NCBI RefSeq assembly: GCF_000058485.1
Contig: NC_008278.1
Span: forward strand, 1,110,962-1,174,961
From: Frankia alni ACN14a
GTDB lineage: Bacteria > Actinomycetota > Actinomycetes > Frankiales > Frankiaceae
Direction of reading: 5' to 3'
Length of the DNA stretch: 64,000 nucleotides
Of this stretch, positions 1 to 64,000 are shown one piece after another; the stretch's first letter is position 1, and every line of letters starts with the position of its first letter. Below the pieces are notes generated by a model, which did no database searches, was not told the DNA's origin, and worked only from the letters and a program-made list of their open reading frames with translations. Both the position numbers and the translations under genes were made by a program.

Positions 1-1
1 G

Positions 2-1903
2 AACTGCGACAAGGGCCGCTTCGCGTTCGCCTACGCCCGCGCCGCCGACCGGCTGACCACGCCGCTGATCCGCGACGACGACACCGGGCAGCTCGTCGAG
101 GCCACCTGGTCCGAGGCGCTCGAGTACGCCGCCCGGGGCCTGGCCGAATGCCGTGACCGGCACGGCGTCGGCGTGCTCGCCGGCGGCCGGCTGACCCGCG
201 AGGACGCCTACGCCTACGCCAAGTTCACCCGGGTGGCGCTGGCCACCAACGACGTGGACTTCCGCGCCCGGCCGCACTCCGCCGAGGAGGAGCAGTTCCT
301 CGGCCACACGGTCGCCGGCACCGGCATCGGGGTGACCTACGCCGACCTGGAGGCGGCGCCGGCGGTGCTGCTCGTCGCCTTCGAGCCGGAGGAGGAGTCG
401 CCGATCGTCTTCCTGCGGCTGCGCAAGGCCGCCGACAAGCACGCCACCGCCGTGCACGCGCTCGCGCCGCTGGTCACCCGCGGGCTGGCCAAGCTCGCCG
501 GGACGCTGGTCACCACCGAGCCCGGCGCGGAGCCGGCCGTCCTCGACGCGCTCGCCGACGCCGGCCTCGGGGTGGGCGGCACCTCCCCGCTGGCCGCGAC
601 GGCCCGCGCCGTGCGGGAGCCCGGCGCGGTCATCCTCGTCGGCGAGCGGGCCGGTGAGATCCCCGGGACGCTGTCCGCCGTCCTGCGCCTCGCCGAGGCC
701 ACCGGCGCCGCGCTCGCCTGGGTGCCGCGCCGCGCCGGGGACCGCGGCGCCGTCTCCGCCGGGCTGCTGCCCTCGCTGCTGCCCGGCGGCCGCCCGGTCG
801 CCGACCCCGCCGCCCGCGCCGAGGTCGAGGCATTCTGGGGCGGCCGGCTGCTCGGCGCGCCCGGCCGCGACACCGACGGCATCCTCGCCGCGGCCGCCGC
901 CGGTCGCCTCGACGGGATCCTCGTCGCCGGGGTGGACGCCGAGGACCTGCCCGACCCCGCCGCCGCGCTGGCCGCGCTGGCCCGCGTGCCGTTCTGCGTG
1001 TCGCTGGAGGTGCGGCGCTCGGCCATCGCCGAGGTCGCCGACGTGGTGCTGCCGGTCGCGCCGGTGGCGGAGAAGGCCGGCTCGTTCGTCGACTGGGAAG
1101 GCCGACTGCGGCCGTTCCAGCGGGCGCTGGACACCCCGGCGCTGCCCGACGTGCGCGTGCTCCACCTGCTCGCCGCCGAGATGGGCATCGACCTGCGCCT
1201 GCCCGACACCGGCGCCGCCGCCCGCGAGCTGCGCGACGTCGGCCGCGCCGGCAGCGGCGTCCCCCGGGTGCCCGCGCCGGCCGATCCCGCCGAGGCCGCG
1301 AGCGTCCCCGGACCGGGCGAGGCGGTGCTCGCCACCTGGCACCAGCTCGTCGACGACGGCGCCCTGCTCGTCGACGAGCCGTACCTCGCCGGCACCGCCC
1401 GGCCCGCCCGCGTCCGCCTGTCCGCGGCGACCGCCGCCGAGATCGGAGTGGCCGCCGGGGAGCTGGTGACGGTGCGCAGCGGCCGGGGGTCGGTCACCCT
1501 GCCCTACGAGCCGGCCGCCATGCCCGACCGCGTCGTCTGGGTGCCCACCCACTCGCCGGGCTCGCACGTGCGCCGCTCGCTGGCCGCCCGCGCCGGCGTC
1601 GTCGTCCGGATCGCGGCCGGCGGCACCGCCCGGCCCGCCGGCACCGACACGTTCGGCGTCGACCAGCGCCGCGGCACGGCGCTGGGGGCCGAGCTCACCG
1701 CCGCCCGCGACACCGCCGTGACGGTCGAGACGTCGCCCGCCGGCTCCCGGCCACCCGCGGCCGGACCGCCGGGAACGGCTGCACCGCCGACGTCGCCCCC
1801 GCCCGGGGGTCCGGCCGCGCCGCCGGTGCTGCCCAGGACCGTGGACGCGGTCGCCCCGGCGCCGCGCCGGGTCGGCGACGAGCCCGCGGGGGGCCGGCCA
1901 TGA
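2..1903 (+). CDS. nuoG: NADH-quinone oxidoreductase subunit G, 3' part
   Basis: This is the C-terminal 633 residues of the large peripheral-arm subunit of respiratory complex I, which carries electrons through iron-sulfur clusters from NADH towards quinone. The visible part opens with [18 protein letters not shown], the segment that in NuoG follows the last Fe-S cysteine and begins the molybdopterin-oxidoreductase-like domain. The N-terminal 2Fe-2S and 4Fe-4S domains lie before the window. A molydopterin-binding C-terminal fold follows, and the last 100 or so residues are a Pro/Ala-rich tail with no domain I recognise. The stop overlaps the nuoH start as ATGA, so the two are translationally coupled. 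The subunit assignment rests on the opening motif and on position before nuoH. Confidence 0.93.
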
Positions 1904-3249
1904 GCGTCACCGCCTCCACGCTCGTGCTCGCCGCCCCGGTCGACCCGGACCTCTCCGGCTTCGGCGACGACCCGTTCTGGCTGATCCTGCTCAAGGGCGT
2001 GGCGGTCTTCGCCTTCCTGCTGCTGATGACGTTGTTCTCGATCGTGTTCGAGCGCAAGGTCGTCGCGAAGATGCAGCAGCGGGTCGGGCCGAACCGCCAC
2101 GGCCCGAAGGGCTGGCTGCAGAGCCTCGCCGACGGCGCCAAGCTGATGCTCAAGGAAGACCTGATCCCGGCCCTTGCCGACAAGCCGATCTTCATCCTGG
2201 CGCCGATCCTCTCGGCGGTCCCGGCGTTCCTCGCCTTCGCCGTCATCCCGTTCGGCCCGGAGGTCTCGATCTTCGGTGAGCGCACCACGCTCCAGCTCGC
2301 CGACCTGCCCGTCAGCGTCCTCTACATGCTCGCCGCGGCCTCGCTCGGGGTGTACGGGCTGATCCTGTCCGGCTGGTCGAGCGGGTCGACCTACCCGCTG
2401 CTCGGCTCCCTGCGCTCGGCGGCCCAGATCATCTCCTACGAGGTGGCGATGGGCCTGTCGTTCGTCGCGGTGTTCATCTACGCGGGCACGCTGTCGACGT
2501 CCGGGATCGTGGAGAGCCAGTCGGGGCGCTGGTACATCGCGCTGGTGCCGTCGTTCGTCCTGTACTGCATCTCGATGGTCGGGGAGACGAACCGGACCCC
2601 CTTCGACCTGCCCGAGGCCGAGGGCGAGCTGGTCGGCGGCTTCCACACCGAGTACAGCTCGATCAAGTTCGCCTTCTTCTTCCTCGCCGAGTACATCAAC
2701 ATGGTCACCGTCTCCGCGATCGCGACCACGCTGTTCCTCGGCGGCTGGCAGCCGCCGCCCATCCCGGGCCTGTCCGGCCTGGACCACGGCTGGGTGCCGT
2801 TGATCTGGTTCGTCCTGAAGCTGCTGCTGTTCCTGTTCTTCTTCATCTGGCTGCGCGGGACGCTGCCCCGGCTGCGCTACGACCAGTTCATGGCGTTCGG
2901 CTGGAAGGTGCTGATCCCGGTCGGCCTGCTGTGGGTCCTGGTCATCGCGACCTTCCGCGTCTACCAGAAGGACGTCGACGACCGCACGCCCTGGCTGATC
3001 GGCGCCGGGGTGGTCATCGGCATCATGCTGATCGTCGCGCTGCTCGATCCCGGCGGCGCGAAGCACCAGCGGGAGCTGGAGGAGGCCGAGCGCCGCAAGC
3101 TCGCCGAGGCTCCGAGCCTCGAAAGCATCCCGTGGCCGCCCCCGCCACCGGGCGGCGCGCACCACCGCCCGGCGGTGCCTGCGGGTACCTCGGCCAACGG
3201 GTCGTCCACCGTCATTCCCGCGGATCCTCCTCCGCGTCAGGAGAGCTGA
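1900..3249 (+). CDS. nuoH: NADH-quinone oxidoreductase subunit H
   Basis: This 449-residue membrane protein is the complex I subunit that joins the peripheral arm to the membrane arm and forms much of the quinone chamber. Two family signatures are plain: [19 protein letters not shown] near residues 50-68 and [17 protein letters not shown] near residue 230. About eight hydrophobic segments follow the NuoH pattern. NuoH is usually 320-350 residues; here a hydrophilic Pro-rich tail of about 65 residues follows the last membrane segment. It starts with ATG inside the nuoG stop and ends 3 bases before nuoI. Confidence 0.97.
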
Positions 3250-3252
3250 GTC

Positions 3253-3915
3253 ATGGGCTTCTTCGACCCCTACAAGGGCTTCGGCGTCACCTTCTCGACG
3301 ATGTTCAAGAAGCCGACGACGGAGCAGTACCCGGAGTACAAGAAGGAGACCGCGCCCCGGTTCCACGGCCGCCACCAGCTCAACCGTCATCCGGACGGGC
3401 TGGAGAAGTGCGTCGGCTGCGAGCTGTGCGCGTGGGCCTGCCCCGCCGACGCCATCTACGTCGAGGGCGCCGACAACACCGAGACCGAGCGCTACTCGCC
3501 GGGGGAGCGGTACGGCAGCGTCTACCAGATCAACTACCTGCGCTGCATCCTGTGCGGGCTGTGCATCGAGGCGTGCCCGACCCGGGCGCTGACGATGTCG
3601 AACGACTACGAGCTCGCCGACGACAGCCGCCGGGATCTGATCTTCACCAAGGAGCAGCTCCTCGCCCCGCTGGCCGCCGGCATGGAGGCCCCGCCGCACC
3701 CGATGCGGCTCGGTTCCAGCGAGACCGACTACTACGTGCGCGACCCCGACGCACCGCTGCCCTGGCAGGTGACCGACGAGCAGCGCGCCGCCGCCGGCGG
3801 CTCCGACTCCAGTACCGACCGCGCCGCCGACGTCATCGACCGACGCACGGCCGGCGAGCACTCCCGGGCCGACGAGGTGCCCGCGCACGGCGCCGGTTCG
3901 GAGCGGCCGCGATGA
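3253..3915 (+). CDS. nuoI: NADH-quinone oxidoreductase subunit I (two 4Fe-4S clusters)
   Basis: NuoI is the ferredoxin-like complex I subunit that passes electrons to the terminal cluster beside the quinone site. The 220 residues contain both expected 4Fe-4S motifs: C53-C56-C59-C63 ([12 protein letters not shown]) and C98-C101-C104-C108 ([12 protein letters not shown]). The core ends near residue 180 and a polar tail of about 40 residues follows. The ATG start has a GGAGAG-like ribosome site inside the nuoH end. The stop overlaps the nuoJ start as ATGA. Confidence 0.97.
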
Positions 3916-4988
3916 CCCACGGGAGTCTGCTCGCCGCCGCGGGCGAGATCACCAGCACCTCCACCGGCGAGGCCACGGTGTTCTGGATCCTCGCGCCGAT
4001 CGCGGTGCTGGCCGCCCTCGGCATGGTGTTCGTCCGCAGCGCGGTGCACTGCGCGCTGCTGCTGGTGGCGAACCTGTTCTGCGTCGCGGTGTTCTACCTG
4101 GTGCAGCAGGCGCCGTTCCTCGGCTTCGTGCAGATCATCGTCTACGCGGGCGCGATCATGGTGCTGTTCCTGTTCGTGCTCATGCTCGTCGGCGTCGACT
4201 CGTCGGACTCGCTGGTGGAGACCATCCGCGGCCAGCGGCTCGGCGCGGCGATCTTCGGGCTCGGGTTCGCCGGACTGCTGGTCTTCCCGATCGGCTCGGC
4301 CATCGACGGCGAGACCGCCAAGGGCCTCGACACGCCCAACGAGGGCGGCAACGTCCAGGCGATCGGCCGGCTGCTGTTCAGCGACTACGTCTTCGTCTTC
4401 GAGGCGGTCTCGGCGCTGCTCGTCGTCGCCGCGATCGGAACGATGGTGCTCGGTCACCGCGAGCGCGAGGGCGGCCGGGTGGACCAGCGGGAGCGGATGC
4501 GCCGCCGGTTCGCCGAGCCCGGCCGCCAGCTCACCCCGCTGCCCGGACCGGGCGTCTTCGCCCGGCACGACTCGGCCGACACCCTCGGCCTGCTGCCCGG
4601 CGGCGGCCGCGCCTCCGGGATCGGCGGCATCCCCGGCGTCCCCGGGGCCGCCGACGCACCGGGTACGGCGGACCTTCCCAACGGCCGGTCGGCGGCGGAC
4701 ACCCCGGACGCCTCCGACAGCCCGGGCTCCCCGGGCGCCCCGGGCGCCCCCGGAGTGTCCGACGGCCCGGGGTCGGCGGGTCCCGGCGGCCCGCGGGGAT
4801 CCGGCGGGCCGGCCGGGCCCGGCCGGCCCGGCGGACCGGGCGCGGGCGGCGGCACCTCGCCGGGCGCGCCGACACCCCCGGCGCCGACGGACGGCGCCGC
4901 GGCGGACGGCGGCACCGGGGGCGCAACGGATCCGGTCGACGTGAACGGCTCGGCGCTGGCCGGCGCCGGGAAGGGGGACGAGCGGTGA
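3912..4988 (+). CDS. nuoJ: NADH-quinone oxidoreductase subunit J with Gly/Pro-rich tail
   Basis: NuoJ is a small membrane-arm subunit of complex I. Residues 20-185 hold five hydrophobic segments and the NuoJ motif [20 protein letters not shown]. The remaining 160 or so residues are an unrelated Gly/Pro/Ala-rich tail with collagen-like GXP triplets (for example [18 protein letters not shown]). NuoJ is normally 160-280 residues, so 358 is long. The ATG at 3912 is chosen because it overlaps the nuoI stop and gives the expected N-terminus; the same frame is open far upstream, but that stretch only shadows nuoH and nuoI. The nuoJ stop overlaps the nuoK GTG. Confidence 0.95.
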
Positions 4989-5284
4989 ATCCCGCGAACT
5001 ACCTGATCCTTTCGGCGCTGCTGTTCACCATCGGCACGGTCGGGGTCCTCGTCCGGCGCAACGCGATCGTCGTGTTCATGTCGATCGAGCTCATGCTCAA
5101 CGCCGTGAACCTGACCCTGGTCACGTTCTCCCGGATCAACGGCACCCTCGACGGCCAGGTCATGGCGTTCTTCGTCATGGTCGTCGCCGCCGCCGAGGTC
5201 GTCATCGGCCTGGCCATCATCCTCAGCATCTTCCGCACCCGTCGCTCGGCGTCGGTGGACGACGTGAACCTGCTGAAGTACTGA
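4985..5284 (+). CDS. nuoK: NADH-quinone oxidoreductase subunit K
   Basis: This 99-residue, three-helix subunit belongs to the complex I membrane arm. Length matches the family. The two buried glutamates implicated in proton transfer are present at E35 ([11 protein letters not shown]) and E71 ([11 protein letters not shown]). The GTG start overlaps the nuoJ TGA by 4 bases. A gap of 99 bases with no clear gene or terminator separates it from nuoL. Confidence 0.97.
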
Positions 5285-5383
5285 CCTGCGACCCAGCGGC
5301 CGCGGCGCTCCCGGCGGTCATGGAAGAACGGACGAGACTGCAGTGACGCTTTATCGCCAACGACGCGCCGTGGCGGGGTCGCG

Positions 5384-7369
5384 ATGAAGGTCGACCCGGC
5401 TCTGTTCGCCGCGACCGAATCCGGCGGCCATCCGATCCACTACGCCGCCGCCTCCGGAGTGTTCTCGCTGTCCTGGCTGCTCATCGTGCTGCCGCTGGCC
5501 GGCGCCGCGGTCCTGCTGCTGGGGGGTCGGCGCACCGACCGGTTCGGCCACCTCATCGGCACGCTCGCGGCGGCGGCGAGCTTCGTGCTCGGCCTGGTGC
5601 TGTTCGCCACGCTGCTCGGCCGCGACGGCGACGACCGGGCGCTGTCCCAGCACCTGTACTCCTGGATCCCGGTCAACGGTTTCCAGGTGGACGTCGGCCT
5701 GCTCGTCGACCAGCTCTCGATCGTGTTCGTGCTGTTGATCACCGGCGTCGGCACGCTGATCCACATCTACTCGATCGGCTACATGGCGCACGACCCGAAC
5801 CGGCGCAAGTTCTTCGCCTACATGAACCTGTTCCTGGCGTCGATGCTGCTGCTCGTCCTGGGGAACAACTTCCTGTCGCTCTACGCCGGCTGGGAACTCG
5901 TCGGCCTGTCGTCGTACCTGCTCATCAAGTTCTGGGAGGACCGGCCGGCCGCGGCCACCGCGGCGAACAAGGCCTTCTACATGAACCGGGTCGGCGACGT
6001 GGGCCTCGCCCTGGCCATCATGTTCATGTTCGCCACCGTGGGTTCGACCAGCTACGCGGACGTGTTCGGCGCCGCCGCGGCGGGCGTCATCGGTTACGGC
6101 ACCCTGACCGCCATCGCGCTGCTGCTCCTGCTCGGCGCGTGCGGCAAGTCCGGCCAGTTCCCGCTGCAGGCGTGGCTGCCGGACGCCATGGAGGGCCCCA
6201 CCCCGATCTCCGCGCTCATCCACGCGGCGACCATGGTCACCGCCGGGGTGTACCTCATCGTGCGGGCCGGGCCGATCTTCGACGGGACGCAGGCGGCGCG
6301 CACCGTCGTCGTCATCATCGGCGCCGCGACGATCCTCATCGGCTGCGTCATCGGCTGCGCCTACGACGACATCAAGAAGGTGCTGGCCTACTCGACCGTC
6401 AGCCAGATCGGCTACATGTTCCTCGCGGTGGGCCTGGGGCCGGCGGGCTACGCGCTGGGCATCATGCACCTGCTGGCCCACGGCTTCTTCAAGGCCGGCC
6501 TGTTCCTCGGCGCCGGGTCGGTGATCCACGGGATGGACGACGACCAGGACCTGCGACATTACGGCGGGCTGTGGCGGTACATGCCGATCACCTGGGTGAC
6601 CTTCGGCCTCGGCTACCTGGCGATCATCGGTTTCCCGGGGCTGTCCGGATTCTTCACCAAGGACCGCATCATCGAGACCGCCTTCGACAAGGGGGGCACG
6701 TCCGGCTACCTGCTCGGCTCGATCGCGCTGCTGGGCGCGGGCATCACCGCCTTCTACATGACCCGGCTGTTCCTGATGACCTTCCACGGCAAGCCGCGCT
6801 GGTCGGCGGAGGGCCCGGCCGCCAAGCACCCGCACGAGTCGCCGGTGTCGATGACCGGGCCGATGATCGTGCTGGCGGTCGGCTCGGTGTTCGCCGGCGG
6901 CCTGTTCGTCCTCGGTCACTCGCTGCAGGACTGGCTCGAACCGGTCGCCGGGACGGGCGTCGGGGGCGTGCACACGTTCTCCCCGGTCGTGCTCACCCTG
7001 CTCACCCTGGTGGTCACCGCGGGCGGTTTCGCCGGCGCCTACCTGCGCTACCAGCTCCGACCGGTCGAGTCCGTGGCCCGGCCGGACACCGAGGTCAGCC
7101 TGGTCACCTTCGCCGCCCGGCACGACCTGTTCGCGAACACGTTCAACGAGACCGTCGCCATGCGTCCCGGCCAGTACCTGACCCGCTTCCTGGTCTGGCT
7201 GGACCTCGTCGGCATCGACGGGCTCGTGCGGGGCAGCGCCGCCGCCATCGGCGGGCTGTCCGGGCGGATGCGCCGCCTGCAGACCGGCTTCGTCCGGTCC
7301 TACGCTCTGTCGATGTTGGGAGGTGCCGTCCTCGTGGTCGGCGCACTGCTGCTGGTGAGGGCGGGCTGA
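5384..7369 (+). CDS. nuoL: NADH-quinone oxidoreductase subunit L
   Basis: NuoL is the distal antiporter-like proton-pumping subunit of complex I. The 661 residues show the family pattern: a short N-terminal membrane region, the motif [20 protein letters not shown] with its conserved glutamate, [32 protein letters not shown], and the later [16 protein letters not shown] helix. The C-terminal part corresponds to the long lateral helix and final membrane anchor. Length is typical. It starts with ATG at 5384 and ends 1 base before the nuoM GTG. Confidence 0.97.
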
Positions 7370-7370
7370 C

Positions 7371-9203
7371 GTGAACACAGTCCCCTGGTTGACGATCCTG
7401 CTCATCGTCCCGGCCGCGGGGGCGGTGGTCGTCGCCGCCCTGCCGCGGCGCCTCGCCACGCTCGCCAAGCAGCTCACCCTCGGCCTCACGCTCGCGGTCC
7501 TGGTGCTCGCCGTGCTCGCGACCTTCGCCTACGACCCCGACAAGGCCGGCTTCCAGTTCGGCCAGTCCTACGACTGGATCTCCACGTTCGGCATCTCCTA
7601 CTCGGTCGGGGCCGACGGCATCTCGCTGGTGCTGATGTTGCTGGCCGCGCTGCTGGTGCCGGTCGTGGTGCTGTCGTCGTGGGACGAGGTCGACGGCGGC
7701 GCCCCGGGCGGCGGGCGCGTCCCCGCTCCCACGGTCGCCCCCGACGCCACCGGCGGCGTCGACCGGTTTGATGGCGGTGGCGGCCTGGGTGGCGGTGGTG
7801 GCCTGGGTGGCGGTGGCGGGCTGGGTGACGGTGGCGGGTCGGGTGGGACCGCGGTCGCGCTGGCCGCCCCGGCGCGGACCGCGACGGCCCCGCCGGTCGT
7901 CACGCGGGACGAGGTCGCCGAAAGGCACGGCCGGCGCTCGGTGCCGGCGTTCTTCGCGCTGCTGCTCGCCCTGGAAGCCGGGATGATCGGCGTGTTCGCC
8001 GCGACCGACGTCTTCCTGTTCTACGTCTTCTTCGAGGCGATGCTGATCCCGATGTACTTCCTCATCGGCAGCTACGGCCCGGTGAAGGAGCAGGCGCAGC
8101 GTTCCTACGCGGCGGTGAAGTTCCTGGTCTACAGCCTGTTCGGCGGCCTGCTCATGCTCGCCGCGGTGATCGGGCTGTACGTCGTGTCCGCGGACAACCT
8201 CGGGCACGGCACGTTCGACTTCGCCACCCTGCGGCAGATGGAGATCACTCCCGGGGTACAGAAGCTGCTGTTCCTCGGGTTCTTCGTCGCATTCGCCATC
8301 AAGGCCCCGCTGTTCCCGTTCCACACCTGGCTGCCCGACGCGGGCGCCCAGTCGCCCACCGGCGGCGCGGTACTGCTCGTCGGTGTGCTGGACAAGGTCG
8401 GGACCTTCGGGTTGATCCGCTACTGCATCCCGCTGTTCCCGGACGCCGCGGACTACTTCGCCCCGCTGGTGCTGGGCCTGGCGGTCGTCGGGATCTTCTA
8501 CGGGGCGCTGCTGGCCATCGGGCAACGAGATATGAAACGTCTCGTCGCGTACACCTCGCTCGCCCACTTCGGCTTCATCGCGCTGGGTCTGTTCGCCTTC
8601 ACCAGCCAGGCCGGCACCGGTGCGGTGCTCTACATGGTCAACCACGGGCTCTCGACGGGGCTGCTGTTCCTGGTCGTCGGCTTCCTGGTGACCCGACGGG
8701 GCAGCCGCGACGTCGGCGCCTACGGCGGGCTGGCCAAGGTGACGCCGGTGCTCGCCGGGGTCTTCCTCCTCGCCGGGCTGTCGTCGCTGGCGCTGCCCGG
8801 GACGAACAGTTTCGTCAGCGAGTTCCTCGTCCTGGTCGGCACGTTCACGGCGAACAAGCCGCTGGCGATCGTGGCGACCTGCGGCATCGTGCTCGCGGCG
8901 ATCTACGTGCTGTACCTGTACCAGCGGACGATGACCGGCCCGGTCGTCCACGAGGAGAACAGGGTCCTGCACGACCTCGGCCTGCGCGAGAAGGTCGTCG
9001 TGGCCCCGCTGGTCGCGCTCATCGTCGCCCTGGGGGTGTACCCGAAGCCGCTGCTTGACATCATCAGGCCGACGGTGACGGCGACCTACGCCGACATCGG
9101 CAAGTCCGATCCGGCACCGACCCATCCCGCGGCCGCCCATCCCGGGGCGACCCATCCCGGGGCGACCCATCCCGCCGCGACGCAGCCCGGAGGCCACTCG
9201 TGA
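7371..9203 (+). CDS. nuoM: NADH-quinone oxidoreductase subunit M with Gly-rich insertion
   Basis: NuoM is the second antiporter-like proton-pumping subunit of complex I. Family motifs include FYVFFEAMLIPMYFLIG, FAIKAPLFPFHTWLPDAG and KRLVAYTSLAHFGFIALGL. At 610 residues it is about 80-100 longer than usual. The extra length is an insertion at roughly residues 105-185, between two N-terminal membrane segments, which contains four GGGGLG-type repeats (residues 135-158), then a polar stretch. A second short repeat (HPGAT) ends the protein. The frame is intact through both. The start is GTG, and the stop overlaps the nuoN start. Confidence 0.96.
   Translation: MNTVPWLTILLIVPAAGAVVVAALPRRLATLAKQLTLGLTLAVLVLAVLATFAYDPDKAGFQFGQSYDWISTFGISYSVGADGISLVLMLLAALLVPVVVLSSWDEVDGGAPGGGRVPAPTVAPDATGGVDRFDGGGGLGGGGGLGGGGGLGDGGGSGGTAVALAAPARTATAPPVVTRDEVAERHGRRSVPAFFALLLALEAGMIGVFAATDVFLFYVFFEAMLIPMYFLIGSYGPVKEQAQRSYAAVKFLVYSLFGGLLMLAAVIGLYVVSADNLGHGTFDFATLRQMEITPGVQKLLFLGFFVAFAIKAPLFPFHTWLPDAGAQSPTGGAVLLVGVLDKVGTFGLIRYCIPLFPDAADYFAPLVLGLAVVGIFYGALLAIGQRDMKRLVAYTSLAHFGFIALGLFAFTSQAGTGAVLYMVNHGLSTGLLFLVVGFLVTRRGSRDVGAYGGLAKVTPVLAGVFLLAGLSSLALPGTNSFVSEFLVLVGTFTANKPLAIVATCGIVLAAIYVLYLYQRTMTGPVVHEENRVLHDLGLREKVVVAPLVALIVALGVYPKPLLDIIRPTVTATYADIGKSDPAPTHPAAAHPGATHPGATHPAATQPGGHS
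7773..7844 (+). repeat. 18-bp tandem repeat, 4 copies, inside nuoM
   Basis: The unit ggcggtggcggcctgggt occurs four times head to tail with a few substitutions, mostly in the last copy. It encodes Gly-Gly-Gly-Gly-Leu-Gly in the nuoM frame. The period is a multiple of three, so gain or loss of units would keep the frame. Confidence 0.95.
9118..9182 (+). repeat. 15-bp repeats at the nuoM 3' end
   Basis: About four copies of a unit close to gcgacccatcccggg lie at the end of nuoM and encode a His-Pro-Gly-Ala-Thr-like series. The first and last copies are diverged. Confidence 0.85.
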
Positions 9204-10774
9204 GCGCCGATTCGACCATCCTGCTGGCGCAGGCGCCGAAGTTCACGCCGCCGTCGATCGAGTACTCCTCGTTGAGCCCGCTGCTCATCGTCTTCGTGGT
9301 GGCGCTGGTCGGGGTGCTCGTCGACGCCTTCGCCCCGCGCGCGGCGCGCCACGTCATCCAGCCGATCCTGGCCGGGGGCGGGTTCATCGCGGCGCTGGTC
9401 GCGGTCGCGGTGCTGCATGGCCGGCACGCGGTGCTCGCGTCACGCGCAGTGGCGATCGACGCGCCGACGCTGTTCATGCAGGGCACGATCCTGGTCTTCG
9501 CGCTGCTGTCGGTGCTGCTCGTGGCCGAGCGCCGGCTCGACTCCTCCGGCGGCGCGATCGTCGCCTCCGCGGCGATCACGCCCGGCTCGAAGGGCTCGAC
9601 CGCGCAGCAGACCTCCACGCACATGCAGACCGAGGCGTACCCGCTGATGGTCTTCTCGGTCACCGGCATGATGCTTTTCGTCGCCTCGAACAACCTGCTG
9701 GTGATGTTCGTGGCGCTGGAGATCCTGTCGCTGCCGCTGTATCTGCTGGCCGGGCTGGCCCGGCGCAGGCGCCTGCTCTCGCAGGAGGCGGCGATGAAGT
9801 ACTTCCTGCTCGGAGCATTCTCCTCGGCGTTTTTTCTCTACGGTGTGGCGTTCGCCTACGGATTTGCCGGCAGCGTGGAGCTCGGCAAGATCGCCGATGC
9901 GGTCGGTGACGCCGGAAAGAACGATCTCTACCTCTACCTCTCGCTTGCCCTGCTGGCCGTCGGCCTGTTCTTCAAGATCGGCGCCGCGCCGTTCCACTCG
10001 TGGACGCCCGACGTCTACCAGGGATCGCCGACCCCGGTGACCGCGTTCATGGCCGCCGGGACCAAGGTCGCCGCCTTCGGTGCCCTGCTGCGAGTCTTCT
10101 ACGTCGCCTTCGGCGGCCTGCGGTGGGACTGGCGGCCGGTGCTGTGGACCGTGGCGATCCTCACGATGGTCGTCGGCGCGGTGCTGGCGCTGACCCAGCG
10201 CGACATCAAGCGGATGCTGGCCTACTCGGCGATCGCCCACGCCGGCTTCCTGCTCGTGGGGCTCGCCGGCACCAACACCGACGGCCTGCGCGGCTCGATG
10301 TTCTACCTGGTCACCTACGGCTTCACCACGATCGCCGCGTTCGCCGTGGTCTCGCTGGTGCGCACGGGCGACGGCGAGGCCAGCGACCTGTCCCAGTGGC
10401 GGGGCCTCGGCCGCACCTCGCCGCTGCTGGCCGGCACGTTCTCCTTCCTCCTGCTTGCGCTCGCCGGCATCCCGCTGACCAGCGGCTTCACCGGGAAGTT
10501 CGCCGTGTTCCAGGCGGCGATCGAGGGCGACGCGACCCCCCTGGTGGTCGTGGCGCTGGTCTGCAGCGCGATCGCGGCCTTCTTCTACGTGCGGGTGATC
10601 GTGCTGATGTTCTTCTCGGAGCCGCTCGCCGAGGGGCCCGTGGTGGTCACCCGGCCGACCCTGACGTTCGCCACGGTCGGCATCGGCACCGTGGCGACGC
10701 TTGTCCTGGGAGTAGCGCCACAGCCCCTTCTGGACCTCGCGAATACCGCGGCGACGTCCGGCTTCGTACGCTGA
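9200..10774 (+). CDS. nuoN: NADH-quinone oxidoreductase subunit N
   Basis: NuoN is the third antiporter-like proton-pumping subunit, next to the quinone-binding arm. The 524 residues carry FVALEILSLPLYLLAGLARR, AAMKYFLLGAFSSAFFLYG, GAAPFHSWTPDVYQGSPTPV and DIKRMLAYSAIAHAGFLLVG, all typical of the family. Length agrees with actinobacterial NuoN. The GTG start overlaps the nuoM stop. It ends the nuo gene series here and is followed after 7 bases by the polyprenyl synthase, with no terminator between them. Confidence 0.97.
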   Translation: MSADSTILLAQAPKFTPPSIEYSSLSPLLIVFVVALVGVLVDAFAPRAARHVIQPILAGGGFIAALVAVAVLHGRHAVLASRAVAIDAPTLFMQGTILVFALLSVLLVAERRLDSSGGAIVASAAITPGSKGSTAQQTSTHMQTEAYPLMVFSVTGMMLFVASNNLLVMFVALEILSLPLYLLAGLARRRRLLSQEAAMKYFLLGAFSSAFFLYGVAFAYGFAGSVELGKIADAVGDAGKNDLYLYLSLALLAVGLFFKIGAAPFHSWTPDVYQGSPTPVTAFMAAGTKVAAFGALLRVFYVAFGGLRWDWRPVLWTVAILTMVVGAVLALTQRDIKRMLAYSAIAHAGFLLVGLAGTNTDGLRGSMFYLVTYGFTTIAAFAVVSLVRTGDGEASDLSQWRGLGRTSPLLAGTFSFLLLALAGIPLTSGFTGKFAVFQAAIEGDATPLVVVALVCSAIAAFFYVRVIVLMFFSEPLAEGPVVVTRPTLTFATVGIGTVATLVLGVAPQPLLDLANTAATSGFVR

Positions 10775-10781
10775 CGGTGGT

Positions 10782-11798
10782 ATGAGCGCTATCGGGCTGG
10801 ACGTCGTGGGGATCAGGACCGATCCTGATCTGGAAAAAGCCGTGCGAGATGGGCTTGGTCAGGTGGAGGAGCTGCTACGAGCATCTGTGCGCAGCGAGTT
10901 CTCCTTCGTGACCGAGACCTCGCGGCATCTCGTCGATGCGGGGGGTAAACGCTTCCGCCCCATCGTCGTGCTGCTGGCGGCGCAGTTCGCCGATCCGCAC
11001 GCCCCCGGGGTGGTGCCGGCGGCCGTCGCGATCGAACTCACCCATCTGTCGACGCTGTACCACGACGACGTGATGGACGAGGCCCCCCGCCGCCGGGGAG
11101 CGGCGTCCGCCAACGCCCGCTGGACGAACACGGTCGCGATCCTCACCGGCGACTACCTGTTCGCCCGCGCCTCCGACATCACCGCGGACCTGGGCCCCGC
11201 GGCGACCCGGATCCTCGCCCGGACGATCGCGACCCTCTGCGAGGGCCAGATCCGTGAGACCGTCGGCCCCGCCCCCGACCAGGACCCGGTCGAGCACTAC
11301 CTGCGGGTGGTCACGGAGAAGACCGCCTCGCTGATCGCCACCTCCGGCCGACTCGGCGCGATGCTCGCCGGCGCGGACCCGGTCACCGTCGACACCCTGG
11401 CGACCTTCGGCGAGCTGTTCGGGGTGGCCTTCCAGCTTTCCGACGACATCATCGACGTCGCCTCCGACCCGGCCGACTCCGGCAAGACCCCCGGCACCGA
11501 CCTGCGGGAGGGCATCCCCACCCTGCCGGTGCTCTACGCGCTGCAGGCCGACGACCGGCCCGCCGCCCGGCTGCGGGAGCTGATCAACTCGGACTTCGCC
11601 GCCGGGGGCGGGAATCCGGAGGAGGGCGTCGCGGAGGCGATCGAGCTGCTGCGCGCACACGAGGGGATGGCCAGGGCGCGCCAGGAGCTCGTCACCTGGT
11701 CGACCCGCGCCCGGGAGTGCCTGGCGCCGCTGTCGGACAACGGGGCGAAGGCGGCGCTGGAGTCCCTCGCCGACTTCGTCATCGACCGCACCGGCTGA
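10782..11798 (+). CDS. Long-chain polyprenyl diphosphate synthase
   Basis: The enzyme extends allylic diphosphates with isopentenyl diphosphate. Both Asp-rich metal-binding motifs of trans-prenyltransferases are present: DDVMD at residues 95-99 (LYHDDVMDEAPRRRG) and DDIID in FQLSDDIIDVASD. GGKRFRP at residues 54-60 binds isopentenyl diphosphate. The 338 residues match the heptaprenyl, octaprenyl or nonaprenyl synthase class. Position directly behind nuoN, in apparent operon with complex I, points to menaquinone side-chain synthesis; chain length cannot be read from the sequence. Close names are HepT/IspB/GrcC. Confidence 0.93.
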   Translation: MSAIGLDVVGIRTDPDLEKAVRDGLGQVEELLRASVRSEFSFVTETSRHLVDAGGKRFRPIVVLLAAQFADPHAPGVVPAAVAIELTHLSTLYHDDVMDEAPRRRGAASANARWTNTVAILTGDYLFARASDITADLGPAATRILARTIATLCEGQIRETVGPAPDQDPVEHYLRVVTEKTASLIATSGRLGAMLAGADPVTVDTLATFGELFGVAFQLSDDIIDVASDPADSGKTPGTDLREGIPTLPVLYALQADDRPAARLRELINSDFAAGGGNPEEGVAEAIELLRAHEGMARARQELVTWSTRARECLAPLSDNGAKAALESLADFVIDRTG

Positions 11799-11930
11799 CG
11801 CCCCGGCCCCGCCGGCACCCCGCCCCGCCGCGGGGCAGCACCGCGCCGCGCCGGAGCGGACGCCGCGCTCCGGGACAGGAGCGGGCGCCCCGGCGCAGTG
11901 GCGGCCGCCCCGGAGAGGGCGGCTGTGCGA
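11799..11930. other. Convergent intergenic region with hairpins
   Basis: This 132-base gap separates the polyprenyl synthase from the convergent repeat protein gene. It contains a 7-bp stem GCCGCCC/GGGCGGC at 11904-11923 with a 6-base loop, and a compact GC palindrome at 11822-11836. Either could end transcription, but neither has a T-run, so the terminator reading is tentative. Confidence 0.5.
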
Positions 11931-13931
11931 CTAGTGAGCGGCGTGGGCCGTGATCGGCGTGCTGCTGGACCGTTGCGCCGGAACCCCCGACGACGTGGAC
12001 GCCGACGACGTGGTGGCGGTCGAACCGGACGAGGACGAGGACGGGGCGCTGAACCAGGAGCCGAGCAGCGGCTCCACATCGATCGGATGGAACGGCAGCG
12101 CACCGGTGCCCGGGGACGCGGTGGTGCTCGGCGTGGCCGACGGACTCACCGCCGGGCTGGTGGCTTCGCCATCGTCGGACGCCGACGGGGTCGCCGTGGT
12201 GGTCGGGGCCGCCGTGGCGGAGGCGCCCGTCACGGTGCCGGCGCTCGGCGCGATGGACCGTAGATCGGTCGGCCCGGTCGTCGGCTGGTCCCGTGGAGTC
12301 AGGGAGATGATCGGAATCGGGGCGGTGGTGGGGCCCAACGCGACCGTGGTGACCGCACTCGACCCCGACGCGCCGGAACCGCCGGTCCCGCTGCCCGCTC
12401 TGTCGGCGCTCGGCGCAAGCGCGGCCCGCGGCGGCGAACTCTGCGTGCGGTCCCGCGACGCCTGGGACTGCGACGCGCCGTAGGCGAGGGTGTCCGTGCC
12501 GCTGTACTGGATCCGCGACGCCTCGCCGGCGTTGGGGACCGCCGCGCCGCCACCCCCGTCGCCCCCGAAGGCCACTCCGGCGACCAGCGCCGACAGCCCG
12601 GCCAGCGAGGCGGTGCCGGCGGCGGCCAGGCGCACCCGCCCGTTGCCGCGCCGGATGGGGGCGCGATGGGCACCCGGCACACGCTCGGCCGGCGCGTGGT
12701 TGCGGGCGGCCGCCGATGGCCCGCTGCGCCGGGGACCGGTGGGCGTCCGGCTGGTGGTGGGCATCCGGCTGGCGGTGAAGGATGCGCCGAAGGAGGGGCT
12801 CATCAGCCGCGAGGAGGCTGCGAACCGGGAGCCCTGCTCCCAGGAGGGCACGTCGTGCGCCGGGAAGTCCGACCATCGGCCGTCCTCGAACCGGCCGTCC
12901 TCGTCGAACTGGCCGTGCTCGAACCGGCCGTCCTCGAGCCGGCCGTCCTCGAGCCGGCCGTCCTCGCCGAGGCGATCGCCCGCGGCGAACCGGTCGTCCT
13001 CATCGAACCGATCGTCCGGGTAGAACCGGTTGTCCGCGGCGAAGCGGCCGTCAGTGTCGAACTGGTCGTCCGCGTGGAACCGGTCGCCCTCGTCGAACTG
13101 GTTGCCGGCGTCGAACCGGTCGGCGTCGAAGCCCGCGTTCGGGGACGGGCCGGTGTGGAAGCGATCCTCCGCGTCGAATCCGTCCGCGGCGTCGTACCAG
13201 TCGTCCGAGTCGTGCCATGTGCCTGTTCCGTACACACCGTCCGCGCCGTACCGGTCATCGTCGAGCCGGTCGTCCGCGGGGGACTGGCCACCTGCCACCC
13301 CGTCGCCGTCGCCGTCGAACCGGCTCTCGCCCTGGAAGTCTCCGAGCGAGTCGGCCTCGTACCGGTCGGCCTCGTACCGGTCGGCGTCGTACCGGTCGGC
13401 GTCGTACTGGTCGGGCTCATCCTGGTCGTTGTCGTACCGGTCGTCGTCCTGCCGGTCGGTGCCGAACCGGCCGCCCGCGGTGAATCGGCCGTGTCTCGGC
13501 CAGCCACGCCGCTGCCCGTCCGCGGGGTGGTCGTCCCAGCCGGGTGCGGACTGACGGGCCTGGCGGGCGGTGGTGCTGACCGACAGCGGGCCGGTGAGGG
13601 TGTCGAGCTCGCCGGGTGGGGCGAACGGGGGCCGCGGCGGGATTCGCCGCACGGTCGGGGTGGCTGCGGGGCCGTACCAGCCGCCGGAGCGGTCCGAAGT
13701 GTCCCAGGCCGCGGCGGTCCCGGTGGGGGGCGTGGGAGCGTAGGCACGCTCGTCGAAGCCGAGCGGGGTCCGGGCGGCCGGACGGCGCGGGGCGGCACCG
13801 CGGGAATGCCGGCCGGCGGAGTGGCTACCCACGGTGGCCCCCGGCGGGCAGCAGCGCCTCGGGCCCGGCCGGCCGGGCATCATGGCCAGCCCGAGAGCAG
13901 GGCCGTCGCAAACAGGCCGCCTCGGCGGCAT
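11931..13931 (-). CDS. Unrecognised single-pass membrane protein with Asp/Arg/Phe repeats
   Basis: I do not recognise a family. The 666 predicted residues divide into a basic Pro-rich start (1-150), an acidic repeat region (about 160-355) where D-R-F, D-R-Y, G-R-F and D-R-L recur every 5-8 residues (for example FDEDDRFAAGDRLGEDGRLE), a Ser/Arg-rich linker, one hydrophobic segment (about 433-456, after RRGNGRVR), and a Ser/Thr/Ala/Pro-rich C-terminus. Basic residues before the hydrophobic segment predict a cytoplasmic N-terminus and an outside C-terminus. The minus strand is preferred because its Asp, Arg and Phe codons nearly all end in C or G as in neighbouring genes; the opposite frame reads as biased Val/Pro repeats. 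The ATG start is uncertain, as the first 50 residues look atypical. Confidence 0.7.
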   Translation of the reverse strand: MPPRRPVCDGPALGLAMMPGRPGPRRCCPPGATVGSHSAGRHSRGAAPRRPAARTPLGFDERAYAPTPPTGTAAAWDTSDRSGGWYGPAATPTVRRIPPRPPFAPPGELDTLTGPLSVSTTARQARQSAPGWDDHPADGQRRGWPRHGRFTAGGRFGTDRQDDDRYDNDQDEPDQYDADRYDADRYEADRYEADSLGDFQGESRFDGDGDGVAGGQSPADDRLDDDRYGADGVYGTGTWHDSDDWYDAADGFDAEDRFHTGPSPNAGFDADRFDAGNQFDEGDRFHADDQFDTDGRFAADNRFYPDDRFDEDDRFAAGDRLGEDGRLEDGRLEDGRFEHGQFDEDGRFEDGRWSDFPAHDVPSWEQGSRFAASSRLMSPSFGASFTASRMPTTSRTPTGPRRSGPSAAARNHAPAERVPGAHRAPIRRGNGRVRLAAAGTASLAGLSALVAGVAFGGDGGGGAAVPNAGEASRIQYSGTDTLAYGASQSQASRDRTQSSPPRAALAPSADRAGSGTGGSGASGSSAVTTVALGPTTAPIPIISLTPRDQPTTGPTDLRSIAPSAGTVTGASATAAPTTTATPSASDDGEATSPAVSPSATPSTTASPGTGALPFHPIDVEPLLGSWFSAPSSSSSGSTATTSSASTSSGVPAQRSSSTPITAHAAH
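13350..13425 (-). repeat. 15-bp tandem repeats in the Asp/Arg/Tyr part of the repeat protein
   Basis: About five copies of a 15-bp unit close to ggtcggcgtcgtacc (plus-strand reading) encode the DADRY/EADRY series on the minus strand. A second cluster of 15-bp units lies near 12895-12970 and encodes the EDGRL/EDGRF series. Both keep the reading frame. Confidence 0.85.
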
Positions 13932-14109
13932 GGTCGGTGCCCACCGACGAACGCGGACTGGCCGCGGACCGCGGGCTGAGGGCTCGATGACCCCGCACTA
14001 CGCCTCCGGCTGCATTGGTGTTGTGAGCCCCCCCGGGCCACACGGCACCCCCACGCGCAATCTGACCTTACCCGACCTGATCGGAGCAGCAAATACCGGA
14101 CTTATCCGA

Positions 14110-14130
14110 ACTAACTAGTTAAAGGTTAGT
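14110..14130. promoter_or_regulatory. Operator-like palindrome in an AT-rich patch
   Basis: A perfect 10-bp palindrome taactagtta (14112-14121) sits inside a wider inverted repeat ACTAAC-N9-GTTAGT (14110-14115 and 14125-14130). It lies 17 bases before a GTG that has a good ribosome site, and about 180 bases upstream of the minus-strand repeat protein start. The shape fits a dimeric repressor site, but no regulator gene is adjacent. Confidence 0.4.
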
Positions 14131-14147
14131 GCGAGGGAGGATGGTCC

Positions 14148-14489
14148 GTGGCCGGAACGGCGTCGTCGGACCGCTCCGCAGCCCATTCCGGCGCATGGTC
14201 GTGCTCCATCGGGACGAGTCCTGGCCGCCGTGGCCGTCCGGGCGCCGACCCGGTGGGCATGCGTGGGCGGGGCAGGCCGGGCCGTTCGCGCCGAAGCTCG
14301 CTCGGCAGCCGGCCGCGGCCGGCGGGACGGCGGGATGGTGAGACGGCAGCGCGCGGGCCGGCGGGCGGAGTCCTGGCCGGGCACCGCTTTCGGGGTCCCC
14401 CGCTGGTCCCCGGGACGGCCGTTCGGGTGCCCCCGGGGGGATCCCCAGAGCGGCCGGGGCGCCGGAACGCCGGGGCGCTGAAGCGCTGA
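14148..14489 (+). CDS. Possible small hypothetical protein
   Basis: A GTG at 14148 is preceded by GGGAGG at 14135-14140 with an ideal 7-base spacing, and the frame runs 113 codons to a TGA. The product is Arg/Gly/Pro-rich and resembles no family I know. Third-position GC is lower than in neighbouring genes, and its composition is what random GC-rich DNA would give. The ribosome site and the upstream palindrome are the only positive evidence, so this may not be a gene. Confidence 0.2.
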   Translation: MAGTASSDRSAAHSGAWSCSIGTSPGRRGRPGADPVGMRGRGRPGRSRRSSLGSRPRPAGRRDGETAARGPAGGVLAGHRFRGPPLVPGTAVRVPPGGSPERPGRRNAGALKR

Positions 14490-14513
14490 AGCGCAGAAGC
14501 GCCAGAATGCCGA

Positions 14514-14550
14514 AAGGCCGGGGCGGCGTCGATGCGCGCGCCCCGGCCTT
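14514..14550 (-). terminator. Probable korAB terminator
   Basis: A perfect 12-bp inverted repeat (AAGGCCGGGGCG at 14514-14525 and its complement at 14539-14550, loop 13 bases) lies about 140 bases beyond the korB stop. Read on the minus strand, the stem is followed by TTTCGG. Confidence 0.6.
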
Positions 14551-14688
14551 CCTACCGGTCTGCTGGTCGGCCGGGCCACTCGGCTGGCCGAGCGGCCCGG
14601 CCGATCCGGTGGGCTCCCGGATCGGGTTGGCGGTCGGCCGGCGGGTGCCGGCCGGTAGTGCCGACCAGACCCGGCGGCCACACGTGGA

Positions 14689-15746
14689 TCAGTCGATGGT
14701 CCAGGTCTCCCCACCGGAGATCAGCGACATGAGGTCGCCCTCGCCCTGCCGGGCCCGAGCGTCGCTGATCTGCGTGTTGAGCGCCTCGTCGTACGTGGGT
14801 GCGTCGACGCTGCGGAAGATCCCGATGGGCGTCACCCCGTGCGTGTCGCCGGTGAGCCGGGACAGCGCGAAGGACTGGCTCGGGTCCGCCGCGGCGGCGT
14901 CGTGGACGAGGACGCCGGGGCTGCCCGCGGGCACGACCTCCAGGCTGCCGTCCGCCGCGCGGCGGATCGCCTTGTCGCCCTCGGCGCCGAAGACGAGCGG
15001 CTCGCCGTGGGTGAGCTTCAACGTCGCGTCGTCGCGGCTCGACCGGTCCTTCAGCGTGTCGAAGGCGCCGTCGTTGAAGATGTTGCAGTTCTGGAAGATC
15101 TCGACGAACGCGGTGCCCGGGTGCTCCGCCGCGGCGCGCAGCACCGAGGTCAGGTGCGCCCGGTCGGAGTCGATCGACCGCCCGACGAAGGTGGCCTCCG
15201 CACCGAGTGCCAGCGACACCGGGTTGTACGGCCGGTCCAGCGAGCCGAACGGCGTCGACTTGGTGATCTTGCCGACCTCGGAGGTGGGCGAGTACTGGCC
15301 CTTGGTCAGACCGTAGATCCGGTTGTTGAACATGAGGATCTTGAGGTTGACGTTGCGGCGCAGCGCGTGCAGCAGGTGGTTGCCGCCGATGGACAGCGCG
15401 TCGCCGTCTCCGGTGACCACCCAGACCGACAGGTCCGGTCGCGAGGTGGCGAGGCCGGTGGCGATCGCCGGCGCACGACCGTGGATGGAGTGCATCCCGT
15501 AGGTCTGCAGGTAGTACGGGAACCGCGAGGAGCAGCCGATTCCCGAGATGAAGGCGATGTTCTCGCGGGCGACCCCGAGCTCGGGGAGGAAGCCCTGGAC
15601 GGTGGCGAGGATGGCGTAGTCACCGCAGCCCGGGCACCAGCGCACCTCCTGGTCGGAGGTGAAGTCCTTGCGGCTCTGCTGGGCCGGCGCGGCCGGCACC
15701 AGGTCGAGCAGCCGATTGCTGATACCGGTGTGGTTCGTCGTGACGG

Positions 15747-15750
<4 letters not shown>
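14689..15750 (-). CDS. korB: 2-oxoacid:ferredoxin oxidoreductase subunit beta
   Basis: This is the thiamine-diphosphate and iron-sulfur subunit of an enzyme that converts 2-oxoglutarate (or another 2-oxoacid) and CoA to acyl-CoA and CO2, reducing ferredoxin. The 353 residues contain WCPGCGDYA (C39, C42), GIGCSSRFPYY (C73) and FQNCNIFND (C221), the four cluster cysteines, and the thiamine-binding GDGDALSIGGNHL from residue 114. Start is a GTG that overlaps the korA stop by 4 bases; the open frame upstream of it is only a shadow of korA. Actinobacterial KorAB usually acts as an oxygen-tolerant 2-oxoglutarate oxidoreductase; substrate is inferred. Confidence 0.95.
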
Positions 15751-17633
<1,883 letters not shown>

Positions 17634-18123
17634 CTTCAGTAACCTCCTCGGGTACCACACCAGCCTACCGGCTGTAGCAATGGGACGCGTGCGGCGTGCC
17701 GGGCCGACCGATCGCACGCGGTGGCCCGACGATCAGACCCGAATCTGTTGATCTCGGCGTGCTCTGGCTGAGAGTGATTGCCTGTCAACTCTGTGTATGT
17801 CTGCCCCTGTCCTGACGGTCGGCTGCTGCCACCCGTGTCCGGATGGTCGGGTGCGTCGCCCGCCCGGCGGGTGCGGGCGGTACGGATTCAATACGCTTCC
17901 GGGCGGCTTTCCATACAGATCTGGTCGGGCGGCCTGTCGGCGAATAGACACATTCGCAACTTTGTTTCGATTACTCCATGTGCGCGACTCGCTATCTTCC
18001 GTTGCCGCCGCGGTGGGAGCCGCACCACGCAGCGTATCGGTCGCAAGGCACGGGCCGGATGGTGCCGAGGTGCCAGCGCGACCGGCGCGACCGGCGCGTG
18101 GGCGGGGGAGCAGCATCGCAGCC
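17634..18123. other. Divergent intergenic region between korA and the DUF2520 gene
   Basis: This 490-base stretch must hold the promoters of both diverging genes. It is locally less GC-rich near 17730-17800 and 17930-18000. I could not pick a pair of promoter hexamers with convincing spacing on either strand, and no tRNA or repeat is visible. Confidence 0.5.
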
Positions 18124-19122
18124 ATGACCTCGCACCCCCGCCCGGCCCGACCCCGCCCGGCCCGACCCGGTCCGACGCGGAGACGGCCGGAGCAGGACTC
18201 TTCCGAGGGTCGGCACCGGGAGACGGTCGGGCTGGTCGGGGCTGGTCGGGCCGGCAGCGCCGTCGCCCTCGCCCTGGCCGCCGCGGGGCACCCGGTGGTG
18301 GCGGTGACCAGCAGGTCCACCCACGGCCGCGCCGACGCGGCGGCTCGGTTCCCGGCCGCGCGGATCGGCTCGGTGCCGCAGGTGGCACCGGTGTTGCGGG
18401 CGGCCGAGGTGCTGCTCGTCGCCGTCCCGGACGACGCGATCGCACCGGTGACCGCCGAGCTCGTGGCCGCGGACGCCGTGCGGGCGGAGCAGATCCTCGT
18501 GCATCTCAGCGGCCGGCACGGGCTGGGTGTGCTCGGCGCCGCCACCGCCACGGGCGCGGTCCGGATGGCACTGCACCCGATCATGACGCTGCCCGAGGCG
18601 GTGGGGGACCCCGACACGTTCGCCGGGGTGCCGTTCGGCATCACCGCGGACCCGGGTGCCGAGGCCCGGGCTCGGGGGCTCGTCGCCGACGTCGGCGGCA
18701 TCCCCCTGCTGATCGAGGACGACCGGCGTGATCTCTACCACGCCGCGCTGGTCCTCGGTGGCAACTTTCTGACCAGCCTGACCGTGGCCGCCCAACAGAC
18801 GCTCGCGGCGGCGGGCGTCGCCGATCCGGGCGCCGCCCTCGCCCCCCTGCTGCGGGCGTCCCTGGACAACGCCCTCACCGGTGGCTGGCCGGCGTCGACC
18901 GGTCCGGTCCGCCGGGGCGATCTCGGCACCGTCCGAGCCCACCTGCGGGCGTTGGACACCGCGGATCCGGCGGTCGCGGACGTCTACCGGGCACTGGTCG
19001 CCTTCACCGCCGGTGGCCTTGAACGGGCCGGTCTGCTCGAGGCGTCGGTGGCCGACCGGCTGCGCGCGGGTGCGGCCGGCCACACGGCGCCCGGGAACGA
19101 TGGTGCGCAGTCCCCGCGTTGA
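18124..19122 (+). CDS. Rossmann-like and DUF2520 domain-containing protein
   Basis: The protein has a nucleotide-binding Rossmann start ([25 protein letters not shown] at residues 39-44), the [11 protein letters not shown] segment, and a C-terminal helical domain ([16 protein letters not shown] and onward) of the DUF2520 type. It resembles NADP-dependent ketopantoate or pyrroline carboxylate reductase-like enzymes, but its reaction is unknown to me. In other actinobacteria this gene often stands before panC; here htpX follows instead. ATG at 18124 is chosen as start and gives 332 residues with a basic Pro/Arg-rich leader of about 33; a later start at the fold itself is possible. Confidence 0.85.
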
Positions 19123-19162
19123 ACAGCTCGTACCGGCTCGACAGGACGGACACCGGATCGCC

Positions 19163-20035
19163 ATGCCACACCGCCACCTCAACGGTCTGAAGACCGCGCT
19201 GCTGCTCGGCGTGCTCTCCGCAGCCATCCTGCTGGTGGGGTCCCTGTTCGGGCGGGGTGGCCTGCTCGTCGCGCTGGTGCTCGCGCTCGCGATGAACGGC
19301 TTCTCCTACTTCTTCTCGGATCGCATCGCCCTGCGGGCGATGCGGGCCTATCCGGTCACCCAGGTCGAACAGCCGCGGCTGTACGCCATCGTCGGGGAGC
19401 TCGCCCGCAATGCCCGCATGCCGATGCCTCGGCTGTACCTGAGCCCCACCGGCTCGCCCAACGCCTTCGCCACCGGCCGCAATCCGGGGAATGCGGCGGT
19501 CTGCTGTACCGAGGGCATCCTGGCGCTGATGGACGATCGCGAGCTGCGCGGCGTCCTCGGGCACGAACTCAGTCATGTGTACAACCGCGACATTCTGATC
19601 GCCTCGGTCGCCGGCGCCCTCGCGAGCGTCATCGTGTACCTCGCCAACATGGCCCAGTTCCTGGCCATCTTCGGCGGGCGGGACGAGGAGAACGGCCCGG
19701 GCATCTTCGAGCTGTTGCTGCTGATGATTCTCGGTCCGGCCGCAGCGTCGATCATCCAGCTCGCCATCAGCCGCTCCCGGGAGTACCAGGCCGACGAGTC
19801 GGGCGCGACGCTCACCGGCGACCCGCTCGGCCTGGCCAGCGCGCTGCGCAAGCTGGAGGCGGGCGCGTCCGCCCGGCCGCTGCCGCAGAACTCGAAGCTG
19901 GGGCCCGCGGCCGCGCTGATGATTGCCAATCCGTTCCGCGGCGGCGGGGTGGGCCGGCTGTTCTCAACCCATCCGCCCATGAACGAGCGAATCGCCCGGC
20001 TGGAACAGCTCGCGCGTATGAATCCCTATCGCTGA
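19163..20035 (+). CDS. htpX: Membrane zinc metalloprotease HtpX
   Basis: HtpX is an integral membrane M48 protease for quality control of damaged membrane proteins. In the 290 residues the zinc motif HELSH is at 134-138 ([12 protein letters not shown]) and the third ligand glutamate is E207 in [11 protein letters not shown]. Two hydrophobic segments precede the catalytic region (about 10-28 and 33-50) and two follow it (about 145-170 and 182-202). Length matches the family. The ATG follows the DUF2520 gene by 40 bases, so the two may be cotranscribed. Confidence 0.95.
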
Positions 20036-20198
20036 CGCGTAACGGACCGCAGTGTTGCCTGTAGTGGCATCGTCGTATTACAGTGGATGACTCAGAGTAA
20101 ACTTGCACCGTCGGCCGCGTATCGCGGACGGTAGCCGGGAACCTCGTTGTTCCACGGCCACGACGGCGGCGGAGCGAACCCCCCAGGTTCCGCCGCAG

Positions 20199-20233
20199 GC
20201 ACCCCGCCCGAAACCCCCCATCGGGCGGGGTGC
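20199..20233. terminator. Bidirectional terminator between htpX and yajQ
   Basis: A perfect 13-bp inverted repeat (gcaccccgcccga at 20199-20211, complement at 20221-20233) with a 9-base loop lies between two convergent genes. A weaker hairpin built on CCGCG/CGCGG sits at about 20109-20135. Confidence 0.8.
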
Positions 20234-20257
20234 GCCGTTTCCGCGTACGGACGGACC

Positions 20258-20746
20258 TCAGCGGTAGTTGACGAACTGGAGCGGAACCTCGAAGTCCTCG
20301 GCCTTCAGGAGCTGGATCACCCGCTGCAGGTCGTCCCGCTTCTTCCCGGTGACGCGCAGCTGGTCGCCCTGAATCTGGGCCTGTACCCCCTTGGGGCCAT
20401 CCGCCCGGATCTTCTTGGCGATCGCCCGGGCCTTGTCGTCCGCGATGCCCTGCTGGACGGTCACCGACAGGCGGAACTCCTTGCCCGAGGGCTTGGGCTC
20501 GTCGAACGACAGCGCCTTGAGCGAGATGCCGCGTTTGACGAACTTCTCCTGCAGGACGTCGAGCACCGCCTTGACCCGCTCGTCGGTGTTCGCTACGAGC
20601 AGAATCGACTCGCCGGACAGGGTGGCCGACGCGCCCGTGTCGCGGAAGTCGAAGCGGGTTCGGATCTCCTTGGCTGTCTGGTTGACGGCGTTGTCTATCT
20701 CCTGTTCGTCGACTTTGCTGACGATGTCGAAGGACGGGTCTGCCAC
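20258..20746 (-). CDS. yajQ: YajQ family nucleotide-binding protein
   Basis: YajQ-family (DUF520) proteins are small cytoplasmic proteins with two RNA-binding-like folds that bind nucleotides, including cyclic di-GMP in some bacteria. The 162 residues start [20 protein letters not shown], the classic family N-terminus, and end with [12 protein letters not shown], the classic C-terminus. Start is GTG at 20746 with GGAGG 9 bases upstream; an in-frame codon further upstream would add 22 atypical residues. Function in this organism is unknown. Confidence 0.95.
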
Positions 20747-20927
20747 GTGCGCGGACCTCCAGTTCGATTCGGGAGGGGATGTCTGGCCGAGCGAGGGTGT
20801 CGAGTCAGGCACCGTACGTGGTCATCACGGGCGGTACCCGCCTCGGGGGACGGTCACTCGCCGTTGTATTCGATCGACGACAGCCTTGCAGGACGGTCCC
20901 GCCGTCCCGGTGGTCCCGCGGGACCGG

Positions 20928-20933
20928 TATGCT
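20928..20933 (+). promoter_or_regulatory. -10 element of tRNA-Tyr
   Basis: TATGCT lies 10 bases before the mature 5' end of tRNA-Tyr. No good -35 sequence is found at 16-18 bases upstream. Confidence 0.45.
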
Positions 20934-20943
20934 CCTCCACGAA

Positions 20944-21028
20944 GGCAGGTTGCCCGAGCGGCCAAAGGGAACGGTCTGTAAAACCGTCGGCTCAGCCTAC
21001 GATGGTTCGAATCCATCACCTGCCACCA
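20944..21028 (+). tRNA. tRNA-Tyr (anticodon GTA)
   Basis: The gene folds as a class II tRNA with acceptor GGCAGGT/ACCTGCC, anticodon loop ctGTAaa on a 5-bp stem, a long variable arm (cggctcagcctacg region) and a GGTTCGAATCC T-arm. Discriminator A and the CCA end (21026-21028) are encoded. It stands alone, with its own -10 upstream and a terminator downstream. Confidence 0.97.
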
Positions 21029-21062
21029 TCCCCGGGTTCGACCCGGGGCACGTACCGCCCTC

Positions 21063-21087
21063 AGGCCCGGAGCGACGCTCCGGGCCT
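21063..21087 (+). terminator. Terminator of tRNA-Tyr
   Basis: An 11-bp perfect stem AGGCCCGGAGC/GCTCCGGGCCT with a 3-base loop is followed by GCTTGTTT. It sits 35 bases after the tRNA. Confidence 0.85.
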
Positions 21088-21273
21088 GCTTGTTTCCGGG
21101 CTCGGTTGCGGTCCGGAAGGGGACCGCGTGGGGCCCATCTCGCGGCGATGCGCGGTCCCCGTCATCACCGGTGCCACGGTGCACGCGACGGGAGGGCAGC
21201 GCCTCGTCTGACTCTGACCGGCGGGCGACGCCGGGGAGAGACGGACTGGCCGCTCGCTGCTGCGCCCCGCTGC

Positions 21274-21807
21274 TCAGGGGGCCGCGGCGGCGTCCAGTTC
21301 GGCACGGGTCAGCAGCGGGCGCAGGGTCAGACCGAGCTCGGCCAGCCGTTCCCGGCCGCCCTCGCCGCGGTCGATCACGCAGAGCACGTCCTCGACGATC
21401 GCGCCGTCGTCGCGCAGCACCTTCGTCGCGTCGAGCACGGCTCCGCCGGAGGTGACGACGTCCTCGACCAGGACGACGCGGCGGCCGGTGACCTCGCCGC
21501 CCTCGGCGATGCGCCGAGTGCCGTACTCCTTGGCCTTCTTCCGCACGAACCGCGCGGGCAGGCCGGTGCGCTGGGACAGCAGGGTGGCCAGGGGCACGCC
21601 ACCGAGCTCGAGCCCGGCCAGGAGGTCGGTGCCCGGCGGCACCAGCCCGGTCAGGCCGTCGACGATCGCGGCCAGCAGCTCCGGGTCGGCCTCGAACAGG
21701 TACTTGTCGAAGTACTCGGTGCTCGTCCGGCCCGACCGGAGCAGGAAGGTGCCGGTCAGATGGGAGGCGGCCCGGACCCGGGCGGCCAGCGCCGCATTGT
21801 CGCTCAC
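21274..21807 (-). CDS. pyrE: Orotate phosphoribosyltransferase
   Basis: PyrE joins orotate to PRPP to give orotidine 5'-phosphate in pyrimidine synthesis. The PRPP-binding motif VVLVEDVVTSGGA is at residues 111-123, and FVRKKAKEYGTRR supplies the usual catalytic lysines. Length (177) is typical of the actinobacterial form. The GTG at 21807 is chosen since the family N-terminus begins here. A -10-like TAGAGT (21816-21821 on the minus strand) is only 8 bases upstream, so the mRNA may be leaderless. Confidence 0.94.
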   Translation of the reverse strand: MSDNAALAARVRAASHLTGTFLLRSGRTSTEYFDKYLFEADPELLAAIVDGLTGLVPPGTDLLAGLELGGVPLATLLSQRTGLPARFVRKKAKEYGTRRIAEGGEVTGRRVVLVEDVVTSGGAVLDATKVLRDDGAIVEDVLCVIDRGEGGRERLAELGLTLRPLLTRAELDAAAAP

Positions 21808-21944
21808 GTCAGAGCACTCTAGGCGTGCGGAGCTGGGCGGCGTGGCGCGGTGGCGGGGAGCAGCGTGGTTGCCGGTCCGTCCGCCGGCCGCCCGCACCCG
21901 GCGCATCGGGAGGTTCGTCGCACGACCGGCGCTACGGTGACTCC

Positions 21945-22418
21945 ATGTCGCGATCCGCCGCCGGGCGCCGTGCGCAGGGATCGGCGGACGGCTTCGGCGC
22001 ACTGCTGTTCGTCTACGGGACCCTGATGTTCCCCGAGGTCGTCTCGACGCTGATCGGCAGGGTGCCGCCGATGGAGTCCGCCGCCGCCCCCGGGTGGCGG
22101 GCCGCCCGGCTGCGCGACCGCCTCTACCCGGGGCTGGTGCGCCGGGTCGCTCGGGACGATGCCTCGGCCCCGGGCCGGGTGCTCGTCGGCCTCGATCGGG
22201 GAGAACGAGCCGTGTTCGACGCGTTCGAGGGCTCGGCCTACGAGGCCGCTCCGCTCGTCCTGGCCGACGGGCGCCCGGCAGTCGCCTATCTCTGGAAGGA
22301 CGCCGCCGAGGCGACCGACGAAGACTGGAACCCCCGCGCGTTCGCGGACGGGCACCTCGGCGACTACGTCCTGCGGTGCGCGGCCTGGCGAGCCCGACTG
22401 ACCGACCCGTTGCCCTGA
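21945..22418 (+). CDS. Gamma-glutamylcyclotransferase (AIG2/GGCT-like) family protein
   Basis: The fold is shown by FVYGTLMFPEVV (YGTL at 24-27), the substrate loop typical of the family, and VFDAFEGSAYE, which carries the catalytic-type glutamate. Family members cleave gamma-glutamyl amines or peptides to pyroglutamate; the natural substrate here is unknown. The 157-residue length is usual. A TACGGT -10-like element lies 6 bases before the ATG, suggesting a leaderless mRNA, divergent from pyrE. Confidence 0.85.
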   Translation: MSRSAAGRRAQGSADGFGALLFVYGTLMFPEVVSTLIGRVPPMESAAAPGWRAARLRDRLYPGLVRRVARDDASAPGRVLVGLDRGERAVFDAFEGSAYEAAPLVLADGRPAVAYLWKDAAEATDEDWNPRAFADGHLGDYVLRCAAWRARLTDPLP

Positions 22419-22440
22419 GCGGGCGCACCTTCGATCAGGC

Positions 22441-22485
22441 CGGTCGGGCCGGTCGGGCCGGTCGGGCCGGTCGGGCCGGTCGGGC
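22441..22485. repeat. 9-bp tandem repeat, 5 copies
   Basis: The unit cggtcgggc is repeated five times exactly between the convergent cyclotransferase and DUF7144 genes. Its rich G/C strands could form a hairpin-poor slippage tract; no function is evident. Confidence 0.9.
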
Positions 22486-22492
22486 CGCCGGC

Positions 22493-23101
22493 TCAGCCGT
22501 GGACGGTGGGCGGTCGACCTTCGTCGCCGTGCCCGGTTCTGCCCGGGCCTCCCGAGTCTCCCGGGCCACGCCCGGTGAACCCACCGGAGCCCGGCGGAAC
22601 ACCCGCCGCCTCCGGGTGGCGACCGCCGACGCCCGCGCCACGGCCGGCGGCCTCACCGACGCCGGCGCGATCGCCCGGGTACGGCTCCTCGTAGCCGCCG
22701 CGGGTACGGGCGGTGTCGTAGGTGCACAGCGCGTAGATCACCAGGATGTCGATCGCGATGATGATGACCGACCACACCGGAAACGCGGCCATGAAGGCAA
22801 GCTGGCCGATCGCGTTGATCGCCGCGATCACGATGCCGGCCCAGCGTGCCGCGTCGTTGCGGATGTAGATCCCGTAGGAGATCAGCATCTCGACGACGCC
22901 GACCGCGATCCACAGCCACCCCCAGAAGTTGGTGTCGGCGTAGATCACGTTGGTGCCGCCGTTGAGGTTGTTCACGACCACCGTGTAGTCGCGCAGGGTC
23001 GCGATGCCGTAAATCAGGTTGTGGAAGCCGACGATGAACATGATCACGGCGGCGAAGGTGAGCCATCCGCTCAGCGGGCGTACCGCCCGATTTCCTGCCA
23101 T
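22493..23101 (-). CDS. Four-helix membrane protein, DUF7144-like
   Basis: The 202-residue protein has four membrane segments at about 12-32, 58-80, 86-106 and 108-127, with aromatic and Gly residues (FVGFHNLIYGI-like start, FWGWLWIAVGVVEML) that I associate with the actinobacterial DUF7144 group. The function is unknown. A Gly/Pro-rich cytoplasmic tail of about 70 residues follows. Start is the ATG at 23101 because GGGAGG lies 6-7 bases before it; an upstream in-frame start would add 17 residues without a ribosome site. Confidence 0.75.
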   Translation of the reverse strand: MAGNRAVRPLSGWLTFAAVIMFIVGFHNLIYGIATLRDYTVVVNNLNGGTNVIYADTNFWGWLWIAVGVVEMLISYGIYIRNDAARWAGIVIAAINAIGQLAFMAAFPVWSVIIIAIDILVIYALCTYDTARTRGGYEEPYPGDRAGVGEAAGRGAGVGGRHPEAAGVPPGSGGFTGRGPGDSGGPGRTGHGDEGRPPTVHG

Positions 23102-23299
23102 CTGATCCTCCCCGTTCGACGCCGACGCCTCGCCCGACCGGTGAACCGCCATGCCCTCGACGAGAGGGCCACCGGGACAGGCTGGGCGCGACCTCGTGGT
23201 CGCGGCGGCTCGATACCGGCACCATGCGGTCCGGTGTGCATCTGGTAGCCAGACAACTACCGTCCGCCGCTTAGGTGCGATACCCGCCCCGCCCCGACG

Positions 23300-25015
23300 T
23301 CACCCCCTTTCGGCCGAGGCGGCCGGCGGCACCCTGTCGGTCGGGGCGGCCGGCGGCACCCCGTTGGTCGGGCCGGCCGGCGGTACCCCGTCGGTCGGCG
23401 CGGCCGGCGGTATCCCGTCGGTCGGGGCGGCTGGCAGCGTCGTGACCTTGTTCGTCGCGGCGTCCCAGCGCAGCCGGCCGTGCTGGAAGGTGCTCTCTCG
23501 TCCGCCCGGCACCGAGTACTCGTCGGTCGTGGGCAGGCCGAGGCCGGACGCCGTGCCGCCGAGGGACAGGTAGGTCTGCAGGATGCGGCCGTGGACCTCG
23601 TGCGCGCCGGTCAGGGGATGCCAGTAGATCCAACCGCCCTGGAACCGGGCCTGCTGGGCGCCGGGCGCGCTGGCGATCTCGATGTCGCTCACCGGGCGTC
23701 GCAGGAAGCTGTTCGACCCGCCGATGCCGAGGTACTTCGTCGAGATCGGGCCGTACAGCCCGTGCACCCCGGTGGCGACGGACCAGAAGGCCAGGCCGCT
23801 CGCGTACTGCTGCCAGCGGCCCCCGCCGCCCGCGGGATTCTCGCCCCCGACCTTGGCGCCGAGCGCGGCCTGGGTCGGCCCGCCGGCCGCGTACCACTTC
23901 TCGATCTCGCTGCGGGTGCCGTCCGCCTGGGCGGCGAGCGCGGTCGACGTGCAGCACAGCACGTTCATGTCCACGTTGCCGGTGATCCCGGGCACGGTGC
24001 CGCCGGAGGTGTACTGCCACAGTGCCCAGTTCGGCCAGCCGCCGGGTAGCCAGCCGGGGGTCGCCTGGTTGTTGTAGATCGCGAACCAGAACGGGTACTT
24101 CGCGAAGTCATGGGTGTCCGCGACCTTCCCGGTCCAGAACGACCGGTAGGTGTAGAGGATGGGAGCCCGTCCTGTCGCCGACTCGACCTCCTCCAGGAAC
24201 GCCCGGGTCCAGGCCGCGAGTGCCCTGGGGTCGAGTCCGCCGGTGTCCTCCAGGTCCAGCACGGGCGCGAGATGGCCGGCCGTGCGCGTCAGCCCGCTGA
24301 CGGCGATGAAGTGCCGCGCCTGGTCCACGGCGGTCGACAGCGGCTGCGCCGGGCGCGCGTAGTGGTAGGCGCCGACCACCAGTCCGGCCCTGGTGGCGGC
24401 GTCGCGGTCGGTCACGAAGAACGGGTTGGTGTAGTTCGTCCCCTCGGTGGCCTTGATGATCACAAAGCTGACGCCGGAGGCGCGAGCCGCGGTCCAGTCG
24501 ATCGGTCCGCCACCCGGATGCTGCCACGAGGCCACGTCGATCCCGCGTGGCCACAGCGGCGAGGGGGCCGCCCCCTGGGCCACGCCGGTGGTGCCGGACA
24601 TGGTCAGCGCGGCGGCGGTGAGCGCGGCGATGCTGAGCAGTCGCCGGGGCAGTGGGATCGGCAGCGCCGACCGGGCCGGCAGGCCCCGGTGGCGCGGCAG
24701 GCAGTCGGCGTCCGCCCGGTGCGGCGGGGTGAGGTCCGATGCGCGGATCCGTCGTGGGTTCGGGGCGCGAGGCGGCACGTGGCCAGGGGTCTGGCCAGCC
24801 ACCGCCGCGAGTCGTTCGGGTGAGGGCAACCACTCGGGTGGCGGGAACCGGTCGGGTGGCGGGAACCGGTCAAGTGGAGGGAACCGGTCTGGTGGAGGGA
24901 ACACCGTGCCGGGTGGCAAGGGGGTGCCGGGCCGGATCGGGATGCCGACCGGGCCGGCGTCGCCGCCGGTGCCGCGGGTAGTCGGATACCGGCCAGGACG
25001 ATGCGTGGAACGCAT
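23300..25015 (-). CDS. GH25 lysozyme-like muramidase with LGFP repeats
   Basis: The central domain (about 157-350 of 571) is a glycoside hydrolase 25 muramidase: RGIDVASWQ at the start and APVLDLEDTGG with the catalytic Asp/Glu pair. LGFP-type repeats follow (about 400-530), for example GWIYWHPLTGAHEVHG and LGLPTTDEYSVPGG, which bind cell wall. The end is a PPAAPTDGV repeat. A hydrophobic segment at about 124-146 (RRLLSIAALTAAALTMSG) is preceded by 120 Pro/Arg-rich residues including FPPPDRF repeats, so the protein is either anchored or uses a very late signal. ATG 25015 has a GAGGG site; an alternative GTG at 25105 would be leaderless. Confidence 0.85.
   Translation of the reverse strand: MRSTHRPGRYPTTRGTGGDAGPVGIPIRPGTPLPPGTVFPPPDRFPPLDRFPPPDRFPPPEWLPSPERLAAVAGQTPGHVPPRAPNPRRIRASDLTPPHRADADCLPRHRGLPARSALPIPLPRRLLSIAALTAAALTMSGTTGVAQGAAPSPLWPRGIDVASWQHPGGGPIDWTAARASGVSFVIIKATEGTNYTNPFFVTDRDAATRAGLVVGAYHYARPAQPLSTAVDQARHFIAVSGLTRTAGHLAPVLDLEDTGGLDPRALAAWTRAFLEEVESATGRAPILYTYRSFWTGKVADTHDFAKYPFWFAIYNNQATPGWLPGGWPNWALWQYTSGGTVPGITGNVDMNVLCCTSTALAAQADGTRSEIEKWYAAGGPTQAALGAKVGGENPAGGGGRWQQYASGLAFWSVATGVHGLYGPISTKYLGIGGSNSFLRRPVSDIEIASAPGAQQARFQGGWIYWHPLTGAHEVHGRILQTYLSLGGTASGLGLPTTDEYSVPGGRESTFQHGRLRWDAATNKVTTLPAAPTDGIPPAAPTDGVPPAGPTNGVPPAAPTDRVPPAASAERG
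23324..23436 (-). repeat. 27-bp tandem repeat, about 4 copies, in the lysozyme 3' end
   Basis: Four diverged copies of a 27-bp unit encode Pro-Pro-Ala-Ala-Pro-Thr-Asp-Gly-Val variants at the C-terminus. The period is a multiple of three. Confidence 0.9.
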
Positions 25016-25403
25016 GGGCAACCCTCGGATGCTCGGGAGGCGACGGTCGGGGAGGCTCGTGAGCCGGTTGGCCGCGCCAGGCGGGCGCACCAACGGGTGT
25101 GCCACACGCTAAGCATTCAAGGAATTGCTTACAGCTATCAAAGGTAGGGGAGTCCGAGTTATTCACTACGGACAGTTGCTCCCGCCGGCAATCTGCGCAT
25201 CTTCCGGTCGGAACGGCCGCCGGGTCGGGCGTGCCGGCGTGCCCGGGGGCAAGACTGGCTATGGGGATGTTCCGCGCATCCGGCGGCGGATCGTCGCCGC
25301 CGACGGGCAGGTCCGGGGGTCCCGTCATGATCGGGGACGAAGTGGACGGGGGTGCCTCCCCAACCACGCTCAGCGTCGTGTAATCTGAGCACCGCGACCT
25401 CGC
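25016..25403. other. Intergenic region between the lysozyme gene and tRNA-Thr
   Basis: This 388-base region has a relatively AT-rich patch (25108-25170). On the minus strand TTGATA (25136-25141) and AATGCT (25112-25117) are spaced by 18 bases and may drive the lysozyme gene, with a start near 25105. An imperfect inverted repeat aagcattc/gaattgctt overlaps the -10. TAATCT at 25381-25386 is a -10 candidate for tRNA-Thr. The middle (about 25190-25370) holds nothing I recognise. Confidence 0.5.
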
Positions 25404-25479
25404 GCCCCTTTAGCTCAGTCGGCAGAGCGTCTCCATGGTAAGGAGAAGGTCTACGGTTCGATTCCGTAAAGGGGCTCCA
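25404..25479 (+). tRNA. tRNA-Thr (anticodon GGT)
   Basis: Acceptor GCCCCTT pairs with AAGGGGC; the anticodon arm is TCTCC-atGGTaa-GGAGA; the T-arm is TACGGTTCGATTCCGTA. Discriminator T and an encoded CCA (25477-25479) follow. It reads ACC/ACT Thr codons. Confidence 0.97.
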
Positions 25480-25580
25480 CGTTCCGGTCCTCGGGCAGGT
25501 TCGTGTCCGGGATGGGCGGTTCCGCCGGTTCTCCCGGGTAGGCTTGTGGTCGGGTCTCCGGGCATCCTGGAGACCATCCT

Positions 25581-25654
25581 GGCGGTGTAGCTCAGTCTGG
25601 CAGAGCAAGCGGCTCATAATCGCTGTGTCGCCGGTTCAAGTCCGGCCACCGCTA
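25581..25654 (+). tRNA. tRNA-Met (anticodon CAT), elongator type
   Basis: Acceptor GGCGGTG pairs with CACCGCT, and the anticodon arm is AGCGG-ctCATaa-TCGCT, with a standard T-arm. CCA is not encoded. The close match to elongator tRNA-Met of actinobacteria and the order Thr-Met-rpmG support Met rather than lysidine-modified Ile, but CAT alone cannot exclude the latter. Confidence 0.92.
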
Positions 25655-25751
25655 CTATCGGGGAGCGGCGCGCCGTGACCCCTGTAGGGGCTCGCGGCCT
25701 GCCGCGTCGCCCGATCAGTTCAGCACCCGACTCAGGAAGAGGCATCACGCC

Positions 25752-25916
25752 GTGGCCGCCACTGACGTCCGCCCGAAGATCACGATGGCGTGCCAGGTGT
25801 GTAAGCACCGGAACTACATCACCCGCAAGAACCGGCGCAACGACCCGGACCGCCTCGAGCTGAAGAAGTTCTGCCCGAACTGCGGCAAGCACACGGAGCA
25901 CCGCGAGACCCGCTGA
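25752..25916 (+). CDS. rpmG: 50S ribosomal protein L33, zinc-binding form
   Basis: This 54-residue protein of the large subunit has the L33 core ([20 protein letters not shown]) and two CXXC pairs, C14-C17 and C41-C44, which bind zinc. The start is GTG with an AGGAAGAGG-like site upstream. A strong terminator follows, so the tRNA-Thr-tRNA-Met-rpmG stretch may form one unit. Confidence 0.96.
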
Positions 25917-25992
25917 CGATGCCCGGCGTCGCCGTGGCGGCCACGCCGCCGTCCGCCTGACGTGCGCGGGTCACGCGAGCCAGCATGCGATC

Positions 25993-26024
25993 ACAACCGG
26001 CCAGGGAGCATCCTGGCCGGTTGT
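25993..26024 (+). terminator. Terminator of rpmG
   Basis: A perfect 13-bp stem (ACAACCGGCCAGG at 25993-26005, complement 26012-26024) with a 6-base loop lies 77 bases after the rpmG stop and is followed by TTGCGT. Confidence 0.9.
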
Positions 26025-26260
26025 TTGCGTCTAGGCCGCCCCGTCCGGGGCGGGTCGACTCTCGTCGCAGGCCTGGGGACGGCGGACCGAAGCCCGGGGC
26101 GCCGGCGTGATAGCTAGGACACATCGACCCGTCCGTCGATGGGCCGGCTCATGAGGTTCGTGGTGGGATGCTTCCCGTCGCGGCCCGTCCGGCCCGACGC
26201 GCCGCGGCCAGGTGTGCCATGGCATTCGGCCCTGCCGTGGCCGTCGAGATCGGAGCCTTG

Positions 26261-26719
26261 ATGTCGCTGAACCAGGACTTCGTGGGACGGAGTTTCGTCT
26301 CGCCCGTCCCCTTCCAGGTCGGACGCGAGCAGATCCGGCAGTTCGCCCGGGCGATCGGGGACGACAACCCGCTTTACCACGACGTGGAGGCGGCCAAGGC
26401 GGCCGGGCACCCCGATCTCGTCGCGCCGCCGACGTTTCTGATCACCGCGATTCCCGGAGCCCTGGGGCTGCCCACCGACGATCCGGCGCTCGGGCTGGAC
26501 TATGCCCTGGTCGTGCACGGTGAGCAGCGCTTCGTCCTGCGCCGGCCGGTGTTGGCGGGCGACGAGCTGATCACCACCTCGACGCTGACCGCCATCCGCG
26601 CGGTGGGCCGCAACGAGGTGCTCGTCACCACCTACCGCTACACCACCACGAGTGGCGAGGAGGTCGCGGTCGGCACGTGCACCCTGGTCTCCCGCGGCAC
26701 GGCACCGCCGCGGGCGTAA
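26261..26719 (+). CDS. MaoC-type dehydratase, HadA-like (FAS1-like dehydratase domain)
   Basis: The protein has a hot-dog fold start (DFVGRSFVSPVPFQVGREQI) and a region GDDNPLYHDVEAAKAAGHPD typical of the structural partner in MaoC heterodimers. In mycobacteria the HadA/HadB pair at this locus dehydrates 3-hydroxyacyl-ACP in FAS-II. Here it lies after rpmG and before a HadB-like gene, as in mycobacteria and Streptomyces. ATG at 26261 is chosen because the family sequence begins there; a longer in-frame leader would add 31 atypical residues. Length is 152. Confidence 0.87.
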   Translation: MSLNQDFVGRSFVSPVPFQVGREQIRQFARAIGDDNPLYHDVEAAKAAGHPDLVAPPTFLITAIPGALGLPTDDPALGLDYALVVHGEQRFVLRRPVLAGDELITTSTLTAIRAVGRNEVLVTTYRYTTTSGEEVAVGTCTLVSRGTAPPRA

Positions 26720-26812
26720 GCGCGCGTGCCCTGACGCCCGGTGGGAACCGGGCCGCCGGTCCGGCCGCACCCCCGACGGTGTCGGGAGTGCCTCACCCTG
26801 GGGAGAACAACG

Positions 26813-27241
26813 ATGACGGCGACCGTCGGCTATGACGACGTCGAGGTCGGCACCGAGCTGCCGGAACGGCTGTTCCCGCTGCGACGGGTCGATCTCGTCC
26901 GCTACGCGGGAGCATCCGGGGACTTCAATCCCATCCACTGGAGCGAGCGGGCCGCCGCGGACGCGGGCCTGCCCGGCGTGCTCGCGCACGGGATGCTGAC
27001 GATGGCGACGGCCACCCGGCTCGTCACCGACTGGGCCGGGGACCCGGGCGCCGTCCTCGAGGTCGGGGTGAAGTTCTCCGCACCGGTGGTGGTACCGGAC
27101 GACGACGACGGCGCCTCGGTGTCGGTGCGCGGCGTCGTCGAGAAGAAGCTCGACGACAACCGGGTGGTCGTGAACCTCACCACCCGGTGTGGCGGCGAGA
27201 AGGTACTGATGGCCGCGCGGGCCACCGTCCGGCTGGGCTGA
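26813..27241 (+). CDS. MaoC-type dehydratase, HadB-like
   Basis: This is the catalytic-type partner: YAGASGDFNPIHW supplies the hydratase dyad D37 and H42. The 142-residue length matches HadB. It probably forms a heterodimer with the gene upstream and dehydrates 3-hydroxyacyl thioesters; the acyl-chain substrate is not determinable. ATG at 26813 has GGGGAG nine bases upstream. No HadC-like third gene follows, unlike the mycobacterial locus. Confidence 0.9.
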   Translation: MTATVGYDDVEVGTELPERLFPLRRVDLVRYAGASGDFNPIHWSERAAADAGLPGVLAHGMLTMATATRLVTDWAGDPGAVLEVGVKFSAPVVVPDDDDGASVSVRGVVEKKLDDNRVVVNLTTRCGGEKVLMAARATVRLG

Positions 27242-27272
27242 GCCGGCTGGCTGGCTGGCTGGCTCAGCCCAG
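27233..27272. terminator. Bidirectional terminator between hadB-like and aminotransferase genes
   Basis: A 12-bp perfect inverted repeat (CTGGGCTGAGCC at 27233-27244, complement 27261-27272) overlaps the hadB-like stop codon. The 16-base loop is four copies of GGCT. Confidence 0.8.
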
Positions 27273-27278
27273 GGTCGT

Positions 27279-28478
27279 TCAGGCAGCCTCGCTGAGCAGG
27301 GCGGACAGCCGGCTCACGCCCTTGACCAGGTCCTCGTCGCTGAGCGCGTAGGACAGCCGGGCGAAGCCGGGGGTGCCGAACGCCTCACCGGGGACGATGG
27401 CGACCCCGGCCTCCTCCAGGATGAGCTGGCACAGCTCGGCGCTGGTCGTGGGCGTCCGGCCGCGAAGGCTGCGCCCGAGCGCGCCCTGCAGGGAGGGGTA
27501 GCAGTAGAACGCGCCCTCGGGCAGCGGGCAGGTCACTCCCGGGGTCTCGGTGAGCATGCGGTGCATCGTCAGCCGGCGGCGATCGAAGGCGGTGCGCATC
27601 TCGGCGACGGCGTCGAGGGGCCCGGCGACGGCGGCGAGCGCCGCGGCCTGGGAGACGTTGGCGACGTTCGAGGTGGCGTGCGACTGCAGGTTCGCCGCCG
27701 CGGAGACGACGTCCGTCGGCCCGATCAGCCAGCCGACCCGCCAGCCCGTCATCGCGTAGGTCTTCGCGACGCCGTTGACGATGACGCAGCGCTCGGCCAG
27801 CTCCGGCACCTGGGTCAGGATCGAGGCGAACCGCGCCTCGCCGTAGACGAGGTGCTCGTAGATCTCGTCGGCGAGCACCCAGATGCCGGCCTGCTCGGCC
27901 CAGCGACCGATCTCGCGGACCTCCTCCGGCTTGTGCACGGCGCCGGTCGGGTTCGACGGTGAGTTGAACAGCAGCACCTTGGTGCGCTCGGTGCGGGCCG
28001 CCTCGAGCTGCTCGACGGTCACCCGGTAGCCGGCCTCCGGCCCGGTGACGACGTCGACCGGCACACCACCGGCCAGGCGGATGGACTCGGGGTAGGTGGT
28101 CCAGTACGGCGCCGGCAGCAGCACCTCGTCACCCGGGTCGAGCAGCGTCGCGAAGGCCTCGTAGACGGCCTGCTTGCCGCCGTTGGTCACCAGGACCTGG
28201 CCCGCGGAGACGGTGACGCCGGAGTCCCGGGCCGTCTTCTCGGCGATGGCCTGCCGCAGCTCCGGCAGACCGCCCGCCGGGGTGTAGCGGTGCATGCGGG
28301 GCTCGCGGCATGCCTTCTCCGCGGCGGCGACGATGTGGTCCGGAGTCGCGAAGTCCGGCTCGCCGGCGCCGAAGCCGACCACGTCCTGGCCCGCGGCGCG
28401 CATCGCCTTCGCGGTGGCGTCGACGGCCAGCGTCGCGGACGGGGCGATGCCGCCGATGCGGCTTGAGATCCTGCTCAT
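27279..28478 (-). CDS. aspC: Class I pyridoxal-phosphate aminotransferase (aspartate type)
   Basis: The enzyme moves amino groups between aspartate (or a related amino acid) and 2-oxoglutarate. The 399 residues show GAGEPDF at 38-43, the NSPSNPTGA motif (172-180), [11 protein letters not shown], and the cofactor lysine K239 in [17 protein letters not shown]. Subgroup I-gamma features fit the actinobacterial AspC that stands beside tRNA-Trp and secE. ATG at 28478 gives [10 protein letters not shown]; an ATG three codons upstream is equally possible. The gene runs against its neighbours. Confidence 0.92.
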
Positions 28479-28891
28479 AGTGCCCATGCTGCCATGGCGT
28501 CCGGACGGGCGTCGTACGCAGGCGGCCGGGATCCGGCGTCCGTGCGGACCGGTTCCGGGGTGGCCGGTGGACCCTGTCCCGCGGGTCCTGCGGACGGCGT
28601 GCCGTGGGTCCTGTGGACGTTGCCGCGAGGGTCCCGCGGACGATGTTCCGGGGGACTGTGGACGGTGTCCGAAGGGACTGTGGACAGTGTCCGGAGGGTG
28701 CTCTCCGGGCCCCGGGGGCCGTGTTCGGCGGTGCCCGCGCACGGTCCGCGGCGGAGTCGGGGCGATGAAGGGGTATGCTCGATCCGCTCGGGTACCCATT
28801 CCGGTAACCGGCTCACAGGCTGGACTGTGCGCTATGGTGCAGAAGCGCAGCGTGTGGGTTCGATGCGGTCGCGGGGATCCGGGCGTGTCCA
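28479..28891. other. 413-base region between aspC and tRNA-Trp
   Basis: It contains the five-copy 22/23-bp tandem repeat (28584-28696) and two -10-like sequences toward tRNA-Trp (TATGCT at 28774-28779 and TATGGT at 28833-28838), neither with a clear -35. The aspC promoter should be in the low-coordinate end. I see no gene. Confidence 0.6.
28584..28696 (+). repeat. 22/23-bp tandem repeat, 5 copies
   Basis: Three 23-base units (28584-28606, 28607-28629, 28630-28652) and two 22-base units (28653-28674, 28675-28696) follow each other without spacers. The conserved core is GG(T/A)C-N2-G(T/C)GGAC followed by a variable G/T-rich half. The first units are more diverged than the last two. Confidence 0.85.
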
Positions 28892-28964
28892 AGGGGCGTG
28901 GCTCAATTGGTAGAGCACCGGTCTCCAAAACCGGCGGTTGCAGGTTCGAGTCCTGTCGCCCCTG
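28892..28964 (+). tRNA. tRNA-Trp (anticodon CCA)
   Basis: Acceptor AGGGGCG pairs with CGCCCCT, anticodon arm CCGGT-ctCCAaa-ACCGG, T-arm GCAGGTTCGAGTCCTGT, discriminator G. The CCA end is not encoded. Its place just before secE is conserved in actinobacteria. Confidence 0.97.
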
Positions 28965-29012
28965 CGCTGTTCGACAGTTGGCTGGTTCGGCGACGGAGTT
29001 GGGTGGAGTTGA

Positions 29013-29276
29013 GTGGCGACCGATACCCGTGACGCGGCACCGCGTCCCAAGCGGGCGACGCGTGCCGCGGGTCGGGGTCGACCGCTTCAGTTCATCCACA
29101 AGATCCTCCGGTTCATCCGCGAGGTCATGGCGGAGCTCCGGAAGGTCGTCTACCCCGGCCGGAGCGAGCTGATCACCTACGTGCTGGTCGTGCTCGTGTT
29201 CGTCAGCGTGATGACGGCCTTCGTGGCTAGTCTCGACTTCGGGCTCACGAAGGCGGTCCTCGCGATCTTCGGCTGA
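29013..29276 (+). CDS. secE: Preprotein translocase subunit SecE
   Basis: SecE stabilises SecY in the protein export channel. The 87 residues hold the conserved [20 protein letters not shown] amphipathic helix followed by one membrane segment ([20 protein letters not shown]). The N-terminal basic stretch is common in actinobacteria. The start is GTG with GGAG 4-5 bases upstream. It is 48 bases after tRNA-Trp and ahead of nusG in the usual order. Confidence 0.97.
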
Positions 29277-29446
29277 CGGGCCCGTCAGCCGGCGGGGTCG
29301 GGCAGTACGGACGGACGGGTCCGGGCGGGTGATCGATGCCGGTGCGCCGGTCGGTCGGCTGCCGCCCGTTCGGCACCACGCCCGCGCAGCGCCCGCTCCG
29401 CGGAGTCCACAGCAGCAGAAGCGTCCACGAGAGAAGGAACGTCCGC

Positions 29447-30322
29447 GTGTCCCAGTCGCCCGAGCACGCCTCCTCCGAGCAGGGGGAGGCCCTCGCCCGT
29501 CTCGATCTCCTCGCGGCGTTCGAGCACGACGAGGTGGCGAGTACGGACGCCGGCGCCGACCTCGACGACCCCCACGCCGACTCCGACGACGCCGATGACG
29601 AGTCGAGTGCCGAGGCCACCGCCACCAGCGAGGCCGACGAGGCCGGTTCCGTGACCGACCCGGGCTCCGCGCCCACCGCGCAGGACGAATCCGCCGCGGC
29701 CGTCGAGCCTGCGGCCGTCGAGCCCGCGGTCGCCGCGGCCGACGACACCGATGACGACGACGATCTGCGTCGCGCCATCGAGGACGCGCCGGGCGAGTGG
29801 TACGTCGTGCACTCGTACGCGGGATACGAGAACAAGGTCAAGACCAACCTCGAGACCCGTATCTCCAGCCTCAACATGGAGGACTACATCTTCCAGATCG
29901 AGGTGCCCACCGAGGAGGTCCCGGTGGTCAAGAACGGCAAGAGGCAGCTGGTCCAGCAGAAGAAGTACCCGGGTTACATCTACGTCCGGATGGACCTGAC
30001 GGACCAGTCCTGGTCCGCGGTCCGAAACACGCCGGGTGTGACCGGGTTCGTGGGGCTCACCAACCGGCCCTCACCGCTGCGGCGCGAGGAAGTCCTGTCC
30101 ATCCTCGCCCCGGCGGCGCCGAAGGAGAAGAAGGTCGAGACCGTCCGGGTCCAGGAGTTCGAGGTCGGGGAGTCGGTCACCGTCATGGACGGCCCCTTCG
30201 CCACGCTTCCGGCGACCATCAGCGAGATCAACCTCGACGCCCAGCGGCTGAAGGTGCTGGTCTCGATCTTCGGTCGGGAGACGCCCGTCGAGCTGCAGTT
30301 CAATCAGGTCGCGAAGATCTGA
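29447..30322 (+). CDS. nusG: Transcription termination/antitermination factor NusG
   Basis: NusG binds the RNA polymerase clamp and links it to Rho or ribosomal S10. The NGN domain begins near residue 117 ([19 protein letters not shown]) and the KOW domain near 235 ([20 protein letters not shown]). The first 116 residues are a very acidic, Ala/Asp/Glu-rich extension, long even for actinobacteria; E. coli NusG begins directly at the NGN domain. GTG at 29447 has AGAAGGAA upstream. It lies before rplK as usual. Confidence 0.96.
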
Positions 30323-30357
30323 TTCGGTCCGTGGAACTCCGGTAGGAAGACGAGCAC

Positions 30358-30792
30358 ATGCCGCCCAAGAAAAAGAAGATCACCGCGATCATCAAGCTCC
30401 AGATCAACGCCGGCAAGGCCACGCCGGCGCCGCCGGTCGGCCCCGCGCTGGGTCAGCACGGCGTGAACATCATGGAGTTCTGCAAGCAGTACAACGCCGC
30501 GACGGAGTCGCAGGCCGGCAACGTCGTGCCGGTCGAGATCACCGTGTACGAGGACCGCTCGTTCACCTTCGTCACGAAGACCCCGCCGGCCGCGCGGCTC
30601 ATCCTCAAGGCCGCGGGCGTCGAGAAGGGCAGCGGGACCCCGCACCGGGACAAGGTCGCCAAGCTGACCCCGGCCCAGGTGCGCGAGATCGCCCAGACCA
30701 AGCTCCCCGACCTCAACGCCACGACGATCGAGGCGGCCGAGAAGATCATCGCGGGGACCGCCCGCTCGATGGGGATCACGGTCGGCGACTAG
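30358..30792 (+). CDS. rplK: 50S ribosomal protein L11
   Basis: L11 forms the stalk base that contacts translation factors and RelA. The 144 residues contain [20 protein letters not shown] near residue 15 and the C-terminal rRNA-binding domain ending [14 protein letters not shown] start with a GGTAGGA site 10 bases upstream. It forms a pair with rplA. Confidence 0.98.
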
Positions 30793-30920
30793 CCCTCCGC
30801 ACCTCGCCACACCGAACCGACGCCGTGGGAGGGCGATCGGTGCGAGCTTGCGCGGCCCGGACGAGATCCGCGCCGCGGCGAGCCGCGCCGAGGCGTCCGC
30901 CGGCACCACGAGGAGACAGC

Positions 30921-31637
30921 ATGAAGCGCAGCAAGGCCTACCGGGCCGCCGCCGAGAAGATCAACCCCGAGAACCTGTACAGCCCGCTGGACGCCGTCCG
31001 GCTCGCCCAGGAGACCTCGACCACGAAGTACGACGCGACCGTCGAGGTCGCGATCCGCCTCGGGGTCGACCCGCGCAAGGCCGACCAGATGGTCCGCGGC
31101 ACCGTCAACCTGCCGCACGGCACCGGCAAGTCGCCGCGCGTCGCCGTCTTCGCCGCCGGTGAGAAGGCTGCCGAGGCCACCGCCGCCGGCGCCGACATCG
31201 TCGGCAGCGACGACCTGGTCGCCCGCATCCAGGAGGGCTTCCTGGACTTCGACGCGACGGTGGCGACGCCGGACCAGATGGCCAAGGTCGGGCGGATCGC
31301 CCGCATCCTCGGTCCCCGCGGGCTGATGCCGAACCCGAAGACCGGCACCGTGACGCTGGACATCGGCAAGGCCGTCGCCGACATCAAGGGCGGAAAGATC
31401 AACTTCCGGGTGGACAAGCAGGGCAACCTGCACATCGTCATCGGGAAGACGAACTTCACCGACGCCCAGCTCATCGAGAACTACACGGCCGCCCTGGACG
31501 AGATCGTCCGGGTGAAGCCCTCGGCGGCGAAGGGGCGTTACCTGAAGAAGGTCACCTTCGCCACCACGATGGGCCCGGGCATCCCGGTCGACCCGAACCG
31601 CACGCGCAACCTGCTCGAAGAGAGCGTTCCTGCCTGA
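30921..31637 (+). CDS. rplA: 50S ribosomal protein L1
   Basis: L1 forms the mobile L1 stalk at the E site and can repress its own operon by binding mRNA. The 238 residues carry [19 protein letters not shown] and [18 protein letters not shown]. The ATG is chosen as it has AGGAGA 7 bases upstream. About 130 bases separate it from rplK. Confidence 0.98.
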
Positions 31638-31725
31638 CCCGCCCTCGCGGGTGGCTCCGGACCGTGCACACGACGCCCGCGTGGGCGCGGGTGCTTGTGC
31701 CGGCTGTCCGTCCTCCTGCTTCCCT

Positions 31726-31770
31726 GCCCTTCCAGCGGTGTGCGTGTCCGTTGCGTCCCGCTGGAAGGGC
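31726..31770 (+). terminator. Terminator or attenuator after rplKA
   Basis: GCCCTTCCAGCGG (31726-31738) is perfectly complementary to 31758-31770, with a 19-base loop. It has no T-run, so it may be a factor-assisted terminator. Confidence 0.6.
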
Positions 31771-31816
31771 CGGGTAGAGCGGCCAGGCCGGTGACCGTGT
31801 AGGCGAGATCGTCGCG

Positions 31817-31822
31817 TACACT
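31817..31822 (+). promoter_or_regulatory. -10 element of rplJL
   Basis: TACACT matches the -10 sequence found before rpoB and infA in this window. A GTGACC resembling a -35 is at 31791-31796 but its 20-base spacing is long. The mRNA start would be near 31829. Confidence 0.5.
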
Positions 31823-31844
31823 TTGTTCGAACACGTTTCACGTT

Positions 31845-32060
31845 TCACGCCGAAGACCGCTGGTCGCCGTCGTCGCCCAGGTGGGGGAGATCCCGCCCGG
31901 ACGTAGCGACGGCCGAAGGCCCGACTTCCCCGGGCGGCCCGCGCAGGTGACGGATGCCAAGGACCGTGGCAGTTCCGAGGCGGTCGGCGCAGGTGCGCCG
32001 TCCTCCCCGCTCGATGCCGCTCTTCACGCCCCGTGCGCCTGCGCCGGGGCGTTCGTCGTC
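31845..32060 (+). promoter_or_regulatory. Ribosomal protein L10 leader
   Basis: The segment resembles the L10(L12) leader that bacteria place upstream of rplJ: CGAAGACCGCTGG at its start, a CGAAGGCCCGACTT stretch, the conserved CGCGCAGGTGACGGA loop region near 31938, and GC-rich arms that can close it. Binding of the L10-L12 complex to such leaders represses rplJL translation. Identified by pattern only. Confidence 0.65.
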
Positions 32061-32105
32061 TCCCGGGGTTGAACGGATGACCGGCCGACACCCCGAAGGA
32101 GCCCC

Positions 32106-32690
32106 ATGGCGAAACCTGAGAAGACCGCCGCGGTGGCGGAGATCGCCGAGGAGTTCCGTGGCGCGACCGCCGCGGTCCTCACGGAGTACCGCGGTCTGAC
32201 GGTGAGCCAGCTCACCGAGCTGCGGCGCACCCTCGGCGAGGGCGCGCGTTACGCGGTGGTCAAGAACACGCTGACCAAGATCGCGGCTGAGCAGGCCGGC
32301 GTCACCGGGCTCGACGACCTGTTCGTCGGCCCGACCGCCGTCGCCTTCGTCACCGGCGACCCGGTCGAGGCGGCCAAGGGCCTGCGCGACTTCGCCCGCG
32401 CCAACCCGGCCCTCGTGGTCAAGGGCGGCGTCGTCGAGGGCAAGGCGATGACGGCCGACGAGATCCGCAAGCTGGCGGATCTGGAGTCCCGCGAGATCCT
32501 GCTGGCGAAGCTCGCCGGCGCGATGAAGGGTTCGCTGTCCGGCGCGGTCGGCCTGTTCGCCGCCCCGCTGTCGCAGGTCGCCCGGCTGGCCGAGGCGCTG
32601 CGCGAGCAGCGGGCGAGCCAGTCCGCCGCCGAGACGCCGGCCGCGGAGGCCACCGAGGCCGCCGAGGCCGCCGAGGCCCCCGCGGAGTAA
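32106..32690 (+). CDS. rplJ: 50S ribosomal protein L10
   Basis: L10 anchors the L7/L12 stalk to the ribosome. The 194 residues begin [20 protein letters not shown] and contain [13 protein letters not shown] and [12 protein letters not shown]. The end is an Ala/Glu-rich tail of about 20 residues ([14 protein letters not shown]) beyond the usual 175. ATG with AAGGAGCCCC upstream. Confidence 0.97.
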
Positions 32691-32866
32691 CCGCCCGCGC
32701 CGCCGCGGGATGACGGTCGCCGCTCCGGTGTCCGTCGGACCGGCGGAGCATCCCGCGCCGGACGGGCCACCGCGCCCGGCCGGCACCATGCACGAGCCAC
32801 CCCGATCACCGGTCGCCCATCCGGCCGGCCGAGATCATCGCCCATGACGAGGAAGGAACCGCCATC

Positions 32867-33259
32867 ATGGCGAAGCTGTCGACCGAAGAGCTGCTCGACG
32901 CGTTCAAGGAACTGACCCTGCTGGAGCTCTCGGAGTTCGTGAAGCAGTTCGAGGAGACCTTCGGCGTGACCGCCGCGGCGCCCGTCGCCGTGGCCGCGGC
33001 GCCGGCCGCCGGCGGGGCGGGCGGCGAGGCTCCGGCCGCCGAGGAGCAGGACGAGTTCGACGTCATCCTCGAGTCCGTCGGCGACAAGAAGATCCAGGTC
33101 ATCAAGGAGGTTCGGGCGCTGACCAGCCTCGGGCTGAAGGAGGCCAAGGACCTCGTCGACGGGGCGCCCAAGCCCGTCCTGGAGAAGGTCGCCAAGGAGG
33201 CCGCAGACAAGGCCAAGGCGGCCCTCGAGGGCGCCGGCGCGTCGGTCACCGTCAAGTAA
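32867..33259 (+). CDS. rplL: 50S ribosomal protein L7/L12
   Basis: L7/L12 forms the multi-copy stalk that recruits EF-Tu and EF-G. The 130 residues show the N-terminal dimerisation domain ([20 protein letters not shown]), an Ala/Gly hinge and the C-terminal domain ([20 protein letters not shown]). ATG with a GAGGAAGGAA site. A 176-base gap lies between it and rplJ. Confidence 0.98.
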
Positions 33260-33320
33260 CTCGGTCACCGTCCCAGCACCCTCAAGCACCATCTTGCACC
33301 ATCGCCCGTCTTCCGGGTCC

Positions 33321-33353
33321 GGTCCGGGCGGCGTTTCGCCGCCGCCGCGGACC
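33321..33353 (+). terminator. Hairpin after rplL
   Basis: GGTCCG-GGCGGCG pairs with CGCCGCC and CGGACC around a TTT loop, with a 4-base bulge; 13 pairs in total. It could terminate or attenuate rplJL transcripts. Confidence 0.6.
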
Positions 33354-33387
33354 GGTGCGGCCGCTCGACGCGGCCGCGGCGCATCCC

Positions 33388-33422
33388 GCGTGCCGGGGCA
33401 CCTCCGAGGTGTCCCGGCACGC
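33388..33422 (+). terminator. Long hairpin between rplL and rpoB
   Basis: A 16-pair stem (33388-33403 with 33407-33422, one G-T wobble) closes on a 3-base loop CCG. No T-run follows. It could be an attenuator or an RNase III site, as known between rplL and rpoB in E. coli. Confidence 0.6.
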
Positions 33423-33612
33423 GGCGTCTGTGCCTGGCGAATCGCCGAGACACGCTGCAACGTAAGCGGATGGGCAGGTCGGGTCGTTCGTGACGTTTTC
33501 CGAAGGGGGTTGACGGCCCCTGTAGATCGGAGTTCCATCATGTCGCGAACGCTCGTCGGGAAGCAGATGCGGTGCTCTACGTTCCCCCCGCGTGGTCCTG
33601 CCACGCACGTCC

Positions 33613-33641
33613 TTGCCAGTGGTGTGCCCTTCGGCTACACT
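33613..33641 (+). promoter_or_regulatory. rpoB promoter
   Basis: TTGCCA (33613-33618) and TACACT (33636-33641) are 17 bases apart, close to the housekeeping sigma factor consensus. The predicted start is near 33648, giving a leader of about 585 bases before rpoB. Confidence 0.75.
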
Positions 33642-34233
33642 GCTAGTTTGCGCTGCCCTTTTCGTCGCATCGGCTCCGCCGACACCGGTTCTCCGGTGAG
33701 GTCGGGCTCTCTGTGGGGGTCCGGTACGCGCCGCCGGGCGGTCCCGACCATGGTGTCGGGGCTGCGTACGCGGTGGGTTCCGGTTCGACGTGAAGGCGCG
33801 CTGGCCGTGCTGGTGCGTGGCACGGCTGTATGGCAGCCACACCGAGGACTCTGAGCAGACCTTTGCCCGTGCACCGACCCGTTGTTCTCAGCGGACACCG
33901 GCGTCGCCGCGCGCTTGCGCCGCGACGGCGCTTTGGCGTGCCCGCAGTCAGCCGAACGCCTGCCGCGACGGATTTTTGCGGTTCCGCGGACCGACGGACT
34001 CTGGATCGGCGGACCTGCTGCGGGACGAGGGCCGACTCCGACCGCGCGACCGGCCGCCGGGACTCCCGGCACCGCCGCACCGATGCGCCTCGCGGTCATC
34101 CTCTCACCGGCGGGGCACCCCCCGTCGCTGTTCCCGACAACCGTAGCGAGACACTGATCACCTGACCACCCCCCGACGGATCCTTGACGTCCGCGACGCC
34201 AGCCCGACGATCAGGCCACCCGGAAGGACCACC

Positions 34234-37659
<3,426 letters not shown>

Positions 37660-37764
37660 GCGGGCGCCGGGGGCCCGAACCGCGCGCCGTGAGGCGGCGG
37701 CCGACCCCCGGCGGTCCATCCGACTCCAGCGTCCCGACCGAGAAAGAGAGAGCAGGCGACAGTC

Positions 37765-41655
<3,891 letters not shown>

Positions 41656-41690
41656 CCCGGAACCGCTGATCCGGAACCGCTGAGCCGATC

Positions 41691-41733
41691 CCGCCGGCCC
41701 GGTGCCCCCCGCTCGGGGGCGCCGGGCCGGCGG
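41691..41733 (+). terminator. Terminator of rpoBC
   Basis: A 19-pair stem with one G-T wobble (41691-41709 with 41715-41733) closes on a 5-base loop, followed by CGTTCTC. It begins 36 bases after the rpoC stop. Confidence 0.9.
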
Positions 41734-41783
41734 CGTTCTCCGCCCGGTGCCGCGCCGGGTCCGGGCGGGTGCCGGTCGGTTCC

Positions 41784-41836
41784 CCCTGCTTGTCCAGAGG
41801 GATATTTCGGGCGCGGAGGCCTCCGGACAAGCAGGG
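41784..41836. repeat. 12-bp inverted repeat CCCTGCTTGTCC
   Basis: CCCTGCTTGTCC (41784-41795) is repeated in inverse at 41825-41836, 29 bases away. It lies between the rpoC terminator and the pseudouridine synthase start. The same 12-mer occurs at 59009-59020 after another hairpin. Confidence 0.85.
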
Positions 41837-41877
41837 AGGTCGGGACCGGCCTGGCCGGAGACGACGGTAGGTGATCA

Positions 41878-42789
41878 ATGGGTGGGGAACTCGCGGCGGA
41901 CTGGGCCGACATCCGGCGGCTGCACGCGATCTACGAGGACGAGGCGGTCCTGGCGCTCGACAAGCCCGTCGGCATCTCGGTGATGGGGGAGCGCCACGAC
42001 ACCGACCTCGTGCGCCTGGCCGCCGACGCCGGCGAGGAGCTGTTCCCCGTGCACCGGATCGACAAGGTGACCTCGGGGATCGTGCTGTTCGCCCGGGAGC
42101 TGCGCTACCACGGCGACCTGACCAGGCAGTTCCAGCGGCGCACGGTCGGCAAGTGCTACCTTGCGCTGACCCGAACCCGCGGCCTGCCGGCGGCGGGGAC
42201 CATCGACCTGCCGCTCAGCGTCGGCCGCAAGAGCCGGGTCCGGGTGGCCGCGAACCGCGCCGACATCACCCTGCTCCCATCCGGCGACCCAACCGCGTCC
42301 GGCGACCCAACCGCGTCCGGCGACCCAACTGCGTCCGGCGACCTGGCCGCGTCCGACCACGCGCTCGCAGCGGGCGGAGTGGTCGCGGCCGGCAACCTGG
42401 TCGGTGCGGGCGCAGTGGCGGACGAGGGGCACTGGTCCGTTCCGCCCGAGGCGGTCTTCGGCCACGTGCGGACCTATCCCTCGGTCACGACGTTCGTCCG
42501 GATCTGGGAGGGCGGCGAGCACACCCTGCTCGCCGCGACGCCGCAGACCGGGCGGCGCCACCAGATCCGCGTGCACCTGGCCTGGATCGGCCATCCGATC
42601 GCGGGCGACCCACTGTTCGTCAAGGCGCCGCAGACCCGCGCCTTCCTGCACTCCTGGCGGCTGGCCTTCGACGCCGCCTGGGCCGGCGGCGCGCGCGTCG
42701 AGGTCGAGGCGCCCCCCGACGCCGACTTCCTCGCCCCCATCGGTGACCGGCCGCCCGCAGACCTGCTCGACGACGCTCGACGCCAGTGA
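41878..42789 (+). CDS. RluA-family pseudouridine synthase with repeat insertion
   Basis: The enzyme converts uridine to pseudouridine in rRNA or tRNA. The catalytic motif HRIDKVTSG is at 59-67 with D62, and QTGRRHQIRVHLAWIGHPIAGD closes the active site. Between the two an insertion of about 60 residues contains four SGDPTA repeats (135-158). The gene starts with ATG, 222 bases after rpoC, and ends 13 bases before the convergent glycosylase. RNA target is unknown. Confidence 0.88.
   Translation: MGGELAADWADIRRLHAIYEDEAVLALDKPVGISVMGERHDTDLVRLAADAGEELFPVHRIDKVTSGIVLFARELRYHGDLTRQFQRRTVGKCYLALTRTRGLPAAGTIDLPLSVGRKSRVRVAANRADITLLPSGDPTASGDPTASGDPTASGDLAASDHALAAGGVVAAGNLVGAGAVADEGHWSVPPEAVFGHVRTYPSVTTFVRIWEGGEHTLLAATPQTGRRHQIRVHLAWIGHPIAGDPLFVKAPQTRAFLHSWRLAFDAAWAGGARVEVEAPPDADFLAPIGDRPPADLLDDARRQ
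42280..42351 (+). repeat. 18-bp tandem repeat, 4 copies, inside the pseudouridine synthase
   Basis: The unit tccggcgacccaaccgcg occurs twice perfectly, once with one change and once with three; it encodes Ser-Gly-Asp-Pro-Thr-Ala in frame. Confidence 0.95.
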
Positions 42790-42802
42790 CGAGGCCGAGC
42801 GA

Positions 42803-43393
42803 TCATCGGTCGGGGTACGCCGCCTCGCGGAGCTCGCCGTACACCCGGACCAGGTCGGGTAGCTGGTAGTGGGCGTTCAGACCGCTCGGGTTGGGCAGCA
42901 GCCAGACGCCCGCCTGACCCAGGGTCTCCGGCTGGCGACCGACCTGCGCCCGGCGCCGGCCGAAGCCGACCCGGTAGGCGGCCAGGCCGAGGAAGGCCAC
43001 CCAGTGCGGCGAGATCCGCTCGACGAGCCCGGTGAGCCGGTCGACGCCGGCCCGGACCTCGTCGTCGCCGATCTCGTCGGCGCGGGCGGTGGACCGGTTG
43101 ACCAGGTTGGTGATGCTGATGCCGCGGCTGGTCAGCTCGGCGGTCTCGCTGGGGTGCAGCCGGCGTGGGGTGAACCCGGCGAGGTGCAGGACGGGCCACA
43201 GGCGGTTGCTCGGCGTGCCGAAGTGGAAGCCGGTCGCCCCGGACTCCAGGGACGGGTTGATCCCGCACAGCAGCACGGTGGTCCGCGGGGCGAGGAGGTC
43301 GGGAACCTCGGTGTCGTAGGCGGCGAGCAGCTCGGCCCGGGTCGGCCGGGCGGGTGGGGCGGCCGGCGGCTGCGAGCCAACTGCGTCAAACAT
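42803..43393 (-). CDS. mug: G/U mismatch-specific uracil-DNA glycosylase, Mug family
   Basis: Mug-family enzymes remove uracil or thymine opposite guanine in DNA repair. The active-site motif GINPS (44-48, in LLCGINPSLESGATGFHFGT) and the intercalation motif NPSGLNAHY (168-176) are present. The 196-residue length is usual. ATG at 43393 has GGAGG upstream. It is convergent with the pseudouridine synthase. Confidence 0.93.
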   Translation of the reverse strand: MFDAVGSQPPAAPPARPTRAELLAAYDTEVPDLLAPRTTVLLCGINPSLESGATGFHFGTPSNRLWPVLHLAGFTPRRLHPSETAELTSRGISITNLVNRSTARADEIGDDEVRAGVDRLTGLVERISPHWVAFLGLAAYRVGFGRRRAQVGRQPETLGQAGVWLLPNPSGLNAHYQLPDLVRVYGELREAAYPDR

Positions 43394-44181
43394 GTCCTCG
43401 TGGACCTCCGGTGCCGGTATCGTGCTGTCTCGTACAGCGTGCCAGGACCAGGATCGCGGTCGTACGAGGGCTGCGGTCGTACGAGGGCTGCGGATGTACC
43501 AGGGCCGTGGGTGTACCAGGGCCGTGGGATGCCGCCGAGGTCCCCGGGTTCCGGCTCGCTGCCTTCGGTGCTGATGCCGGAGTCCGGCCGCCCCGCCATG
43601 CGGGTAGTGGATTGTCGGCTCCGGTGGGCCCGATCGACGCGGGCCGGTGTGATCCCGGGCTGTGCCGGGTTCTGGGCGAGTTGCGTGTTTCGGGACCGCC
43701 GGTGCGGCTGTCGTGTGCGACGGCCGGGCCCGCCGTCCGAGGTCATGGGCTTGTGGGGCTGCGGTGTCTGCGTCGGACGTCGGCCGATACCCCGTTCGAC
43801 ACGTGACGCGGCCGTGGAGTACTGTTGATTCCTGTGGCCGGAGTCCACGTGACTCCGGCGTGCGTCTTGCACTTCGATGTGGCGCCGTGGTGCCTGGCAG
43901 GCTGACGTAAAGTCACCGCCCGGGTGTCCGTCGGCGACTGTCGGGCTCGGTTCCGCGAAGCGGCCGGGCGGGTTGGCGCGCTGTCCACCGCAGTTGGATC
44001 AATCGAATGTGTGATCCTCTTCGGACGAAACGGCGCGACACGCCCGACCGCGTGGGTCGGAGAAGCCGGTCGAGGCCACCGCGGTGGCCCTGGTGCGGTT
44101 CGCAAGGAAAGCAGGTAGGCCGGCGTACCGGTCTGGTTGCCCAAGGCAGTACGACGAGGCGTCACAGGAACGGGAGCGGCG
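43394..44181. other. 788-base region before rpsL
   Basis: It holds the 17-bp repeats (43456-43523), a possible rpsL promoter with TTCGAC (43795-43800) and TACTGT (43820-43825) 19 bases apart, and an 8-bp inverted repeat CCGGAGTC-CACGT-GACTCCGG (43838-43858) just downstream. The rest, 43860-44181, would be a leader of about 350 bases. No gene is visible. Confidence 0.6.
43456..43523 (+). repeat. 17-bp tandem repeat, 4 copies
   Basis: Two identical units gcggtcgtacgagggct (43456-43472, 43473-43489) are followed by two related ones centred on TGTACCAGGGCC (43490-43506, 43507-43523). Each contains GTAC. They lie about 60 bases upstream of the mug start codon on the plus strand. Confidence 0.9.
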
Positions 44182-44556
44182 TTGCCCACGATCCAGCAGC
44201 TGGTCCGCAAGGGCCGGCAGGACAAGGTCGAGAAGACCAAGACCCCGGCACTCAAGGGGAGCCCTCAGCGTCGTGGTGTGTGCACCCGCGTCTACACGAC
44301 CACCCCCAAGAAGCCGAACTCGGCGCTGCGCAAGGTCGCGCGTGTCCGGCTGAACAGCGGGATCGAGGTCACCGCCTACATTCCCGGCGTCGGCCACAAC
44401 CTGCAGGAGCACTCGATCGTCCTGGTTCGCGGCGGTCGAGTGAAGGACCTTCCGGGCGTTCGCTACAAGATCGTCCGAGGCGCTCTCGACACGCAGGGCG
44501 TCCGTAACCGCAAGCAGGCTCGTAGCCGCTACGGCGCGAAGAAGGAGAAGGGCTGA
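44182..44556 (+). CDS. rpsL: 30S ribosomal protein S12
   Basis: S12 shapes the decoding centre. The 124 residues carry [19 protein letters not shown] and [20 protein letters not shown], with both lysines linked to streptomycin resistance unmutated. Start is TTG at 44182 with a GGGAG site; it gives the usual [10 protein letters not shown]. First gene of the str operon; its last base is the first of the rpsG ATG. Confidence 0.97.
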
Positions 44557-45026
44557 TGCCGCGCAAGGGGCCCGCGCCCAAGCACGCCGTCGTCGTCGAC
44601 CCGGTGTACGGGTCGGCGCTGGTGACCGCGCTGGTGAACAAGGTGCTGATGAGCGGCAAGAAGTCGGTCGCGGAGCGCATCGTGTACGGCGCGCTGGAAG
44701 GCGCGAAGAACAAGACCGGCAACGACCCGGTCGTCACGCTCAAGCGGGCGCTCGACAACGTCAAGCCCACGCTGGAGGTGCGCAGCCGCCGGGTCGGTGG
44801 CGCCACCTACCAGGTGCCGGTCGAGGTTCGCGCCGGCCGCAGCACGACCCTCGCTCTGCGCTGGATCGTCGGCTACTCCCGGGCTCGTCGTGAGAAGACG
44901 ATGACCGAGCGGCTGATGAACGAGCTCATCGACGCGAGTAACGGCCTCGGCGCGAGCGTGAAGCGCCGGGAGGACACCCACAAGATGGCGGAGTCCAACA
45001 AGGCCTTCGCCCACTACCGCTGGTAG
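44556..45026 (+). CDS. rpsG: 30S ribosomal protein S7
   Basis: S7 nucleates assembly of the 30S head. The 156 residues begin [19 protein letters not shown] and contain [21 protein letters not shown]. Its ATG overlaps the rpsL TGA by one base (TGATG), so translation is coupled. It ends 6 bases before fusA. Confidence 0.98.
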
Positions 45027-45032
45027 CTCGAC

Positions 45033-47129
45033 ATGCCATCTGACGCACCTTCCTCGCTGGCCAGTACCCGCAACATCGGGATCATGGCCCACATCGACGC
45101 GGGCAAGACCACCACGACCGAGCGCATCCTCTTCTACACCGGTGTGAACTACAAGATCGGTGAGGTCCACGAGGGCGGCGCGACGATGGACTGGATGGAG
45201 CAGGAGCAGGAGCGGGGGATCACCATCACCTCCGCGGCCACCACCTGTATCTGGCGCGACCACACCATCAACATCATCGACACGCCCGGCCACGTCGACT
45301 TCACGGTTGAGGTCGAGCGGTCGCTGCGCGTCCTCGACGGCGCCGTGGCGGTGTTCGACGCCGTCGCCGGCGTCGAGCCGCAGAGCGAGACGGTCTGGAA
45401 GCAGGCCGACCGGTACAACGTGCCGCGGATCGCCTTCGTCAACAAGATGGACCGGGTCGGCGCGGAATTCCACCGCTGCGTGGACATGATGGTCGAGCGG
45501 CTCGACGCGACGCCCGCCGTCATCCAGCTCCCCTGGGGCGTGGAGTCGGACTTCCGCGGCGTCATCGACCTGATCCGGATGAAGGGCCTGCTCTGGAAGT
45601 CCGAGGACAAGGGCGCCTCCTACGAGGTCGTCGACATTCCTCGGGACCACCTGGAGGCCGCGCAGGAATGGCGCGACAAGCTCCTGGAGACGGTCGCGGA
45701 GAACGACGACGAGCTCATGGAGCTCTACCTCGAGGGTGAGGAGCCCTCCGAGGAGCAGCTCATGGCCGGTCTGCGGCGCGGCACCCTCGCCAGCAAGATC
45801 AACCCGGTGCTGTGTGGCTCCGCGTTCAAGAACAAGGGCGTCCAGCCCATGCTCGACGCGGTCGTCGACTTCCTGCCGAACCCGCTGGACATCGGCGCCA
45901 CCATCGGTCACTCGGTCAGCGACGAGGACGCCGAGGTCCGCCGCGAGCCCAGCGAGGACGAGCCGTTCTCGGCGCTTGCCTTCAAGATTATGAGCGACCC
46001 GTACGTCGGCAAGCTGACCTACATCCGGGTGTACTCGGGCAGGCTCACCGGCGGCTCGCCAGTGCTGAACTCGACGAAGGACCGCAAGGAGCGCATCGGG
46101 CGCATCCTGCAGATGCACGCCAACCACCGGGAGGACCGGGACGGCGTCGGTGCGGGGCAGATCGTCGCCGTGGTGGGGCTGAAGAACACCACCACCGGTG
46201 ACACGCTCTGCGACCCGAACGCGCCGGTGATCCTGGAGTCGATGACGTTCCCGGCGCCGGTCATCCACGTCGCGATCGAGCCGAAGACGAAGGCCGACCA
46301 GCAGAAGCTGGGCACCGCCATCCAGCGGCTCGCCGAGGAGGACCCGACCTTCCAGGTCCGCACCGACGAGGAGACCGGCCAGACGATCATCGCCGGCATG
46401 GGCGAGCTGCACCTCGACGTGCTGGTCGACCGCATGCGTCGCGAGTACGGCGTCGAGGCCAACGTCGGCAAGCCGCAGGTGGCCTACCGGGAGACGATCC
46501 GCCGCAAGGTGGAGAAGGTCGACTACACCCACAAGAAGCAGACGGGTGGGTCCGGCCAGTACGCCCGAGTGATCATCAACCTGGAGCCCTCCGGCGGCGA
46601 CGGCGGCGGCTACGAGTTCGAGAACAAGGTCACCGGCGGTCGCATCCCCCGGGAGTACATCCCGTCCGTCGATGCCGGCTGCCAGGAGGCCATGGAGTTC
46701 GGCGTGCTCGCCGGCTACCCGCTGGTCGACGTCAAGGTCACCCTCCTGGACGGTCAGTACCACGACGTGGACTCGTCCGAGCTCGCCTTCAAGATCGCCG
46801 GCTCGATGGCGTTCAAGGACGCGGCTCGCAAGGCCGATCCCGTGCTTCTCGAGCCGCTGATGGCCGTCGAGGTCACCACGCCCGAGGACCACATGGGCGA
46901 CGTCATCGGTGACCTGAACTCCCGCCGCGGACAGATCCAGGCGATGGAGGAGCGCGGCGGTTCCCGGATCGTGCGGGCGCAGGTGCCGCTGTCGGAGATG
47001 TTCGGCTACGTCGGCGACCTGCGGTCCAAGACGTCCGGCCGGGCCAGCTACTCGATGCAGTTCGACTCCTACGCCGAGGTTCCCGGGAACGTCGCCAAGG
47101 AGATCATCGCCAAGGCGAGGGGGGAGTGA
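45033..47129 (+). CDS. fusA: Elongation factor G
   Basis: EF-G is the GTPase that moves tRNA and mRNA through the ribosome. The P-loop AHIDAGKT is at 19-26, followed by [19 protein letters not shown] and NKMDR. The 698 residues cover domains I-V. ATG start, six bases after rpsG. Confidence 0.98.
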
Positions 47130-47201
47130 CCGCCCTCGTGGCGTGAACGCCTCCCGACCTGACTACACAGCACGACACCACCCGTCCTTGGAGGGACACC
47201 C

Positions 47202-48395
<1,194 letters not shown>

Positions 48396-48700
48396 TAGCG
48401 GTGGGCGGTGGGTCCGGATCCCCCGGGCCCACCGCCCACATTGCTGCCCGGGCGGCGCGATTGCCCTCACCGCCCGGGCGGCCCGGCTGCCGGTGCCACC
48501 CGGCTGCCGACGTGGCAGGTAATCCGGCCCGAGCGTCGATCGATCGACGCGGGGCCGGCACGAGACAGCGGTAACCGGCAGATTCCCTCCGCCGGCGGCG
48601 GGGCACGGGCCTCACGCCACCGGCGGAGGCGTGGATCTACGGGCGGTGACCCGGTAGCGGTACCGGCCGGACGAGACAGACAGGACAGGCGAAGCCCACC
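48396..48700 (+). other. 305-base tuf-rpsJ intergenic region
   Basis: After the tuf terminator the region is GC-rich and contains several short inverted GC tracts (CCGCCCGGGCGG near 48470-48481). The S10 operon promoter should lie here, but I could not find a convincing -35/-10 pair. Confidence 0.5.
48401..48439 (+). terminator. Terminator of the str operon
   Basis: GTGGGCGGTGGG (48401-48412) pairs with CCCACCGCCCAC (48428-48439); the 15-base loop contains a further TCCGG-rich pairing. It starts 5 bases after the tuf stop. Confidence 0.85.
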
Positions 48701-49009
48701 ATGGCGGCACAGAAGATCCGCATTCGGCTCAAGGCCTATGACCACGAGGTCATCGACAGCTCGGCGCGGAAGATCGTCGAGACGGTGACCCGGACGGGTG
48801 CGCAGGTCGCGGGACCGGTGCCGCTGCCGACGGAGAAGAACATCTACTGCGTCATCCGGTCGCCGCACAAGTACAAGGACAGCCGCGAGCACTTCGAGAT
48901 GCGGACGCACAAGCGGCTGATCGACATCCTTGACCCGACGCCGAAGACGGTCGACTCGCTGATGCGGCTCGACCTCCCCGCCGGTGTCGACATCGAGATC
49001 AAGCTGTAA
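48701..49009 (+). CDS. rpsJ: 30S ribosomal protein S10
   Basis: S10 is a head protein of the small subunit and the NusG/NusB partner in antitermination. The 102 residues contain [20 protein letters not shown] and [16 protein letters not shown]. First gene of the S10 operon, ATG start. Confidence 0.98.
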
Positions 49010-49026
49010 GAGGGGCCGGCGCAGTC

Positions 49027-49731
49027 ATGCTCATCCGCAACTACAGAGGGCTCCTGGGCACCAAGCTCGGGATGACCCAGGTATGGGACGCGAACAACCG
49101 CGTCGTGCCGGTCACCGTCATCAAGGCCGGACCCAATGTCGTCACGCAGGTCAAGACGCCTGACTCGGACGGATACTCGGCCGTCCAGCTCGGTTACGGC
49201 GAGATCGACCCGCGTAAGATCAACAAGCCGGCCCGTGGGCACTTCGCCACGAGCGGGGTGACGCCGCGGCGCCACCTCGTCGAGCTGCGCACCGCCGACG
49301 CCGGCAACTACCGGCCCGGCCAGGAGCTGACCGGCGAGGTGTTCGCCGAGGGGACCGTCGTCGACGTCACCGGCACCTCCAAGGGCAAGGGCTTCGCCGG
49401 TGTCATGAAGCGTCATGGCTTCAAGGGCCTGGGCGCCGGGCACGGCGTCGAGCGCAAGCACCGCTCGCCGGGTTCGGTCGGCGGCTGCGCCACCCCCGGG
49501 CGCGTCTTCAAGGGCCTGCGCATGGCGGGCCGGATGGGCCACGCGCGCACCACCACGCCGGGCCTGACCATCCACGCCGTCGACACCGAGCGTGGCTTTC
49601 TGCTGGTGAAGGGCGCGATTCCCGGCCCGGACGGCGGCCTTGTCTTCGTGCGCAGCGCGGCCAAGCGCCCGGCGCCCGAGGCGATCGCCCCGGCCGCGAC
49701 CGTCGGCGCCGGTGAGGAGGTCTCGGCATGA
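49027..49731 (+). CDS. rplC: 50S ribosomal protein L3
   Basis: L3 organises the peptidyl transferase region. The 234 residues start with [15 protein letters not shown] and contain [20 protein letters not shown] and [16 protein letters not shown] short Ala-rich tail follows the core. It begins 17 bases after rpsJ and overlaps rplD by 4 bases. Confidence 0.98.
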
Positions 49732-50438
49732 GCCCGGTGGCGACCGCATCCGATCCGGATGCCACCACCACGCGCACCGTCTCGGTGCACGCGCCGAACG
49801 GCGGTGACGGTGGCAGCGCTGAGCTGCCCGGCGGCGTGTTCGACGTGCCGCTGAACGTCCCGCTGATCCACCAGGTCGTGGTCGCGCAGCTCGCCGCGGC
49901 CCGCCAGGGCACCCACGCCACCAAGACCCGCGGCGAGGTCCGCGGCGGTGGTCGCAAGCCGTACCGGCAGAAGGGCACCGGCCGCGCCCGGCAGGGCTCA
50001 CTGCGCGCTCCGCAGTTCACCGGCGGTGGCGTCGTGCACGGCCCGACCCCGCGCAGCTACGACCAGCGCACCCCGAAGAAGATGAAGGCCGCCGCGCTGC
50101 GCGGCGCGTTGTCCGACCGGGCGCGCAACAACCGGGTCCACGTCGTGTCCTCGCTGGTCTCCGGTGAGGCGCCGTCGACCAAGGCCGCGGTGACGGCGCT
50201 GCGCACGGTCGCGGACACCCGCCGCGTGCTGGTGGTCGCGAGCCGTACCGACGAGCTGACCTGGAAGAGCCTGCGCAACGTCGCGGCGGTGCACCTGCTC
50301 GACCCGGGGCAGCTCAACACCTACGACGTGCTGGTGAGCGACGACGTCGTCTTCACCGAGGAGGCGCTGGCCGCGTTCCTCGCCCGCGACAGCCGTCCGG
50401 CGTCGCCCGCTGCGGCCGGGGCGGAGGAGAACAAGTGA
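49728..50438 (+). CDS. rplD: 50S ribosomal protein L4
   Basis: L4 lines the exit tunnel and in some bacteria represses the S10 operon. The 236 residues show [20 protein letters not shown] and [19 protein letters not shown]. About 35 N-terminal residues (Thr/Gly/Asn-rich) precede the usual start of the fold. ATG in ATGA overlap with rplC. Confidence 0.97.
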
Positions 50439-50731
50439 TTCCCGACCCGCGTGACGTCATCCTGCGGCCGGTCGTCTCCGAGAAGAGCTACGGCCTGCTC
50501 GACGAGAACGTCTACACCTTCATCGTGCACCCGGACGCGAACAAGACCCAGATCAAGCTCGCGGTCCAGCAGATCTTCAGCGTGCGCGTCCTGCGGGTGA
50601 ACACCATCAACCGGCAGGGCAAGCGCAAGCGGACCAAGCACGGCTGGGGACACCGGTCCGCGACCAAGCGGGCCCTGGTGAGCCTGGCTCCCGGTGACAC
50701 GATCGAGATCTTCGGAGGCCCCGGTGCCTGA
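50435..50731 (+). CDS. rplW: 50S ribosomal protein L23
   Basis: L23 sits at the tunnel exit and docks trigger factor and SRP. The 98 residues contain [20 protein letters not shown] and [19 protein letters not shown] start overlapping the rplD stop (GTGA). Confidence 0.97.
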
Positions 50732-50792
50732 GCGCGTGCGCCGCGCCGCGGCGGCGGCCCACCGGTCGACGGGCCAGGGACGGTAGGAAGCC

Positions 50793-51626
50793 ATGGGAAT
50801 TCGTAGGTACAAGCCGACGACGCCGGGGCGTCGTGGCGCGAGCGTGGCCGACTTCGTCGAGATCACCCGTGACCATCCGGAGAAGTCGCTGGTCCGCCCG
50901 CTGCACTCCAAGGGCGGGCGCAACGTCCACGGCCGGATCACCACCCGGCACCAGGGCGGCGGGCACAAGCGGGCCTACCGGATCATCGACTTCCGGCGGG
51001 ACAAGGACGGCGTGCCGGCGAAGGTCGCGCACATCGAGTACGACCCGAACCGCACCGCCCGCATCGCGCTGCTGCACTACGCCGACGGCGAGAAGCGCTA
51101 CATCATCGCCCCGGTGAAGCTCAAGCAGGGCGACCAGGTCAGCTCCGGGGTGGGCGCCGACATCAAGCCCGGCAACGCCCTGCCGCTGCGCAACATCCCG
51201 ACCGGCACCGTGGTGCACGCCATCGAGCTGCGTCCCGGCGGCGGCGCGAAGATCGCCCGCAGCGCCGGCGCCAGCGTGCAGCTCGTCGCGAAGGACGGCC
51301 CCTACGCCCAGCTGCGGATGCCCTCGGGCGAGATCCGCAACGTGGACGTCCGCTGCCGCGCCACCGTCGGCGAGGTCGGTAACGCCGAGCAGAGCAACAT
51401 CAACTGGGGTAAGGCCGGCCGGATGCGCTGGAAGGGCCGTCGGCCCACCGTGCGCGGTGTCGCGATGAACCCGGTCGACCACCCGCACGGTGGTGGTGAG
51501 GGCAAGACCTCCGGTGGCCGCCACCCGGTCAACCCGAAGGGCCGTCCGGAGGGACGGACCCGCGCCAACCACAAGTCGTCCGACGCGCTCATCGTGCGTC
51601 GTCGCAAGCAGAACAGGCGGCGGTAG
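50793..51626 (+). CDS. rplB: 50S ribosomal protein L2
   Basis: L2 is required for subunit association and peptidyl transfer. The 277 residues begin [20 protein letters not shown] and contain the conserved [20 protein letters not shown] with the histidine close to the catalytic centre. ATG with GGTAGGAAG upstream. Confidence 0.98.
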
Positions 51627-51716
51627 TGACCTCACGCACCCGGACCCCGGCGCCCGTGAGCCCGCCGTCCGCCCCCCGTACCCACCGGATCTGAGCAGGA
51701 AGGAGGAGACACAGCC

Positions 51717-51998
51717 ATGCCACGCAGTCTGAAGAAGGGCCCGTTCGTCGACGACCACCTGCTCAAGAAGGTGGACGTGCAGAACTCGAAGGGCACCAAG
51801 CACGTCATCAAGACCTGGTCCCGGCGCTCCACCGTGATCCCCGACATGCTGGGGCACACGATCGCCGTGCACGATGGCCGCAAGCACGTCCCGGTCTTCA
51901 TCACCGAGGGCATGGTCGGGCACAAGCTCGGCGAGTTCGCCCCGACCCGGACGTTCCGCGGCCACGTCAAGGAGGACCGGAGGTCGCGCCGTGGCTGA
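51717..51998 (+). CDS. rpsS: 30S ribosomal protein S19
   Basis: S19 is a head protein that contacts the A-site finger. The 93 residues begin [19 protein letters not shown] and include [13 protein letters not shown]-type sequence ([20 protein letters not shown]). ATG with AAGGAGGAG upstream; the stop overlaps the rplV GTG. Confidence 0.98.
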
Positions 51999-52416
51999 CG
52001 ATCTCGTCGAGGGCCTGACCCGCGCCGGCCTGCCGGGCGCCAAGGCGTCGGCCCGCTACGTGCGGGTCTCGCCGACGAAGGCTCGCCGGGTCGTCGACCT
52101 GGTGCGCGGCCGGTCGGTCAGCGAGGCGCTCGACATCCTCCGGTTCGCCCCGCAGGCGGCCAGCGACGACGTGTACAAGGTCGTCGCCAGCGCCGCGGCC
52201 AATGCCGAGAACAACCACAGCCTCGATCCCGCCACCCTGTGGGTGGGCGAGGTCTACGTGGACGAGGGGCCGACGCTCAAGCGCATCCGGCCCCGCGCCC
52301 AGGGCCGGGCCTACCGGATCCGCAAGCGCACCAGCCACATCACCGTCGTGGTGGAGAGCCGGGAGCCGGTCTCCGCGGCCGGTCGGGGCGCGAAGACGAC
52401 TAGGAGGGCCCGGTAG
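51991..52416 (+). CDS. rplV: 50S ribosomal protein L22
   Basis: L22 lines the exit tunnel. The 141 residues contain [20 protein letters not shown] and the beta-hairpin region [23 protein letters not shown] at 51991 has GGAGG upstream and overlaps the rpsS stop by 8 bases. Its stop TAG overlaps the rpsC GTG by one base. Confidence 0.97.
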
Positions 52417-53468
52417 TGGGGCAGAAGGTCAACCCGCACGGGTTCCGGCTTGGCATCACGTCGGAGTTCACCTCCCGCTGGTACGCCGACAAGCAGTACA
52501 AGGCGTACGTCGGCGAGGACGTGAAGATCCGCAAGATGATGTCGCGGGGCATGGAGCGGGCCGGTATCAGCCGGGTCGACATCGAGCGGACCCAGGGTCG
52601 GCTGCGGGTGGACATCCACACCGCGCGCCCGGGCATCGTGATCGGCCGCCGCGGCGCCGAGGCCGACCGCATCCGCGGCGACCTGGAGAAGCTCACCGGC
52701 AAGCAGGTGCAGCTCAACATCCTCGAGGTCAAGAACCCCGAGGTCGACGCGCAGCTCGTCGCCCAGGGCGTGGCCGAGCAGCTCTCCAGCCGTGTCAGCT
52801 TCCGCCGCGCGATGCGCAAGGCGATGCAGACCGCGATGAAGGGCGGCGCCAAGGGCATCCGGGTTCAGTGCTCGGGTCGCCTCGGCGGCGCGGAGATGAG
52901 CCGGTCGGAGTTCTACCGTGAGGGTCGGGTGCCGCTGCACACCCTGCGGGCGGACATCGACTACGGCTTCTACGAGGCCCGGACGAACTTCGGCCGCATC
53001 GGCGTGAAGGTCTGGATCTACAAGGGCGACATCGTCCAGAGCCGGGCCGAGCGCGAGGCGCAGGAGGCCCTGCAGCGCCAGACCCGTCGGGACCGCCCGC
53101 GCCGCGGGCCGCGTTCCGGCTCGTCCGGCACCACGCAGGGCGGTACCGACGCCGGTCGCGCCGCGGCGCGCAGCGAGCGCCGGGGTCGTGGCGGAAACGC
53201 GCCGGCCGCCGAGACCGCTGCGTCCGAGGCAGGCGCGACCGAGTCGACCGCACCCGAGTCGACCGCACCTGAGTCGACCGCACCTGAGTCGACCGCACCT
53301 GAGTCGACCGCACCCGAGTCGACCGCACCCGAGACCACCGCGCCCGAGGCCGCGTCGTCGCCGGCCCCGGCGGCCGAGTCGACCGCGCCCGCCACCGCCG
53401 CGAGCGAGTCGGCCGCCACGCCGGCCGCCGCCGCGACGCCGGGCACTCCGGAGAAGGCGGAGGAATAG
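52416..53468 (+). CDS. rpsC: 30S ribosomal protein S3 with long repetitive tail
   Basis: S3 forms the mRNA entry site together with S4 and S5. The core (about 1-215) has [20 protein letters not shown] and the KH domain ([20 protein letters not shown]). The remaining 135 residues are low complexity: an Arg/Gly-rich stretch, six ESTAP repeats (276-305) and an Ala/Pro/Ser end. S3 is normally 210-280 residues. GTG start. Confidence 0.97.
53241..53330 (+). repeat. 15-bp tandem repeat, 6 copies, in the rpsC tail
   Basis: GAGTCGACCGCACC plus C or T is repeated six times with only that last base varying, encoding Glu-Ser-Thr-Ala-Pro. A seventh diverged copy follows at 53331-53345. Confidence 0.96.
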
Positions 53469-53471
53469 ATC

Positions 53472-53888
53472 ATGCTGATTCCCCGGAAGGTCGCGCACCG
53501 CAAGCAGCACCACCCCGGGCGGACCGGTGCGGCCAAGGGCGGAACCCGCGTCACGTTCGGCGAGTACGGGATCCAGGCCCTGGAGTCGGCCTACGTGACG
53601 AACCGGCAGATCGAGTCGGCGCGTATCGCGATGACCCGCCACATCCGTCGTGGTGGCAAGGTCTGGATCAACATCTACCCGGACCGCCCGCTGACCAAGA
53701 AGCCCGCCGAGACCCGGATGGGTTCCGGCAAGGGCTCGCCCGAGTGGTGGGTCGCGAACGTCAAGCCCGGCCGGGTGCTGTTCGAGCTGTCCGGGGTCGC
53801 GGAGCCCGTGGCCCGGGAGGCGATGCGGCGCGCGATCCACAAGCTGCCGATGAAGTGCCGTTTCGTGGTCCGTGAAGGTGGTGCGTGA
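53472..53888 (+). CDS. rplP: 50S ribosomal protein L16
   Basis: L16 helps position the A-site tRNA. The 138 residues start [20 protein letters not shown] and include [23 protein letters not shown] 3 bases after rpsC; its TGA overlaps the rpmC ATG. Confidence 0.98.
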
Positions 53889-54154
53889 TGGCTGTCGCTA
53901 CCGCGGACGAGCTGCGGAGCCTGTCGGGCGACGAGCTCGTCGACAAGCTCCGGGAAGCCAAGGAGGAGCTGTTCAACCTCCGGTTCCAGGCGGCGACCGG
54001 ACAGCTTTCCAACAACCGGCGGCTGCGGGCCGTCCGGCGTGACATCGCCAAGATCTACACGGTGATGCGCGAACGGGAGCTGGGTATCACCGGCGATCCG
54101 GCGCTGGTCGCCGGTGCGGCGGACGATGACGCGACGCAGTCGGAACGGGCGTGA
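53888..54154 (+). CDS. rpmC: 50S ribosomal protein L29
   Basis: L29 lies near the tunnel exit next to L23. The core is the two-helix [20 protein letters not shown] and [21 protein letters not shown] 20-residue acidic tail makes it 88 long. ATG at 53888 is preferred over the GTG one codon earlier. Its stop overlaps the rpsQ GTG. Confidence 0.96.
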
Positions 54155-54468
54155 GGGCAGTGGCAGACGAGACGGCCTCCCAGGAGGCTTCGCAGAACAC
54201 CGAGGCGGCGGTCGCGGACCGCGGCTTCCGCAAGGTCCGCGAGGGCCTCGTGGTCAGCGACAAGATGACCAAGACCGTCGTGGTCGCGGTCGAGGACCGC
54301 GTGCAGCACCCGCTGTACGGCAAGACGATCCGCCGGACGAAGAAGGTCAAGGCGCACGACGAGAACGGCACCACCGGTGTCGGCGACCGCGTGCTGCTGA
54401 TGGAGACCCGGCCGTTGTCGGCCACCAAGCGGTGGCGGGTCGTGCAGGTCCTGGAGAAGGCCAAGTAG
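54151..54468 (+). CDS. rpsQ: 30S ribosomal protein S17
   Basis: S17 is a primary 16S rRNA binder. The core, [20 protein letters not shown] and onward to [17 protein letters not shown], follows about 27 extra N-terminal residues. GTG 54151 overlaps the rpmC stop by 4; a second GTG three codons later is also possible. Last gene before the S10-spc boundary. Confidence 0.96.
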
Positions 54469-54484
54469 TTCCGGGGCGAGGCGA

Positions 54485-54510
54485 CCTCGGGGGCCAGACG
54501 GCCCCCGAGG
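54485..54510 (+). terminator. Hairpin at the S10-spc boundary
   Basis: CCTCGGGGGCC and GGCCCCCGAGG form a perfect 11-bp stem with loop AGAC, 16 bases after rpsQ. No T-run; it may be a partial terminator. Confidence 0.65.
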
Positions 54511-54546
54511 CGCCCGGCCCGGCGCCCGGGTGACCGGGTCCGACGC

Positions 54547-54579
54547 AGTACCGGTTGATCAGTAGTACCGGGTGATCAG
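54547..54579 (+). repeat. 16-bp direct repeat before rplN
   Basis: AGTACCGGTTGATCAG (54547-54562) is repeated at 54564-54579 with one change (T to G), 17 bases apart. The second copy runs into the rplN ribosome site. Confidence 0.85.
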
Positions 54580-54588
54580 GAGCGGAAA

Positions 54589-54957
54589 GTGATTCAGCAG
54601 GAGTCGCGACTTCGGGTCGCCGACAACACCGGAGCGCGGGAGATTCTCTGCATCCGGGTGCTTGGCGGCTCTGGGCGTCGTTACGCGGGGATCGGCGACA
54701 TCATCGTCGGCACGGTCAAGGATGCCCTGCCCGGCGCCGGCGTGAAGCGCGGCGACGTGGTCAAGGCGGTCGTGGTGCGCACCACCAAGGAGCGCCGGCG
54801 GCCGGACGGCTCCTACATCCGTTTCGACGAGAACGCGGCGGTGCTCATCCGGGACGGCGGTGACCCCCGGGGCACCCGCATCTTCGGGCCGGTCGGCCGG
54901 GAGCTGCGTGACAAGAAGTTCATGAAGATCATCTCGCTGGCGCCGGAGGTGCTGTGA
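54589..54957 (+). CDS. rplN: 50S ribosomal protein L14
   Basis: L14 forms part of an intersubunit bridge. The 122 residues start [20 protein letters not shown] and contain [21 protein letters not shown] with AGGAGCGG upstream. First gene of the spc set; stop overlaps rplX. Confidence 0.98.
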
Positions 54958-55286
54958 CCGTGGCCACTTTGAAGATCAAGAAGGGTGACACGGTCCAGAT
55001 CATCACCGGCAAGGACCGCGGCCTGAAGGGGAAGGTCATCCGGGCCTACCCCGAGCAGAACAAGGTCCTCGTCGAGGGCGCGAACCGGATCACCCGGCAC
55101 ACCCGGGTCCAGCAGAGCGCTCGGGGCTCGCAGTCCGGGGGGATCGTCACCCAGGAGGCGCCGATCCACGTGAGCAACGTGATGATCGTCGACCCGTCGG
55201 ACGGACGGCCCACCAGGATCGGGTACCGCATCAACGAGGACGGCACCAAGGTCCGCATCTCCCGGCGCACCGGCGCCGAGCTGTAG
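54954..55286 (+). CDS. rplX: 50S ribosomal protein L24
   Basis: L24 starts 50S assembly. The KOW motif [20 protein letters not shown] is near residue 11. The GTG at 54954 overlaps the rplN stop and gives 110 residues; a GTG two codons later is the alternative. Confidence 0.97.
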
Positions 55287-55324
55287 GCCGAGCGAGCAGT
55301 CGAGCAGTTGGGAATCGAGATCAA

Positions 55325-55909
55325 ATGACTGTGACCACCGAAGACCGGACCACCGGTGCTCGCCCGGTCCCACGGCTCAAGCAGCGGTACCGCGAGGAGA
55401 TCGCCGCAACGCTGCGGGAGGAGTTCTCCTACCGCAACGTCATGCAGATCCCCGGCGTCGTGAAGGTCGTCGTCAACATGGGCGTCGGCGACGCCGCCCG
55501 GGACGCGAAGCTCATCGACGGCGCCGTGCGCGACCTCGCCGCGATCACCGGCCAGAAGCCGGCCGTGCGCCGGGCGAAGAAGTCCATCGCCCAGTTCAAG
55601 CTGCGTGAGGGCATGCCGATCGGGGCCAAGGTGACCCTGCGCGGCGACCGGATGTGGGAGTTCCTCGACCGCCTGGTCTCCATCGCGCTGCCGCGCATCC
55701 GCGACTTCCGCGGGCTGTCGCCGAAGCAGTTCGACGGCGCGGGCAACTACACGTTCGGCGTCACCGAGCAGTCGATCTTCCATGAGATCGACATCGACCG
55801 GATCGACCGGGTTCGGGGCATGGACATCACGGTCGTCACCACCGCGACCACCGACGACGAGGGCCGGGCGCTCCTGCGGGCGCTGGGCTTCCCCTTCCGG
55901 GAGAACTAG
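55325..55909 (+). CDS. rplE: 50S ribosomal protein L5
   Basis: L5 binds 5S rRNA in the central protuberance. The 194 residues contain [20 protein letters not shown] and [23 protein letters not shown] start. Confidence 0.98.
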
Positions 55910-55913
55910 ACAG

Positions 55914-56099
55914 ATGGCCAAGAAGGCACTGATCGAGAAGTCGAACCGCAAGCCGAAGTACGCGGTGCGCGGCTACACGCGCTGCCAGCGCTGCGGCCGC
56001 TCCCGCTCCGTGTACCGGGTCTTCGGACTCTGCCGGGTCTGCCTGCGGCAGATGGCGCACCGCGGCGAGCTGCCCGGCATCACCAAGAGCTCCTGGTAG
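55914..56099 (+). CDS. rpsN: 30S ribosomal protein S14, zinc-binding type Z
   Basis: This is the short 61-residue S14 with zinc ligands C24, C27, C40 and C43 (CQRCGRS, CRVC). ATG four bases after rplE. Actinobacteria often carry a zinc-free paralogue elsewhere. Confidence 0.97.
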
Positions 56100-56100
56100 A

Positions 56101-56140
56101 ACACGGGAGCAGCCCGGTCAACACCGGAGCAGCCCGGTAG
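56101..56140 (+). repeat. 20-bp direct repeat, 2 copies
   Basis: Two adjacent 20-base units (acac(g/c)ggagcagcccggt core) lie directly after the rpsN stop and before rpsH. No terminator is evident. Confidence 0.85.
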
Positions 56141-56246
56141 ACCGCTCCACCTCCGCACCTCCCCCCGATCGCGGCAGGCCCACACGACGGCTGCCGGGGA
56201 CGACCCCCGGCGCCGGCGGGAACCGCCGTGAGAAAGGCGTCAAGCC

Positions 56247-56657
56247 ATGACGATGACCGACCCGATTGCGGACATGCTCACGCGTGTCCGCAACGCCAGC
56301 CGGGCGTACCACGACAGTGTGGTGATGCCTCACAGCAAGATCAAGACCCACATTGCCGAGATCCTCCAGCAGGAGGGCTACATCTCCAGCTGGCACGTCG
56401 ACGACGCGACCCTGGCTGGCGGCGTCGGCCACACCCTGGTCATCGATCTGAAGTACGGCCCGAACCGCGAGCGTTCGATCGCCGGGATCAAGCGCATCAG
56501 CAAGCCGGGCCTGCGGGTCTACGCCAAGGCGACGAACCTTCCCAAGGTGCTCGGGGGACTGGGCGTTGCCATCATCTCCACCTCGTCGGGGCTGCTGACC
56601 GACAAGCAGGCGGGCAAGCGGGGCGTGGGCGGGGAAGTCCTCGCCTACGTCTGGTAA
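56247..56657 (+). CDS. rpsH: 30S ribosomal protein S8
   Basis: S8 binds the 16S central domain and, in E. coli, represses the spc operon. The 136 residues begin [20 protein letters not shown] and end [17 protein letters not shown] with GAGAAAGG upstream. Confidence 0.98.
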
Positions 56658-56669
56658 GGAAGGCGAGCG

Positions 56670-57206
56670 ATGTCTCGGATCGGGCGCCTGCCCATTCCCG
56701 TCCCCAGCGGTGTCGACATCACCGTCGAGGGGGCGACCGTTACCGTCAAGGGGCCCAAGGGCACCCTGAGCCACGTTGTGGTCGAGCCGATCGCGGTCAA
56801 CCGGGAGGAGGGTCAGCTCGTCGTGACCCGCCCGGACGACGAACGTCGGTCCCGCTCGCTGCACGGCCTGACCCGCACCCTGGTCTCCAACATGGTCACC
56901 GGTGTCACCGCCGGGTACTCCAAGACCCTGGAGATCGTCGGCGTCGGATACCGCGTCCAGGCGAAGGGCTCCGACCTGGAGTTCGCGCTCGGCTACAGCC
57001 ACCCCGTCCCGGTCAAGGCCCCCGAGGGCATCCGCTTCGAGGTGCAGACCCCGACCCGCTTCGTCGTCCATGGGATCGACAAGCAGCTGGTCGGTGAGGT
57101 CTCCGCGAAGATCCGCGGACTGCGCAAGCCCGACCCGTACAAGGGCAAGGGCGTGCGCTACCAGGGCGAGGTCGTCCGCCGCAAGGTCGGGAAGACCGGG
57201 AAGTAG
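56670..57206 (+). CDS. rplF: 50S ribosomal protein L6
   Basis: L6 supports the GTPase-associated centre. The 178 residues start [20 protein letters not shown] and end with [22 protein letters not shown] with AAGGAAGG upstream, 12 bases after rpsH. Confidence 0.98.
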
Positions 57207-57216
57207 GAGATAGATC

Positions 57217-57591
57217 ATGGCAGTGAGCCTCGGCGCCAGCGCGCGTCGGCGGACCGCGAAGCTCCGTCGGCATGTCCGCGTGCGCAAGAAGGTGGCGGGC
57301 ACCCAGTCCCGTCCCCGGCTCGTCGTCACCCGGTCCTCGCGGCACATCTACGCCCAGGTCATCGACGACGTCGCCGGCCACACGCTGGCCTCGGCGTCCA
57401 CCCTGGACGTCACCCTGCGCGGTGGCGAGGGCGACAAGTCGTCCCAGGCCCGCAAGGTCGGCGAACTGGTCGCCCAGCGGGCGAAGGCGGCCGGGATCGA
57501 TGCGGTCGTGTTCGACCGCGGCGGCCGGACCTACGCCGGTCGGATCGCCGCGCTCGCGGATGCGGCGCGGGAAAGCGGGCTGGACTTCTGA
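57217..57591 (+). CDS. rplR: 50S ribosomal protein L18
   Basis: L18 binds 5S rRNA. The 124 residues contain [20 protein letters not shown] and [22 protein letters not shown], 10 bases after rplF. Confidence 0.98.
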
Positions 57592-57644
57592 TGACCACCC
57601 AGCCCCAAGCCACCCAGTTCAGCCAGCACAGGGAGATGTTGTAG

Positions 57645-58252
<608 letters not shown>

Positions 58253-58253
<1 letters not shown>

Positions 58254-58438
58254 TGGCCAAGCTGCGCATCACGCAGATCCGTTCGGGGATCGGCGGTACC
58301 CACAACCAGCGGGCCACGCTGCGGACCCTCGGCCTGCGGAAGATCAACGCCACGACCGTCCGTGACGACCGTCCCGAGGTTCGCGGGATGATCAGGACTG
58401 TGACCCATCTTGTCCGGGTCGAGGAGGTGGACTCCTAG
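58253..58438 (+). CDS. rpmD: 50S ribosomal protein L30
   Basis: A 61-residue L30: [20 protein letters not shown] and [22 protein letters not shown] in TGATG overlap with rpsE; two bases before rplO. Confidence 0.97.
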
Positions 58439-58440
58439 CC

Positions 58441-58971
58441 ATGGCCGAACTGACCAAGACCGACAAGGGCGAGACCGCCAGCGGTGCGTCCGCCCAGGGC
58501 GACGCCGGCTCGGCGCAGACCGAGCGTGGCCGTGGCCTGAAGGTGCATCACCTGCGTCCGGCGCCCGGCGCCCACCGCAGCCGGATCCGCGTCGGTCGCG
58601 GTGAGGGCTCCAAGGGCAAGACGGCCGGTCGTGGCACCAAGGGCTCCAAGGCCCGCAAGCAGGTGCCCGCCCGGTTCGAGGGTGGCCAGATGCCCCTGCA
58701 CATGCGGCTGCCCAAGCTCAAGGGCTTCAGCAACCCGGCCCGGGTGGAGTACCAGGTGGTGAACCTGTCCACGCTGGCCGAGCTGTTCCCCGAGGGCGGC
58801 GAGGTGGCCAAGGCCGACCTCGTGGCCAAGGGGGCAGTGCGCGCCAAGCTGCCGGTGAAGGTGCTGGGCAACGGTGACATCGACGTCGCGCTGCACGTCA
58901 GCGCCGACGCGTTCTCGGCCTCCGCGCGAGAGAAGATCGCGGCTGCCGGCGGGAGCGTCACCCAGAGTTGA
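58441..58971 (+). CDS. rplO: 50S ribosomal protein L15
   Basis: L15 bridges domains of 23S rRNA. The fold begins [20 protein letters not shown] at about residue 34, after an added Ala/Gly/Glu-rich stretch. [20 protein letters not shown] follows. Total 176 residues. A strong terminator follows. Confidence 0.97.
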
Positions 58972-58977
58972 GACCCC

Positions 58978-59011
58978 GGGCGAGGGGCGGCCCCACGGCC
59001 GCCCCTCGCCC
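58978..59011 (+). terminator. Terminator after rplO
   Basis: A 15-bp perfect stem (58978-58992 with 58997-59011) on a 4-base loop is followed by TGCTTGTCC. It starts 6 bases after the rplO stop, ending the ribosomal part of the spc set. Confidence 0.9.
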
Positions 59012-59126
59012 TGCTTGTCCGGGCAGCCCCCGCAACACCCCGGCGCGCACCGGCATCAGACAGGTTCTTCCCGGCCACCGCTGCTTACTGGGCGTGATGT
59101 CCGGACGAGTGGACCGGGTGTCCTGT

Positions 59127-59132
59127 TACAGT
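59127..59132 (+). promoter_or_regulatory. -10 candidate for secY
   Basis: TACAGT lies about 95 bases before secY, in TGTTACAGTCGCC, downstream of the rplO terminator. No clear -35 is found at the right distance. Confidence 0.4.
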
Positions 59133-59226
59133 CGCCTAACCAACGTCGACCGCCGGCCGACGTAGGCGCTCCGCACAGGGCAGGACGTCCACTCCCCGTC
59201 GGTCCGCAATCCCAGCAGGAGGAGCC

Positions 59227-60518
<1,292 letters not shown>

Positions 60519-60519
<1 letters not shown>

Positions 60520-61172
60520 TGCGCCTCGTACTGGTGGGACCGCCCGGTGCCGGAAAGGGTACGCAGGCCGCGTTCATTGCCCAGGCGCGGTCCATCCCCA
60601 AGATCTCGACTGGGGACATCTTCCGAGCGAACGTGCGACAGGGAACCGAACTGGGCGTCAAGGCCAAGACCTTCATGGATGCCGGTGACCTCGTGCCCGA
60701 CGAGATCACCATCGGGATGGTTCGCAACCGGCTCGCCGAGGACGACGCGGTCAAGGGCTTCCTGCTCGACGGGTTCCCCCGCAACGTTCCCCAGGCCGAG
60801 GTGCTCGGGCAGATGCTCGACGGGATGGGAACCCGCCTGGACGTGGTCCTGGAGCTCGTCGTCGACGACGACGAGGTGGTGCGGCGGCTCTCCGGCCGGC
60901 GGACGTGCCGCGCCTGCGGCCACATCTGGCATCTCGACTTCGACCCGCCGTCCGTCGAGGGCCTGTGCGACCGGTGTGGTGGCGACCTGTTCCAGCGCGA
61001 CGACGACCAGGCCGCGACCGTACGCCACCGGCTCGAGGTGTACGCGGACCAGACGTCGCCGCTGGTGGCGTACTACGCCGAGAAGGGCATCCTGATCGGC
61101 ATCGACGCCACCGGCCCGGTGGACAACGTCACCGATCGGGCGCTCGACGCGCTGCGGCACTACGGGGACTGA
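60519..61172 (+). CDS. adk: Adenylate kinase
   Basis: Adk balances AMP, ADP and ATP. The P-loop GPPGAGKGT is at 7-15, with [14 protein letters not shown]. The lid is the zinc-type form with C130, C133, C150 and C153. Length 217. GTG start. Confidence 0.97.
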
Positions 61173-61336
61173 GACGTCCGCCGCCCAGCGGGTCCCGCCC
61201 TCGCGGTGGGTGGCGGCCGACGGCGGTCCTCGGGGTGGGCGCCGGTGGCTCGGATGATCGTCCGTACTGCCGGCACCGGGTCGACGGTTAGCATCGGGTA
61301 TCGGACCAGGACACGGACACAGACCGAGGCGAGAGC

Positions 61337-62182
61337 GTGGCGCGACGAGAGCACGTCCAGATCAAGACCGCGGCGGAGATCGCCAAGATGCGGGTGGCCG
61401 GCCTGCTCGTCGCCAAGACGCTCGCCCGGCTGCGTGAGGCGGTCGCCCCCGGCGTGACGACCGCCGACCTCGACGCCCTCGCGGAGAAGACGATCCGCGA
61501 CGACGGCGGAATCCCCTCGTTCAAGGGCTATGCCCAGCCGCCGTACCCGGCGTCGATCTGCAGTTCGGTCAACAACGAGGTCGTCCACGCGATCCCGACC
61601 CGCCGACGGGTGCTGCGCGAGGGCGACATCATCTCGATCGACTGCGGCGCGATCGTGGACGGCTGGCACGGGGACGCTGCGATCACCGTCCCGGTCGGCG
61701 AGGTGTCCCGCGAGGCCCTCGACCTGATCGAGACCTGTGAGGGCTCGCTGTGGGCCGGCCTGGCCGCCGCCCAGCTCGGCGGCAAGCTCACCGACATCAG
61801 TGCCGCCGTGGAGCGCCACATCCGCCCGCACGGCTACGGCATCGTCGACCACTACGGTGGCCACGGCATCGGCACCGAGATGCACCAGCCCCCCCACGTG
61901 CTCAACTACGGCCGGCCCGGTCGCGGCATCCGGCTGGTCGAGGGACTGGCGCTGGCGATCGAGCCGATGATCACCACGGGCTCGCCGGACACGACCGTGC
62001 TGTCCGACGACTGGACCGTCGTGACCCAGGACGGCAGCCTCGCCGCGCACACCGAGCACTCGGTGGCGATCACCCCGCGGGGCCCCTGGGTGCTGACCGA
62101 GCCCGACGGTGGGGTTGCGCGGCTCGCCGCGCTCGGCGTCGCCTGCGGGCAGCCCGCCGACGCCCCGTCCGGCATCGGCTGA
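61337..62182 (+). CDS. map: Methionine aminopeptidase, type I
   Basis: It removes the N-terminal methionine of new proteins. The five metal ligands are D102, D113, H176, E209 and E240, with H84 in the active site. A 281-residue length fits type Ia with a C-terminal tail. GTG start, 164 bases after adk. Confidence 0.97.
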   Translation: MARREHVQIKTAAEIAKMRVAGLLVAKTLARLREAVAPGVTTADLDALAEKTIRDDGGIPSFKGYAQPPYPASICSSVNNEVVHAIPTRRRVLREGDIISIDCGAIVDGWHGDAAITVPVGEVSREALDLIETCEGSLWAGLAAAQLGGKLTDISAAVERHIRPHGYGIVDHYGGHGIGTEMHQPPHVLNYGRPGRGIRLVEGLALAIEPMITTGSPDTTVLSDDWTVVTQDGSLAAHTEHSVAITPRGPWVLTEPDGGVARLAALGVACGQPADAPSGIG

Positions 62183-62189
62183 GCCTGTG

Positions 62190-62219
62190 TTGGCCCTTGA
62201 CGGATGGGCCACGTACACT
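62190..62219 (+). promoter_or_regulatory. infA promoter
   Basis: TTGGCC (62190-62195) and TACACT (62214-62219) are 18 bases apart, just after map. The transcript would carry a leader of about 210 bases before infA. Confidence 0.6.
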
Positions 62220-62436
62220 CTTCAGTTGGCGGTCTCCTCACGCCGGTGTGCTCCACCGCGTCGATAGCAGTCCTGAAACGTGGCAGTTGCGGTCGGTGGC
62301 AGTGTGGTTGGCGGTCCGTGGTCCCCTTCGGGGTCGGCGGGCCCTGACCTGGGTCTTTCCGGACTAATGTCCGGTCAGCTCGACCGGGCGCGGCCGAACC
62401 GCCGATTCAGTCGTCGACGTCAGGACAGCGGAGGAC

Positions 62437-62658
62437 ATGCCGAAGAAGGACGGGGCCATCGAGATCGAGGGCCGTGTGGTGGAGCCGCTCCCGAACGCAA
62501 TGTTCCGGGTCGAGCTCCAGAACGGTCATCGCGTTCTCGCCCACATCAGCGGCAAGATGCGTCAGCACTACATCCGGATCCTGCCGGAGGACCGCGTCGT
62601 GGTCGAGCTCTCGCCCTACGACCTGTCTCGCGGCCGCATCGTCTACCGCTACAAGTAG
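62437..62658 (+). CDS. infA: Translation initiation factor IF-1
   Basis: IF-1 blocks the A site in initiation. The 73 residues ([20 protein letters not shown], then [20 protein letters not shown]) are the standard single OB fold. ATG with GGAGGA upstream. It leads the alpha operon. Confidence 0.98.
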
Positions 62659-62737
62659 TCGATCTCCTCCACCTCGCTCGTACCACCATCCCATCGCCAC
62701 GCGCGGCCCGCGGCTGCGCAGGAGGTCCGCAACAGCC

Positions 62738-62851
62738 GTGAAGGTCAAGCCCAGCGTCAAGAAGATCTGTGACAAGTGCAAGGTGATCCGCCGCCACGGG
62801 CGCGTCATGGTCATCTGCGACAACCTTCGTCACAAGCAGCGTCAGGGCTGA
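62738..62851 (+). CDS. rpmJ: 50S ribosomal protein L36
   Basis: This is the 37-residue zinc-binding L36 ([20 protein letters not shown]...) with ligands C11, C14, C27 and H32. GTG start with GGAGGT 10 bases upstream. It is 79 bases after infA. Confidence 0.97.
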
Positions 62852-63056
62852 AGCCACTGACGGGTGGGCCTCGCCCTGCCGGCGGCGCGCGCAGGCGCGC
62901 CGCGCGGCCCGGCTGAGGAACACCGCACCCAAGCGATGCCAGGCGTCCCCGCGCGGGACGTCTCACCCCCGGTCGGAGGCCGGGGCCCGGCCGGCACTGT
63001 GCCGGCCGGGGCGGCATCGCCCGAGACCTCCGGTTGCAGGAAGGAAACATCCGTAC

Positions 63057-63437
63057 ATGGCACGCCTCTCCGGCGTCGACCTCCCCCGCGAGAAGCGGGT
63101 CGAGATCGCCCTGACCTACATCTTCGGGATCGGCCGTACCCGCTCTCGGGAGACCCTCGCCGCCACCGGGGTCAATCCGGACACCCGTGTCCGCGACCTG
63201 AGCGAGGACGAGATCGTCCGGCTGCGCGAGTGGATCGACGCGAACTACCGGGTGGAGGGCGACCTCAACCGGGAGATCAAGCAGGACATCCGCCGCAAGA
63301 TGGAGATCGGCTGCTACCAGGGTCTCCGGCACCGCCGGAACCTGCCGGTCCACGGTCAGCGCACGCACACCAACGCCCGCACCCGCAAGGGCCCGCGCCG
63401 TGCCATCGCCGGTAAGAAGAAGGCCGGCAAGAAGTAG
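63057..63437 (+). CDS. rpsM: 30S ribosomal protein S13
   Basis: S13 forms an intersubunit bridge and contacts P-site tRNA. The 126 residues begin [20 protein letters not shown] and end with a Lys-rich tail. ATG with AGGAAGGAAA upstream. It lies 205 bases after rpmJ. Confidence 0.98.
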
Positions 63438-63518
63438 TCAGGGCGCCCGGCGGGCCGCTCGGCCCGGCCTCGGACGACCACTGATCGACGACCTCGCAGA
63501 CGGAGACCACACGCGAAG

Positions 63519-63923
63519 ATGCCTCCCAAGACTCGCGCCGCCGGCGCCAAGAAGGTCCGGCGCAAAGAAAAGAAGAACGTCGCCCACGGGCACGCTCACA
63601 TCAAGAGCACGTTCAACAACACGATCGTTTCGATCACCGATCCCACCGGGAACGTGATCTCCTGGGCCTCCGCCGGCCACGTCGGCTTCAAGGGCTCCCG
63701 GAAGTCCACCCCCTTCGCCGCGCAGATGGCCGCCGAGAACGCGGCCCGCAAGGCGCAGGAGCACGGGATGCGCAAGGTCGACGTGTTCGTGAAGGGCCCC
63801 GGCTCCGGCCGGGAGACCGCGATCCGCTCGCTGCAGGCCGCTGGCCTGGAGGTCGGGGCGATCCAGGACGTCACCCCGACCCCCCACAACGGTTGCCGCC
63901 CGCCCAAGCGGCGCAGGGTGTGA
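63519..63923 (+). CDS. rpsK: 30S ribosomal protein S11
   Basis: S11 shapes the platform of the small subunit. The 134 residues contain [20 protein letters not shown] and [21 protein letters not shown] start. rpsD and rpoA normally follow, but the last 77 bases of the window show no start that I can assign. Confidence 0.98.
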
Positions 63924-64000
63924 CCGTGCGGCGTGACGACCGCGGCCGGGATGGCGTCCCGGCCGGAGTCGTGGCGTCGCGTTCGAGTTCGCGCCAGGAG

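Follow-up and report, generated by a model that had tools for sequence, protein, structure and literature searches.

The chromosome of Frankia alni ACN14a carries, on the minus strand between nuoN/polyprenyl synthase and korB, an open reading frame (11931-13931 of the window, by which we mean the whole 64,000-nucleotide stretch analysed, NC_008278.1 positions 1,110,962 to 1,174,961) of 666 amino acids from its first ATG, much of which is taken up by an Asp/Arg/aromatic repeat, and the question it raises is which parts of such a protein matter. An earlier note proposed an undescribed membrane protein of no known family, with one membrane segment and a Ser/Thr-rich outer tail, defined by its repeats. 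Comparison among orthologues upholds the frame, the layout and the want of a known family, and suggests that conservation lies not in the repeats but in the membrane segment, in a handful of short motifs and in a mini-gene upstream (features in Table 1).

The minus-strand frame is confirmed as coding. Its GC content by codon position is 0.70/0.66/0.90, and third-position GC (GC3) lies at 0.86-0.95 in all 15 sliding windows, with the neighbouring nuoM, nuoN, polyprenyl synthase and korA at 0.90-0.94; GC3 of 0.89-0.93 is found also in three plus-strand ORFs that share one frame, and stops break that frame. The whole main frame is open in 28 of 32 orthologous loci, the other four (L103, L105, L110 and L112) ending at contig ends, and no broken main frame was found among the 32. 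A particular antisense frame runs unbroken through 6 of the 28 uncut loci and is broken in the other 22; each of the remaining four frames is broken in all 28. Third positions carry more substitutions than either of the other two between the window and the Frankia locus L001, both over residues 417-510 (41 versus 18 and 18) and overall (131 versus 93 and 73). The idea of a high-GC artefact hiding a real gene on the opposite strand, which could draw on the long ORFs in other frames and on the six loci with an open antisense frame, is ruled out to near certainty by frame openness, by the codon positions of substitutions and by dN/dS values below 1 in the conserved blocks.

The true start is most likely the GTG codon of residue 34, because the conserved block of the relatives begins there, as [V/M]G[S/N]HSAGRH; the first 33 residues of the listed ORF are therefore probably not made. 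ATG replaces GTG at the equivalent position in L113, L144, L145 and L146. The frame of the window itself stays open for 55 codons upstream of residue 34, and the choice of start rests on the relatives: an N-terminal extension is ruled out by L095 and L152, in which the frame opens 12 codons and one codon, respectively, before that point, with no ATG or GTG between.

Table 1. Features of the locus in window coordinates; the assignments of start codon, topology and hairpin are predictions.
Feature	Coordinates	Strand	Remarks
Revised CDS, Frankiaceae-restricted single-pass membrane protein	11931..13832	-	633 aa with most likely GTG start, stop included; conserved [V/M]G[S/N]HSAGRH; GC3 0.91
Ser/Thr/Pro/Ala/Gly-rich outer tail	11934..12560	-	IQYxG, TTAPIPIIxLxP, TDLR and LPFxPxPIDVEPL conserved in genus Frankia
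Conserved membrane segment LAAAGTASLAGLSALVAGVAFGG	12561..12629	-	highest Kyte-Doolittle window 1.72; dN/dS of surrounding block 0.12-0.28 (6 pairs)
Basic juxtamembrane block GAHRAPxRRGNGRVR	12630..12674	-	alignment
FTASRMP motif, with variants across genus Frankia	12759..12779	-	alignment
Asp/Arg/aromatic repeat region, 211 residues, net charge -47	12837..13469	-	residues 155-365; F. alni group only
18-bp tandem DNA repeat, 13.5 copies	12886..13119	.	overlapped by a 15-bp array at 12877-12966
15-bp tandem DNA repeat, 8.1 copies	13350..13470	.	tandem-repeat search
Conserved cytosolic motif PPGELDTLTGPLSVSTTARQ	13560..13619	-	orthologue alignment
Short upstream ORF, 57 codons, GTG start	13825..13998	-	TAG stop overlaps main start codon as GTGGGTAG; 28/28 assessable loci
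GGAGG ribosome-binding site of upstream ORF	14003..14007	-	-175 from main start; invariant in two sets of 18 loci each
Conserved 5' leader GTGGGGGTGCCGTGTGGCCCGGGGGGGCTCACAACACC, possible hairpin	14017..14054	-	near-identical in g1 and g5

The gene is a single-copy possession of one family. Residues 412-560 as query gave exactly one open-frame match in each of 13 genus genomes; of 35 Frankiaceae genomes, 32 were matched by a profile built on the membrane plus outer block and 33 by one built on the membrane block; and outside the family one of 358 other genomes of the class matched (E 2.4e-4, a 111-aa frame), in a sample of 393 genomes in which 18 candidates were scored per genome and weak relatives may be missed. 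In the two family genomes with no match, the polyprenyl synthase lies at a contig end (G013) or assembly is 63% complete and no close polyprenyl synthase is found (G015). Among the best 80 of 570 loci with polyprenyl synthase relatives, L001 was the only one to match the membrane-block profile significantly (next E 0.24). The window protein belongs to no family in Pfam or NCBIfam scans; its PDB sequence matches are at chance level (E 0.38 or worse), and a Pfam scan of seven relatives returned a single sub-threshold match (Cementoin, 20.7 bits versus 27). It is an undescribed membrane protein that occurs across the Frankiaceae.

The usual gene order is polyprenyl synthase, gene, korB. The gene adjoins the polyprenyl synthase in all 12 further genus loci and has korB on its other side in eight, contigs ending in the other four; of 19 loci from other genera, 15 have both neighbours and four have one, three of these near a contig end and the fourth being L149. 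At L149 the retrieved stretch has korB and no polyprenyl synthase next to the gene. The neighbourhood gives no function, because 17 of the best 80 loci likewise have polyprenyl synthase close to kor genes, with other content between and no relative of the protein. NuoH is FRAAL1039 in one paper (PMC5768760), and a paper on the nodule proteome (PMC8951365) calls a korAB pair, FRAAL1050-1051, saprophytic; the korAB at 14689-17717 (minus strand) appears to be that copy. By these tags the gene should be one of FRAAL1047-1049, because it sits between nuoN/polyprenyl synthase and korB. A search of main texts, mostly outside subscription journals, yielded no published locus tags beginning FRAAL104 and, on tandem repeats and intrinsic disorder in Frankia, two disorder surveys.

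The orthologue alignment begins with the start block [V/M]G[S/N]HSAGRHSR and PPGELDTxTGPxSxST, continues through a linker of free length to a FTASRMP-like stretch (in genus Frankia), GAHRAP with its basic run and the helix LAAAGTASLAGLSALVAGVA, and ends in a tail with the motifs IQYxG, TTAPIPIIxLxP, TDLR and LPFxPxPI/VxVxP; in genus g7 the start block is missing from seven of the eight loci, which retain the later motifs. Elsewhere in the genome the N-terminal motif has 17 further matches, the best at E 0.14. As the earlier note had it, there is a single membrane-like segment (residues 435-457), followed by a tail rich in Ser, Ala, Thr and Pro: Kyte-Doolittle hydropathy peaks at 1.72 over residues 435-453, the next separate maximum is 1.37 at residue 526, and a basic block precedes the segment, giving one hydrophobic segment with a positive-inside flank. 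Hydropathy of the segment among orthologues is modest (1.6-2.0), and it may therefore be cleaved or not inserted. In each of the six pairs compared, the membrane/juxtamembrane block ranks first or second in constraint among the parts of the protein (dN/dS 0.12-0.28), with the tail at 0.32-0.54 and the N-terminal part, loose as well, at 0.35-0.80. A single-sequence AlphaFold model is unfolded (mean pLDDT 37), in agreement with predicted disordered arms; such models are poor evidence, and the membrane segment shows no helix in it either.

The repeat is genuine as a pattern. Residues 155-365 contain 25 Arg/Gln-[Phe/Tyr/Leu/Trp] steps, as against a mean of 5.1 and a maximum of 13 in 5000 shuffles, and 15 [D/E]-x-[R/Q]-[FYLW] units, as against a shuffle mean of 1.7 and maximum of 7, in a chain with neither Lys nor Cys; the regularity of these sticker residues thus exceeds chance. 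The earlier observation of about 25 Asp/Arg-flanked aromatic or Leu repeats is upheld, and the spacing of 5-8 residues given for them is roughly right: most steps are 5 or 6 residues apart, in two runs with irregular stretches between. The DNA underlying the repeat forms a minisatellite of 15- and 18-bp units, whose codons are nearly uniform.

What did not survive is the repeat as the defining element. The linker that it occupies could be measured in 27 of 32 orthologues, the exceptions being four cut loci (L091, L093, L098 and L100) and L160, in which the GAHR mark is missing. Four of these 27, every one a member of the F. alni group, have at least nine [D/E]x[R/Q][FYLW] units; in the remaining 23 the number is 0-2. 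L093 visibly carries the repeat though cut. Relatives with linkers of 10-84 residues retain the rest of the layout, and the linkers of g5 and g6 are neutral to basic and 10-119 residues long. The sticker array is therefore not conserved among the orthologues, and the comparison points to an add-on in one branch, not to the conserved core of the protein. Five members of genus g7 (L148-L150, L154 and L155) have acidic, Tyr/Trp-rich linkers, unlike the F. alni repeat in sequence and possibly independent. Draft contigs of several Frankia genomes break off inside the gene (L091, L093, L098/L001 and L100); assembly may fail there because of the repeat or the GC content, and variation in length may go unseen.

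Rates of change place the repeat among the fastest parts of the gene. When the window is compared with three relatives from the F. alni group, the repeat has the highest dN/dS twice and is level with the N-terminus and tail once; in the pair L104-L106 it is exceeded by the N-terminus (0.80 versus 0.57). The four measurable F. alni-group orthologues nevertheless share its composition (Asp+Glu 20-26%, Phe/Tyr/Trp 9-13%) while pairwise repeat identity in the group falls to 39-70%, and weak selection on composition is therefore possible. The likeliest role for the repeat is that of a spacer, its physical character being of little or modest importance.

Two other readings of the repeat have to be weighed. 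The first, that a minisatellite expanded in frame within a disordered linker and changed nothing important, would account for the 15- and 18-bp arrays, for linker lengths of 10 to 352 residues among the 27 orthologues and for repeat dN/dS values of 0.45-0.71 in five pairs (L108-L109 on 49 codons) and 1.02 in a sixth (window-L111, on 17 poorly aligned codons); dN/dS is nonetheless below 1 in the five, composition is kept in the clade, and the different acidic-aromatic linkers of some g7 members hint at recurrent selection for composition, which together leave near-neutrality a serious contender, if a rather unlikely one. The second reading, of a selected sticker-and-spacer scaffold in the F. 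alni group, in which Arg and aromatic stickers on an acidic chain make the protein self-associate at the membrane, draws on the excess of steps over shuffles, on the composition maintained through sequence turnover and on the same dN/dS values below 1, but it has to contend with the 23 of 27 measurable orthologues that lack nine units, one of them with a linker of 10 residues, with the high dN/dS within the gene and with the tandem DNA origin; moreover, the net charge would be expected to oppose self-association unless counter-ions or basic partners helped. We consider such a scaffold very doubtful; the idea fits the F. alni group and cannot be a family-wide function.

The disordered region of Caulobacter PopZ is acidic. 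According to a study of that protein (PMC9512792), this region tunes assembly, a possible likeness to the Frankia repeat, and PopZ condensates need a helical oligomerization domain; the Frankia protein differs in having a membrane helix, with no oligomerization domain found, and a repeat restricted to one lineage.

Upstream of the main gene is a short ORF (uORF) with its own ribosome site and a stop codon overlapping the downstream start in all 28 assessable loci (32 were looked at and four are cut by contig ends; the loci are related and do not amount to 28 independent events). A scan that required no overlap (CGGAGG preceded by a G-rich stretch and followed, after a short spacer, by [A/G]TGC) gave 29 matches in 27 loci. 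The ORFs opened by 27 of the 29 matches end on [A/G]TGG[G/C/T]TA[G/A] (NTGGNTAR), the TAG or TAA overlapping the main start codon; the other two are stray second matches in L143 and L159. Widening the spacer by one base and requiring overlap added L160 and completed the 28. The uORF has 14 distinct lengths, from 18 to 69 codons, and its stop persists across the GS, GN, AN and VS variants of main-protein residues 2 and 3. Because its substitutions are about even over codon positions in 15 pairs, the peptide seems free while frame and stop are kept, and a conserved peptide product is unsupported on the same ground. The Arg+His content of the uORF frame is 0.26, versus 0.17 and 0.17 in the other two frames, an excess that V-T-rich DNA in another frame could cause.

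Ahead of the uORF lies a leader of about 38 nt that is nearly identical between genera g1 and g5, recognizable in g7 and different in g6 and g3; its core has one occurrence in the genome within two mismatches. A leader hairpin is plausible. A compensatory change is seen in one of 14 consensus pairs, in an alignment of 18 of 25 leaders that left out near-duplicates and the dissimilar g6 leaders and in which a short g7 insertion is apparently misplaced; the leader fold is not more stable than shuffles (z-scores 0.23 and -0.62), and folds of the start region give no signal (z -0.38 and 0.48). An Rfam search of 13700-14700 with an E-value limit of 5 returned nine matches; none of them lies at the leader or comes close to the gathering score. 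A promoter scan found no sigma-70-type match. A simple pattern match places a stem resembling a terminator, with T-rich sequence after it, at 14096-14109 (minus strand), between korB and the leader.

The main gene is probably coupled translationally to the uORF by reinitiation, to judge from the layout alone. One review (PMC12548453) describes overlaps of the -8 nt class as enriched among overlapping gene pairs and states that coupling is reduced when overlaps are longer; bacterial regulatory uORFs and coupled pairs, as described there and in a second paper (PMC12121999), resemble the Frankiaceae arrangement in the short ORF, its own ribosome site, the stop over the next start and the -8 nt class. 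The Frankiaceae uORF differs in that its length and peptide vary freely, in the conserved leader ahead of it and in that no amino-acid or drug stalling code is evident.

Taken together, these observations lead us to give an even chance to a Frankiaceae-specific single-pass envelope tether with translation coupled to the uORF and with the repeat as a fast-changing spacer. The single-copy, single-pass protein would have its N-terminus inside and its C-terminus outside: a disordered cytosolic arm would carry short binding motifs, the conserved small-residue helix would cross the membrane, and the disordered Ser/Thr/Pro-rich tail would extend into the cell wall, the protein most likely acting as a tether or adaptor that links a cytosolic partner to the envelope. 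In the F. alni group a minisatellite would have lengthened the cytosolic arm, its repeats encoding an acidic, aromatic, Arg-spaced spacer. Synthesis would depend on termination at the uORF, with its own ribosome site and conserved leader, and reinitiation at the main start. Motif conservation in a disordered protein may have causes other than binding.

Actinobacterial single-pass envelope proteins with Ser/Thr/Pro-rich outer tails combine a basic juxtamembrane stretch, one helix and a low-complexity tail. The Frankia protein resembles them in all three; it differs in that no catalytic, sortase or wall-binding domain was found in it and that its motifs are seen only in Frankiaceae. The predicted inside-membrane-outside layout and the short motifs conserved on both sides would also suit a transmembrane signalling protein, sensor or anti-sigma-like, whose outer tail senses the wall while the cytosolic motifs hold a regulator, but Pfam and NCBIfam reveal no sensor or anti-sigma domain and the flanking polyprenyl synthase and korB are not regulators, which makes signalling improbable.

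The envelope tether could be elaborated, speculatively and with little expectation that every part holds, into one whose synthesis is gated by a nearly sequence-free, obligatory uORF that follows a deeply conserved leader, with gain and loss of tandem repeats retuning its cytosolic arm; the acidic-aromatic arm of the F. alni group and the linkers of that composition in some g7 members would then be independent solutions to the same physical need, for example clustering at growth sites of the hyphal, vesicle or sporangium wall.

Single-copy, present in 33 of 35 Frankiaceae genomes and all but absent from the rest of the class as sampled, this gene is a candidate for the traits that make these hyphal, sporangium-forming actinobacteria distinctive. 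It shows which parts of a disordered membrane protein stay (the membrane block and short motifs) and which drift (the repeat), and its leader and uORF layout provides a concrete, testable regulatory unit.
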